This document shows, one piece after another, positions 1 to 64,000 of a stretch of DNA of 64,000 nucleotides. The stretch's first letter is position 1; every line of letters begins with the position of its first letter. The stretch comes from Prosopocoilus inquinatus (taxonomy: Eukaryota > Arthropoda > Insecta > Coleoptera > Lucanidae), in the NCBI GenBank assembly GCA_036172665.1, contig CM069875.1, positions 22,351,806 through 22,415,805 on the forward strand. Reading direction: 5' to 3'. The translations under genes and the position numbers were made by a program. The notes under the pieces were generated by a model that saw nothing but the letters and a program-made list of their open reading frames with translations, was not told the origin of the DNA and did not search any database.

Positions 1-987
1 CGATGTGCTTGGCTAGTAACATATTTGCTGAAGATCAACATCCACGGTTTGCAGACACTTTAATGGACTATGGTTTCTATCTTTTAAATTTTGACTCTAT
101 ACAAGAAAGTGTTAAGATCTATGAAAGAGCTCTGCAAATACGCAAGGAGGTTTTCGAGAAGAACAATATTCTCGTTGCCATAGGACACGAAGACTTAGCT
201 TACGCACAGTACGTTAGTGAATACAGTTCCGGAAATTTTTACTGTCCCAGGTTGGTCAATTTTTTTTGTTTTCTGCCGTTTTAATTTTTCAATTAATAAA
301 TATATTATTTTATGTAGAGACAATGCAGAAAGGGCAATGCGAATAATGGAGAAGCTGTTGCCAAGGGAGCATCTTCTGCTGGCATCAGCAAAAAGAGTCA
401 AGGCTTTAATTTTGGAAGAGATAGCGCTCGACATGCGTGAAGCAAGTAGTCAACAAGCACAAACTGAAATCCTGGAAGAATCAGAAAAATTACACAAAGC
501 AGCACTTGCTCTGTCTCATACTTTTTTTGGGGAAAACAACGTTCAAACAGCTAAACATTACGGCAATTTAGGCCGACTATACCAAACGATGATGTTGTAC
601 AAAGAGGCGGAAAAAATGCATTTACGTGCTATTTCTATTAAGGAACAGTTACTTGGCCCCAGCGACTATGAAGTTGGTTTAAGCCTCGGTCATTTGGCCT
701 CTTTGTATAACTACCACATGAAAAGATACCGTGATGCAGAGAAATTATACTTGCGATCCATCAATATTAGCTTAAATTTATTTGGGGAATCTTATTCAGG
801 ATTGGAATACGATTATAGAGGAATAATCAACGTGTACACTGAATTACATGACTTTGATAGCATGGCTTATTATTCTCAGCTTATGAGGGTGTGGAAGTCG
901 AAAAGGAAAACGCAAAGACGCATCGTTTGCCCCAGTATTCCTCAGCAAGTCAGCAACATAATCGCTAAGTTCGTGGAATTATGTTGA
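1..987 (+). CDS. APPBP2: Amyloid protein-binding protein 2 (APPBP2), C-terminal half, two exons
   Basis: Partial at the left edge. Coding runs 1-250, a 67-bp intron (GT at 251, AG at 316-317), then 318-987 with a stop at 985-987. Joining the exons keeps the frame and gives about 305 residues, the C-terminal half of the ~585-residue family. Tetratricopeptide-type helices fill it, and stretches such as TAKHYGNLGRLYQ, KEQLLG, LGHLASLYNY and FGESYSGLEYDYRG follow vertebrate APPBP2 closely. From family knowledge, APPBP2 (PAT1) binds the cytoplasmic basolateral sorting signal of amyloid precursor protein and is a substrate receptor for CUL2 E3 ubiquitin ligases; the C-terminal TPRs bind partners. 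The upstream exons lie outside the window. The last ~25 residues diverge, which is usual for this family. Confidence 0.93.
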
Positions 988-2178
988 AATGTTGCTTTAA
1001 GACTAGTCATTTTAGACTTAAAACGTAATTTATTTCAATTGGTATAATTCATGCATGCTTTGTATTCGATGTTGAAACCCTTTTAGTCTTTCAGCATGGA
1101 AATATTAATATTAACGAGACAATTATGCTAAGGTAAATCAAGAACTGACTCTTAACTTTATGTTGATATTTGAAAATGTATACAAAGCACAGTGATTATA
1201 TCAAAAGTGATTTTTTGTTTTAGTTTACGAATTTATTATCTGTTATTAAAATGCTTTTTAGAAACAAAAATTATGGACATTTTAATACTGTGTATTTTTG
1301 TGTGTTTCGATAATACTACATAAAATTATTGTATTTATTAAATTTAACATATATTATGCATTATAATTTCATGCGCAGCTTACATTTTATCATTCGTAAT
1401 ATAATTTAAGCTGTGACACTTTGTAAATTTTTGTGATGCATTATTTCATTCTAATTGCACATGCATGAAGCTTTATACTGCATGAAGAGAAAACAATTAC
1501 GACTGTTACTGTTGTCGGTTTCCGAGCCAATAGTATTGTATCTCACTGCATTTATATCATTTAAGCTCTTTAAACAGAAAAATAAGTTCGTACTTAGTAG
1601 GAAAAGGTAGAATTAGTTTGTTTGATCATGTATGCAAAATCTAGGAAGTTCTGTGATTACCAAAACCTAATAGAGAGAATAGGATTTGGCATGTCATTTG
1701 TTGAACTATCTCTCGGCCTTGCTGATTACAAATGCTAATTGCACTTAAAACATTGCAGAATGCGCACAACGACAACATGTAACAACTTTGGTCCAGTAAT
1801 ACTACACTGCCTGAGCATTTACCGTTCTCGCCATTTTTCTCATTTATTTATTTAATAAATTAAAGCACGTTTACAAGCATGATTTAACCACCAAAGGAAA
1901 TAAAATGGTGTTAAATCATAATTATTAAACTAAACGTAATTAAGAGTAAATAATTATCTTGACATTTGTAAAGTTCTTGTAAACATGTTGATCTGTTAAA
2001 TATTTTAGAAATATATCTAATAGTTTTAGTTGTAGAAAATATATGTAAGTACATGTTATTTTAGAATAGACTACCTATAATTTATCAGTGTATATTTTTT
2101 GTGATCTAATTTTTTTAAATAAATCATTGTATTATTAAATGTAACTGTCAACAACATTCAATCTGCTTTTCTTTTTCA
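988..2178 (+). other. APPBP2 3' UTR and convergent gene boundary
   Basis: AT-rich DNA with no supported coding. AATAAA signals on + at 1854-1859 and 2118-2123 are candidate 3' ends for APPBP2. The second lies about 60 bp from the minus-strand poly(A) signal of the gag-like gene (TTTATT at 2179-2184), so the two genes meet tail to tail and their transcripts may overlap. The assignment is inferred from signal positions only. Confidence 0.45.
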
Positions 2179-2200
2179 TTTATTTTAGGAATACAGAAAT

Positions 2201-3446
2201 TTATGTCCGATGCTTTGAGGGCTCCCTGCACAATGCAAAGTCAATCTGTACAGAATTCAGGTGTTGCATGCGAACAGGACAGAATTTGTATGCGGCGTGA
2301 TGCGACTCTCCACACAAACAGCACACCGCATTCTGTCTCGATCTGAGGCATTCCCGTACATCATGTTTTTCACCACATCTCACACATCTCGCGTGATAAG
2401 GACAATGAACTGCAGTGTGCCAAAATCTTTGGCATTTATAACATTGAATGATATCCACGTCTTCACACGACTCGAGGACTACAGGCAAGGTCACGCAGTT
2501 ATAAAAGTTCAAACCTTCATTTAATAATTTTTCCATTGAAGAAGCGCTTTTTACTTCAACTCGAATTGAAGAACCTTCAATCCTTGTGAGGCACAAAGGG
2601 TGGATGCCTTGATATTTAAGCAACAGCTCGACTTCTTTGATTGACACACACCAGGGAATGTCTCTGATCAATGCAGTTTTGTGATACTTTGAGATAGTTT
2701 GCGGAATGTTCCATGCAACAACTGGACTACTGAATATCTTTGACATATTGAGTTTTGTTGCTCGCTCGCAGTCTTCTTCTTTATTAAATGAGACAACTAG
2801 GCCATGCACGGTCTCTCTGAGCTTTATTTTACCGGATATTATTTCTTTTACTGCCTTTTCAAAAGTGGATGCTCTTATTTTCTTCATTTGGTCATCAGTT
2901 GGGAAATACGTGGTGATGTAAATACTTCGAATAGATTTGTCTTCAGATTCATGATTTCCAAAACCTTTGATTTTTTGTGACTTTTTGATGGTTACGTCTT
3001 CCTTGCTGTTGTCACTACTTGAGCTTTTTGACCAGGTCGGATTTGAACTGTCCTCATGAATCTTGATACCCTGCACATAAAAAAAATTATTTTAGAACTT
3101 TTTTCAAAGGGTATAAATACTATTAAATTAAAAACTTGTAAAAATTGTAAAAAGTACCTAAGCCAAATTATTTGCTTAGGGAAAAGCTCTTGATATAATT
3201 ATCTTCATATTTTTCGGAATAAGCATAATCTCTGATCTTTATGTAATAAATTCTGATGTGGGATATCCTACATAAGTTGAGAGAAAATAAATAATTTTAA
3301 CTCACTGGTGACTCTGCGTAATTATATCCTTCAAACTTTTTGCTATTGATTGCTTCTACATTTTCGTGATTGCTGTTTCTTTCATTATTATAAAATAAGC
3401 TGTTATTGCTTGATTCTGCTGAATCTATCCACTTATCTCCATCCAT
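2201..3446 (-). CDS. Gag-like zinc-knuckle protein with an intron (probable domesticated non-LTR gag)
   Basis: Exon 1 is 3446-3306 (ATG at 3446, 47 codons, donor GTGAGT at 3305) and exon 2 is 3070-2201 (acceptor ...TGTGCAG at 3071). Both are phase 0, giving 336 residues. Exon 1 is Asn/Ser/Glu-rich and unrecognised. Exon 2 has an RRM-like stretch (ALIRDIPWCVS..., then a second beta-rich part) followed by clustered C2HC knuckles: CYKCQRFWHTAVHC (CX2CX4HX4C), CVRCGEKHDVREC and CCLCGESHHAAYKFC. That order is the nucleic-acid-binding gag of Jockey/I-type non-LTR retrotransposons. No endonuclease or reverse-transcriptase ORF follows; only 20 bp separate the stop from an AATAAA. A further acceptor-like TTTGCAG just before the ATG (AG at 3453-3452) suggests an upstream 5' UTR exon. 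Splicing, an intact frame and an absent ORF2 argue for a host-co-opted gene, though a truncated insertion with a chance intron is possible. Confidence 0.72.
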
Positions 3447-3451
3447 GCCTT

Positions 3452-5648
3452 CTGCAAACACATGGTTAAACCAATATTAAAAACTTTTCAAAAATACCAT
3501 CAGTATTTATCCGATTTATGGTGAAGAAACTATCAAATGTACTATGATGCTCAATTAAAATGTAATAAAACGAAAGGGGAATGAAAACACACATCTCCAT
3601 TTAATTTTGAATAGAGAAGTTGTGTACTCATTCCCCCATCGTTTTAAAACAATACTCCATCACTGGGTTCGTCTTTTCATAAAATGTATATTATGCAATT
3701 TCATGACTCTTTGCCACTCAGTGTTCTTAAGAATGTGGTTTGCATGTAGGAGTATTGTTTTAAATGAATGTCATAGTACACACATCGAAACAATTTGACG
3801 AATTGACCGTTCAGTTGTAAGAATTATAAGTTTTGTGATTTATAAATTTGTTCCAAAGGAATTGCGTGTTCTTACCGCATTTTAAATTTGCCTTCCACCA
3901 TTACTATTTTTTCCTAGTTTGTACTCAGCGTTGTTAACTTTAAGTGCAAGAAATGCATTCCCTAAAACGAAAAAAAATTACGTCTCCATCAACTTTTTAT
4001 TAAACCTTTTACTAGCTATTCTGTTTAATTTTTTTTTTTAGAAAAAAGTAGATTATTATACAAAAATTATAATACTGACCTATAAGACTTAATACATGTT
4101 CTGGTGATAACTGGTCGTCCACGAAGCCCTCACGACTTTGCCCTTAGCACAGTCTTAAGAGCTGACTGAATTTTTCACAAATGTAATCCAAGGACAAGCG
4201 CATCACTCGAAAGAAATGATTAAAATGTGTCAAATTTTGTTTGCTCAAGCACAGACTTCTTGACGGGGTTTTACGGATGAAATTCCAACATATCGCAAAC
4301 TTTTTTGAATTTGCAAAGATAACCAATTGGTACAATGGAGGAGAAGTATCAATTAAATTACGTCCTTTTTCTTATAGTAAGCAGAATCTTGTTCCATTAA
4401 TTTTCTTTCCAACATTGATAAGAAGCTATTTTTGGAATTTAAAGCTGGCTTGTCACAATAAGGAAAATGTTCTTGCTTTCCAGTGATGTTATCGTTAACG
4501 TAGATTAATGTAGACTTTTCTACGTGTAAACGCCCGGAAAAGTCGATCTTATATTTTATTAGAAATTTTAATTCAATTTGATTACCGCGAGTGGAATTTA
4601 ATCTGTTTTATTTTAAATTAAATTTTCTCAGCCAATAATGATTTGCACAGGAAATACTGTAGTCATAACAATAATAATTAAGATCGCATTACTCGCAGAA
4701 ACCGTGTGACTATATACCCTTCTTCCCCGCCGTGCCAAATTATTATTGAAAGCTTGTTAAAGTTGCGCCCTGATTTAGGCAACCTTTGTAACGCCTGTAT
4801 GATAAGCGAAAGAGGTGGATATTCTTAAGATAAGCATCCAGGCTTCGCGGCAGGAGCGAGTGAACAATTAAATCGGGATCCATCGCTAGGCTCCAAAATG
4901 TCATCCTCCTACCCGTTCAATCATACGGTTGTTTCACCATAGCAGTTTAACCCCCTAGAAACCCCTTCAGGGAAATATGAGTGAGTGTGTGTGTGTTGGT
5001 ACACGCGGAGAACACCAACCTTGGGGCCAGAATTCAATCGAGGAACCCTCAGGCATCCCAAAAGCCTCTGTTACTGCGTTTCGCCTCTGATGAGGTGTTG
5101 TATTTGTTATTTTATATGTCATATAACATTTTCTTTTCAAAATTCCTTTAAACTAAATTTTACTTCCTTTATTTATATATTTTTTTTGTACTTGTTTTTT
5201 TGTTTGTATCAATTTAAGTCAGTGCTCAATAAATCTATTGTAGCACATGAGGCATTTTATTTATTTCTACAGTTTCTGAGCCAAGAGCCCTTGAAAGCCT
5301 TCGATAGAGTTAAAAAGAGTTATTAATTAGTCAGGTAAACAGATTCGGTAATTTCCTAAAAATTACCTGGTGGCAGCAAAATTTTATTATTCAAAATTGT
5401 CTTTAATTCATTTAAAGCAGGCTACCTGCTTGAATAGTAAAGTACAGATAAGGGGTGGAATTTTCTTAGTTTTCTATTTCCCAAAGAAAAACTAACTTAT
5501 ATTATAGAAAGACCTGTTTACATAAGCATCGACCCCTTACAAGAAAATAGATGGAAATTTTTACCATCGATTCCTTTTCAAATTTAATTAGTATTTTTAA
5601 AACAATAGTGTCACGAATTGGTAGGGGCGTATTCCACCCTATAAAGTT
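3452..5648. other. Unassigned intergenic region upstream of the gag-like gene
   Basis: No ORF here has recognisable motifs. 3452-4680 is plain AT-rich DNA. About 4685-5100 is noticeably richer in G+C (a short GT run at 4987-5000 and proline/arginine-like codons in all frames) and could be part of an unrecognised repeat or an untranslated exon; I cannot name it. Confidence 0.3.
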
Positions 5649-5812
5649 ACTTTTCCTGCTTTGAAGAATTGGATATTTGGGCGTCGTTGACATTGGCTTT
5701 CGTCGTTCACTTGACAATAGTTATTGGTTATGGTTGATCACGTGATTAGTGAAAACCAATAGCCGCAATCCCCAAATACCAAATCTTCCAAGAAGGAAAA
5801 ACAGCTTCACCA
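5649..5812. repeat. Imperfect inverted repeat (MITE-like)
   Basis: The left arm (cttttcctgctttgaagaa, then ttggatatttggg) matches the reverse complement of the right arm around 5775-5812 (ccccaaataccaaatcttcc, then aagaagg). The centre holds gatcacgtgat. A related arm with ggagaattggatattta and a nearby gatcacgtgatca recurs near 60740-60810, so this is a dispersed family rather than a local palindrome. No protein is encoded. Confidence 0.5.
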
Positions 5813-5873
5813 TCAGAAAAGATTTTTATGCGAAAGTTATAAATTCCGTTTTCCGTTTTAATTTAAAGTTTAC

Positions 5874-5989
5874 AGATAAAGCAGCGACATCCTACGATCG
5901 CTTTTTGACCTGCTGACGTCTCTGCTGACGAAACCCCAAACAGGACTGAAACAGCTGTACAGAGGCTGCAATCAAAAAAGATTTGCAAC
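5874..5989 (+). repeat. Fragment of the hammerhead-bearing retrozyme-like repeat
   Basis: It shares acagataaa, gcgacat, tacgatcgctttttgacctg, then tctctgctga and aggactgaaacagctgtaca with the larger copy at 14721-15541. Internal deletions have removed most of the ~314 bp unit. The fragment keeps a hammerhead core at 5920-5964. Its 3' end runs directly into the Penelope insertion and contributes to the aaaatttttaaa duplication (5990-6001). Confidence 0.7.
5920..5964 (+). ncRNA. Hammerhead ribozyme motif, retrozyme type (copy 1, stem II degraded)
   Basis: Order seen: stem I CTCTG, core CTGACGA, a 16-nt stem II region with CC...GG pairing only, GAAA, palindromic stem III ACAGCTGT, cleavage-site A, and stem I return CAGAG. 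All catalytic core nucleotides of the type I hammerhead (CUGANGA ... GAAA ... GUA) are present, but stem II is weak compared with the copies at 14919 and 15444. Self-cleavage would be predicted after A5959. Activity is not shown by sequence alone. Confidence 0.6.
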
Positions 5990-6084
5990 AAAATTTTTAA
6001 AATTGAAGTTTGTTCTTGTCCGATGAAAATAGTAAGTAGAAAGTTTTTTTAATCTCAAACCGGACAGAAAAATGAAGGGAAACA

Positions 6085-6126
6085 CACTCAACGTTTCGCT
6101 ATAGATTTATAGCTTCGTCAGGAGTG
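6085..6126 (-). ncRNA. Hammerhead ribozyme motif of Penelope terminal repeat (minus copy)
   Basis: Minus strand order: CACTC, CTGACGA, A, GCTATA-AATC-TATAGC, GAAA, C GTT, GAGTG. Stem I is CACTC/GAGTG, stem II a 6-bp hairpin with AATC loop, and stem III minimal (AC/GT, no loop), as is typical of Penelope hammerheads that cleave better as dimers. An unpaired A between CUGACGA and stem II is the one deviation. Cleavage is predicted after GUU, directly before GAGTG. Such ribozymes are known in Penelope terminal repeats. Confidence 0.78.
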
Positions 6127-6248
6127 AAAAAAAGTAAATAAACAAGTTGTCAAGAGAAACAAGTCGTCAAGAGAAACAAATAGGTAACATGATTTTTAAA
6201 CTAAACTACGAGTTGTTCGGAATAAAAGTAACGAGAACTAATTAAAGC

Positions 6249-6302
<54 letters not shown>

Positions 6303-6321
6303 TATTAATTAATTGACAGAT

Positions 6322-7836
6322 CTATATCTTGTTTAAAGAGTCCAAAAAACTACAAAATATGTCATTTAAATTTTCAAAGTCCGTACGTTTATTAATAGAA
6401 TTTTCAGACATTTTAATTTTACACATTTCTATGAAACGTCTTTTAAAAATATTAGATTCACTGTACAAAATGTCAGTATTATCAAAATCAAAATTATGAT
6501 TATTTACTAATGAATGCTCTACAAGCATTGAATGATTTTGATTATTTTTTTGAATATGATATTTATGTTGGTCTAAACGTTTTTTTAAATTTTGGCTCGT
6601 TTCACCTATATAAACAGAATTACAATTTGAACATTTGATTTCATAAACCACGTTAGGTTGTTTTAATTTCGGTATTTTGGTTTTTAAATTCGAAAAAATT
6701 AAATTTAAATTAATCACAGATTTACTGGCTAAAATTAAATTATGTTTTTTGAAAATGTGTTTAAATGTATTGTGTAATGGTTCAATATAAGGCAAAGATA
6801 TGTATTTATGATTCGAAGTTTGTCTAATGTTTTTAGAGACATTTGAATTTTGTAAGTATTTAATACGATTTTTAATTACTGATTCAATAAGATTTATTGG
6901 ATAAGAATTTTGAATAAGAGTTTTCTTTATTAAATTTAAGTTATCATAAATGAAAACTTTATCAGAAAGTAAAATAGCTCGATCAGTTAATGAAATAATA
7001 GTTGCAATTTTATAATTTTTAGGTGTGTACGAATGAAAATTTATGTACCTACCTGACCAGGTAGGTTTATGAAACCAATTAGTAATTAATTTATCATTCT
7101 GTCTGATAATATTTACATCAAGAAAACTCAATGAATTATTATTTTCTTTTTCTACTGTAAATTGTAATCTATTATGAAAAGAATTAAATTTATTTAAAAC
7201 AAAATCTACCTTATCAGAAGGCAAAATCAATAAAATGTCATCTACATAACGAAAATATAACGTTAAATCGAATGATAAAGAGTTAATAACAGATTTTTCT
7301 AGTTCTTGCATAACAATTTCAGCTAAAGCCGGAGATAAAGGAGAACCCATTGCTGTACCAAAAATCTGTTTATAAAATTTATCATTGAAAGCAAAATAAG
7401 ATGTTTCAAAACATAAATCAACTATTTCTAAAAAGTTACCTTTGGAAATATCAGTAAAATCTTTAATCTCTAACCACCTATCATTTATACTTTTTAAAGC
7501 TAAATCTTTAGGAATGTTAGTAAATAAAGAAATAACATCTAAAGAAATTATAATGCAATTATTTGGTACAGTTATTTGTTTTAATTTTTCTACGAGTTCA
7601 AAAGAATTTTTTATAAAATATTCTGATTTACTAGTAACCTGAGTAATGATTTTTGAAATAAATTTAGATAAGAAATATGGAGAAGAACCAATAGTGGAAA
7701 CTATAGGACGAAGAGGTGTATTAGGTTTATGAATTTTTGGAATGCAGTATAATTTAGGAAATATGGGATGTTGTACTTTAAGAGATTTAGCAACAATATT
7801 ACTAATTTCAACGGATTTCTCTATCTTATTAAATTT
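6322..7836 (-). pseudogene. Penelope reverse transcriptase + GIY-YIG endonuclease (5'-truncated)
   Basis: The frame is open from the inversion breakpoint (7836) to the stop at 6322, about 504 codons. The upstream part lacks an ATG and has the finger/palm motifs, including LDVISLFTNIP (first catalytic Asp). GSPLSP and YVDDIL (catalytic DD) follow at about 7350 and 7250, then a thumb/linker. The C-terminal GIY-YIG nuclease has CSNC and VYIGETSQNLKKRLDQH. This domain order is diagnostic of Penelope-like elements, which use the nuclease to nick chromosomal targets and prime reverse transcription. The N-terminal part of the ~800-residue protein is missing, so this copy is not autonomous, but no internal stop is present. 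Confidence 0.9.
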
Positions 7837-7839
7837 ATA

Positions 7840-8454
7840 AATTTAATAAAGAAAACTCTTATTCAAAATTCTTATCCAATAAATCTTATTGAATCAGTAA
7901 TTAAAAATCGTATTAAATACTTACAAAATTCAAATGTCTCTAAAAACATTAGACAAACTTCGAATCATAAATACATATCTTTGCCTTATATTGAACCATT
8001 ACACAATACATTTAAACACATTTTCAAAAAACATAATTTAATTTTAGCCAGTAAATCTGTGATTAATTTAAATTTAATTTTTTCGAATTTAAAAACCAAA
8101 ATACCGAAATTAAAACAACCTAACGTGGTTTATGAAATCAAATGTTCAAATTGTAATTCTGTTTATATAGGTGAAACGAGCCAAAATTTAAAAAAACGTT
8201 TAGACCAACATAAATATCATATTCAAAAAAATAATCAAAATCATTCAATGCTTGTAGAGCATTCATTAGTAAATAATCATAATTTTGATTTTGATAATAC
8301 TGACATTTTGTACAGTGAATCTAATATTTTTAAAAGACGTTTCATAGAAATGTGTAAAATTAAAATGTCTGGAAATTCTATTAATAAACGTACGGACTTT
8401 GAAAATTTAAATGACATATTTTGTAGTTTTTTGGACTCTTTAAACAAGATATAG
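7840..8454 (+). pseudogene. Penelope linker + GIY-YIG endonuclease fragment, inverted copy
   Basis: About 204 residues corresponding to the C-terminal part of the neighbouring minus-strand protein. The single difference I see is Gly for Glu in KIKMS(E/G)NSINKR. It begins at the inversion junction (7838), so it has lost the whole reverse transcriptase. The GIY-YIG signature VYIGETSQNLKKRL and the CSNC pair are intact. The plus-strand reading upstream of 7838 is antisense to the RT and is not real coding. Confidence 0.85.
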
Positions 8455-8473
8455 ATCTGTCAATTAATTAATA

Positions 8474-8515
<42 letters not shown>

Positions 8516-8637
8516 GCTTTAATTAGTTCTCGTTACTTTTATTCCGAACAACTCGTAGTTTAGTTTAAAAATCATGTTACCTATTTGTTTCTCTTGACGA
8601 CTTGTTTCTCTTGACAACTTGTTTATTTACTTTTTTT

Positions 8638-8679
8638 CACTCCTGACGAAGCTATAAATCTATAGCGAAACGTTGAGTG
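8638..8679 (+). ncRNA. Hammerhead ribozyme motif of Penelope terminal repeat (plus copy)
   Basis: Exact reverse complement of the motif at 6085-6126, with the same stems and core (CTGACGA, GAAA, GTT cleavage triplet). It lies about 50 bp inside the outer end of the right arm. Both ends of the composite therefore carry a ribozyme pointing towards the flanking DNA. Confidence 0.78.
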
Positions 8680-8871
8680 TGTTTCCCTTCATTTTTCTGT
8701 CCGGTTTGAGATTAAAAAAACTTTCTACTTAAAATTTTTAAAGTTTACATTACCTAGCCTCCTTGCACTGCAACTCGACCAAATGCCGCCCCCCGGGGAC
8801 CAAATCACAAAGACAATTCACTAATAAGTTTAAAGTAAACATATTGAATACTCCGACATTAAAAATTGATT

Positions 8872-9005
8872 CTAAGGCCCGGTTTTTCAATCACAGGTTA
8901 ACTCTAACTATCAGTTTATTTCCATGGTAACAAGTACGAAGACAATTGTTTCTATGGCAATAAACTGAAGGTTAAAGTTAACTTGTGATTGAAAAACCGG
9001 TCCTA
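8872..9005. mobile_element. MITE with ~50-bp terminal inverted repeats
   Basis: The left end ggcccggtttttcaatcaca pairs with the right end tgtgattgaaaaaccggtcc (with one c/t difference), and pairing continues through the ttaact...cagtttatt segment for about 50 bp. The short interior has no ORF. The flanking taa on both sides may be a 3-bp target duplication. Confidence 0.75.
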
Positions 9006-9928
9006 AGTGATTCACTGCTTCAATCGTTCTTTTTTAACTATAGCATGTCTGAAACGTTCAAATTTATTGTAATAACAAAAAAAAACTTATTATTGATTAG
9101 CTTTCTGTATAACTACATTCTAATCGGAATAACTCAGAAACCTTACTCAAATTTGAGTCATGAAATACAGAGTGACCGAAAATTTTATATTATATTTATA
9201 AATTAAATTAAATTTTGAACTACAGTCTGTCTAAATAATCCAAATTTCTTAATTTTTTGTTGCAAAAATTAAAGAAAACTTATGGAATGCTTTCCGAGAA
9301 ACTGTTACATTGAGCAATTTTATAACAAATCTGGTGAGCTTAAAAATAAACAACTGACATTTTTATCAAATAATTAAACATTTAGCGTGATTATTAGCAA
9401 GAATCTTGACTAAGGAAGAACTTATTGGATAAAATGTTATGAATGATGAAATTAGTAATCTTTTCTTTTTCATGAAAAGTTTCCCGATTCAATTAGTGTC
9501 ACGTGAAACATTCCGATTAGATACTTATTGATGAAATCGGATCCGAAAAAAATGATGAAACCGGATCAGTATTGAATATGAAGAAAAATTATAACGAAGA
9601 CAATGCGGCTACAGGTGTTACCGGACATCGCGGGACACCCCGTATGTTCAAATTAAATACAAATGTCCCGTCGGAAAGAGCTTGCCCCGTATATCGTCCT
9701 ACGTGTACGATTCAAAAAACAATATATCTAAATCTATATATAGTAATCCAATTTTAATTTATTTCTTGCAGCAGGGCAATAATAATTATTTTATTTTATA
9801 GAAGACCCATTATAACGAATGTTCAGTTGAAAAGTCATCAAATTCATTTTGATTTTTGATGGAAAAAGAAGGAACGACTTCCTAAACCAAGTGCGTTTTA
9901 CGGATGACGGTTGCCAAACAGTTTTCCA
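9006..9928. other. AT-rich intergenic DNA, nothing recognised
   Basis: Short ORFs only, without motifs. A small G+C-richer patch (about 9600-9700) gives no recognisable protein in any frame. Confidence 0.3.
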
Positions 9929-10354
9929 TGATAACAGTTTTTAGGGTTCGTTTTATTTTTGTTTTAAAATAATACTGGATAAAACTAGGACTAATTTATT
10001 AACGACTTTAACATTAACGCTATTTTATTTAATACACAATTATCAACCAATTTATTTTAACAAAAGCCGAGCTAACTAACTACAATTAACTACTACTGCG
10101 AACTATCGATGACTGACCCCATTCTCCGCACTCTTTTTATAGCCGGGTTGTTTTTCTCTTAGCTTCTAGTCTGTAAAATTCCATCGTCGGATGAATGTCG
10201 CGTCGGCCGAACGTTCGAGAACGTCTTGACGTCTGTAGAGTTACCCAGAAAATATCGTCTTGGAAATAGACAGACTGTCGCAGAAGCTTCGAGATTAGGC
10301 TCCGGCGCGTGTAGCCTCCGCCAATCAATGTTGATGAATCATTACAATATTACA
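9929..10354 (-). mobile_element. Probable solo LTR (minus strand)
   Basis: Read on the minus strand it runs from TGTAATATTG to CTGTTATCA, with a G+C-richer U3, a TATAAAAAG box near 10143-10135, then AT-rich R/U5 with several AATAAA-like signals. That is the layout of an LTR promoter and terminator. A perfect three-unit heat-shock-element pattern (GAACGTTCGAGAA) lies at 10209-10221, upstream of the TATA box. No clear target duplication was found, so the ends are approximate, and no internal retrotransposon region is attached. Confidence 0.55.
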
Positions 10355-10693
10355 TCTTCAATCTCGCAATAATCGAGGAAGGTAAAATTAGGTGCAAACA
10401 CCCCGAGTAAACATACATTTGGTACATATTAGTGCAGCGATTTTCAAACTAGGAGGCACAGACTGGTGCAAAGAGTGGCGCCAAAAGTCTAAGAGATATG
10501 TAATTTTCATAAAACACCTATTAATAAAAAAATATGTACGTATAAATAAAATTCCGTTTTAATTTATGAAATAAAGTGAAAAGGGTGGCGCCAAGGTTAG
10601 ATTTTTTTTAAAGGGGGCCGTGATAACTTAAAGTTTGGAAATCACTGCATTAGTCCATCAAACCAAAGTGCTAAACGTTAATTAATGTTGCGT

Positions 10694-11564
10694 TATACAG
10701 ACTGTTCAAAAATAACTCGGCACTATTGTTAACTTTTTTTTATTAAAGTTACAGATACGGTTAAATTAGCAAACAAGTAGTACTTTTTGCCCTGGTTGCA
10801 ACGACGCATTGAAAAAACAATTGAATATCGCGTTTATGAAATATAGGGAAAAGAACACTTTTTTTAATGGAACAACTGTATATTATTTGACCAATCGATA
10901 GAGAATAAAATTCTGAATTAAAATTGTTCCTTATCATTTTATTGAAAATTAATTTCAATTTAATTAATTTGTGTTTCAAGAATAAAATACTAGAGAACAA
11001 TGTATGTATGTGAAAACACTAATTTTGGTTTATTTGTTTATTATAAAAGGTGTTTTTGTCTGAGTTTTGTAAAAATCTTTTAATAACAAGAATTTTCTGG
11101 GCCAGAATATGCATCTTATGAAAATTCTGTGATAGAACATGTATCTTATGAAAATTCTTTTTATTAAAAGGTTATTACGAAACTCACTCAGAAACACCTT
11201 TTATAATAAATAAAAAAAAACTAAATTTTAATGTTTTCACATACATACACAGTTTTCAAATGTTTTGTTCTTGAACACAGCCATCTTAATGAATTTGTAA
11301 AAGTCAAAATATCTTCTTTATTTATTAATCTCCGATAAAATGATAAAGAACAATTTTAATTCAGAATTTTATTCTGTATAGATTGGTTAAATAATATACA
11401 GAGTGTTCCATTAAAAAAAGTTTATTTCACAAACGCTATGTTCAATTGTTTTTCTGAATGCATCGTTGCAATCAGAACATTTAACAACACCAGTTACCGT
11501 ATCTGTAACTTTAATAATAAAAAAGTTAGCAATACAGCTGAGTTATTTTTGAACAGTCTGTATA
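10694..11564. mobile_element. ~870-bp fold-back element
   Basis: The outer ends tatacagactgttcaaaaat and the reverse complement at 11545-11564 match, and complementarity resumes inward almost to the centre (for example ttattataaaaggtgttttt against aaacaccttttataataaat). The whole element could form one long hairpin. It has no transposase. It resembles in length the fold-backs at 22742-23700 and 61594-62446. Confidence 0.75.
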
Positions 11565-14500
11565 GTACGTTATACATATAATTTGTGACCTGAAATTTTC
11601 ATTTATCCCGATTAAGAAAAAAATGAAATACCGATTTTTACTTGTAAAAAAATCTGGCAACCCTAGCGGCTACACTATGGGCAGTAAATTCGATCATCTT
11701 GAGTATGGTTCCTGAAGTTTTCATAGAAGATAAGTGTTCTTACACGGAATACAAATGGATAAAATAAAGTTTTGTTTCTAATAATTCAGATATTTAAATA
11801 TTTTAGACACCTTTAGTCAATAAACTTAAATATAGGTATGGCTTTTGAGCAATAGATTACTTTAAAGAATAAGTGTTTTGCTTAAACTCAATAATAATTA
11901 ATATTTTTTTATTCCAATAAAAATATTACTTTGATTTCTGCAACCCAAAATTAAAAAATTGGGTTTTTTTAGACAGATTGTAGTTCAAAACTTAAATTTA
12001 AGCAATGTTTATTAAAAAGCAAAACATTTTATAAAGAATAACTTTTCTTGTGTAAAGTTGATATTAACAAAGTTTTTCTTGTCAAGTCGATCTGTTGACA
12101 CACTGCACGCTTAAAAATTACATGGTAATTTGAACTATAATTTGTTTTGTTGTATTGTTTATGCTATCGTAACTTACTTTTTAGTCAGAAAACTTGACGC
12201 CTGTAGTTATAAATGCCGTTTTAAAATTTCCATTGTGCTTGTGACAAATAAGACAAATTAGTTGCAGTTGTAGGCGGTTTAGTTGTATAAAATAAAAATT
12301 TAGTTATTTCTGCCTTTTTATAAGCTGTCATTAGTTTTTTCATTGTTCAGAAATATCAAAATTAGTTTCTGCACCTTTTATTTTGTTGCTGAAAACAAAA
12401 GTCATCACGAATATAGGCACTGTTTCTACAACTAACGCATCATCAACTGGGATTATTATCACTAAAAAATGGTTATGATATCAAAAATTTAGTTGGGATT
12501 TTTAAGCCTCTAGCTACGAAAAACAAATCGTTGTGCATTACTTCGTAATAAACATTATTTTTGCGAACGCAACAATTCACAATAGTGTAGGGCATGAATG
12601 GTTTGAAAAATAAATAAAAACCACATTCACACCTGCTTAAATCAAGTTTGTTAACGGTACTTTGAGTACGATTTTCGGGCGACCATGTTCTTTTTTACCG
12701 TAACGACACGCATATGCCATGTCCTCCTAATCTCTTCCAATTGAAGTAGTCAGTGCAAGAAGTAGCTAAGTCACTTTTATGCTTTTGAGCTATTATCAAC
12801 TGAATATTTCAATATATACTCCCACATTTTTATTTATTGCTCCAGGCATTTGATTTTTTTTTACACACAGAGATACATTGGTGTACAATAAAAAGCCAAA
12901 GTTCAAATTTAGAAAATTTGCTTAGTTATGTTATAACAATTTAAATTTTAACAAAATGAAGGTACGGTAGCGGACATTAAATCCGAACAAGAATTTAGTG
13001 TAAATATAAGTAATAACACGCGTATTTTGACAAATTTGATAAATTAGAATAACAGGATTTGATATTGAAACAACTTTTCATGCTACATTCGCATCAAGAA
13101 GTAGTTATTTCCGGAAATTAGGGGCATTTCTTGCTACTTAGCAACTGCACTGAATTGGGATTCGATTGAAATTCTTGCTGTTGCTATTTGGTAAAGTTAT
13201 CGACTTCTTGGAGTTTATCTGAGTTTACCAGACGATAGTACATGTAAATTAATGTACTTGACGTTGATTATCTTAAAAATGCAAAGTATGGACTTAGCCA
13301 CTTTTTGCACTGACCCCATACATTATACATTTAACACACTCATAAATAAATAGTGCTTTTTTTGTTATAAATAAACGTTCACATCGATATTTGTCTGTAA
13401 CTAAAATGTCAATATCGGGCTTAACGTGTTAGTTAATACATAATGTGGAAACTCGCGGCATGCGACATAAATACTTTAGCATCAGTGCCTCGTGCTTGTT
13501 TTCCCGTAAACTAATTTAAGAAAGGCTTAAATAATACAAAATAGGCTCAAAAAAGAATCAATCGATGTTTAAAATTTCTAGTTCATTCGAAGCGCATATT
13601 CTATTTCAAGCAAGTCAGATGAAGAAACAAAATTATCGTTTTCTAGTCAGCCCGTTTTATCATATTGGAAAACATTAATGATCTTTAATAATCTCGTACA
13701 TAAAATGGCTTACCTACATAAACGTAAATGTGTGAAAATTTTAAGGCAAAATCCATCATTTCTTAAATTGAAATGTGGGATTGAAGATACTGAGGTTTTG
13801 TCCTTTTGAGACACACTGTGTATATTCCATTCAAGATTTTAACAATTTAAACATTTATTCTAACCTATTCATAATTACAGATTTTTTTTAATTTAAATTT
13901 TAGCATTTTTGAACATTTTATTTTTTTCGACCATAAGCCGGAATTTACCACATTCTAAAAAGTTTTTAGATATTTTAGAATAAGCAAAAGCTATTATAAA
14001 GGGTCACTTTTTTCGAAAACTCAAGAATAAAAAGAAAATCCTAATGTGAACCAACCCCATTCGTAGACACAGTATATACTATCTTTTTTTAAATTGCACC
14101 ATGATCTTTAATTTCAGAGTTGTTATAAATACCACGTATGCGATATCACGTATCAAGTATATTGTTTTTCAGTCTTTTACAGAAACTATATATTCATTTA
14201 AGTTGCACAACACTGACAATAAACGGCAATATTTTATAAATTTCGGGTATATTTTCGTATAAGTGTTCTTTCAAATAGAATGTATTTCGAACAAATGTCT
14301 TTGAACCAAATGAAATATCGACTAAATCCGATTCGCTGAAATGCATTGATATCACGTCAGTCGTGGAAAAATGAGGTCGCTTTCTTTAGTGCGCTACAAA
14401 TCCTATTGTATTGATTCCATAGTAATGCTTGCATTATAATAGAAGTGAGAATATTGCAGATGGACAGCGGAATCGCCGTGTCCGCTTTAACCGGATTTTC

Positions 14501-14707
14501 TAATCTCGTTAATGTTAACAACAGTGAACAGCATTGCGACGCGTCGCGTCATCATAATCCAAAATCGCATTGGCAGCTTAGGACTGAATGATAATATGAA
14601 TAATATTTTTTTTTTCAGCCTCCGTCTAAAATTAATGATTTTCCGTTCGTTTCAATTGTCCTTTGCATGCCTAGGCAGGAAAATAAAAATAGGAATTTTG
14701 CATTAAC
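11565..14707. other. AT-rich non-coding stretch with a weak internal inverted repeat
   Basis: No recognisable gene. 12749-12773 (gtcagtgcaagaagtagcta...) is close to the reverse complement of 13290-13313 (...ttagccactttttgcactgac), so a diverged ~570-bp inverted-repeat element may be present. Near 14460-14570 the composition is less AT-rich, but I recognise no protein there. Confidence 0.35.
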
Positions 14708-14918
14708 GAATTTTATAGCGATGAACAGATAAACAGCGACATCTTACGATCGCTTTTTGACCTGACATTGCAGTAGGATAGACAAATTGAAGCGGGATTT
14801 GCTCCTAATAAGTCCCCCATGCAAGGTGGCCGGCCATGCTTGCTGTCAAAGCATAATGAAAGTTTTCAGAAAAATTTTGTGCAAATCGTTTTTGATTGCA
14901 GTGAAAACCTCGAGCAGG

Positions 14919-14963
14919 CTCTGTACAGCTGTTTCAGTCCTGCTTGAGGCTTCTTCAGCAGAG
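14919..14963 (-). ncRNA. Hammerhead ribozyme motif, retrozyme type (minus copy)
   Basis: Minus strand order: stem I CTCTG, core CTGAAGA, stem II AGCCT-CAAGC-AGGACT (five pairs with one bulged A), GAAA, stem III ACAGCTGT (fully palindromic, no loop), cleavage-site A, stem I return CAGAG. Every invariant core base of a type I hammerhead is present. A loopless palindromic stem III suggests function as a dimer, as in tandem repeats. Confidence 0.75.
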
Positions 14964-15443
14964 ACGTAGCTCGACATTCCAACTGCAAACAAAAACGACT
15001 TATCCAATTTATTCGCAATTGCGATTTAAGAGTGATGAACAGATAAAATAGCAACATCTTACGATCGCTTTTTGACCTGACATTGCAGTAGGATAGACAA
15101 ATTGAAGCGGGATTTGCTCCTAATATGTCCCCCATACAAGATGGCCATGCTTGCTGTCAAAGCATAATGAAAATTTTCAGAAAAATTTTGTGCACTGCAA
15201 TCAAAAACGATTTGCACAAAATTTTTCTGAAAACTTTCATTATGCTTTGACAGCAAGCATGGCCACCTTGCATGGGGGACATATTAGGAGCAAATCCCGC
15301 TTCAATTTGTCTATCCTACTGCAATGTCAGGTCAAAAAGCGATCGTAAGGTGTTGCTATTTTATCTGTTCATCACTCTTAAATCGCAATTGCGAATAAAT
15401 TGGACAAGTCGTTTTTGTTTGCAGTTGGAATGTCGAGCTACGT

Positions 15444-15488
15444 CTCTGCTGAAGAAGCCTCAAGCAGGACTGAAACAGCTGTACAGAG
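15444..15488 (+). ncRNA. Hammerhead ribozyme motif, retrozyme type (plus copy)
   Basis: Identical in all 45 positions to the motif on the minus strand at 14919-14963. Predicted scissile position is after A15483 in the GUA triplet. Conservation between the two arms may reflect recent origin rather than selection. Confidence 0.75.
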
Positions 15489-15550
15489 GCTGCTCGAGAT
15501 TTTCACTGCAATCAAAAACGATTTGCACAAAATTTTTCTGAGAATTTTAT

Positions 15551-15679
15551 AGCGTTTTCCACTTCCACTTCCTTGCATTCAGTGCGCACTGAGTGTATCT
15601 CCATCTCGGTTCAGTTTTATGTAATAAAACGAGATAGAGATACACTCGGTGCACACTGATGCAGCCAACGAAAAACGCT
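15551..15679. mobile_element. Small MITE with nested palindrome
   Basis: Ends agcgttttcc and aaaaacgct are inverted. Inside, cagtgcgcactgagtgtatct pairs with agatacactcggtgcacactg around ttttatgtaataaaa. A degraded relative is visible at about 35993-36065 (gagtgcgcactcaagg ... ttatgtaataaaac). The retrozyme-like element appears to have inserted at its left edge, duplicating gaattttatagcg. Confidence 0.6.
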
Positions 15680-16895
15680 TTTAGATTGATAGCGCTGAGT
15701 GACATTGAATTCAGTTCCTGTAATTCAGCACTGAATTATGCTGCTAACATAATAGAGATGGGCAAAGTGACTCTTTTAGTGGAGCTAACTCTTTTCATCA
15801 GACTCACTGATGTGAGCTGACTCAATGAATCAGTTCAAAAGAGCTGCTTGTTTCACTTTGTTCTGTAAGCATGGCGGGTTTACAGAGCTGTACGGATGAT
15901 AGCTCTGTACAAAAATTACGCTTAGCTTCAGCCTTGATGGTCACGTACTTACACACATAAAAATGTTTGGGATTAATTGTAATCTGCCCATTCGGTGTTA
16001 AAATGTATAAAGTTTTATCTGAAAAGTTGTTAATCTTCATCTAATTTGGCGTTATTGTTCTCTTTTTCGGACTAAATTGTATCTAAAAATGTTTACTCCA
16101 ACAAGGATAAGCTTAACTCTGCTCTACTACATACGTTTAAAGGGTAAACATCCTCACGAAAAAGTGTTCCCTGGCGTCCAAAAAGTGTTAGAATTAAAAA
16201 CAGATTTTTATCAGTGTACGCTCTTGGATAAAAAGAAACGAACGAATAAGAATTAATACTTTGCTAAAGCAAACCTTTTCTGCTCTGAATTAGAATTAAG
16301 CAAAGTTCCGAATGTTCAACTTTTGTTACCCACGATGGATACACACATTTACATTATGAAAGTAGTCACAATTCAATCCTCGTAAACGATACATTAAATA
16401 TTAAATAAATCATATCGATAATCGCACTCAAATTAGATAGTGAATACCTAAAGAATATCGCAGTTAGAGTTGCTTTTAAGAATGGTGATTCTCGTGAACA
16501 GTTCACAAAAGCTACAAATTTTGCTTGTTTTTTTTTATTTTATACTTACGTTATTTTAATTGATTTACTTGTTGCTGCGTTTTTTTGTGCAGTCATTTGA
16601 CTGCATGTATTTACATGTTTTTCTGCATTTCGTGCAACAGTTCAAAATGTTTTGTAATGTAATGTAAAATCATTTTTATGAACTACAAAAACAACAAAGA
16701 ATTTAATATAAAGCAAATTCTGTATGAACATATGTAAACGGCTTTATTTATTAACTCAAAAAGTATCTAAATTAAACACTAATTATACAACGAAAAGATT
16801 TAATCAAAAGAACGCTAGTGGAAATATTAAAAAATACGTCTGCTCTCATTTACTACATGGATCGCACTAAAAAAATGTTAAGTGTTTTCCTAATC

Positions 16896-19800
16896 GACCA
16901 GAGGGATGCATCCTTATCGCTGTTGGGTCTGGCTGACTCCTAGGCGACGAGTATTTACAGTCGGCCAATCCTGACAGCTTCACGTCCTCGGGAAGCCATT
17001 TCCTCTGGCGGCTGTAACCAAAGAAGAATAAGTGACACAAAAGGAATGTCAGGTGCGCAGCACGTTGCTTGCACCATCTAGATCTTCCTCAGACGTATTA
17101 GAGGAATCCGAACTGGCAACAGTCCGAAATTATTTCATCGTTTCAGAGGGACGTATCCCGTCCTATGCTTTCGGCGAACGTCTTCGCACCAGACATACCT
17201 ACTGGTATCGTAACAGATGTTCACGTAAGAACACGTTATGTGCCTAGCACGTTGCTTGCACTATCTGAATCACCGTCAGACGTATCAAAGGTATCAGAAC
17301 TTACTACCGTATGAAACGGTTTCATTTTGTCAGAGGGACATATCCCTTTATATGCTTTCTGCGAACGTTTCGCACCCGGCATATCTTCAACAAAGTACCG
17401 ATCGTTATCGAGAACCTTGGTTACAATAAATGGCCCGTGATATCGTGGCTCAAGTTTCCTGCTCTTACCATCTTGTGAGCACTTTGCTCTTTGGACCAAC
17501 ACATGCTGCCCAACCCTATAACATCGTGGTCTAGCGTGTCTAGCATTATATAGTCGTTTCTGCACGTTTTGCTGATCAACTATATGTTGCGATACATTAG
17601 CGCGTACACTACTTAGATCCACGGACTCCTCATTGCTTACCTCGATACTGAGGAATGAATCGTTAATCCCTCGGGGCCGGTACCCAAGAAATACTTCATA
17701 AGGTGTCTTACCAGTAGCAGAGCTGATAGTCGAGTTAATTCCTCATCTAACCTTACTTATAGCCTCGTCCCATCGCGTTTCGTCCTCCGTTGATGATGTT
17801 AACGCCGAAAGGATAGTGCGATTCATCCTTTCTACTTGACCATTTGCACGGGGAGTAGCAGTCGCACATAATACTCGCTTTATACCTAACTCAGAACAAA
17901 AATTAGTAAATATTTCACTCGTGAAAGCGCTTCCCCGATCACAGATCAATCGTCGTGGAACACCAAACGTGTCGATAATGTCAGTTAAAAACTGAATCAC
18001 AGGTGCTGACTTTGTAGATGCAACTGCTTTCATAAAAGTAAATTTCGTAAAACCATCTATAGCTACGATTAAATACGCATTCTTCTTGACACTTTTAACA
18101 AACGGCCCTAGATGATCCAAATGCAGGGTATCCATAGGCATAGTTTTCTTTTCAATGCAGTTCAAGTCACCTGGTCGTTTTCCGGATGGTGTCTTATTAT
18201 AAAGACACCCCAAACATGAAGCAATATAATTTCGGACGTAAGTTCTCATTGAAGGAAACCAGTAGCGGTGATTAAGCGCTTCCAATATTTTATCGACAGC
18301 AAAATGTCCCGCTCCGTCGTGGTAAAACATTAGGAGCCTCCGGCGAGCCGTCTTCGGTACCACCCATCGGAGTCCTTTGTTTGTTTTACGATACAGTCGA
18401 TTATTTTGTAAAACATATTCATCGTGTACATTTCGTTCTTGGTCGGTGGTTGCAATTCGGGCCAATACTTCGTATAGGTATTTGCAACGTTTGTCGTTAA
18501 GTTGTGCCGAAAGAACCCAATCACTTTCTTCGACGTTAACGAGCATGATTGGAATATCATCGAATCCTTCCGAGCTTTCTACAGGGTTTCTACTAAGTGC
18601 ATCCACATGGCTCATCTTCGTTCCCGGACGATACTCGATTGTGAAATCATATTCTTGTGTTGTCAACCACCATCGAGCAATCCTAGGAACCAAATCCCTT
18701 TTCGTTAGTGTGCTTCTCAAAGCGTTGCAATCCGTTACGATTTTGAAAGATTTTCCTATCAAGTACACTCTAAATTTTTGAAGGGAGTTAACCACCGCTA
18801 AAGTTTCTAGTTCATACTGCACCGGTTTTAATTCTCCGTCACGTTGCTCTTGTAGAAGTATACCTCCTATGCCCCACTTACTCGCATCTGTATGCACCTC
18901 GGTTTGAGCGGATGGATCAAATAAAGCTAAAACCGGACGCGTGACCAGCTTTGCTTTAAGCTCATTAAAAGCTTCTGACTCTTCATTGTCCCATTTGAAA
19001 CATGCATTCTTTCTAGTTAATTTGGTCAATGGTCTTGCAATCTTCGCAAAATTGTAAATAAATTTTCGAAAATAGCTGGTAAGTCCTAAAAATTGTCTAA
19101 CTTCATGTACATTCCTGGGTGGAGGAAATTCATTAACGGCGTTGATTTTGTCCCTCCCCGGTTTAATACCATTACCGCTGATTTCATGTCCCAAGTAATG
19201 TATTTCACTCCGTAAAAAGTGACATTTATCAAATCTCAAGGTTAAATGAGAATCGCGAAATAGCTTTAATACCGTGGCTAAATGTGCTAATCCATCCTCA
19301 GCAGTCGATGACGGTATGAGGACATCATCGTGGTAAGCCATGGCAGTCGTAAATCGGAGTGATCCAAGTATTCTGTTCATGGTTCTTTGAAAAATTGCCG
19401 GTGCGTTAACTAATCCAAACGGCATTCGTAAGTATTCGTAATGACCGTCCGGGGTCACGAGCGACCGATATCTGATGATAGCCGGACGCCAAATCCAAAG
19501 TTGTAAAATATCGACATCCCTTTAATCTATCCAGTAAATCGTCGATACGGGGAAGGGGATATTTGTCCTTTATAGTTTTACTATTTAATGCTCTATAGTC
19601 AACGCACATTCTGAGTTCACCGTTCTTTTTCTTTACCAGCAGAATTGGGCTGGCGTAGGGCGAAACCGATTCACGTATGATTTGGTTATCGAGTAAATCT
19701 TTAACTATACTCTGAACCTTTCCGCGTTCAGAATACGATAAACGATATGGGCGATAAGTGATAGGTTTATCATCCTGCAAAGATATCGATATTTCACTGC

Positions 19801-21313
19801 TCGGGCAGTTGCCCAACTCATTTAGTTCATTTGCAAAGCAATCACGATATTCATTCAGTAAAGTTAGCAACTTCATCTTAACTTGATCGTCTAATTCATT
19901 ACCTGATTGATTTTGTATGTCTGACAATTGGAAACTACGAACAGACTTAGATTTAATTTGGAGGTAAGTCAGTACATCATTGGACTCAGCGACACACGTC
20001 ATTCCTCTCGCAACAACTCTGACTTTCTTGTATTCTATAGGGTGATTCGATAAATTCATAACTGGTATCACGCCTCCCGATTCGAGATTTACAACGCATC
20101 TTGGAAGTATGTGAAATTGGTCGGGCCAATTTCGATGTTGCAAATCAACAAATATATTTCCCGGTTCATCGTTACTATAAAGTGATATGTGACCTATGTG
20201 CAGGGGAGGGATTACCACCCCTTCTTTTGCCAGTAAAGTTATTTTTCTGGAAGGCAGAGACTCGAGTTCAGGCAGCTGCACATCTTGTTTATTAAATAAC
20301 CTCACTTGGCGATCCCGAACAACTAGAGTCACGTTATCATGATTTATAAACGGTTGTCCAACTATTATAGGTACTTGCTGTACATCATCAGGAACGACTA
20401 ATGCATCGACTTGGGCGAAAGCTAAATCAACATGAAGATCAACGCGAACTTTCGAAGTAATAGTAACTGAGCCTCCAGCGAAACCGCATAAACGTATACG
20501 AACAGGTTCTCGTTTTAGATTCAACTGATTCACAATAGATTCGCGCATTGTCACTGCATTACTGCCACAGTCTACGTAACCCCTCAAAGGTATATCGCAT
20601 ATCACGCAATCGATAAAATAACAGTCATTGTTCGACACATTTTCGCTTATATATAAAGAATTCCACTCACCCTCGATAGTCTTGGTGTTTCCAGCCGAGT
20701 TCCCGGACTTAGTGCAGTTGGACGTAGCATGACCTAGGAGATGGCACTTCTTGCATTCCAAACGGGGCTTGAAACACTTGGCTGCAATGTGACCTCTTTG
20801 ATGGCAGTTGAAACATTTCACATGTCCATCCTCCCCTCGTCTGTCCTGCACTCTGCGAGCAATGACGCTTCTCAAATCAGTTCGAGACCCATGCCGAGAT
20901 ATTTTCCCATTATCAGAGGTACCCGAACGTGATGGCATAGAAGATAAATACTCTTCGAACAAAAGTTCTGGAGTTTCATATCGCCCAGCTCTAGCACCTT
21001 GTTGATCAACAGGATCATTTAGTCCATCGATCAGACAGGCCACTGCAAATTTTCCCGTAATTTGGCACGGTCGAAGCAGTTCCATTTTTTTAAAGTAATA
21101 AGTGGTCATTGTTTCCGAAGCACGCTTTTTACGATCGAGCATTTGTCGCAAGGCCGTGGGATAGTCAACGTGATTAGGAAACGTTTTCTTAATCAGCGCT
21201 TTCCATTCGTTCCAGGTATGATTGTAGTCCGTAAGACTGTCCGTAAGACCAGAGGGATGCATCCTTATCGCTGTTGGGTCTGGCTGACTCCTTCTAGGCG
21301 ACGAGTATTTACA
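16896..21313 (-). mobile_element. Degenerate Ty3/Gypsy element bounded by 64/67-bp direct repeats
   Basis: Copies of the same segment (gaccagagggatgcatcctt ... gagtatttaca) lie at 16896-16959 and 21247-21313, differing by a 3-bp indel. On the minus strand they begin TGTAAATACTCG, like an LTR start. Between them is a damaged gag-pol. The 5' repeat is joined directly to the middle of gag, so most of the 5' LTR/leader/gag N-terminus seems deleted. Whether the repeats are whole short LTRs or LTR remnants is unclear, and no TSD was found. Confidence 0.7.
17055..17400 (-). repeat. Diverged tandem duplication at the 3' end of the Gypsy pol
   Basis: 17055-17220 and 17238-17400 share ordered blocks: gcacgttgcttgca, tcagacgtat, tttca...cagagggac(g/a)tatccc, tatgctttc.gcgaacgt and cgcacc.g(a)catatctt. 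They are about 183 bp apart. The copy at 17238-17400 is in the pol frame; the other is outside it and decayed. Confidence 0.6.
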
Positions 21314-21316
21314 CAT
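17236..21316 (-). pseudogene. Gypsy gag-pol pseudogene
   Basis: From 21316: partial gag (WNEWKALIKKTFPNH), two zinc knuckles (CFNCHQRGHIAAKC, CKKCHLLGHATSNC), protease-like VDCGSNAV, and RT fingers (YPLPRIDDLLD, LDLASGYHQI). At about 19406-19458 the frame shifts, with loss of the residues between YHQI and TPDGHYEYL. The second frame holds YHDDVL as the YxDD box, RNase H with an apparent in-frame deletion between LKPVQ and YELETLAVV, the HHCC finger, and the integrase core. A TGA at 17745-17743 interrupts integrase, after which the same frame stays open to 17236. So there are at least three lesions: frameshifting deletion, RNase H deletion, nonsense codon. Ty3/Gypsy by domain order. Confidence 0.88.
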
Positions 21317-21600
21317 AAACGTAAATTAATTATACACGTTATTTTTACGGGCTCAAATTATTTTATTTTAGTACTGCTATACCCGAGAGCGTAAGCAAGA
21401 TTCCAAAATATATCGGTATCGAGTTGAGCACCGAGATATAGAGTCAAGAGCTGCCTGCGATAATAAATGTAATAATTGCGAAGGCAAGAGCTGAGAGCTA
21501 CTTCGCATAAACACAAGCGAGTTGTTTCATCGACTCTTTTCGTCGAGTCGACTCGGTGAGTCAGCTCACTCATGAGTTATTACACATCTCTATAACATAA

Positions 21601-22312
21601 GAAAGACAAATTTCCTAACCGACGCTATTTTGACAATAATAATTGTTTTAATTTAAAAACTTTGTTGTCCGAAAAAATGTTGGGTATCACGCGTCCAGAA
21701 ACTTTTTTGCGAGTATTCGCACTTGTGGGGCCTCGGCTTCGCCTCAGCTCCATAAACCGTGCTCATATTTGCAAGTCCAGTTTCTGACCTAGTGATACAA
21801 ATAACTATTTTCCTATTTTCAAATATAAATCGTCTTGCGGCAAAGTCAGCAAAAATAACATCCATTTTGATTATTCCTTTTGAGCTTTTTTGTTGTGATG
21901 TAAAGTAGAGATGAGACGAATTCTAAAGTTTTTCGAATCCGAGTCCGTATCCAAATCCTAAAATATTCTGCAATGTTTAGTTCAGCTAAAAATACCTAAT
22001 AATAAAAGATCTTAAATGAAGTAAAGCAAATTTATTTAAAAGCAAATTAAAAGTTGTTCAGTGATTATTAAGACATGTTTACCTACTTTTGATTTACAAT
22101 TAGTAAACACTAGTTTAACACAGTTGAAATGACACAAACAATAATGTACAACACTTATTTTAATAAAGAATATTTCAACAGTTCATCGTATACTATGTGG
22201 CCGAAGATGCTCGCACTATCGCTCGCTAAATGTAGACTGTTCAAATTGCGCGCCATACTCCTTCAAACATCCAATACCGCCGTTATTAGAAACGCCTGAA
22301 ACGCCATCGAAC
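21601..22312. other. Intergenic, nothing recognised
   Basis: AT-rich to about 22200, then richer in G+C towards the possible LTR. A short minus ORF at 21653-21865 shows no known motifs. Confidence 0.25.
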
Positions 22313-22496
22313 TGTCACGAACCCTCTAGAACATTCCGGACAGGCGGCGTGCGTTCTCCAGAACGCCGGTAAAAATCATTCCGTCAACCCGAGAAGGAGG
22401 CGGTTGACTAACAGATGGCGCCGCTAGACGGAATATAAAATTTATTAGCTTCCGTCTGAAACACAATTCTCTTTTTATTCTGTCAAATTAATTACA
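22313..22496 (+). mobile_element. Possible short solo LTR (plus strand)
   Basis: Runs from tgtcacgaaccc to aattaattaca (TG...CA), with a G+C-rich U3 and a TATA-like aatataaaat near 22430. It contains a two-unit heat-shock-like agaacattcc. There is no target duplication and no internal domain, so this is tentative; a cellular promoter is the alternative. Confidence 0.35.
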
Positions 22497-22741
22497 AAAA
22501 TACGGGGTGTCCCAACGATTCAACCAAAAAGCTTTAAAAACAAGAGTTGTGCAAACTCGAAATTTTGCACAATTTAAAACTATTTTACTATACAAATTTT
22601 TCGTTATTAAGTTACAAACCAAGCCTATTTGTTCTTATGGAAATTAACATTTTATAACATATTTGGATATTACTTGAAGAGCTGACGAAAATAATAACAT
22701 ATTAACTTATTTGCAATAGTGCTCGAGTTATTTCGTATTCT

Positions 22742-23700
22742 ACAGTGAGTTTGGTTTAGCTGTCACAGCAGATATTTCGGCTATTGTTAAATATACTACA
22801 AAATGTTATACAAGAAAAGTTGTTCTACATTTCATTTTCTATCATCTGACTTGAACGCAAAAACAACTGAACATAAAATGTAGCAAATACATTCAACATT
22901 TTAAATGGAATATATCCAATTTTATTACGTTTTCTAAAACTGTAAAAAATCTCTTTACAAATATATACCACACGTTAACTAATCAATTAAAACCATAAAT
23001 CGGTAATTAAGTAACAAATGCGTACTTACGCAGATTAGAATTTCATTTGAAAAAAATCCACAGTAAAACAAATGAAGTTATTTTTCAGCTCACGTAACAA
23101 TGTTTCCTAATACTGTCTTGAAAACGTATGCTATTCAACATAGATACAACACAACAACATGAACAAAGTAACAATAAATTTTTACGTTAATTAAATTTAC
23201 AATTTCAGTTTATAATATCTAGAGATTTGTTGAAAGTTCTTTGCAATTATCAGCCATTTCGTGCTATTTAATATTAATTTATTGTTACTTTCTTTATGTT
23301 GTTATGTTGTATTATGTTGAATAGCACATGTTTTCAAGAGAGTAAGTATTAAGGAACACTGTTCAATTGCAAGCTATTTTTTCGAATAAACCTCTAATCA
23401 ACGTAAGCATGCATTTATTAATTATCAATTTATGTTTCTAATTAATTAGATAACTAAAGCATGTGATAGATCGTTGTAAGGAGAATTTTTTACAGTTTTA
23501 GAAGACGTAATATAATTGGGTACATTCCATTTAAAATTTTGAATGTATTTGTTACATCTAACACCTTTGATGCTCAATTTTTTTTTTGTCAAGGCAGATA
23601 ACAGAAAATTAAATGTAGAACAACTTTTCTTCCATAACATCTTGTCGTATCTAACAGTAGCCGACATATCTGCCGTGACAATTAAAATCAAACAGATTGT
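22742..23700. mobile_element. ~950-bp fold-back element
   Basis: The left arm (gtttggtttagctgtcacag, aaaagttgttctacattt) is the reverse complement, with divergence, of the right arm (aaatgtagaacaacttttct, tgacaattaaaatcaaac). Pairing recurs inward around tgctattcaacata / atgttgaatagca near 23130 and 23315, so the hairpin spans nearly the whole element. No transposase. Confidence 0.7.
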
Positions 23701-24958
23701 ATATCCTAAAACAGGGAAGAGGATAGAAGAAGTACGTAAAGTGATTCACGGAAAAATAAAAAATGGGGAACAAAGGTGGTTTGGGTTGTTTTTGTAACTG
23801 TGATTACATTCAAAGAAGTTCGCATTGTTGTCATCGCGTAATGCTTGTGGAACTAGATGAGCGGGAATAGGTAAGAAAAAGTAGTCCTCTGATATCTTCC
23901 ACTTTCGTCAACAACAAGCAGGTGCAGCGCGTTATGCATATCGCACGTGTATTTTCTAACACAAAGAAAATAAGAAGTATGAGAGCTACAAAATAGCCTG
24001 TGTAGATACTGGTAAAGATAGAAGGTAAAAATGAATAAGATTTAAATCACGAGGAATCGAGACAAAGATAGGTGAAATTTGTTCGAAGAAAATATGGAGC
24101 TTAAGTTGTTACATTTGTGAAATTTTTTGAATTTGACATTCAGGAAGTTCAGATAAAAAAATGATAGATTTTTAGGTGGTAGATTATTAAGGAATACGTG
24201 GTAAGGTAAAAGGCTCACATTCCAAATCAAATTTTACTTCGGAAGGTCTGTGCAGCGATATGAAGAATGTGTAAACATGCCTGTGGTGATTAAGCTAAAT
24301 AAATTGTAAATATATAATCCTAAAAAACATTATTTGGCATTTTGTGTAAATTATTTCAGGACAAATTCAAGATTAAAGATTTAAGGGCTCCACAAACTGA
24401 AGCAGACGCGGTGGCGGCCTCTAGCTTGATGATATTGCTGCGATAACTTTTTCATGACAAAATTTTTATTGATTTGGAATTTATTAAAAAGTAACAACTG
24501 TGATTATTCATATTTATTGTTAAATTCAGTTAATACAAAATCCTGCATGAAAATGAATGAGAAAATCATTCGCGAATTTCCATAAGCTATAATTAATTGG
24601 TTCACAACAACTAAAGTGTTATTATACTAAAATGTATTAAGTGTGCTTTTGTTGGAAAGCTTATAAAAAGATCGATCCATTCTTATAATGAAATTCTTTA
24701 AGTCGATGTATGTATGTACATAAAATGCTGTATCCTTATTTCCTCGGAACATTAGGACACCTATACAATTCTTTCGTTCGTCCATTCATTGAACAAGTAT
24801 CGAAAAAGTTTAAGAGGTTGCCTTTTTAATTGTTTTATTATAAAGGGCATTTATTGCAAAATATTTACAACTGTACTTCTATTTATAAACAGTTTTAATT
24901 TAAAATGCAGTGATTTGTGTCCTACCTACGTCTCTTTTCAAGTTTCACTGAAACAATT
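23701..24958. other. AT-rich intergenic DNA, nothing recognised
   Basis: No ORF with motifs. A short G+C-richer stretch near 24395-24430 has no recognised content. Confidence 0.25.
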
Positions 24959-25055
24959 GGTACTAAATCCTTTTCACATTCTCACTTACTTACTTACACA
25001 AGTAAATAAATAATAAGTAAGTAACTAATTGAGAATATGAAAAGGATTTAGTACC
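24959..25055. repeat. 97-bp hairpin (inverted repeat)
   Basis: ggtactaaatccttttcaca at the left pairs with tgaaaaggatttagtacc at the right, and cttacttactta pairs with taagtaag near the middle. It is small enough to be a MITE remnant or a structured RNA; nothing separates these options here. Confidence 0.55.
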
Positions 25056-25497
25056 AAGATGCTAAGTAATAAGTCCCAGTTTGGACTAAACTATAAAGAT
25101 TAATCATGTTACATATAATGTATTGATTCTCTGACCTCGTTTTGGTATAGGTATGCCGAAATTCCATCGTCACTTCCCATTGGCTCACATAAGGTAAGCA
25201 ATTATAATTATATAAAAATAGAGACCGCATAAAACGGTCATTAATAGCCGCTGCATGTCGCAGATAATTGCGAGAATTGCGTAAACCGTTTGCGTAATAA
25301 ATTAAATGCAGCTTTAGACAAACGCATAAAATAACACTCTTGAGTGCGTTCGCTTAAAATTAAAAGTATTAATTGTAGTATATAGTTCTAAAATGAAACT
25401 GAGAATTTGTTAATGTCATAATTTGTATAAAAACATACTTTCTCTTCCGCATTCGCAATCATTTCCAATACACCAAAGACATAAATAAATGACTCAT

Positions 25498-25621
25498 GAC
25501 CGTTTTCATAATCAGACTTTAAATTTAAAGTTACTTTAACCTAAAAAAATAAATATGTTTTCCTATTCTTAAAGTGCCGTTAAATTAAAGTTTCCTTAAA
25601 GTCTGATTATGAAAACGGCCA
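25498..25621. mobile_element. MITE, accgttttcataatcagact family (copy 1)
   Basis: Terminal inverted repeats of about 26 bp: accgttttcataatcagact(ttaa) and (ttaa)agtctgattatgaaaacgg. AT-rich, no ORF. Same family as 28119-28197. Confidence 0.75.
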
Positions 25622-26896
25622 TAATAATTTTAAAATGGGGTAACGGAAATGTTTTGTATATTATCCGTTCACGACCTTTTTGTACGTTTTCTTTTCTTTA
25701 GGTTACTTGTCAACTTTTCAAAAATTTCCTGTTTTGTGACACTGACTGTGCTATTGATATAAAAGAATTAAGAACACTTACGATCGGTAATAGTAAGGTT
25801 AAAATATAAAAAAATATATTTACAAGTGAAAGCTCTGACATTCATAAACAATCATCATGGAATTCTGACTCCAGACTTTTTAATGATACAAAATGTTACT
25901 CGTACGTGGACTACTAGAGCGCAAAAAGATTGTGAACGGAAAATATCTCATTTTTTTGTTGTTTTATCTAAATGTCACTTTTTTTGAAAAAAAAAAGCTA
26001 ATGGAGATGTGTCACGAACGAATAATTTACGTTTCGGATAAGTAAGCACTCTTAATACTAATAATACTTGTTTATACTGAATGTTTTTCGCCTTTCCAGA
26101 TCAGTTTTTTTTTGCTTCAGTTCTCTTTAATGGATAACGTTTCAAAATAAAGCTCGTCGTCTTACACTTAGAGTCTATTTTTGCTAGTCACACCATTTTT
26201 GTTTGTCGCATTTAAATTATTTAGAACCCTATTTTGCATTAAAAATTAATTTTTCACGAGCTGAAAAGAATGCATTGATTCTTCATTTACATATCTAACT
26301 CAAATAATAGCGCGTTTAGTGCAGTACGACCCTGACCGCAATTTATGTATAGGAAATCACTTATACGTAAATTTGTACCTTCCAATGGTTCAATAAAAGC
26401 ATCAAATGCAAGAAGTAAATAGAAAGTTTGTCTCTAACACTTACTAATAAGAAATTTCTTGGTAATTCACAAACTAGGAACAGACCCGTATTTGATTTAT
26501 TTACGCCCCTGACCAGAAAGTACTCTTTCCCCCTTTTCTAACCGTACAGCAAAAAATATTATATGGAAATTTTATTTTAATTGACTCGCTCAGAGAAGTT
26601 TATTTCACTTTTGCTGTTGTTAAGAAGTTAGGTATTGCAGAATTCATAAACAAATTTTCATCTACCCCTAACCGACCCTTGAAGATTAATTATATTAACT
26701 CTTCTCATGTTTTCGTCGATCCATAGGAAGTTGATTGTTTCAACCCTTGCTAAGATAAAATGACTCTGTCCCGCCCAAAATATTTTAATTTTCGTTTATT
26801 TGCCAGAAAATCTGATTTTTTTCTTGGAATTATATTAGCATGGCCCCTTAGCTTTAATTCAAAATTCATTTCGGACTTTAGTACACTAAAGTTGTT

Positions 26897-27011
26897 CATG
26901 AATAATAACATTCACAACTATTAATCGATAGTGAAATGTTGCATGCTTTTCCATTTATAATTCTGTCCTGTTAAAGACTTAAACTTTTTAATTACAATTT
27001 TCATCGGACAC
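26897..27011 (+). repeat. Decayed Penelope terminal repeat with hammerhead remnant
   Basis: actattaatcgatagtgaaa then tgttgcatgcttttcc ... ttctgtcctg ... gacttaaac lines up with the stem II-GAAA-GTT-stem I region and downstream tttttctgtccgg...gattaaaa of the intact element at 8638-8731. The CUGANGA half is lost. attttcatcggaca nearby is the reverse complement of the tgtccgatgaaaat found beside the other copies. Confidence 0.5.
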
Positions 27012-27651
27012 TTCAATAACTTAATAACCTTAATAGTCAACTTCAATAACATTAATGACTACAGCAACTAACGTTTCATCTAAATTTACAGGAAATTAAA
27101 ATTCGTGCGCGTTAGTCCATGTGGGGCAAATGGGGCAGTATGAAAATCTCTTTCAGTTTCCTTTGTAAATAATCTTTAAAAATAAAAGTTAGCAATGGCG
27201 GCCGTTTCAAATTGAATACCCATCCTATATGTCCAAATGATCTTTTTTTTTCTTAAAATTACATTTTTAAAGAAACACACAAGGAAAACGGAAAAAGAAA
27301 TGAAATGATAAATAAAGAGTTCTTTAAAAGAAGTTGGACATTACACTTCCTTTAACTTTTCAGAAATATAAATTAATCTTAAGTAGATCGATTTCTTTTT
27401 GCTCCATTTTTAATTCTTTTTGTTCGAATTTAACTCGAATCTATATTTTATGCGATTTGAATCGTTTAAATGAAAAGAGCTTTTAAAAGATCAGCATCAC
27501 AATCTCAGAATATCTTTATCCCGCATTTACTGCACGAGATTAACAAAAAATACACTAGCAATGGACCCAGTGCATGTCAATCAAAAACGCTATTATTGAC
27601 TGATGTTTGAAGAAATTCAATTGTTTTAACCCTTAAATGAAAGAATTGGAT

Positions 27652-27712
27652 TTCCCGAGCATCCCTTGGACAGAAGTTTCGGCCCTGTTTGGGGACGCCT
27701 CAGCACTGCCAA
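27652..27712 (-). repeat. Hammerhead-like relic, retrozyme-related
   Basis: On the minus strand: gctgaggcgtccccaaacag, ggccgaaac, ttctgtcc. The order CUGA-stem II-GAAAC-short stem III resembles the retrozyme motif at 5920 (ctgacgaaaccccaaacagg, actgaaac, agctgtac), including the caaacagg loop. The CUGANGA core is incomplete and stem I does not pair, so it should be inactive. Confidence 0.4.
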
Positions 27713-28118
27713 TGATTTATTCCCAGGGTTGCCAGCTATGGTACTCTTGTAACATTTTTGGTACTTTTGCTCAAAATTTGGTAAGTAAAAAGTAGGATTC
27801 AAAGAGTGGTACTCAAATAGTATCACCGCGTGACCGCAAGTCGACATCAGGATATTTGCTTTAGATCTACAGTGTCATGGTCTACAAAAAGAAAATAATA
27901 AACTGTTGCTTTAAATACATACGAAGCAGAATTTATTTCTATTGCAAATGTATGTACTGAAGTTTTTGGATGCACCGTCTTCTATTAAAAATTGGAAATC
28001 GATCCTGGTGTTCCTACCATTTATGAAGACAACCAGTTCAATATTAAGTGCATTGGAAAATCGGAACAAAAACATTTAAAATATATGGACGTGAAATATA
28101 ACTTTATTCGTGATTTAT

Positions 28119-28197
28119 GGCCGTTTTCATAATCAGACTTTAAGAAAGCTTTAATTTAAAGTTACTTTAAATTTAAAGTCCTATTATGAAAACGACC
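28119..28197. mobile_element. MITE, accgttttcataatcagact family (copy 2, 79 bp)
   Basis: ggccgttttcataatcagac at the left pairs with gtcctattatgaaaacgacc at the right, around a ttaaagttactttaa centre. It is a shortened relative of 25498-25621. Confidence 0.7.
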
Positions 28198-28766
28198 CTT
28201 TGTCAAAAATAATAGCTATTTATTATAAAGTATGTAGATATGGAAAAAAAACTCTCAGCAATCCATGGAAAATTAATGTGTGTCTTAACTTGATTGTCTA
28301 CTTCTCACTGATATTTGTTAAACGTAACGTAAGTATTAAATTATTGATCTTCAGTTTTCACGTTAAATATTCTATTCAGCAATCTGTTCTTTACGGAACT
28401 AGACAAGCTTTTGGTAACTAAAATTTGTTGTTAAAAATAAAATTTTAATTAGTAATGTTGCATTTTTTAATTATATAAAATTGAGTTTTTTTTGCAGCAA
28501 GTGACAGTTGAATGTTGAATGACAAATAAGAATATATGGACTAGACATACGTTCGTTAATAGTTGTCATTTTAGGGCATGCTAGAGTTTGTTTTTTAACT
28601 GTACATACGTTACAAATGTCTTAGAAGGCAAATAAGTTACAAAAGGAATGTTTAGCCACGAGAACTTACTCAACTTACTTAACTTTTCTTGAGTGACATA
28701 ATATGCTGTTAAGGGACGAGTGTAATACATAGTTTTATCCAACACCTGTTTATTATGAAGTCATAA

Positions 28767-29182
28767 TAAGGTATTTTTCGCGACTAACCGGTTAGAATAG
28801 CATGGTTAGCAGTAGTGACGTCACGGTCACGACAGTACGTCACGGTTAGTAAGATTCGCCAAAAGAAAACTGTTACGGTTACAGGCTTTGCCGTGGTTGC
28901 ATTTTTAAATTTGACAACGGCCCAACCATGAATTATGTATTTAACTGTTACAAAAAAGTTGTGATTGAATCAAGCTGAGGTTAGCACGCCGAACCACGCA
29001 TCTATGCAACTCACTAAATAAGAGAGAGACAGCAGTGTTCCACAACTCTCTGACTAGGTTAGGAAAATAGTAACTGAAAATACGTGACGTCATATGAGCA
29101 GTTACCGGTAACTCACAAAAATGCAGTGGTTACTTATTTCGCCTAACCACACGTAACCGGTTAGTCGCGAAAAATACCTTAA
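28767..29182. mobile_element. ~415-bp MITE with taaggtatttttcgcgacta ends
   Basis: Left taaggtatttttcgcgacta(accggtta) and right (taaccggt)tagtcgcgaaaaatacctta are inverted over about 28 bp. Inside there are several ggttag/ctaacc and tgacgtca-type submotifs and no ORF. Flanking a/t-rich triplets do not give a certain TSD. Confidence 0.75.
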
Positions 29183-30122
29183 TAATGCCGATTTCGAATA
29201 ACAGTTTAATTACGGATTGATAATTTAATTAGTGTTTTATAGGCTTCATAATACAGGCTGTTCTTTTACTGTACGCAAATATTTAAATCTGTAATGCATC
29301 ACCATAAGTGGCAACGATTGAACTCAAATATCCTTAACAGAAAGTTAATAAATTTCGAGAAAAATGCATTGGCAGATTTTCGCCAAACCGTTTGAGAACT
29401 GCTGGCATAACTAAGGAGTGTAAGTGGCTAAGCGAGAGCGCACATGGCTGCCTGTTTGAATGATGACTCCAAAATAGGTCAGTTTGTCAATGTTTAACGT
29501 GGTTTAACCTTGTACATGAACCCTCTCGTCCTGTTTGATTCGTAGGATGCGTATTAACAGATCGTAACGGCTTTTGCAAACAGGTAAAAGACCTGCTGGA
29601 AGTCTCACAGCCATTTGGCAAGTTTATGTATGCGGAAGGAAACTAATTTTAAAACCTTTCGGTTTCGTTCGTTTGTACAAATTACAGATTCAATTAATTC
29701 GATTAAAAAATCTTCCGGGCAATCAACATTTTAAACCCGCCAGAATTTATTAAAACAATGTAACCTCACTTCAAGTAAGTAATTACATTGTTAAGTATTT
29801 TCAGATTATAGGCCGACGTTTATAATTACTGGACGAGAATGCGCCTTAACATTGCGAATGAGTTAAATAATCACATCACCGTCATCCATCGTTTTATTTT
29901 TCACAAGTAATAAATAAATTTCGTTTCCATTTCTTAAGTGTGCTTTTACAGCGCCGGCCACCTCTTCGATTGACGCGCTTAAGGTAGGACAGTATTTAAA
30001 TAAATATAACATTAATTCCCTCAATGAATTAAAATTTTAAATAAAATAATTACTAAACGATATTAAGAAACGCTAAGAAATGGTTTTGAATGCGGAACTC
30101 GGCGCGTGGTTGGTGTCGACTA
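29183..30122. other. Intergenic DNA, nothing recognised
   Basis: AT-rich with isolated G+C-richer patches (about 29370-29450). No supported ORF, repeat or RNA. Confidence 0.25.
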
Positions 30123-30334
30123 TACACAGAAAAAAAGTTGTAGTAAAAATGGAGACAGAAACAAATTGTAGGAGATATTCGTAGGATTGTAGGAATTGTT
30201 CATACAATTGTGAGGCAGGACTCTATTCTTATCGTAAAATTTATTACAATTCTTCTAATATTTGCTATAATTTGTGTCTGTCTCCATTTTTACTACAATT
30301 GTGTTACTTTTTACTACTCATTTTTTTCTGTGTA
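30123..30334. mobile_element. 212-bp MITE with tacacagaaaaaaa ends
   Basis: Terminal tacacagaaaaaaa / tttttttctgtgta plus subterminal tgtagtaaaaatggagacag paired with ctgtctccatttttactaca. A TA at each edge fits a TA target site (Tc1/mariner-type MITE). No ORF. Confidence 0.75.
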
Positions 30335-31680
30335 GGAAAGCGTTGCAACCTTGCTAGTATTTCTCTCTAGCACATATCAACAGATCAAAACAAGTGGAAC
30401 TTCCGAAATTTGTTGGCTATAGTACGGTAACCACCGGAAAATGCGCACAGAAGGTAGCATTTCATGTACTTATGCTGAGGAGATTGAGTACATCTAAAGT
30501 AAATCACAACTCGCAGACATTTTAATTAAAAGTTTAGGAACTACTCAATTTAAATTTTAATGCAATAATACTGGAATGGAATAATACTGGACTTTGTTAA
30601 TTTTGAACTATTCAATTAAGGTGGAGTGTTAATAGCACAATTTAAAGTTAACATAATTATTAGCTGGCTTAGTATGCAGTTATGTAAAAAAAAATTTCTA
30701 CTGTGTGGCTTTTCCCATTTTCTTACCTATGCCATCAACAAATACAACACAAATACACACTACAATATGTCATTTAAAATAAACCTAAAGGTCACATTCT
30801 ATTGGTCATCAGTACGCGAAGGAAGAATAAGTATTAAAAGTAAATGAAATTTTAAAATATGAAATACCTATATCAGAAAAATTTGAGATATAAAAATCAT
30901 TTTGCTTGTGGTACGTCCTTGGATAATAAATATATTTATTCTACACTTAATAACTTTTCTTGTTTTTAATTAAGGAAAGTTATTTCAATTATTAATTAGC
31001 CTGAATACGAAAGAGTTAACAGAACCGGACAACGAACGGTGCCATTAGTAGTAATTATACTGTTTAATTTTCACCTTGGCTGAATATTAGAAATCGGCAA
31101 ATAAATCGACTGACTGACACGAAGCTCATTGCTATTTTGACTAGTGTCATCAATTCAAAGCCCAAAAAATTTGACAAAGCGTCACTGACGTCAACGAAAA
31201 ACCCAACGTGTTCTGTTCATTGTCGCACGTTCAGCCAATTAATATTCATAAATAAATAAAGACAAAAGGAGTTCCGTCAAGCGGCACAATTTTTTAAACA
31301 AATACTAATTGCACTTACAGGTGTTTTCAAGGAGAGTGCGTACCTGAAACATAAAGTGCGAAAAGGGAACGCATGCGCGAGCTCTCACTCCGCCGCTGTT
31401 TGAATAAGAAATTACGGACGAAAGAGCGCACACAGTGAAAGAAGCAGCCGACAAAACACCGGCGGTAAAATACTGACCTAGAAATGTTTAATGCATGATC
31501 TGACGGCGGCTGCTTCAAGAATTCCCTTCGATTTTCATTCTCGTTTTGACTGAAACCTAAACGTTTTTCTGAAAAACATGGATAAAAATGTGACAATTCG
31601 TCGCGCCGTCGTTTTGTTTATCACAGACGTCCCGACGCTCTGAAGTTCATTTCTTTTTTTTTATTCATAGTGCGGGAAAA
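30335..31680 (+). promoter_or_regulatory. Upstream region of the secreted-protein gene, with a CpG-rich patch
   Basis: AT-rich until about 31320. 31325-31480 and 31595-31645 are clearly richer in CG dinucleotides (gcatgcgcgagctc, ccggcggt, cgtcgcgccgtcg) just before the first coding exon at 31681, where a promoter or 5' UTR would lie. No TATA box or initiator could be fixed. Confidence 0.3.
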
Positions 31681-31958
31681 ATGATACTCCGGATTAAAGT
31701 TATGTACGGGGTGATTTTTGTGCTGTGCTTTCTGGGCATCCAAGGAAAGCCCTCTCTATCTTTTAATCTACCCAATTTAGCGGCACTCGCAGGATTTGGT
31801 GGTGCCAGAGAATTAAGAGAAGCAGAACTTAAAGAGTACAGTGGAAAACGTGTTTCCAACAGCTCTCTAAGGATGGTATACTTTTTCGACCAGACCGTTG
31901 CTGTCGTCGAGCTAGGACCAAAAAAATTATTGTTAAACTGTGAACTTATAGAAGTCTA
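31681..31958 (+). CDS. Secreted protein, probable group III phospholipase A2-like: exon 1
   Basis: ATG at 31681 starts a signal peptide: basic start, hydrophobic VIFVLCFLGI, likely cleavage near QGKPS. A second ATG seven codons on is an alternative. The mature part has VVELGPKKLLLNCELIEV. The exon ends at a consensus donor (TA|GTAAGT at 31959); reading past it gives an immediate stop, so splicing is required. Phase 2 here and the first base at 56896 rebuild a Tyr codon, giving LIEVYEPEEA. This N-terminal pattern, followed by SGIIPG, resembles insect secreted group III phospholipase A2 precursors. The family call rests on memory of that pattern because the Ca-binding and His-Asp catalytic exons are not in view. 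Confidence 0.68.
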
Positions 31959-32279
31959 GTAAGTAACATCAATTTTAATATACCTACCTATAATTAACAT
32001 TTTTATAATATTTGATTATCATTACAATATGTGTTATTTAAATATGATTCAAAATTACGAAAGTACAACCAAATCATGTTTCTCTTTTTCAAAAAAAAGA
32101 AGACTCGAAAACTGTCCATCGAGTGTATCCGGGGTAGGGTTATCAACATCCAATCGATGCTGATCCGAAGAAATATCACTACAAATAATTTTTGCGCGAA
32201 GAAAAGCCTAGACAATGAAATATTAATAATTTTATAACAATCATAATAAAAAACAAAAATTCTTTTAGAATAGGGCAGT
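31959..32279. other. Start of the 25-kb intron, nothing recognised
   Basis: AT-rich; short ORFs here overlap each other on both strands and have no motifs. Confidence 0.3.
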
Positions 32280-33660
32280 TTTTAGATAAAAAAGTGGTTT
32301 TGATAAATTACAACTTAAGAAAAAATCGGGTATTCACTTTTAATCTGTTTCGCATAAAAAAAAAATAAAAAGAAATATCATTATAAAAACTAAAATAAAA
32401 ATAATATAAAACTAGCCGCCTTTGCAATATGCGATGTTGTCGCTTTGTCGTTGTAACTTGTAATAGTGTTCAAAACCAGGGTTGATAGATTTTTCTTGAA
32501 AAATATAACCAAACGTATTACAAAAAGTAGCCCAATTACGCCAAACTTCCAAATGTAAAAAGATATTTAATAATTGTATTATATTATTGAAATATTAGCA
32601 GAAATAAATTTAAAAAAATACCTGTAATAAAACAAGATAAAATAATACCGTCTTAAAATTTTCGGCTTAGAAGTATAGTGATAAAAAACAAAAACGAATC
32701 ATTAACTATTCATAAAAATGTAATTAATTTGACAGTTGTGAATATAACTATTCTTAAAAAAATAGGAGCAAAGAGGAACAAAATAAAATTCAAGATAAGA
32801 ACAAAGATATACGAATAATAAGATAGGTAAAAGTAAACAAAAACAAATAAGGAACCACCGATTTGGAATATCAAAAACAGAACAAATATTGGATTTGGAA
32901 TATCAAAAACAGAACAAATAAAAAAGCTAATTAATCTGCAGAAAATTAGAAACAAAAGAGAAATTAAAGAAGCAGCGACAAGGCACGGAGCAAAAAAAGA
33001 AGATCGGCACTAAGTTGAACAAAAAAGCAACTGTTTTCCGGACGAACGGAAAAGCAAACTATAAAAAAGTCAGTAACACGATAAAAAAACAAAAAAGGAA
33101 CGAACGACAAATACAGTGCATAAAACAAAAAAAGATCACAGCTGTGATTGAGACACACAAATGAAAAACGATAAACTACGAAAAAGAACCAATAAAGTGC
33201 AAAAAATCAATTCGATTAGAAAAACAAAAGTACGAAAACATAAAGAACACGATGACTAAGGTGAACAAAAATCAAATTAATCTCCAGACGAAAAATTAAA
33301 AAAAGAGGCTAGTAGAAACAAAAGACAATTTCACGAATATGTATGGACAAAAAAAATTGACGAAGGTTTTTGCAAATAAAAACAAACTCGCAGGAGAACT
33401 GTAAAAAAGGTGAAAATCGAAATTCGATCAAAAAGAAAAGAATACGAAAAACAGGGGAAAACAACAAAAGAATACATAGACAGGAAATAAATGTAAAAGA
33501 AAGTCAGATTCTCTGGTCGAAAACTCAAGAAATTGGCAGGAAATAAAAGAGTAAAACAAAACAAGTGAACCGTATATAAAAAGCAAAACATTAATTCCTT
33601 AAAACAAAAGAGAAAGACAAAATATGAAACTAACAAAACAAAAGAAAACGATAGAGGAAA
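32280..33660 (+). repeat. Strand-asymmetric A/purine-rich tract
   Basis: The plus strand is dominated by A-runs broken by g/c (aacaaaa, aaaagaa, gaaaaac) for about 1.3 kb with few T-runs, so the minus strand gives long Phe/Leu/Ser-rich chance ORFs. Not a clean tandem repeat. A tract with the same texture and shared words (aaaagtaaacaaaaacaaa) occurs at 59180-60340. Confidence 0.45.
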
Positions 33661-34475
33661 TACATAATACCTATAAATTTAATAGAGGCATGGATAGTCA
33701 CTATTGATCGCACTGCAATTTTTTTCTCTGCGTTTTCAAATTTTTGGACGGTGGTGTACTTTTGTACAAAAGTGTACAATTTTGTTGATTGTCGTTACGT
33801 GAAGATAAGAAGCCCATTCTCTTTTGTGAAGTGGAATTTATTTCAATGGCAAATAAAAAATTTATTAAAATAATCAAAGTAATTAATTAATTAATTTTTA
33901 ACACCAGATTTCATCAAAAAATTATTTACAGTTTTCTATAGTGTTCGTGTTCGTTTTTAATACAATGTAGAAAGATTTACCTGAAATTGAGTTACGCCAG
34001 CGCCAACTATGCATATTTTGTTGAACTATTTATCAGCGAAAAAATTTTGAATGTATTTCTTAACATAAATTTAGAATAAACGTATTTATTTTCACAAAAA
34101 ATCCATCAAATGGGAAAAAAGGAAATTTCACTCAAGATGGAACGCTGGAAATTATAAACTTTTTGTTCACGAGTAGATATAATTTTTAATGCTCCCGAAT
34201 AATTTCATTTCAAACCCGAAGAATGATCGTAAAACCCAAAGTCGTCGAATCAAAATAACATTTGTTAGCAACCCTAATCTGCATGTAATCGCAACTTTCT
34301 TGCGCAAGATGTTTAGCTTATTTTATATCTCACTCATTATTAGCTTCTGAAACAAAGTAAATTATCTGGAATGGTGTTGCCGTAAGACAATATTGTGGAG
34401 GTTGTTGCGCAAAGCAAAAAGATGAAAGAAAGAAAGAAAAAAAGAAGAAGGCAGCGTGTGAAAAGATCGCCCGTT
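33661..34475. other. AT-rich intron DNA, nothing recognised
   Basis: Contains a perfect short palindrome tgtacttttgtacaaaagtgtaca near 33757-33777 region and otherwise no structure. A Lys/Arg-rich ORF beginning at 34395 is interrupted by the hAT insertion boundary and is not credible. Confidence 0.25.
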
Positions 34476-34483
34476 GTCAAGAC

Positions 34484-34907
34484 CAGGCCTGGGCATAAAA
34501 TACGAGAAGAGCCACGTTGTAGTATCTCCCACTATTCCATAGTCGTCAATGAAACGTCAATAAGAATGAGCCAGCCTGCCAGCCGATCGTGTACCAACAG
34601 AAGTTATAAAACGTGTGGCTCTCGTGAAATACAAACATGAACCAAAATTATGAATTTAAGTACCTGTGTTTTATAAACAGTACAGGTAATGCAAAATGTA
34701 TTATTTGCGGTAAACTGTTGAGCGTAAAACGATATAATATTGCTCATCACTACAACATTTTCCATAAATAATATTATCTACATAAATTTTGTATATCGTT
34801 GGTTGTTGAAATTGAAGCGCCTGAGCGTCAAGCGGGAACCGGTACTGCCTGTGCGGTGGTAGAAGGCGAATATACCCCGACATATTCCCCTAGCATGATT
34901 AGGCCTG
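34484..34907. mobile_element. 424-bp hAT deletion derivative with 8-bp TSD
   Basis: Ends CAGGCCTGGGCATAA and, reverse-complemented, CAGGCCTAATCATGC. The 8-mer gtcaagac flanks at 34476-34483 and 34908-34915. The interior keeps a short BED-finger remnant but no catalytic domain, so it is an internally deleted hAT element. Confidence 0.8.
34637..34771 (+). pseudogene. BED-type zinc-finger remnant of a hAT transposase
   Basis: ATG at 34637, stop at 34769-34771, 44 codons. The pattern FINSTGNAKCIICGKLLSVK then HHYNIFHK gives CX2C ... HX4-5H as in the N-terminal DNA-binding fingers of hAT and ZBED-type transposases. It lies inside the 424-bp hAT derivative, which supports the call. Everything downstream of the finger is deleted. 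Confidence 0.55.
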
Positions 34908-34915
34908 GTCAAGAC

Positions 34916-36548
34916 AATATTGTGAACGCAGAATTTCTTGCAACAACTGAGTGAGATCAACGCCCACTGTATATAGGCCTGATTCATTAGTTTGGAGAAT
35001 ACCCCGACTTGAGACCTCGAGATAGCGCCGCGCGGGCGCGTACCGTCCACTTAAATGTAAATGTATTGTGAACCGCGGAGACCGAGCTGACCGCACATAC
35101 TCAGTCATTTTACTGTTACATTCAAATAAATATTTAAAACTTGACTCCAACATGTTACGATAATTAAAGCCGGGCCGGATGTTAGCCGGAGCGATTACTT
35201 TGTCACTGTAAATAACGAAGTAACATCGGCGACAGTGAGAAAAAAATTTCTTGAATCAGCGTGTTTACATTACAAATTCTTTGCGTTTTTTATTCAGGAT
35301 AATCTACTTATCGATTTACGACAATGAAGATCCATCAAAAATCTTAAACTGCCGCTGCAATAAAGAATTACAAATTTGTAACTCGCCTTAAAACAGTTAA
35401 TCTGAATGCGATTTATGTTGCGTATGATTCTCAAACAGAAATGAACTTTCTAATAATGTTAAAACATAAATACCTGGCATAATTAAACAGGGAGATATAA
35501 TAAGAAACCAAAAACACGACAGTTCATCATTTTTAAATATCCTAACGTACTTATTAATGAGCGGAGCGCACACATCCTAACGCTTTGACAGTTAGATGCT
35601 TACTAGCGAATACCCTGAGATCTGACTAGCACGAAATATGACCTTCATATGCGATCGAGTAGGCCTAAATGAAGTCCGGTGTTGCCGTAATACAGTCGAG
35701 TACACTTTTCGACAGCAATATCAAAGTTTATTATTTTTTTTATCTGGATGATATTTGAAAACGGTAAAATTGACAAAAAACTGGCATTAGTATGAGGCCT
35801 TTTCGCCTGTTAGGCCCTACGTCGCGGTTATATTTCGTGTATCAAATTTGCGAAAAACTTTCGAAGTGTCGAATTAGTCAATAAACATTCACCATGGTAA
35901 CCTGTCTCTGTTATTTTGTAACTATTTTTTTACAAAAATTATCGTGTCATATGGCCCTTAAATTATAGCACTTTCGATTGGGCACTACATACATTGAGTG
36001 CGCACTCAAGGTATTCATTCTGTTCTAACTTATGTAATAAAACAATATGATGATACACTAAGTGAAAAAGATGAACAATTTACTCCAAACCTTTTCTCTT
36101 CAAACGTTTAAAGTGACTTCGTCCATTCAGGAGAGATTATGGTACTTTCTTGAGACCCTTCCTGCCTATTCTTTTAATCTTTTCTCATCTGTTATCCATT
36201 AAATTGTATATGCATACATAACATAAAAGTCACACATGCAAGTGTACTACGAAAGGTCTCCTTCCATTAAACCTGACCTAATAGAATCGTACCGGAGCAG
36301 AGAGTTTTGTCAACGGCACAATATTTCGCCAGAGAACTTCTGACAAACAGTCACGCTCTAACCATTAGACGTGCTAGTGAGCGTTATATCATATAAATCT
36401 ACAGAGAGATTGTATCGCCACGGTTACGGTTCTGTTACACTCAGGCTTAGTGAGCGAAAACTTTTAGTTCACTTTAATCGTTATTTATCGTTATGGATAC
36501 GTGTAAAATAATGATTAAAAAATTTGAAAAAGTTAATTTTAATTAGTA
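34916..36548. other. Intron DNA with a G+C-richer block and a MITE relic
   Basis: 34916-35080 is G+C-richer without recognisable coding. 35993-36065 is a diverged relative of the small MITE at 15551-15679 (gagtgcgcactcaagg, ttatgtaataaaac). The rest is plain AT-rich DNA. Confidence 0.35.
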
Positions 36549-36550
36549 TA

Positions 36551-38306
36551 CAGTGTGGAAGAAATTTAAGGAACTAATTCGACATCTCGAAAAATATTGT
36601 GTTCTCGGAAAAACGCTCGGACAGGTCGATTTAGAATTTTGAATGGGCACCTTTTAGCTGCAATTGTTTTTTTTATGGTAACCTATATCAGAGTTGTGAC
36701 ACTATCGATTGTTTTCTTTTAATGCAAACCCACCGTTTTGATTCCAGTATTCGATAGACAACATTTTTCTATGAATCATAAAGTAAAACAATTATGGGGT
36801 TGAATAACAAAATTTTCGAAAAAAATTAAATCAAAAGTAATAAAATTTAGCAACCAAGAAATTTCTCAAACTCAAAACCGGATATATTTCCAAGTCTGAA
36901 CTTCGCCTTACGTTTGCCTGGTTTAGATTAATATTAAACAGCGTGTTTATTTTATTTGCTTTTTTTCGGGCAATAAAGACGTTTATTATTATTAAAAATT
37001 ATTAGAATATGGAGATCGGACAAAAACTTAGACAGGAGTTTACGAGATTTTTAATCAAAAATATCCAAATTGAGAACCCATAACACGTTCAACTGTGAGT
37101 AAATTCGAGAAAAATTCAGAGAAACTGGAAATGTTAAAGTCAGAACTGGACGTGGTCGTTCAAAATTACACCTAAATACCGAATTGAACGTCTTATTGGC
37201 TTTACAAGAGAATCTCCATTCAACAAGTCGACAGATTGCTTTAAGTAATTCAATAAACCATAATTGCGTTCAAAAAATTTGTTACAAGGAAAAATTATAC
37301 CCACACAAAGTCAAACTGGCTCATGATCTTTCAAAGGACAATTCTCATCGTCTCGTCTACAATTTTATGAAGAAATGCAGAGAATATGTAGTCATAATTA
37401 ATTGTGAGAAATATTTTATTCTCGGATGAATCTACATTCTATTTAAACAGTAGCGTGAAAATCCAAACTGGATGATGGAGAAAATCAAGCAGCATCCTCA
37501 GAAAGTTTGGGCGGGAATATTGAGAGATCGGATATTGGGACCAGTATTCGTTAATGGAAATTTAACTGGGGAAAGATATTTCGAATTCTTACAATTTGAA
37601 CTAGACCCTACCTTCCCTACCTTAGTAAAATTATTTCCAATTCAACCAAATATTTTTAATGACGAGATGTGGTATCATCAGGATGGTGCACCATCGGACT
37701 ATGTTGCAATGAATTGTAATTATCTACATAAGGTGTTTCCCAATCGGTGGATCGGGCGACGAGGTCCTATGGAATGGCCTCCGCGATCTCCAGACTTAAC
37801 TCCACTAGATTGTTTCCTACGGGGTTACTTGAAAAGCAAAGTGTACGTAAACAGACCCGTAAATTTGGAGGAGTTGAGAGACTTGAAATGCGCTTAATTA
37901 GTACAGAAGTAATTCGTCACGTTCAAGAAGGGTTTATTATCTGTTTAGATCATTGCCAGGTGACTAACGGTCAACATTGTGAACATCTTTCATTTCTTAT
38001 TACTGATTTTATAATTTTGAGAAATTTTTTGGTTACTAAATTTACTACTTTTGATTTAATTTTCTTGAAAAATTTGTTATTTAACTTTTCTTTATGATAC
38101 GCAGAAAAGTATTATCTATCGAATAATGCAATAAAAACAGCAGGTTTATTTTTGAAAAAAACAATCGATAGTGTCACAACTGTAAAAAAACAATTGCAGC
38201 TAAAAGGTGCCCATTCAAAATTTTAAATCGACCAGTTCGAGCGTTTTTTCGAGAACAAAGTATTTTCGAAGACATCGAATTATTTCCTTAATTTTCTTCC
38301 GCGCTG
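36551..38306 (+). mobile_element. Tc1/mariner-superfamily transposon (defective), TA target site
   Basis: Ends cagtgtggaagaaatttaag and (reverse complement of right end) cagcgcggaagaaaattaag. The terminal inverted repeats extend about 200 bp each, including caatcgatagtgtcacaac and caattgcagctaaaaggtgc. TA flanks both sides (36549-36550 and 38307-38308). Length 1756 bp is normal for the superfamily. The transposase inside is broken. Confidence 0.88.
37009..37897 (+). pseudogene. Tc1/mariner transposase pseudogene
   Basis: Fragments in three frames. An N-terminal helix-turn-helix-like part near 37009-37200 has stop codons. The FSDEST segment with the first catalytic Asp is at about 37424-37440. 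Then KVWAGIL..., YHQDGAPSDY (second Asp), RWIGRRGPMEWPPRSPDLTP and LDCFLRGYLKSKVY (third acidic residue in the SPDLTPLD box) run to 37897. A segment between FYLNS and the WAGIL block is missing or shifted. It cannot make an active enzyme. Confidence 0.85.
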
Positions 38307-38317
38307 TATTTTTGAAT

Positions 38318-38488
38318 GAGTGACGAAAGTGACATTTTTGAGCGAGAGAAGAGGCTATACCTCGTTTGATAATTTCGCGAGCTTAAGAAAATGATTTCGA
38401 CGAGTTAATCTGAATCAGAGATTAAAATAAAGGTCCGACAAGCAACACACACTGACATTTAATAATGACGAGATACAGCGACAGCAGG
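38318..38488. repeat. Direct-repeat unit (copy 1)
   Basis: gagtgacgaaagtgacattt, gagcgagaga, gagcttaagaaaatgatttc, gacgagttaa, taataatgacgagatacagc gacagcag: the same ordered blocks recur at 39119-39370. Function and family unknown; it starts just outside the mariner insertion. Confidence 0.6.
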
Positions 38489-39118
38489 CAACTAGAAGGA
38501 GTAGGATCTCTAGAGACGAAAATTAACGTTATGAGATTTTCGGTGTATTCGGTGACAATAGAATGTCTTCTCATAAAGGGTCGTAGAGAAAACATATTTT
38601 AATACATGCTTTTAAACACATTAAAATTTTAAAAGTTGCATTTTATATAAAATCTCTTATAATTAGTCAATCATTACGATGCAAGTACAGATATTAAAGA
38701 ATTTAATAAACAATGAAAAGGTTAACCAAGAAGCCGAGTAACATTTGTATAAATCAAATAGTAGTATAATAGTTGAGAATTTTAAATTAAGGAGAATGTC
38801 TATAAAAGTTATTAAATTTAATGATACGATAACTTTAAAGTAATTACAAATATTTCATTACCATTTTCTATAACCATTTCAGTACTACTTTTATAATCCT
38901 TAAATTGATATTTTCGAAGAATTTTACGTTTCCGTATTGATCATTAACAGCACTATTAGCGTATATAAGTACAAATGCATCGATTTGTCTGGACACGTTA
39001 TCCTTACATAATCTAGTAAGCAAATTTTCAAATGTTTATTTAATTTTGAATAAAAAGTAACCACCTAAAGGGTTTTGTTTTATTTTCAAAAACTGTTTAC
39101 TATAGTATATTGTTCAAA

Positions 39119-39370
39119 GAGTGACGAAAGTGACATTTCTTGAGCGAGAGAACAGTTTATTAGACGAGACGAAGCCGAGTTTGGTAATGTTCGTGAGCTT
39201 AAGAAAATGATTTTGACGAGTTAAACATTATACTTTTTCTACGACCCGATTTACCATTTCTGGTGGAATATTGGGAAGATCTAAATCGCTTTCTGAATCA
39301 GAAATCGTGATAAAGCTACGAAGAACAGCACAAACTGACACTTAATAATGACCCGGTACAGCGACAGCAG
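39119..39370. repeat. Direct-repeat unit (copy 2)
   Basis: Carries all blocks of the unit at 38318-38488 plus about 80 bp of extra sequence in the middle (ctttttctacgacccgattt...). The spacing is about 800 bp, so this may be the two ends of one element or a tandem duplication. Confidence 0.55.
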
Positions 39371-41756
39371 ATCTGTTATGTAATAAATTATACCAATCTG
39401 TAAAATCCGCCTATCAATCAAAAATAGAGTATAAATCTGTTTTGTCTTCAAGGCCATATTTATTATATTCATTGCGTTTTGGTATACATATTTTTGTTTA
39501 ACATTATCTTTTTTTGGTCTTTATCAATCGAACACTCTAAGATTCCATCAGTTACTAGGTCTGATCGTAATCATCCCCAATTCGACTATGTCATTAATAC
39601 CATTAGAATTAATGACGCAATTTTCCTTCACATAAAAAAAAATTCAATACTATGTATACTGGTACAACTTTTATTTATTGCTACTTTCATGTGAGCTTTT
39701 TGCTTAATTTTATCAGGGATTTCAGTATCCGACACAGAAATTCTCTTTCCCCATTTTTCATAACTTTTTTTTTATAACAAAAACCTCCATAATGTTTATT
39801 AAAAGCATTTTTACTTTTTGTAAATAATTTAATTTCTTTGTTGCAGTATTACTTATTAAGTTTCTTTTCTAATTTCATTCTAACATTTCTTTATTATTTC
39901 TTTTGTTGAATTCTATGTAACTGTGTAACGTTACTTGTGTCGATTTGCATTAATGTTGCTTAGTTATTTAATTTTTATTTTAAAATAATAAAGAAAATAA
40001 AGAAAAAAAATGTACTTAAATATGTAGATATCGCAATATTTATTATTCAATTAAAATATCTCTATAGTTATGAGTGAAATGATTTTCTAATAAAACCCAT
40101 ATTTTTTAATACCAACAGAACAATACATTATAAATCATGGGAAAATGTTTGTCATCTCATTTACACACAAAATAAATATTATGCAAGTGTCTTGCTTCAA
40201 CTATGAAATTAGAGCAGTTAACGGCACAGATTAAATGCAGTTTCGCAATTTATTATTGCTCCATAATTTCAAGTACAATATGTATGCAATACATGTCGCA
40301 AAATTCCACATCTAACAATAAGTGCAATAAAGAAAATTGCAATTGGTATGCGCGTAATTGTCTGTTGTGAGTAAACTCACAAGTAAACAGGTGAATAGAC
40401 GTTGGAAAGTTTGGCCCGTTTTCTCTAGTTTTTTCTTTTGTTTTTTGAACCTACCTGTTTGAATACGTGAAAGCGCGATTAATTTGACGCAGTCATCCTA
40501 AAATTATAAGCATAATTTATTGTCGCCTTATCTTTGCGTAAAATAACTTTCAAACTTTCAAATGAATTCGTCAATTCAAGTTGCGCACGAATATGTGCCA
40601 ACCGAATTATGCCGGTTTCCCTTTTACTTGGTTTATTATTAATTAATCGATTGGTTATGTATATGGTTGGTTCACTTTCGAATTTGATGGAGTGGAATTA
40701 GCAAGTATTATTTTGTAAGAATTTTGAAACGTTGTCTTACTTTATTTATAAAAGTGGAAAATGTCGAGGCTTATAGCATGTGATCATAAAATCCCGTCAC
40801 TCTATCTATGTATGCGGACCTTGAATGTCTACTAAATGTAAGTACACACGCAATTTCCTGCAGTATTTGATTAATCGGAATGACATTCGCGGTTAATTGA
40901 CTAACACACGTTAAAAGACAAAAACTTCTTATTAATGAGAAATCATAATATGTAAATTTTGTGTAATTTGTTGCAGAACGTACCTATGTTGTTTGGAAGA
41001 AGTAATCCTCTTTACACTTTAATATGCTTTGTAATATTTTGTTGCATTTCGAAAGTCGTTTTAATTAGTTGCATGCTTTAAGAAATCCAGTCCACCAATT
41101 GGAAGCTGTCATTTCAAAAATTCGGAAGATAATAAAAAAAAATTAATATATTATTGTTAAATAACATAATTTAGACGTGTTATATACATATACACAAAAC
41201 TATCCTATCTTCATTTAATCTTGTATCCCACGTGATCTATATGTAGTGTATTCTAAAATTTAAAAAATTTTAAAAAATATTCATTTTTGTATGATTATGT
41301 GGCTCTTTTTCATTTACTAATGAAAAATATACGGAGGTAAGAGTGGTAATAGGAAAAATCTTTTTTATAAATAATTACAGCAAAAATATGAAAATCAAAG
41401 TAATAACAGCATGCCAATTAGGAAATTTTTCCGTCGAATTCGTCATACTCAGCAGGAACATTAACATTAGGTGAGAATTACTAATATGACGAGCACCAAA
41501 TTCAAACACCCTTCAAACTCATTACACGGAAGTATACAATGGCGCGAAGTGCATTGTTTTTAAAAGTTCAATTGGTCTATAAAAAATGATAACTAAATAA
41601 ATTTAGTGCTGTCCAGGGGTGCTGCGTACTTTTGTCAACTGTTTGCTTCATATTGAGTTGCCTTTATCATTATTAATTACACAGCCCCACAAAAAGAAAT
41701 TCTTTCAGATCTCGAGGTCAGACTATGTCTATTGCATGTTTTCGAAGTCGCTGTAA
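39371..41756. other. AT-rich intron DNA, nothing recognised
   Basis: No ORF with motifs and no clear repeat in about 2.4 kb. Confidence 0.3.
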
Positions 41757-42090
41757 CACTATAACCCTATAACCCCAGGTGTCAAGTCCCACTACACACA
41801 ACGATTCTGTAAAGGGAGCTGTGCAGCCACAATAACCCTATAACCTATAACCCTATACTTGTAACCCCGAAACCCCTAACCTCATAATCCTATAACCCCA
41901 TAGCCGATAAGTCCAATAACCACATTACTCAGTAATTTGACTTGATCTCTCATTGCAGAATTTATCAGGGCTCTATTAACGGAATATGTTAACTCCACAA
42001 TCCTCCAACACTTAACTCCATAACACTCTAACCCCATAATACATAATACCATAACCCCGTAACTACTTAAATAATTACCTCATCGTCTCA
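41757..42090. repeat. Degenerate ataaccc-type tandem array
   Basis: Irregular 7-9-bp steps on + such as ataaccctataacccc, aacctataaccctat, aacccctaacct, aatcctataaccccatagcc. It resembles decayed telomere-like simple sequence but is not the insect TTAGG (CCTAA) repeat in register. The plus strand is C-rich and G-poor. Confidence 0.55.
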
Positions 42091-42595
42091 CGACCATGTA
42101 ACCAATAATATGGTTATTGGATTAAAGATTATGGGGTTGTAGAAATATGGTTAAAAAAAAAAACAGAAACAAAATCAAATTTATACAGTTATCTCAAAAG
42201 AATAGTGTGCTGACTTCAGAGTATGAAACAGATTGCAGAAAAAGGATTTTGCCAGATTTTTTTTACTCGTAATTTGATTATATCCATTATTTTCATTATA
42301 TCCATTATTTTATATTAAAAAGTTAATTTTGACAAATTTTCCTTAACTTTGAGCCAGTTTAAATGATTGCTACCGAAATTAGTTTTTAACTTAAAAAGTA
42401 ATCACAAAGAAATTCGTAATTTTAGAATCAGACAGTGTTGCCAACCGTGGCGATTTATTATCAAAAGGGCGATAAAACATCGTAACCGTTTGGCTTACTT
42501 TTGGCAATTCTAAAACGGCAAAATTAAATTTGACATTTAATTTTGTGTAGAATGGAGTGCAATGTGATATAATAAGTTGGGTGAGTTCACTTGAC

Positions 42596-42960
42596 CTTGA
42601 GATTTGTTCAGGTTGAATGGAATTAGGTTGAGTACTTGAAAATCATTTGTCATTTAGTCTTTTTACTTATTTTTTTAAGTTTTTTAATTTTCCATTTTTT
42701 TGCTTGGTTTGAATAGAATCGAGTTTGGTTGTTAGGTTGAATTTGGTTGACATTGGTCGTACTTGCATTTTTAAATTTTTGTTTCAATTGAATACAGGTT
42801 GAGTTCAATTTAGTTGGATTGAAAATTTGTTCTTGATTCTAATAATTTTTTTACTTGGGTCGAATAAAGTTGGGTTCAATTGAATTGAGTTGGTTTTAAT
42901 TTTTAATTTTTTGCTTGGGTTAAATAGAGTTTACTTCAATAGTTGGAGCAAATTTAGTTA
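42596..42960. repeat. Degenerate ttgaattnggttgagtt tandem array
   Basis: Recurring units on +: gaatggaattaggttgagt, gaatagaatcgagtttggtt, gaatacaggttgagttcaat, cgaataaagttgggttcaat, gaattgagttgg. Spacing is irregular (20-60 bp), with t-rich spacers. A decayed minisatellite. Confidence 0.5.
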
Positions 42961-43559
42961 ACCTTCAGATTGTTCGAGCTGTCCGTTAATCATATTTTGA
43001 TTAACGTAACTTGGCGCCCTTCCTGCATTGGCGTCTTCATGCCTTGCTTATCTTGCTTACCCGTCTTCCGCCGATCCTGCGTTTTAATAAATTACATAAA
43101 AATAAATAATTATACAAAAATAAATATTCTTCTGGAAGAATGGGGACGTATAAGGGTTCTGAATTCTCGATGAAGGGAAATTAAGATTTTTTCCAAGAGA
43201 TTATACTTTAAATCTATAAAATTGTTTAAGATTACGTTTATTGCTTTTATATTTAATTTTTCAGATCAAATTAATTATGTTAGGCATCGATTATACACCA
43301 GCTAAGCACAGTTACTCACAGATTGAGGCGTGTTTCTCAATCTGCGGGTATGTATTACAAACAATTTATTTAAAATATAAAGAAAATGAACATTTGTCAC
43401 GTATTAATCATAGTTTCAGCCATCACAATAACCTAATAGCATGCAGTATTTTTATTCACGAACATGGACTGATTGATTTCTCACATACAGAAATTGTGCC
43501 CGCCATGGGAAAATTAGTTTTGTAATATCTAACCGTCTGTCCGTCAATCAATTACTTAA

Positions 43560-43752
43560 GGCTAGTTTACATTATCCGATTTTGTATTCGATTTTCAGTT
43601 TTGAGTAGCTCAAACGTGATATAGTATACCTTTACACTATTCGATTTTTCATTCGAGAAGCTAGTTTAATTCGAGACAAACTCGAATATAAAATCGAACA
43701 GAAAAATCAAATATAAAAATCGAAAGCAAAATCGGATAATGTAAACTGGCCT
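43560..43752. mobile_element. ~193-bp MITE at a ttaa site
   Basis: Ends ggctagtttacattatccga and tcggataatgtaaactggcc are inverted for about 24 bp. ttaa lies at both edges (43556-43559 and 43753-43756), the target of piggyBac-type elements. Interior rich in ttcgat/atcgaa words, no ORF. Confidence 0.72.
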
Positions 43753-43756
43753 TTAA

Positions 43757-46700
43757 AAGTAAGTAATGCAAGATTCAAGTTATGGAAGTTCCACTGTCCC
43801 ATGAAACACAAATACAGAATCTGTCTAAAATACGTTTTGTATTTAATCTACGTGACAGTCTAGGAAACGATTAATGGATGAATCTGGTGTATTCTGAAGT
43901 AATTAAAAATTTAAGGGCGTTTAATAGACGAATCGCTTGTATTCTGAAGTAGTAGTTTCATTAAAATACGAATATTTTTGGTGGTCTATACTGATCTATA
44001 CCATAAAAATGACCAAAAATATCTCTGGCTGACGGATATAAACGTTTGATAAAGAAAATGGTGTGGCCTGGAGGCATTTAAAATTTGTAAAAAAAATATT
44101 TTTACTTTAAACTAGCCAATATCAACACAATTCACTTCAATAGCTATGTGCCCGTTATTTTAATTTTTCATTTTAGTTTAATAAAATATCATTACCCTCA
44201 TCAATTTCGCTTAGTCTGGATGCATCTTAATATTCTCTCATTCAAATGTGGTTTGCCATACTTCGCAATCGAGGTTTGCAATTAAAAAAAAAGTACTTCT
44301 CTGTATCTCAATTTTTTTTATTCATTTTACAAGGATAATCTAATACATATAACTTGTTTCACCTAAATACGAGTACAACAACTTTCACACAACGATTTAA
44401 CTTATGCAACGTATTATGTCAGGATTATCGCAAAACACTGTAACTTTGATTAAATCGCTTAAGTGAGAGAAAATTATGCTGTTGCATTGGAAGCCGTATG
44501 CGCATAGACCATGTGAAACGCGGAAAAATAAAAGAAAGGTCACTTCACACGAATAATGTAATACCTATTCGTTATATTGAATTAACATATCATTGGCAGT
44601 TATGCCTGTCGTTATGCTTTATATGCTGAGCCCAAAATACAATGTGTTTCGCGGCTTCATACAAAAAATGAAACTAATGCTGAAAATAGAGATGAAAAAT
44701 AATGTAATGAACCCTTTTTACAAAACAAAATATTAATAATTTTAGGAGAAATTGTTACGGAATTGAAAGAAAACAACAGAAATTAAAAACTGATAATGTA
44801 GAATTAAAATATCTTTAACATGTTATGATACTTAAGACACATTGACGTTTAAAATTTTGAAGCACCACTTTAGCAAACGCTTTAATTTAATTTTGTCTCT
44901 AGTACGTTTTACTATTTTGCTTTAAAGTTGCTGTGATGAGCTTCATTTTTTAAAGAAATTTTTAATTCTACTTATAACACAACTTTGTTTTCAATTTTTA
45001 ATAGCCTTCATTTATTTTTGAAACGAATTGTCTAAAGTCATTTCTCCTTCATGTTTACCAAAGCAAATAAAAAGTACTAAACCATGAGATAAAATGAAAT
45101 TAAAATGTTCGTTGGTTGACGCTGTACTCCATATGAACTTTAAAATTTTAAATCGCAAAGTGTTTTAAGTGGGAATATTTTAAAGAAATGTTAATTCTAC
45201 ATTCAACGACATTCATGTGTATTCTGCAAACACCAACTCATTTCAGTTGATATCTAAAAATAATTATAAAGGAACGTATTGATCTGTAGTTCCAGCAAAT
45301 CAATTGTTATTCTTGTTACATATCAATTATAACAAGCATAGCAATCAATATGATAATTTCAGCAACCACAGAAACCAACGAATTAGCTTCAATATATCGT
45401 AACAATAAGTTGATGAGAATACGACTTTTAGAAAATCAATTGTTATGCTTATGTAACAAGCATCAATCAATATTACAGAATAGACCTAAATATCAATTCT
45501 CAATTTGTAACAATATCTCTAAATACAAGACTCATCACAGCTTTACTGAAAAATACTTTTTTCTTGTCATGGAAACCGAAATTACAAATTTGGACTCACA
45601 ATAATCTGTAGATTCCGAATATGTAAAAATAGACAGATCGTTCCATTTAAACTAAGAAAGTTGATGTCACTTCCGGCGAGGGAAACCGGAAATCATACGT
45701 CGGAAAATTCAGCCTTTTTTTAATTATCGATCAAAAAAAAATCAAAATTCTAGAAGAGTGAACACATGGCGTAGACACCTAAACTGAGTATTGGAAGTGG
45801 GTTTATTAGATTTTTTTTCTTCTTTCGATCTCTACTATCATCTGGCAAAGTTTGTACAGTTTTTTTTTTTATTAACACCCCGTGTATTAGTTAATGTGGC
45901 AAAGACATTAAGAAGTCACTATGTATGAAAAATATTGAGTGGAACTTCGGTTTACGTTGCACTTTCACTTTTTGTGCCATTAAAAGCTAATATTTTTTAA
46001 ATTATTATAAATAAATGCAATATTTCTACAAAGCATTTCATCAAAAATTCCTTATTTTAGGTTTACTAATGTGCGTGAGCAAAAATGTTGCAAATTCTTT
46101 GTTGGAAAGTATATAATATGTCATTGAAGGGAGTGTCAAGAAATGGTAATTTTTACCAGAATTAATCAAAATATGTAATTCCGTCCTGTAATTATCAGTA
46201 ATTAATTGAATTTACATGATAAAGACGAATAAGATTTATGATGTTTGTAGCAATGAAAATAAGAATGCGATGTATAATGTTTGTGATAATCAATAAGCAA
46301 ACATTTCATATGAATACGTAAACATTTGCTTGCCAAAATTTTTACCAGGAAGAAAGTATACAAAAGAATTTTTTTTAATTATTCTTCTTTACCCATCTTC
46401 GGCATTTTATCTTGTAGATTATCTTTGTTAAGTAAATGATATTTTATTGTAAGAAATTTTCTTATCTTTATTGCAGTATGTAAATTTCAATTAGATAAAC
46501 TCTTCGCTTTATAAAACTTCAACTTTACTGTTAGATTACATAATTATAATTTTTAAATTGAGACTTTTGGCCCCGCGGTGCTTTTTTTTCATAAACAGAA
46601 TTAAAAAAAATCGCATTAAACTGGTTTTGAAAGCGAAAATCAGCAAAATTGTTTAATGATATGTACTGAAAGAAAAATTATATGTATTGAAAAATTGGGT

Positions 46701-47100
46701 ATTCAGCAGGAATACGATATACAGATTAACAGAAAATATCCGAGAGGAAATAAAAAACATTGCAGCACCAAATTCAAATTTCAAATTTTCAGTTTATTCA
46801 TTTTTCCTATACAGTGCGTCCACGAATCCACTTGATGAGAGGAAAACGACGATAACTCGTGCTGAAAAAGTTGTAAACTTGCAGCGAACCGTCAATTTTT
46901 AAATTGATATTTACAGAATCTGCTGTAGTTTTATTGAAAATGTTGTACTTTAACTTTTAATTTGTTGGTACGATTATTGTTTTGATGAATTTTATATTTT
47001 TATATTATATATTGCGTCTACGTATTGATCTGATAAGAGAATAAAATAAAAACAAGTGAAAAAAAAACTTTTTTTAGTATCAATTTCACAAATAAAGTTG
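43757..47100. other. AT-rich intron DNA, nothing recognised
   Basis: Chance ORFs only (for example 45350-45604 and 46687-46902), none with known motifs or good splice context. Confidence 0.3.
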
Positions 47101-47103
47101 ACG

Positions 47104-47190
47104 ATTGTCCGATGAAAATGAAAAATGAAAAGCTATCAATCGATAGTGAAACGTTGGGTGCTTTTCAAAAAAAAAACATTTTTTTAAAAA
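47104..47190 (+). repeat. Decayed Penelope terminal repeat with hammerhead remnant
   Basis: attgtccgatgaaaat followed by agctatcaatcgatagtgaa and acgttgggtgctttt matches the 31-bp flank, stem II, GAAA and cleavage-site segment of the intact element at 6002-8730. CUGANGA reads as aatgaaa, so catalysis should be lost. The coding part is absent. Confidence 0.55.
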
Positions 47191-48102
47191 CGCTGCTCGT
47201 CAAGAAATTTCAGAAACGATGCTAATTTAAATTTTGGAGCACAATTTGCCCAAAAATTTCAAAGTTCTTAATTTCATGTTGCAAAAATCAAAGTAATGTT
47301 TTTATTTTGGTTTTTAGGCAATCATGTATTCTTCAAAACATAGTACTGTTCGAGCAACTACACTAGAAAGCAAATATGAATTTAAGGTTTTTGACTACAG
47401 GTTGTCTGAAATTTATTGTAATAATCATAGAAAATTGTTTATTATTAATTTTACGCTAAATACATTCTTCTCGGAAAACTTCAAGAACCACACTCAAATT
47501 TGTATCTGAATTTTTTTTATACAAAAATTAAGCACTGTGTTGCATAATTTGCACCAAGTTGATATTAACATTAAGCCTTTAAAGAACCAGAATGAATGCA
47601 TGAAACTTGTCAATAAGAAAACTAATAAGAATGACTAACTTTTATTTGTTTCTTTTGTTTATAAATTTATTTTAATAAACAAGGTCGATTCTTAGTTTTT
47701 AAAAGGTAAACAAATATCTTACCATTTTCTTCATAGTCGTTCAAATACGACGATGATATTGAGAACTTTAAGACTCTTCTTACCTGTGGCTCTTTTAATA
47801 TGATTTGCAAAAAACTAAAATTTTGTGTTTTAAAGATGTCTCAGTTTGTTATTATTAGAGCACGGATTATAAGCACGACATTTATCTGAAAAAAAGTGCT
47901 TAAATAAGCAGAAAAAAAGCAAAAATAATCCATTAAAAAGCAGGAAAAAACAAAAATAAGCATAACTTCCAAAGGGCAAAAAGTACGAAATCTTATTACT
48001 TGTTTTATTATAATGAATATAAAGAGTTAACTTTATTACTATGTAATTACAAAATACATATTTACAGATACATAAAGTTAATTATCTAGCTATTTACATG
48101 TA

Positions 48103-48366
48103 TTACTTAAAATAATTGTAATAATAATTAATAATTACATATTTTTCTATGTTTTCTACTTCAAAACTTCTCCTTCTATCGCTTAAGATATTTTTTAATA
48201 AAGAAAAACTTCTTTCGACATCAACTGAAACTATTGGCGCATATTTGAAATTTGACATTTCAATTAAACTTAATTTTATATTGCACTCCTCGATATTATG
48301 AGAGTTTGCATTTATGAAATTTGAAATAGTTTGAAGTGACTTAAAACCTACATTTTTGCTTAATAC
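48103..48366 (-). pseudogene. hAT transposase 3' end (dimerisation domain), beyond the Gypsy
   Basis: From the TSD (48366) the frame resumes exactly and stays open for 87 codons to TAA at 48105-48103. It contains YAPIVSVDVERSFSLLKNIL, then SDRRRSF and the conserved helix that follow in hAT C-terminal dimerisation domains. Together with the other exons this makes about 497 residues, a normal size. The only visible lesion in the transposase is the Gypsy insertion. Confidence 0.85.
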
Positions 48367-48695
48367 TGTTACGTTTCTAGGGTTTAAAGTTTATTTATTT
48401 AAACGAATAAAACACTCGATAAAAACTTAACCGTAATTTAATAAAGCTTAAAAACTAATTTATTTGTAACAATTTATTTACACACTAAAAGTCTAACTTC
48501 GACGATCGCTGTTAGAATTCGACTGCCTGGTGAGTCAACTCCGGGCGATTTTATATCTACTGCTGGCGTCTGGAAGTCTCGATGCTGGAAGATTCTAGTT
48601 TGCTCGATATAGGCCCCGAACGCGTGACGGCCGATGACACATCGAAGCGGACCGACTTCTTGACGCCTTGCGCTAAGTCAGGTTGGCTCGCCACA
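48367..48695 (-). repeat. 3' LTR of the Gypsy element
   Basis: TGTGGCGAGCC ... AACGTAACA on the minus strand. TATAAAA at 48555-48549, several AATAAA signals in the R/U5 part, and a partial heat-shock-like ggaagattctag at 48587-48598. The pol stop codon lies 18 nt inside this LTR. Confidence 0.93.
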
Positions 48696-51600
48696 CTGCC
48701 CCCTTCTTAGAAACGTTTCGTCTCGAAATGTTCCTGGTGATAGTCTTGAAGGAGGGTGTCGGAATCTACATGCTGGCCCATTCTTGCAACTTCCCGCCTG
48801 GAAGAAGTAACAGTCTACGGTTTTGCTGTTGCTGACTGTTGCCAGTGGGTGGTGGCTGCAGACTAGGACTTCAATTCCCGTTCTGTGGAAGATGACTTCC
48901 AGCATGCTTCGAATTACTCTCCAGTCTAGTCCGTCCAATCCGCAGCCCAATTTGGGGATGGCTAACTTCATCTGATGGGTCTCTATTAGCTGTCTCCTCA
49001 GGCTATATAGGGCTCTCCACATAGTCACATAGTCAGGTTTACCGCTTGATGTCTTCTTAGTGACTAAATAATGCACGTGGCGCCTCCGATCTGCCGTCGA
49101 ATCAATGATCTGCAAGCTCTTGCCTACCACGGGATGCTGTCTTCGTAGCTCCTCGATTTGGCCAAATTTCTTCCTAAACACCTGAGCGATTCCTTTGGAC
49201 ATTTTCAGGTCTTCTGCTACGCAGTGGGCCAGACTGTACTCCAGTGGTACTTTAAAGAGATCTTGTTGCTTCTCCGTGGTCACTCCAAACCGTGCCTTGC
49301 TTCCTTTGGCGTGATGAGACATGAAGGTTTCGAAGTTCACTTCGGAAACTTGCGCCCTTTGTACTGTCCCTTCATCTGCTTCTCCATGGTAAGGGACTAT
49401 CCGGTTGAAGTGGATTACTTTGGGTTTGCCATGGGGGACCTTCTTGATGCGGTAAACGACGTCGTTGATCCGTTTCACCACTTTGTAAGGACCTTCCCAA
49501 GAGGTCTGTAATTTTGGGGAGAGGCCTCGACGTCTTTGGGGGTTATAAAGCCAGACCAGTGCTCCAGGTTGGTATCCCCCGTGTTGAGCGTTGATGTCAT
49601 AGTGCTCCTTCATCCGATCGCTGGCCGTCTGTATATTGTGACGCACTTGGTTGTGGATATCATCCATTTTCCTGCGTAATTCGCTCACGTAATCTTCGTC
49701 GGCAGAGACTTCGCCAGGCTTCACACCAAATTTCAGGTCGCAGGGCAGTCTCGGCTCTCGCCCGAATACCACTTTCGCGGGAGTCTCCCCTGTTGTCTCA
49801 TGAACAGATGAGCGGTATGCCATTAGAAACAGGGGGATGTACGTGTCCCAGTCCCTCTGATGATTGGAAACGACCTTGGACAAATGTCGGTTGATGGTTC
49901 TATTGAACCTTTCCACCATTCCGTCCGACTGTGGGTGGAGTGCAGTTGTTCTAGTTTTTCGTACGCCGAGCAGAGTACACACGTTCTTGAACAAGGCCGA
50001 TTCAAAGTTCCTTCCTTGGTCTGAATGCAGTTCCATAGGTGCACCATACCGACTGATCCATTCCCTGACAAGGACTTCCGCAATAGTGACTGCCTCTTGG
50101 TTAGGTAGGGCGTAAGCTTCAACCCACTTGCTAAAGTAGTCCATTACCACGACGATGTACTTGTTTCCACCATTCGTTTCTGGAAACGGGCCGGCTACAT
50201 CGATGGCAACTCTCTCAAAAGGACTTCCAACGTTGTACTGTCTCATGGGAGCCTTACCCCGCCTGTGGGGACCGTTACTGGCTGCGCAGACTGTACACTT
50301 TCTGCACCAATCCTTCACGTCTTCCTTGCAGTTCACCCAGTAAAATCTTTCGCGCACCTTCTCCATAGTCTTCTTAACTCCCAGATGCCCTCCGGAAGTT
50401 CCATCGTGAAGTTCCCTCAGAACTTCTGGCACCCTATTCTTGGGGATCAGTAACTGTGTCTTCTGTTCCATGCCTTCCTGATTCTCTATGCTTCGTCTCA
50501 GAAGACCACGATCCAACACTATGGAGTCCCACTGCGCCCAGTATGTTTTTACGGACGGTGCACATGGTGCTACCTCTTCCCAGGTAGGCCTCGCGTCCCT
50601 GCTTTTCCATTCTAGCACTAATTTCAAATCCGGGTCGTTCTCCTGGTCTCTTCGCAGTTCTTCGCCTTGCCATTTGTCATCAACAATGGCTGTCCTCGCA
50701 GTCGTGGCTACTTTCTCGTCCAAACGACTACAGTGCTTACAGTCTTCGGCACAGGGTCTTCTCGACAGAGCATCGGCATTTCGATGGCTAGTTCCTGCCC
50801 GATGCTGAATTTCAAAATCGTACTCCTGAAGTCGTTCGATCCATCGTGCAACTTGCCCTTCTGGGTTCTTGAAACGGAGAAGCCATTTTAGAGCGGCGTG
50901 GTCGGTCCTCAGCAGGAAGCGTCTACCATACAAGTACTTGTAGAAGTGTTCTATCGTTTTTACGACGGCTAGCAATTCCCTTCTTGTGACGCAATAGTTT
51001 TGTTCCGGCTTTGATAGGACTTTACTGAAGTAGCCGATCACCTTCTCTTGCCCCTCTTGTATCTGGGAGAGTACGCCACCAATCCCAACGTTGCTAGCAT
51101 CTGTGTCCACGACGAACTTGCCTTCCGGGAGAGGATAACTCAGAATAGGAGCACTAACCAAGTACTGCTTTAGTTGTTCAAAGCCAATTTGACACTGTTG
51201 GTCCCATTCAAATGGACGACCTTCTTCAGTGAGTTTTGTTAACGGCTTAGCAATGTCTGCAAATCCAGGAACGTATCGCCGATAGTAAGTGCACAGGCCA
51301 AGGAAACTCCTTATTTGGTGTTTATTTGTGGGAGTTGGCCAGTCTTTTACCACCTGAATCTTCACAGGGTCCACGGCGATTCCATTTCCATTAACAATGT
51401 GCCCCAGGTAATTCACTTCCTTCTGGAACAGGTGACACTTCTTGAGGCTAAGCTTTAGTCCAGCTCCGCGAAGCCGCTGGAACACTCCTTCCAGGTTCCT
51501 TAGGTGGTCGTCGAACGTCTTTCCCACGACAATTATGCCGTCAAGGTACACCATGCACGTTGTCCAGGACAGACCTTTCAGAACCGTCTCCATTAACCTC

Positions 51601-52799
51601 TCGAATGTCGCTGGGGCATTACATAACCCGAATGGCATCACTGTGAATTGCCACAGACCCATACCAATGGAAAACGCCGTCTTTTCTCGATCTTCGGGCG
51701 CCAGCTCCACTTGCCAATATCCACTCTTTAAGTCCAAAGTTGAGAAGATCTTTGAGCCGGCCAGGGTGTCCAGGGTATCATCAATCCGGGGCAAGGGATA
51801 GCTGTCCTTCTTGGTGACATTATTGAGTAACCGGTAGTCTACACAGAACCTGGTGGACCCATCCTTCTTCTTCACAAGCACTACTGGTGACGCCCACGGG
51901 CTGCTTGATGGTTCTATTACATTATCCTTTTCCATCTCGCGAATAATGCGTTCCGCTTCCTCACGCTTCGCCAACGGTAATCGCCTTGGAGCTTGACGGA
52001 TAGGTCTTTCTTCTCCAGTCTCTATTTTGTGTTTCACGACATCAGTTCTTCCCTTGGATCCATTTTCTACCTCAAATACATCTTGATAGCGGCCGATCAG
52101 ATTCTTTGCTTTTGTCTTCTGGTCTGGAGTCAATTCCTGGGCTGTTGACATAACCATTTCCCATAATTTCTTTGGGACTTTCGCTTCTGGCACGTTTGTT
52201 TCAAGTTGCCGGGAGATGGAGGACACCATGGTGCAGCTTCCCAAGATTGTTCCTTTCTTGATATTGACAGAGAAACAATTGACGTTCATCAGGCGGACAG
52301 GTACTTCCTTCTTCGCCGTCAACAACATTTTCCCAACGAGGACTCCTCTTCCAATCCTTTGATCATCAGTATTAGGTTCAACCATAATGACTTGCCCATC
52401 TTGAAAAACACCGTCCAGTTTTGCGTCGACGATAACCTCAGTCCTGCTGGGTAATACAACGTCTTCAGCGAGGACTACTCGAGCGGCCACGTCCCCTCGT
52501 TGATGTAGAACCAACTCCTCATTATTGACCGCCATCACGCCACGCTTTAAGTCCAATTGGAACCCATGGGCACACATGACGTCCATGCCCAAAATTGCCT
52601 CGTCCTCTATATCTGCCACCAGTGCACGGTGTTTTATTGGAGTTGAACCAATGGTGATGATAACCTCTACTTCACCGTGGACAGTTGCTGATGTTCCAGT
52701 TGCAGTTTTCAGTTTCCACTTGGTCGGCTCGGTGCGTCCAGATGACTTAATGACGTCGGGTCTTAGGATGGTCTTCGTCGCACCCGTATCCAACAACAT
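48678..52799 (-). CDS. pol: Gypsy Pol: protease, RT, RNase H, integrase, macrodomain, CCCH finger
   Basis: 1373 residues, no internal stop. Protease LLDTGATKTIL (D4); RT 270-450 with LDLKSGYW (D355) and, at 418-421, YLDG where YxDD is expected; RNase H with DTDAS (D566) and RTDHAALKWL; integrase HHCC (H798, H805, C832, C835) and DD35E core D867/D927/E963; GPY/F-like WEGPYKVVKRINDVVYRI (1101-1118). Residues ~1177-1316 form a TARG1/OARD1-like macrodomain, and C1330-X7-C1338-X5-C1344-X3-H1348 a CCCH finger. Gag's TAA and another TAA two codons before this ATG are in the same frame, 75 nt apart, so expression needs reinitiation, readthrough or another start. The stop lies inside the 3' LTR. The RT lesion (GGC at 51539-51537, one change from an Asp codon) should abolish polymerisation by this copy. 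Confidence 0.93.
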   Translation of the reverse strand: MLLDTGATKTILRPDVIKSSGRTEPTKWKLKTATGTSATVHGEVEVIITIGSTPIKHRALVADIEDEAILGMDVMCAHGFQLDLKRGVMAVNNEELVLHQRGDVAARVVLAEDVVLPSRTEVIVDAKLDGVFQDGQVIMVEPNTDDQRIGRGVLVGKMLLTAKKEVPVRLMNVNCFSVNIKKGTILGSCTMVSSISRQLETNVPEAKVPKKLWEMVMSTAQELTPDQKTKAKNLIGRYQDVFEVENGSKGRTDVVKHKIETGEERPIRQAPRRLPLAKREEAERIIREMEKDNVIEPSSSPWASPVVLVKKKDGSTRFCVDYRLLNNVTKKDSYPLPRIDDTLDTLAGSKIFSTLDLKSGYWQVELAPEDREKTAFSIGMGLWQFTVMPFGLCNAPATFERLMETVLKGLSWTTCMVYLDGIIVVGKTFDDHLRNLEGVFQRLRGAGLKLSLKKCHLFQKEVNYLGHIVNGNGIAVDPVKIQVVKDWPTPTNKHQIRSFLGLCTYYRRYVPGFADIAKPLTKLTEEGRPFEWDQQCQIGFEQLKQYLVSAPILSYPLPEGKFVVDTDASNVGIGGVLSQIQEGQEKVIGYFSKVLSKPEQNYCVTRRELLAVVKTIEHFYKYLYGRRFLLRTDHAALKWLLRFKNPEGQVARWIERLQEYDFEIQHRAGTSHRNADALSRRPCAEDCKHCSRLDEKVATTARTAIVDDKWQGEELRRDQENDPDLKLVLEWKSRDARPTWEEVAPCAPSVKTYWAQWDSIVLDRGLLRRSIENQEGMEQKTQLLIPKNRVPEVLRELHDGTSGGHLGVKKTMEKVRERFYWVNCKEDVKDWCRKCTVCAASNGPHRRGKAPMRQYNVGSPFERVAIDVAGPFPETNGGNKYIVVVMDYFSKWVEAYALPNQEAVTIAEVLVREWISRYGAPMELHSDQGRNFESALFKNVCTLLGVRKTRTTALHPQSDGMVERFNRTINRHLSKVVSNHQRDWDTYIPLFLMAYRSSVHETTGETPAKVVFGREPRLPCDLKFGVKPGEVSADEDYVSELRRKMDDIHNQVRHNIQTASDRMKEHYDINAQHGGYQPGALVWLYNPQRRRGLSPKLQTSWEGPYKVVKRINDVVYRIKKVPHGKPKVIHFNRIVPYHGEADEGTVQRAQVSEVNFETFMSHHAKGSKARFGVTTEKQQDLFKVPLEYSLAHCVAEDLKMSKGIAQVFRKKFGQIEELRRQHPVVGKSLQIIDSTADRRRHVHYLVTKKTSSGKPDYVTMWRALYSLRRQLIETHQMKLAIPKLGCGLDGLDWRVIRSMLEVIFHRTGIEVLVCSHHPLATVSNSKTVDCYFFQAGSCKNGPACRFRHPPSRLSPGTFRDETFLRRGQCGEPT
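48696..48707 (-). promoter_or_regulatory. Polypurine tract
   Basis: AGAAGGGGGCAG directly abuts the 3' LTR, the position of the plus-strand primer in LTR retrotransposons. It is inside the pol coding sequence. Confidence 0.7.
48756..49271 (-). other. TARG1/OARD1-like macrodomain plus CCCH zinc-finger module of Pol
   Basis: Part of the pol frame. It starts with KQQDLFKVPLEYSLAHCVAE, then DLKMSKGIAQVFRKKFG (ADP-ribose-binding N-terminal helix/loop), HYLVTKK (K1248/K1249) and PKLGCGLDGLDW (D1289). In human TARG1, the terminal ADP-ribose glycohydrolase, the catalytic residues are a Lys in the equivalent TKK and the Asp of GCGLD; both are kept here. The finger CYFFQAGSC ... CRFRH is of the RNA-binding CCCH class. 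The module replaces the short C-terminal tail seen after GPY/F in ordinary Gypsy Pol. Function in the element is inferred only. Confidence 0.85.
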
Positions 52800-52874
52800 A
52801 TATTACTTGGTTGGCTTTCGTCTTTGGGGGCCTTTGAATACGGGTCGACGTTTGCCCCTCTGCACCGACCCGGC

Positions 52875-54467
52875 TTAGTTTAACTGTGGCTTCCTTGGAT
52901 CCTGTCTGGGCTTTGGACATCGCCTGCGAACATGTCCTTCCTCCTGGCAATTCCAACAAACCAGCGGCCTCTTCTGCTTGAAGACCTGTTCCACAATGCG
53001 GCGAACATCCTCGGCGGTGGCATACTCCCTGGCTCGCTCCTTTATAGTAGATCCCACCTTGGCGTTAGCGGATTCTTCCTCTTCTTCCTCTTGGAAGTCC
53101 ATAGCCGCTCGCACCTTGACATGCCCTCTTGAGACTCGTCTCGCTGCTTCAAATTCCAAGGCATAAGCTAATGCGTTCTTGGACGTCTTCGGATGGGTCA
53201 TTCTCAATGCCTGCTGGTTGTCTGGGTCACGGATTCCATCTATGAAGGTCTGCACCGTCAAACATTTGAGGAATTCAACAGGAGCTGTGGGATATGCCAA
53301 CTGGGCCAGACGCGCAACGTCTGCTTCGAATTCCTGAAGACTTTCTCCGGATTTCTGACAGCGATTCCTCAACTGCGCATGGTATACCTCGGTCAGATGG
53401 GCCTGTCCGTAACGCATTTCCATCCTATTCACAAGCTTGTCGAAGTCTTCTTGTTCCTCTGGCGGCATCGTCTGTAGCACATCGATAGCGTCCCCTCTCA
53501 AGGCCACAATTAACGAAGTGGCTTTTTCGCTGGCCGTCCATCTGTTCGCCTTTGCTGCTGCTTCGAACTGTTTGAAGTAGTTGGGCCAAGAAGACTTTCC
53601 ATCGAACGTTGGTGGTTTTATCTTCAGTTTAGAATTTTCTGCTGGTCCTTCCACAATTCGGGTTTCATTATTTTCTAGTACTTCTACTGGTGGCTGATCC
53701 CCGAACACTCGCAACCCCGCCATGATTTGTTCCAGATTTTTGATTTTATTATCCTGCTGGAATATTATTTCTTCCACATTTTCTTGAAGGTTTCTTGTTT
53801 CTTCCGATATTTTTACCACTAGTTTATCTTCGAGTCCTTTCGTCTGTTCTAGAAATTCACCCTTCAAATTTCCGGACTGTTCTAGAAGTTTCTCGTCGAA
53901 ATTTCTGGATTGCTCTAGAAATTTCTCGTCTAAGTCTCTAGATTGTTCCAACAATTTATTTTGTAATTTGTCGAAATTTCCAGATTGTTCTAGAAGCTTC
54001 TCCTCTAAATTTCTGGATTGTTCTTGAAGCTTCTCGTCCAAATTTCTGGATTGTTCTCGAAGTTCGTCCTTGAAATTTCCAGATTGTTCTAGAAGCTTCT
54101 CCTCTAAATTTCTGGATTGTTCTTGAAGCTTCTCTAAATTTCCAGACTGTTCTAGAAACTTCTCGTCCAAATTTCTGGATTGTTCTCGAAGTTCGTCCTT
54201 GAAATTTCCAGATTGTTCTCGAAGTTCATCCTTGAAATTTCTGGATTGTTCTCGAAGTTCATCTTTCAAGATTTTATTAAAATCGACGGGACCACACGAA
54301 ATTTCGAAAAGGAACGTCTCTGGATCTTCACCAGCTGTCAACAAATCGGATCGGAGACGCTGTTGAAGTGCGCCTTTGAAACCACAGGTTTCTAACTCTC
54401 GTTCTTCCAATTCGGTTTTTAATTCGGCCACTTTTAAGTCTTTCAACAACACTTTTCTCGTAGCCAT
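52875..54467 (-). CDS. gag: Gypsy Gag with SAP-like N-terminus and hendecad coiled coil
   Basis: 530 residues, ATG at 54467, TAA at 52877-52875. Residues ~8-42 (LKVAELKTELEERELETCGF ... LQQRLRSDL) match a SAP DNA-binding motif. Residues ~70-225 are near-identical 11-residue units of the type LREQSRNFKDE and LLEQSGNFDK, predicting a long right-handed coiled coil, encoded by 33-bp DNA repeats. Then comes a retrotransposon gag capsid region (WPNYFKQFEAAAKANRW, LQEFEADVARLAQLAYP) and a zinc knuckle C504-X2-C507-X4-H512-X4-C517. The product should form the particle and bind RNA. No internal stop. The SAP-like motif and coiled coil are unusual additions for a Gypsy Gag. Confidence 0.93.
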   Translation of the reverse strand: MATRKVLLKDLKVAELKTELEERELETCGFKGALQQRLRSDLLTAGEDPETFLFEISCGPVDFNKILKDELREQSRNFKDELREQSGNFKDELREQSRNLDEKFLEQSGNLEKLQEQSRNLEEKLLEQSGNFKDELREQSRNLDEKLQEQSRNLEEKLLEQSGNFDKLQNKLLEQSRDLDEKFLEQSRNFDEKLLEQSGNLKGEFLEQTKGLEDKLVVKISEETRNLQENVEEIIFQQDNKIKNLEQIMAGLRVFGDQPPVEVLENNETRIVEGPAENSKLKIKPPTFDGKSSWPNYFKQFEAAAKANRWTASEKATSLIVALRGDAIDVLQTMPPEEQEDFDKLVNRMEMRYGQAHLTEVYHAQLRNRCQKSGESLQEFEADVARLAQLAYPTAPVEFLKCLTVQTFIDGIRDPDNQQALRMTHPKTSKNALAYALEFEAARRVSRGHVKVRAAMDFQEEEEEESANAKVGSTIKERAREYATAEDVRRIVEQVFKQKRPLVCWNCQEEGHVRRRCPKPRQDPRKPQLN

Positions 54468-54551
54468 TATTATTTTTTTTTTCTATACTGTACTTATTTA
54501 ATAATCTGATTAAATTTAATTTACTTTAAATTGTTTATTTATTTGCACAAA

Positions 54552-54567
54552 CCCCACACCGACACCA
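54552..54567 (-). promoter_or_regulatory. Candidate primer-binding site
   Basis: TGGTGTCGGTGTGGGG begins one base after the 5' LTR. TGG would pair with the CCA tail of a tRNA; the tRNA identity cannot be fixed from this window. Confidence 0.6.
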
Positions 54568-54568
54568 C

Positions 54569-54897
54569 TGTTACGTTTCTAGGGTTTAAAGTTTATTTAT
54601 TTAAACGAATAAAACACTCGATAAAAACTTAACCGTAATTTAATAAAGCTTAAAAACTAATTTATTTGTAACAATTTATTTACACACTAAAAGTCTAACT
54701 TCGACGATCGCTGTTAGAATTCGACTGCCTGGTGAGTCAACTCCGGGCGATTTTATATCTACTGCTGGCGTCTGGAAGTCTCGATGCTGGAAGATTCTAG
54801 TTTGCTCGATATAGGCCCCGAACGCGTGACGGCCGATGACACATCGAAGCGGACCGACTTCTTGACGCCTTGCGCTAAGTCAGGTTGGCTCGCCACA
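54569..54897 (-). repeat. 5' LTR of the Gypsy element
   Basis: Reads the same as the 3' LTR throughout. Its TATAAAA is at 54757-54751 and would drive the element transcript towards gag at 54467. The LTR end AACGTAACA is followed after 1 nt by the candidate primer-binding site. Confidence 0.93.
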
Positions 54898-56029
54898 ATA
54901 CATTTCTAAATTTTTCTAAAATATTACGGCCCAGCTGATTCTTAACAGTCATTAATTCCTTTTCAAAATACATAACTAATTTAACTGCGTCACCTAAAGT
55001 AATATCTGTTTTTTCTAAATTCTTCAGTATATTGGGAATATTCTTATAATTACTGTATATAAAACACAAATCTGCTAGAAGTTCCTTATTTTTTAGCAAA
55101 TCTTTACATGTAACTATACTATTAGCTGAATTATCAAACTGTTCAATAATAGTTCTTATTTTTTCGAAATTTTCTGCATAAAAGGATGCAGCTTCTAACC
55201 ATGTTCCCCACCTTGTAATAACAGGTTCTGGTGGCAAACATAAATCTGGAAATGTTTGGCGATACAACTGCACTCTCAGAGGTGCCTTTAAAAAAATCTT
55301 TTTACAGTTGTTAATTAATTTATTAACATCTTCAAATTGATCACGAATAAATTCTGCCACGCGATTAATCCCGTGTGCCAAGCATGTACAATGAATTGCA
55401 TTGCTAAAAAATATTATTAAATTTTGACATGCTTTTAACATATAAGGCGCTCCATCCGTTAATATTAAAAGTAGTTTTTTGTAAGGGATAGTTTGAGGCA
55501 AGAAAAAATTAGCTAAACTTTCATTTATAAACTGCGTAATTGTAATATTATTGGTTTTTTCAAGCTGCTTGCTAGCGATTAAAACTGGCTTTGAGTGTGT
55601 ATGAGATTTTAGCGGTCCAATTAATAAATTTGCAATATATCGACCACATACGTCGGTAGTTTCATCAAAGCATATATAGAAGTAATTTTCTCCTACATAA
55701 TTTTGTACATTTAAAAGTATTTGTTTATATTCGTCGTTCAAATAATTTTTGCGTAAAGTAGACTCTTCCGGTATATTTTCCTTACAATATTTTTTTAAGA
55801 AGTTTGTTAAGTTCACATTATTAAGTTTATATAAAGGTATATTTGACGCAATTAACGCAGCGCACAGGTCACGGTTAAATTCTTTCTTGCGTTCTTGATT
55901 CGACTTCTCACTACAAAAACTATTCTTAATAGTTTGCTGTTTACTAGATGATTCTGATTTGGATCTGTTTTTCTGATGTAAAGCAGTTTTAACGTGTTGG
56001 TCAACATCATACTTCTTAGTTACTGTTAT
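54898..56029 (-). pseudogene. hAT transposase exon 2, cut off by the Gypsy insertion
   Basis: Acceptor TTTCTCAG at 56030, phase 0, open for 376 codons to the insertion point. It holds the His half of the BED finger, then RNase H-fold catalytic parts: FDETTD (catalytic Asp context), TDGAPYMLKACQN, HCTCLAHGINRV, and RWGTWL (the CxxH/RW region of hAT transposases). No internal stops. The last codons before the duplication (54901-54898) are EKFRNV. Read past the insertion, the frame would take in ten nonsense residues from the LTR. Confidence 0.85.
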
Positions 56030-56256
56030 CTGAGAAATAAATAATGTAAATTAATGTACTTATATTAGGTACCAGCAATTTGGTTTGTATTCAATATTGC
56101 AAATTTTTCTAGAAACACTATTATTCAACAATACCATAAAATTTAGGAACCCACATAACTTGAAGGAAAGTATAAAATACATTCTCGGAGAAAAATATAA
56201 AAACCACTCTTTTGTTTAATAGTTAAAAAATAGATTTTTAAAAATAAGTGACTTAC

Positions 56257-56358
56257 AATTTTAGAACACAGACGGCAAAACACTTTTTCGTCTTCTACTT
56301 CAAAATCGTTTTCGAACGGCTTCACCCATATTTTTAAATGCATTTTAGTTTTTGGCAT
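56257..56358 (-). pseudogene. hAT transposase exon 1 (BED-type finger, first half)
   Basis: ATG at 56358 (an in-frame ATG at 56415 is an alternative) to donor ATT|GTAAGT at 56257, 34 codons, phase 0. It encodes KIWVKPF...EKVFCRLCSKI. CRLC is the Cys pair of a BED-like finger whose His pair (DQHVKTALH) is in the next exon. Similar to the N-terminus of CGGBP1-like and other hAT-derived proteins. Classed as a pseudogene only because the 3' coding part is split by a retrotransposon. Confidence 0.72.
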
Positions 56359-56740
56359 TGTATGTATTTGCAACACTTTGCAGCACGTTAATAACAGAAT
56401 GAGCAGCTCATTCAAATTTGTTTGGAACGAGATACATAGTACGGGAGTAAAGGCACTAATTCAGCATTTCGTAGAAGTGCGGAATACTATATTGTTGGTT
56501 ATTACCCAAGGCATTTCTCCTACCCTCATAAACATGTCATAAAACTATGGTTCACAGCTTCTCCAGGCAAACATTTATTATTAAGAAAATTCTTAAAATA
56601 AGAACGGACTTTCTAAAATAAGCACGGAATTTCTAAAATAAGTACGAAATAAGCAAAAACGTAAAAAATCCAAAAAAAGCAAAAAAAGCAAAAAGAGCAT
56701 TAAAAAGCATAACGCGTATAATCCTAGCTCTAGTTATTAT

Positions 56741-56895
56741 TGATTTAATTTAATGGATTATTTTTGTTTGATTTATGTTATTTTATATATTATTATATTT
56801 AAAATTTTTGATTGTGTTTTTCCTTATTTATCCTTCTTATTTTCTAAATTATTGAGGAGAAGTATAGTTTTAACAGGACTTACAAAAAATTTCAG
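56741..56895 (+). other. End of the 25-kb intron with the acceptor
   Basis: T-rich DNA leading to AAATTTCAG|T at 56895/56896. Several weaker AG choices precede it, but only this one restores phase with exon 1 and gives LIEVYEPEEA. Confidence 0.6.
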
Positions 56896-57131
56896 TGAAC
56901 CAGAAGAAGCTTTAAAAGTCCTCGGCGAACTCCAAGACATCTCCAAACCAGTTGCAATTTCCTTCCCTGAAATGATGCATCTGATGTCCCAATGTCAGGA
57001 AGTCGATAGCTACAGTCATTCACGAGCAAGATCCTCGCTTGTCACAACGCAAGGAGCACCTGGAGTGACTCCCAAAATACACACGCACGGAATCAACAAT
57101 CCTTTAACTTTATTCAGTGGAATCATTCCAG
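56896..57131 (+). CDS. Secreted protein, probable group III phospholipase A2-like: exon 2
   Basis: Acceptor AAATTTCAG at 56895, donor CCAG|GTAAGAG at 57131/57132, phase 2 in and phase 1 out. It encodes YEPEEALKVLGELQDISKPV, then a Met/Cys-containing segment (FPEMMHLMSQCQ), a Ser/Arg/Thr-rich linker and FSGIIPG at the end. In group III phospholipase A2 proteins IIPG immediately precedes the KWCG calcium-loop motif, so the next exon should begin there. I found no such exon before 64000, so the gene probably continues beyond the window. The intron back to 31958 is 24,937 bp and holds the hAT/Gypsy nest and the mariner copy. Confidence 0.68.
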
Positions 57132-57283
57132 GTAAGAGTCCCTCCAAATATGTATTATACAATAGCCCAAACATTTGAGATAATAAGTACAAACTATTTT
57201 TAATATTTATTGAGTATATAATGGCAAGATTCGTACTTACAATAATTAACTAAGAAAATACATGTACATGTATGGGAAACAAA
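57132..57283. other. Boundary between the phospholipase-like exon 2 and the PAF-AH 3' end
   Basis: Donor of the plus-strand gene at 57132 and a minus-strand AATAAA (TTTATT at 57206-57211) 73 nt downstream of the PAF-AH stop. The opposite-strand transcripts must overlap if the plus-strand gene continues to the right. Confidence 0.5.
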
Positions 57284-57740
57284 TCAAAATTTGTTTAATA
57301 TCGAACATAACTTTTGATAAACTGGTTCGAATATTTTGGAATATCCTGTATCTGTTAGGTGGAGGTAGTCGTGCATGATGTAGTGGGAAATCGACTGATC
57401 GCACTGGACGATGTTCTCATGTATATTCACGACATCAACGTTTTTGGTCAGCTCGTCGGCGTTATCTTCGTTTTCGAACTTATCCAAGAGAAAGGTGTTG
57501 ACGTGATCGTTGCGTTCGCGATATGGATTTGGAAATTGACCTCGTGGAAGAAGCGTCGGGATTATTACGTGTACGTCCCCCAGTTTCTCTTTTATGGTCT
57601 TAATTATCTCCAGAATACCTTCTAAGACTTCATGGGGCGTACAATCTGTATTATTCGTTCCGACGAAGAGGACTATCACTTTGACTTTGACATTGAATTC
57701 AAGCTCTCCATTCTGTATGCGCCAAAGCACGTTTTCCACT
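57284..57740 (-). CDS. Paf-AHalpha: PAF acetylhydrolase 1B catalytic (alpha) subunit, exon 2
   Basis: Acceptor CATTTCAG at 57741, one base completing Arg73, then 151 codons to the stop at 57284. Motifs: VLWRIQNGELE, FVGTNN (block III Asn), LLPRGQFPNP, and HDYLHLTDTGY with Asp197 and His200 of the catalytic triad. With exon 1 the protein is 224 residues, matching the ~229-residue mammalian alpha1/alpha2 subunits. It is an SGNH-fold serine hydrolase that removes the sn-2 acetyl of platelet-activating factor and, as a dimer, binds LIS1 in the cytoplasm. Some insect orthologues have altered active-site residues; here all are present. Confidence 0.95.
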
Positions 57741-59179
57741 CTGAAATGAATCATCACTCGTTTAAATTTAACTTCTCAAAATAAAATCAAAGAGTCATCA
57801 ATCAGAAATAATCCGAATCAAATCCTTTTATTTTTTTACTTTTGGGATCTAAGAATGAGGAAAATATGTAAAAAGTTTACGATTTATGATTATAGTAAAA
57901 ATGTTATCTAATATTTATACTCATAATTCATAATCCATAGAATTTAGAAGATAAGAATCACCTGTTACAGGTATCCAAGTATTAATAGGTGTAATGGCGT
58001 AATAAAAACATAAATCTTTTTATCACAATAAAGCCAGCTCCACTCGCAAGGCGATGATTGTGATGATGCACGAAAAACTCCAATCGCCTGCCTAAACAGG
58101 GAAGATATGTACAGTGTGTCTCCGAATATCTGAGCTACAGGAAATTAGCATGGAATTTCAAATATTTTTGATTTTCATGTTAACAATACTAATAATACAA
58201 ATGAATAAAAACATTAGAAATTGTAAAAAAACAAGAATTTTGGTATCCGATTCCCGAACGCGATACACCCCTGCAAAAGTCAGGAAAGTATTAGCGTTTT
58301 CGATTCACTTGGACTATGTTTTACCCTCCCCTCACGTAATAAAGATGAAGATACTTTGAGTACAATCCAGTGTTGCCAACTTAGGGAAAAAATCGTTAAA
58401 TCTAAGGATAAATTCATTAAATTCAAACAAAAGGGAAAATTGTAAAAATTCATTAAAATCTAGGGAATTTTTCAACTTTTTAGTTGAACATTTTTCCAAG
58501 GAAACTAAAAATATTTTATTTTGGAGTTTTAATTTCTATAATAACCATAATAATAATATTGGTGGTTTTGTTAAACCAAACCGCCAAATGTCGGCAAAGT
58601 TCACGCTGTTTCGCTCCGTTGCTTCCTTCTGATCATCAATTATGCCAACCGTACGATTATAGTCGTATTCGTACCGCGTGAGCCACAGAATGTTTTTTTT
58701 AGTTGGCAATGAAACAAATCATGTGTATCGCAGTTATATTCACTTAACCTCTTGCAACTACTGTCAACCTAACCAAGAAGAATTAATATCAGATATGACT
58801 GTTATGTATATCTCTCTCGTTCGTGGCCAACTTAAAAAAAAAAAAATTCTGTGGCTCACACAATACGATTATTTAGCAATGAGTACGACGTATTCGCGGA
58901 ACTCAATAACCAGCATATGACATTTTTAATAAGGAAAACAAACAGCTGCCGTTAATATTATTCACTATAACTTATCATACTCAATCTAAATGTCATTCCA
59001 ATGGTTTCCTTATTATAGGGACCTTCAGAAAACTTTCGCAACATGTCAACCACTTCTTGATTTTCTCGAATAGTCGTGTTATACTAATAAATTTGAGACC
59101 GCTGTAAGCTAACAGCGCCTTTATTGACGCTGACAGTAGGGGTTATAGAACTGTCAATCGGTCTCAATTAGCTTGATCG
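57741..59179. other. PAF-AH intron, left part
   Basis: AT-rich, no exon of the opposite-strand phospholipase-like gene recognised (no KWCG or CCRxHD-type coding). 58640-58900 holds an inverted pair gtgagccacagaatgttttt / aaaaattctgtggctcac about 130 bp apart, a likely MITE relic. 59090-59175 begins and ends with tttgagaccg / cggtctcaa, possibly another small one. Confidence 0.4.
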
Positions 59180-60340
59180 CGACTGTGCAATTTCAGCTCT
59201 AAAATATGATTTTTAAAAAAAAAAAACGAAAATAAATTTAATATGAAAATTAAAAAAAAAACATTTAAAATTTCTCAAAAAAGTAAGAGTAATTAACAAT
59301 AAATATTTCAAATGAAATTTACAAATTAAGAAAAGGAAAAGGGAGGACAAAAGATAATCGCTACATTTTGAGAGAATAAGATCGGAAAAGAGTAAACAAT
59401 CGTAAACAAAAACAAAACTATTTACTTTTGATGATCCAGAAATACGATCGAGGTCGAAAAATTAATATTTCCAGAGGAATTATAACTGTATGAGTTCTAA
59501 AAAATTGTAAGCAATTGAGAAAAAAACAGAAAACGGTTTGAAATTCGCTATAAATGAAAAAGGAAACAAAAATTCCTGTCAAAAGTAAACAAAAACAAAT
59601 GACGATCATAAGTAGAGAAGAAAAAACTCAAAACGAATTATATAATATATTAAAATATTCAAGACTAATAATAAAACGAACTTCACAAAAACCAACAAAC
59701 AATAAAACAAATGTCGACTGTAATTATTCGCGAAGTGCAAGAAAAAAATTTGATGAATTAATTTCAGAACAAAAAGGGAAAAAGAAATGAAGATCGTAAG
59801 TTTCACGACGGAAAACCAAAAAGAAAAACAAATGAGGATCGTAATATTTATAATATGTACGAAAGGAAAAGAAATAATTTCAGAAGATAAACAAAAGAAA
59901 AACAGATTATTAATACAAAATTACCAAGAGACAATCTTCTTTCAATCAATAAAACGGCAACAATAACAAAAAATCAGAAAATGACAGAAATATTTGAAGA
60001 TGGAAACAAATGAGCAAAAAAGCAAAAGAAAAAAGAAAAACAAATTATTGATTCAAAACTACTGCGAGACAATGTTTTTTCAAACAATAAAACAGCAATG
60101 ACAGAAAATGACGGAAATATTTGAAGATGGAAGCAACGATGATCGCAAGAAAAAGTTAAAAAAAGAACGAAAACGTTTCAGAACGAATTTCAAACTTAAA
60201 AACAATAATCCATAAACAAATGACCATCTCGTTACATTCGAAAAACAAAACGGCAAACAAATTTTGAAATGTTTTCTTATTATTAAGCGACGTGTCGGGA
60301 TAATACGATTTTTCACGTAAAGATACGATAGGACACAAAG
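59180..60340 (+). repeat. Strand-asymmetric A/purine-rich tract (second)
   Basis: Same texture as 32280-33660: a-runs with scattered g/c on +, sharing aaaagtaaacaaaaacaaat and similar words, with near-repeats inside (gacaatcttctttcaatcaa / gacaatgttttttcaaacaa, cagaaatatttgaagatgga / cggaaatatttgaagatgga at about 59985 and 60113). The internal repeats suggest a ~125-bp unit duplicated here. Confidence 0.45.
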
Positions 60341-61593
60341 TTAAGCTCATTGGATAAAAGGCATGGTAGCATTCATTATTCTATTGCTACAATAAACCTT
60401 CTTATTCAACTCGTATAATAGAATACAGTAGGACATTTTTAATCCAAACTAAAAAGTGCAATGGTTGATTCGGATTTTCCAAATATTCAGATTATTGAAC
60501 AATGGACAGAAAATATCAGATTTCCTAATTATCCTAGTAATTTCAATTTTCCCACAATAAAAATTTTCAAATCAAGAATTAATTTTAGAAACCCACCTCG
60601 TTCTTTCATTTATCGATTAATTAACGTGTTTCATTTTAGAAGTCGTCTCCATTCCAAATTGAATTGCAAACTGAACTCGTTAACTCACTGAACGATCAAC
60701 GTGCTAATGAACAGAACAGCAAAACTACTGTTCCTGCTTTGGAGATTTGGAGAATTGGATATTTAGGGTTACTGTCATTGATTTTCTTCGATCACGTGAT
60801 CACTTCCTCTCCTGGCGTGGAAGGCATTAGCAGAATTTTCAGAAATTATGTTCAAGCATTGTCAACTTTTCTTGAGCAATTTTAAGACGCATTCGCGTTT
60901 CTCATTAGCTTAATCTGCTGTTTCTATTCGTCTAGTTGTTTTAAACGCTAATTTTTCTTCACATTTTAACCGTACTTGCATACATACTTTATGCTCCATC
61001 TTTAATCCCCAATTCTCCAAATGTCCAAAGCAGAAAAGGCAGCTTTAACAAAACATTTCCTAGAAAACACGAAACCAAGGGATTTCTTCATTTATGTGGC
61101 GGGAATCACTTCGCTGTTCGGAGTAAAGAATTTTTGTTTGGGTTTCCGCTGTTCGGATTACTGGAAGTTTCGATTAGGGCATGTTCGGATTAAAGATGTT
61201 ATACTCTACTATTCTTCCATTAGACCTCTCCAGATCACATTTTTAATGTTCAGTGTTTCCCTGAATAGTGTAGTGTTGGTTTGATACTGATTTGTTTTTT
61301 TTTTTTAATAAATAAATTAGAATAAAATAGAAAGTGTCAAGAAGAGTTTATAAAGCATGTTTGTACTACTGCTAATATGGAATGTCTGGTCAAATCTGAT
61401 ATTATTTCACAGTTATATTTTTATTTCACACTTTTACTTTTTGTCTCCAAAGTTATTTTCTTATTTCACAATTTCAAATTACAACCTATTTTAGTAATTG
61501 AAAATTCTCAAACAACAGTCAGTTAATAGATGTACTGCAAAAAAAAATATTATTAAATTAAATTTCCCAAATCTCTGCAATTATTTCATTACA
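60341..61593. other. PAF-AH intron with a relic of the 5649 inverted-repeat family
   Basis: 60738-61025: ctttggagatttggagaattggatattta at the left and ccccaattctccaaatgtcc at the right, with gatcacgtgatca inside, related to 5649-5812. The ORF 61021-61284 has no known motif and overlaps the repeat edge; not called. Confidence 0.4.
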
Positions 61594-62446
61594 CAGGGTG
61601 TGCTACAGAAAACACCCCAAGCCATAACTCCTATATTTATAGATTAATTTTCAAAAATTAAAAGGCAAATGAAATGAGACTAAAAACACTATGAAATGTG
61701 GTCAATTAATTATTCTTTTTTAATTACCTTAACGTGTTAACGTAAAATTGTCAAGTTTGCTACAACGTGTAAAATAGATATTGCACGACAAGTGTTAATA
61801 ATTCTATCTCGCAATATTTCCTCATTTTCAGAAGTAAATAAAAGCTAAATAAAAAAAACTCTAGTGGTGTAAGATCTAGGGATCTAGGGATAGCACAGAC
61901 CAAAAGTTCTTAACCATCTTTTCCCAAAAAGCCTGCCTTCGCTCAGGATCATTTCTTTCTAAAGTATGTACTTTTTGAGATTTATTTTAATACCCTCATA
62001 GTTAAACGATTGTCAACTATTTTTAAACACTTTTAATACGCGTCTATCATAATTTTTTTAAAAATTCAATTTGTGTTTCTAGAGAAAATAGTTTACACTC
62101 TTTTAAAGTTCGATTTTCAGTTTTTTCCTATAGCAACTTCATTTGCACACTTAACTTTAATTCTTTCATTAGTGTTTTCCATCATATTTGCTGGACAACA
62201 CTTAAAGTGTTGCACATCATTGAATTTAGAAAAAGTAGCTCTACCAGATACAATAATAAAAAATATACAGAGCTATTTAAAAAATAAAAGTTGACAGTCT
62301 TTTGATCATGAAGGTAAATTAAATAAATAATTAATTGACCACATTTTAGAGTGTTTTTAGTCTCATTTCATTTGCCTTCTTGTTTTTTAAAATTAGTCTA
62401 TAAATAAAGGAGTTATGGTTTGGGGCGTTTTCTGTAGGACACCCGG
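61594..62446. mobile_element. ~850-bp fold-back element in the PAF-AH intron
   Basis: Left cagggtgtgctacagaaaac(accccaagccataactcc) against right (ggagttatggtttggggc)gttttctgtaggacacccgg, and aggcaaatgaaatgagacta...aaaacact against agtgtttttagtctcatttc...gcct. Pairing continues through ttaattgaccaca/tgtggtcaattaa. No transposase. Confidence 0.75.
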
Positions 62447-62749
62447 TATTTATAAAAATATTAAATTCTTCCTTGTATACATTTAGTATCTTTTTTTTGT
62501 TAATTTCGATAAATACTTGCACAAATTACTCTTAATTGCAGGTTAAACACTACTAGTATAAAATATTTTTTCGTATTTTAATTTAACAGAAAATAAAAGT
62601 TGAAATGCAACAAGTGTTACGCCACTGATCGGTGCAACAAAACAAACGTAGGAAGGGTCCTTAACCTTGCTCTTGTAATGTGCTACATCCTTATCACATC
62701 CAATAATGATTTAACTACGTCCGCAAAAAATTCCCGGTTTGATACGCAC

Positions 62750-62967
62750 CTGTCCCCTCCGATTCCAAAATTCAAACAGTGCAGAGGGTTGATCTTCTCG
62801 TTCCAGAGGGTGCTAAACTGTAACTGTTGGACAATCGAATCCCCTATGAAGACGACCTCGCACTCCGACATTTTTGCCTCTTGTACATAACGGAGGTGCA
62901 TGCTGTTCCAGCGACCATCACCCAACACATCTTCGTTGGGTGTCGGTATCACGCAGGGATTGTTCAT
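62750..62967 (-). CDS. Paf-AHalpha: PAF acetylhydrolase 1B catalytic (alpha) subunit, exon 1
   Basis: ATG at 62967, donor GACAG|GTGCGT at 62749, 218 bp, phase 2. It encodes NNPCVIPTPNEDVLGDGRW and FIGDSIVQ (nucleophile Ser44), then LNFGIGGD (block II Gly), the N-terminal half of the alpha subunit. Joining to exon 2 gives GGDRVENVLWR, as in the family. The 5.0-kb intron between (57741-62749) contains a fold-back element and an A-rich tract. Confidence 0.95.
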
Positions 62968-64000
62968 GTTTGATGAATGCTCACGCAGACCGAAAATGTT
63001 CTTATCACGTTATTTTATCAGCTTCCACTGGCGCTAAGAACTAACCACGCTAAAGCCGAAGTTACTATTGTGTTGTGCGTTAGCAAAGCAAGTCGACCAG
63101 TTGGATTGAATTACACGCTCCGCCTCTGCGTGCACACAAAGAACTGACAATGAGATGTTTTGAGCCCATTTGGATAGTTTTCGAGATTGCAAAAATAGGC
63201 AACGGATTAAAACTTTAAACTTTAATTCCTGATACCGATAAACAAATATGCTGATAAAGATATTAAAGGTTGTCATCAATTAATAAATATTTATTGAGGT
63301 TCAATGTTAAAAAATGAAAAAAAAAAATATACGAAGATACATAAACCAAAAGTAACATATTTCTTTTAATAAGTTCATCAACAGTACGTCAAGTCTTAAT
63401 AATGCTGACAAATTCTCTTTATTTTTTCTTTCAATCGGATTTGACTTTGAAATTTCTAAATATTTGAAAGTTACAGAAAATATGTATTAAGAGGGATTTT
63501 TCTAATGTTGCGGCTTATATCTGCTTATATCTATCTAAAGAACAAAATGCGTTAATTAATGCGAGAAGTATTACATTATAGTGTAGTCACACTTACGCAT
63601 AACGAGCCTTTTCCGTGAAGTCTATTTGATGTATACCGTTCCTCGACATATCGCCAAACGCCAAGTGCCATTCATAATGCCACTACATAATTAGTGCCTT
63701 ACACTTAACTTAATATCAAATAAAATGTTAAATATCACAGTAGACACTGATGTGGTCCCAGCATCCTGAAACAACAAGCAAATTTTTAAGTATATTTTAA
63801 GTTTGTCCAATTTTAGTTACGCATATTACAGATTATTTGATAAAGATTTTAAGTAACCCTTAAATATATTGTGTAGTGCATACAGGATGTCCGGAACTCG
63901 AGTGTCATATTTTTACAAAGGGTTGCTTGGATTAATATGATCAAAAAAAGTTATACAATATGGTGTCCTACGTACACCGAGTGTCCACTTTGATTAAGAT
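62968..64000. other. Upstream of PAF-AH and window end
   Basis: 62968-63150 is the probable 5' UTR/promoter of PAF-AH (less AT-rich, no TATA seen). The remainder is AT-rich. The last ~120 bp from 63882 (acaggatgtccggaactcga) look like the start of another fold-back element cut by the window edge; this cannot be confirmed. Confidence 0.3.

What the first reader, a model, noticed from the sequence alone, without database searches (positions are those of the whole stretch)
48678..49271. A Gypsy retrotransposon Pol carries a TARG1/OARD1-like macrodomain and a CCCH zinc finger
Seen: the single open pol frame continues past the integrase GPY/F motif into SLAHCVAEDLKMSKGIAQVF, HYLVTKK and PKLGCGLDGLDW, followed by a CX7CX5CX3H finger. 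Known: these macrodomain motifs are those of the terminal ADP-ribose protein glycohydrolase family, and the Lys and Asp needed for catalysis are in place. Inference: the element captured a host ADP-ribose eraser, and could use it to reverse PARP-type modification of its proteins or RNA, much as macrodomains of some RNA viruses blunt host defence. The CCCH finger might target it to element RNA. I know of no described retrotransposon with this module, but I could not search.
Basis: partly seen in the sequence, partly recalled or inferred. Interest (0 to 1): 0.92.

Follow-up and report, generated by a model that had tools for sequence, protein, structure and literature searches.

The report
Jumping gene armed with ADP-ribose eraser
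An insect jumping gene (a Ty3/Gypsy retrotransposon, likely of a beetle) carries, fused to its replication enzymes, a protein domain predicted to strip ADP-ribose tags, and several separate lineages of such elements in the same genome carry the same kind of domain at different places in the protein, so it likely helps them resist a host defence based on those tags.

Summary
A young Ty3/Gypsy element lies on the minus strand (48367-54897): identical 329-bp LTRs, 4-bp target duplication. Its Pol frame continues past integrase into a TARG1/OARD1-type macrodomain (human TARG1 at E 5e-28; predicted fold 1.1 A from TARG1) and a CCCH zinc finger, ending inside the 3' LTR. The TARG1 catalytic Lys and Asp are present, as in 14 of 14 other copies read. 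It is no chance join: all 150 candidates scored in this genome match, and window-type fusions recur in database proteins, mostly beetle where named. The larger finding: other Gypsy lineages carry TARG1-type macrodomains elsewhere in Pol (after integrase without finger, before RT, between RNase H and integrase, before protease); this genome alone holds three arrangements in four RT lineages. Related macrodomains evolve under purifying selection. Most likely it is an ADP-ribosyl hydrolase countering host ADP-ribosylation; activity is untested. Against: some members lost catalytic residues, and one origin with relocation is not excluded. Precedent: a review reports macro-domain ORFs in fish endogenous retroviruses; the listings of my ten open-paper searches showed no macrodomain in Gypsy Pol.

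The parts
48367..54897 (-). complete Ty3/Gypsy LTR element, about 6.5 kb, with target duplication GTAT
54569..54897 (-). 5' LTR, 329 bp, TG...CA, no mismatch to the 3' LTR
48367..48695 (-). 3' LTR, 329 bp
52875..54467 (-). gag reading frame (530 residues); zinc knuckle CWNCQEEGHVRRRC and repeated EQSRNF-type units read by eye; same frame as pol, separated by in-frame stop codons in this copy
   Evidence: motifs by eye
48678..52802 (-). pol stop-to-stop frame, 1374 residues plus stop; the last codons lie in the 3' LTR
51393..51875 (-). reverse transcriptase (RVT_1, pol 310-470)
50820..51128 (-). RNase H (pol 559-661)
49941..50447 (-). integrase zinc-binding and core domains (pol 786-954)
49398..49493 (-). 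integrase p58/GPY-type C-terminal domain (pol 1104-1135)
48861..49271 (-). TARG1/OARD1-type macrodomain (pol 1178-1314)
49056..49058 (-). codon of K1249, aligned to TARG1 Lys84
48933..48935 (-). codon of D1290, aligned to TARG1 Asp125
48756..48812 (-). CCCH zinc finger CX7CX5CX3H (pol 1331-1349)
48699..48708 (-). polypurine tract inside the pol frame; with the first LTR bases it encodes the recurrent C-terminal RRGQC
   Evidence: sequence; role inferred from position

Best explanation
This is a Ty3/Gypsy retrotransposon whose Pol polyprotein ends in a TARG1-type macrodomain and a CCCH zinc finger, and the macrodomain is predicted to be an active ADP-ribosyl hydrolase that likely removes host-added ADP-ribose from the element's own proteins or nucleic acids. 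Shown: the domain, its fold by prediction, the intact Lys/Asp pair, its spread through a young multi-copy family, purifying selection on related element macrodomains, and TARG1-type macrodomains at other places in Pol of other Gypsy lineages. Inferred: that the ancestral domain came from a host TARG1 gene, that it is made and packaged with Pol, and that ADP-ribosylation restricts these elements. Because the domain is kept whether it follows integrase, precedes protease or sits between other enzymes, a catalytic role that does not depend on its place in the chain is preferred over a pure integrase-tethering role.
For: Human TARG1 is the best solved relative by sequence and fold. TARG1 cleaves Glu/Asp-linked protein ADP-ribose and phosphate-end ADP-ribose on nucleic acids, with Lys84 and Asp125 as its proposed catalytic pair (PMC9411070, passages); both residues are present here. 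In a window-type set of 77 rows (the window and 76 proteins chosen by place after integrase, finger or tree place), Lys is kept in 73 of 74 non-gap rows and Asp in 73 of 76. The 14 other window-family copies that I read, seven of them the best-ranked hits, all keep Lys, Asp and the finger. In 36 rows under 80% identical, mean pairwise identity is 0.52 in the macrodomain and 0.44 in the finger, against 0.29 and 0.20 in the linkers. For four macrodomain pairs of other own-genome elements with dS 0.39-1.81, dN/dS is 0.13-0.23. Own-genome loci show integrase-MACRO-CCCH, integrase-MACRO, and MACRO before RT in two RT lineages; database proteins add RNase H-MACRO-integrase (P0041) and MACRO before protease (P0042). 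In fly without PARP-1, five of eight significantly changed mobile elements go up (PMC7712786, passages).
Against: No activity, expression or packaging data. Three of the 77 rows (P0066, P0179, P0184) lost the Asp, P0179 also the Lys, with changed active-site loops; outside that set P0073, which the tree puts in the same clade, has neither. So hydrolysis is not needed in every lineage. Two members of the window's RT group, P0178 and P0189, lack the macrodomain, by loss or incomplete records. P0071, P0072 and P0075, inside the same macrodomain clade, show no finger. The fly data may be indirect, as its authors say. Within the window family itself divergence is too low for a firm dN/dS: ratios 0.26-0.55 for six pairs; two near-identical pairs of other elements gave 0.37 and 0.80.
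Confidence: 0.6

Rival explanations
1. The macrodomain is a reader fused to integrase that would guide integration to ADP-ribosylated chromatin, as chromodomains guide chromoviruses; hydrolysis is incidental.
For: In the window family it directly follows the integrase C-terminal domain, the place of chromodomains (recalled). A subclade kept the fold's framework residues but lost catalytic ones.
Against: Other lineages have it before RT, between RNase H and integrase, or before protease. The catalytic pair is kept in nearly all rows of the window-type set, which binding alone would not demand.
Confidence: 0.2
2. One ancient capture was passed among Gypsy lineages by recombination or relocation, rather than repeated captures from host genes; the function may be the same.
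For: The AU test does not reject 32 element macrodomains against 12 host-like ones as one side of a branch (p 0.22; with P0038 added, p 0.09). The window clade, the MACRO-before-RT rows L026 and L031, and P0041 group together (96/88).
Against: The free tree scatters element macrodomains over several places, with a log-likelihood 17.5 (34.3 with P0038) higher than the held one. Macro-less elements are the nearest kin of the window clade in the RT tree, though only the window's RT neighbourhood was sampled for macro-less kin.
Confidence: 0.35
3. The C-terminal module is a neutral passenger picked up by readthrough or transduction, kept only because the element is young.
For: The other scored copies are 97-99% identical to the window's, so young copies alone say little on selection.
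Against: The module is shared at 50-59% identity over 76-100% of its length with the 37 best database proteins, stands out against its linkers, and related macrodomains show dN/dS 0.13-0.23.
Confidence: 0.03
4. The CCCH finger is the main function (RNA or polyadenylation-factor binding) and the macrodomain is a structural partner.
For: The finger resembles those of CPSF4, best the fourth in the chain (whole-chain E 1.2e-14; that finger alone 0.0038), and each of its four ligands is kept in most rows.
Against: Other lineages have the macrodomain without a Pfam finger match (L021, L022, P0042, P0046). I did not search for the reverse case, a finger without a macrodomain.
Confidence: 0.08

Closest known systems
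TARG1/OARD1 (C6orf130), terminal ADP-ribose protein glycohydrolase
   Same: best sequence and fold match; Lys84/Asp125 equivalents present
   Different: a stand-alone cellular enzyme in man; here a domain of a retrotransposon polyprotein
Macro-domain ORFs of fish endogenous retroviruses (Basta et al. 2009, as cited in PMC4977317; only one passage of that review was seen)
   Same: a retroelement carrying a macro domain
   Different: described there as additional open reading frames of Epsilon-like sequences in ray-finned fish; here a domain inside Pol of Gypsy elements. Not compared by sequence
Chromoviruses (chromodomain Ty3/Gypsy elements)
   Same: extra module after integrase (recalled)
   Different: macrodomain and CCCH finger, no chromodomain match; in other lineages the macrodomain is not at integrase's C-terminus
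Viral macrodomains (coronavirus, alphavirus)
   Same: macro fold in a replication polyprotein; inferred counter-defence
   Different: weaker fold matches to the window domain than TARG1 (E 2e-7 and weaker against 1.3e-16)
DarG macrodomain of DarTG systems
   Same: next best fold family after TARG1 (E 2.2e-10)
   Different: 25% identity or less; DarG lacks the Lys/Asp pair and keeps only the Lys (PMC9411070)

Membership tests
Ty3/Gypsy LTR retrotransposon | two LTRs and a short target duplication | tested here: met
   329-bp LTRs, 0 mismatches, GTAT on both sides
Ty3/Gypsy LTR retrotransposon | order protease, RT, RNase H, integrase with p58/GPY-type end | tested here: met
   Pfam matches in that order
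TARG1/OARD1 macrodomain | macro fold closest to TARG1 | tested here: met
   phmmer E 5.4e-28; Foldseek on a predicted model E 1.3e-16, rmsd 1.1
TARG1/OARD1 macrodomain | catalytic Lys84 and Asp125 | tested here: met
   K1249 and D1290 aligned; residue roles from passages of PMC9411070
TARG1/OARD1 macrodomain | ADP-ribosyl hydrolase activity | not testable with these tools
   needs purified protein
TARG1/OARD1 macrodomain | place in a tree beside a host TARG1 donor | tested here: inconclusive
   no supported sister host gene; single origin of element macrodomains not rejected
CCCH zinc finger | C-x7/8-C-x5-C-x3-H passing the family cut-off | tested here: met
   PF00642 27.3 bits against 20.5
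Chromovirus | chromodomain after integrase | tested here: not met
   no Chromo family among Pfam matches up to E 1
Errantivirus/retrovirus with env | env frame between pol and the 3' LTR | tested here: not met
   the pol frame itself runs into the 3' LTR
Fish ERV with macro ORF | Epsilon-like retrovirus with separate macro ORF | not tested
   no such provirus sequence was fetched

The most novel reading that the evidence does not exclude
Insects restrict LTR retrotransposons by ADP-ribosylating them, and Gypsy elements answered several times over by building a TARG1-type eraser into Pol, at different positions in different lineages; in the window family it rides next to integrase and cleans ADP-ribose off cDNA ends or integration complexes before strand transfer, with the CCCH finger keeping it on element RNA.
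Probability: 0.25. Interest if true: 0.95.

Novelty: new variant of a known kind. Interest (0 to 1): 0.85.

Why it matters
Macrodomains are known as counter-defence tools of some RNA viruses (recalled). Finding TARG1-type macrodomains inside Pol of several Gypsy lineages, at different positions, would point to ADP-ribosylation as a general restriction of retrotransposons in insects, a question that purified domains and ADP-ribose mapping could test directly. It also gives many natural variants of a TARG1 enzyme, including a subclade that lost catalytic residues.

Tried and rejected
Chance juxtaposition or a one-copy oddity: rejected by 150 scored copies and by database relatives. Bacterial or fungal origin: P0028 (labelled Klebsiella) and P0031, P0200 (labelled Erysiphe) look like insect contamination (inference from kinship to insect elements). 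A scan of the viral collection with the window tail found no relative; with the profile A1 127 stretches encode a relative, and the 80 kept (28-42% identity, on contigs of about 4 to 394 kb) I did not analyse. A swap of the macrodomain between L021 and L023 seemed likely from dS 1.34 (macro) against 0.45 (RT-RNase H), but a scan along the frame shows high dS on both sides of a conserved RT stretch, so no special macro swap is claimed. A first conservation table misplaced some rows (P0028, P0034, P0182) and was replaced; the first finger check used a wrong spacing and was replaced. Macro-less relatives of the other macrodomain lineages could not be sought, because the genome search stayed busy.

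Full report
Observation. The Pol frame at 48678-52802 on the minus strand is open for 1374 residues and carries the quoted motifs. It belongs to a complete LTR element: LTRs of 329 bp at 54569-54897 and 48367-48695 without a mismatch, flanked by GTAT. Pfam finds protease, RT, RNase H, integrase and the integrase p58 end in order, then zf-CCCH above its cut-off and Macro below it. The pol frame ends inside the 3' LTR, so no env lies between. The recurrent C-terminal RRGQC is encoded by the polypurine tract and the first LTR bases (sequence), so its conservation need not be a protein trait.

Identity of the module. Against solved structures the last 210 residues match five human OARD1/TARG1 sequences at E 5.4e-28 to 1.2e-27; the next macrodomain, 5m3i (a DarG by its title), is at 8.2e-06. 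The AlphaFold2 model from 40 aligned sequences has mean pLDDT 83.6, with blocks of 90-98 over the macrodomain and 57-67 over the finger. Foldseek ranks eight TARG1/C6orf130 chains first, best E 1.3e-16, rmsd 1.1. TARG1's proposed catalytic pair is Lys84 and Asp125 (PMC9411070, passages); the aligned residues here are K1249 and D1290. The finger resembles CPSF4 fingers, best the fourth, but a finger this short does not prove descent.

Spread. In the window's own assembly (649,647,856 bases; window at C7:22351806-22415805) 150 of 1,453 candidates were scored and all matched, 3 of 150 with an internal stop; open frames around the match reach 1981 residues. The 14 other window-family copies read (L002-L008, the best-ranked, and L026, L033, L035-L039) all keep Lys, Asp and the finger. 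In the protein collection 47 proteins match the tail of a full-length Pol and 123 match the tail alone, 120 listed. Named sources of window-type tails include Aromia, Molorchus, Brassicogethes, Gonioctena, Exocentrus, Callosobruchus and Acanthoscelides (beetles, by recall). Of the 120 listed proteins nearest by RT (of 7,951 passing), 19 have a macrodomain after integrase; 54 have the plain domain order and end within 30 residues of the integrase end domain; the other 47 are partial, compound or longer-tailed. In a quick RT-RNase H tree of 64 rows, with 30 of the 54 plain ones, the window type forms one group with SH-aLRT 98, together with two plain members, P0178 and P0189.

Other arrangements. 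Of 20 own-genome stretches that I fetched, 19 hold macrodomains with Gypsy parts and one, L034, is a likely host gene. Domain order: integrase-MACRO-CCCH in L026 (first frame), L033, L035, L036, L037, L038 and L039; integrase-MACRO without a finger in L022 and L030; MACRO before RT in L021, L023, L024, L029 and L040 and, in another RT lineage, L025, L026 (second frame) and L031; PR-MACRO without a found RT in L027 and L028; MACRO before an RT piece in L032. Protease stands in front of the macrodomain in L021, L023, L024, L040 and, by a weak match, L025; it was not found in L029, L026's second frame and L031. Some of these are broken copies. Pfam on four frames confirms the order; Macro passes its cut-off in L021, L022 and L023 but is not reported in L026's second frame, whose macrodomain matches TARG1 at 1.6e-30; those of L021 and L022 match at 3.9e-39 and 2.4e-42. 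Database proteins add RNase H-MACRO-integrase (P0041), RNase H-MACRO in a piece too short to show integrase (P0147), MACRO before protease (P0042; the macrodomain, not by Pfam), and integrase-MACRO without a finger (P0038, P0046).

Selection. Among eight macrodomain pairs from own-genome elements outside the window family, four with dS 0.39-1.81 give dN/dS 0.13-0.23; one was saturated, one had no synonymous change, and two near-identical pairs gave 0.37 and 0.80. Six window-family pairs have dS 0.011-0.080 and ratios of about 0.26-0.55, too close to decide. Across 36 window-type proteins under 80% identical, the macrodomain (0.52) and finger (0.44) exceed the linkers (0.29, 0.20) in mean pairwise identity. 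In L021 against L023 the macrodomain is 67-72% identical between neighbouring stretches of 45%.

Origin. The likely host gene, L034, encodes two TARG1-like macrodomains, each split after GIAVxFR by an intron with GT-AG ends; the element macrodomains are uninterrupted. The macrodomain tree of 75 rows (22 rows of the first tree were left out to save time, two Danio rows among them) groups the window type at 100/96, places L034 with proteins of Ceutorhynchus and Aromia, and spreads the other element macrodomains over several places. The AU test does not reject a single origin (p 0.22; 0.09 with P0038). So several positions are shown; repeated capture is not.

Function. TARG1 removes ADP-ribose from Glu/Asp and from phosphate ends of nucleic acids, and human PARP1-3 and others can put it there in vitro (PMC9411070, passages). 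In fly without PARP-1, five of eight significantly changed mobile elements went up and ten more tended up without passing the significance limits; the authors name indirect routes (PMC7712786, passages). An eraser carried in Pol would protect the element; this is inference. Position-independence favours a catalytic role over integrase tethering. Against it, P0066, P0179 and P0184 have lost the Asp, P0179 also the Lys, and P0073 both.

Literature. Ten searches of the open-paper library were used. Only listings were seen, and for broad queries only their top (25 of 3,379; 15 of 117; 30 of 31). Passages were read from PMC4977317, PMC9411070 and PMC7712786; no whole paper. The only relevant precedent that I recognised is the fish endogenous retrovirus passage in PMC4977317; the original (Basta et al. 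2009) was not read. Most subscription papers are not held, so a published report may exist.

Noticed in passing
window, either side of 48367-54897: The element sits inside what looks by eye like a hAT-type transposase gene on the same strand; not tested.
   Followed up: no
L034:448-5263 and 8345-8890: Likely host gene with two tandem TARG1-like macrodomains; by eye a third, degenerate macrodomain may lie at 8345-8890.
   Followed up: partly
P0040: A predicted RNA-virus polyprotein (methyltransferase, helicase, RdRP) also carries a macrodomain 45% identical to the window's.
   Followed up: partly
P0066, P0179, P0184: Members of the window-type family with degenerate macrodomain active-site loops and no catalytic Asp.
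   Followed up: partly
window 52803-52877: gag and pol are in one frame but separated by in-frame stops in this copy; other copies have one long frame, and many have frames of about 1,480 residues.
   Followed up: no
window 53800-54467: Gag starts with a SAP-like stretch (by eye; relatives carry PF02037) and has tandem EQSRNF-type repeats.
   Followed up: no
L021 and L023: Two copies with an RT stretch of low dS between saturated flanks, a possible sign of recombination or gene conversion.
   Followed up: partly
L041-L120: TARG1-like macrodomains on many viral-collection contigs, probably of phages.
   Followed up: no
P0212: A Gypsy Pol is labelled 'replicase [Ips erranti-like virus 3]' in a public record.
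   Followed up: no
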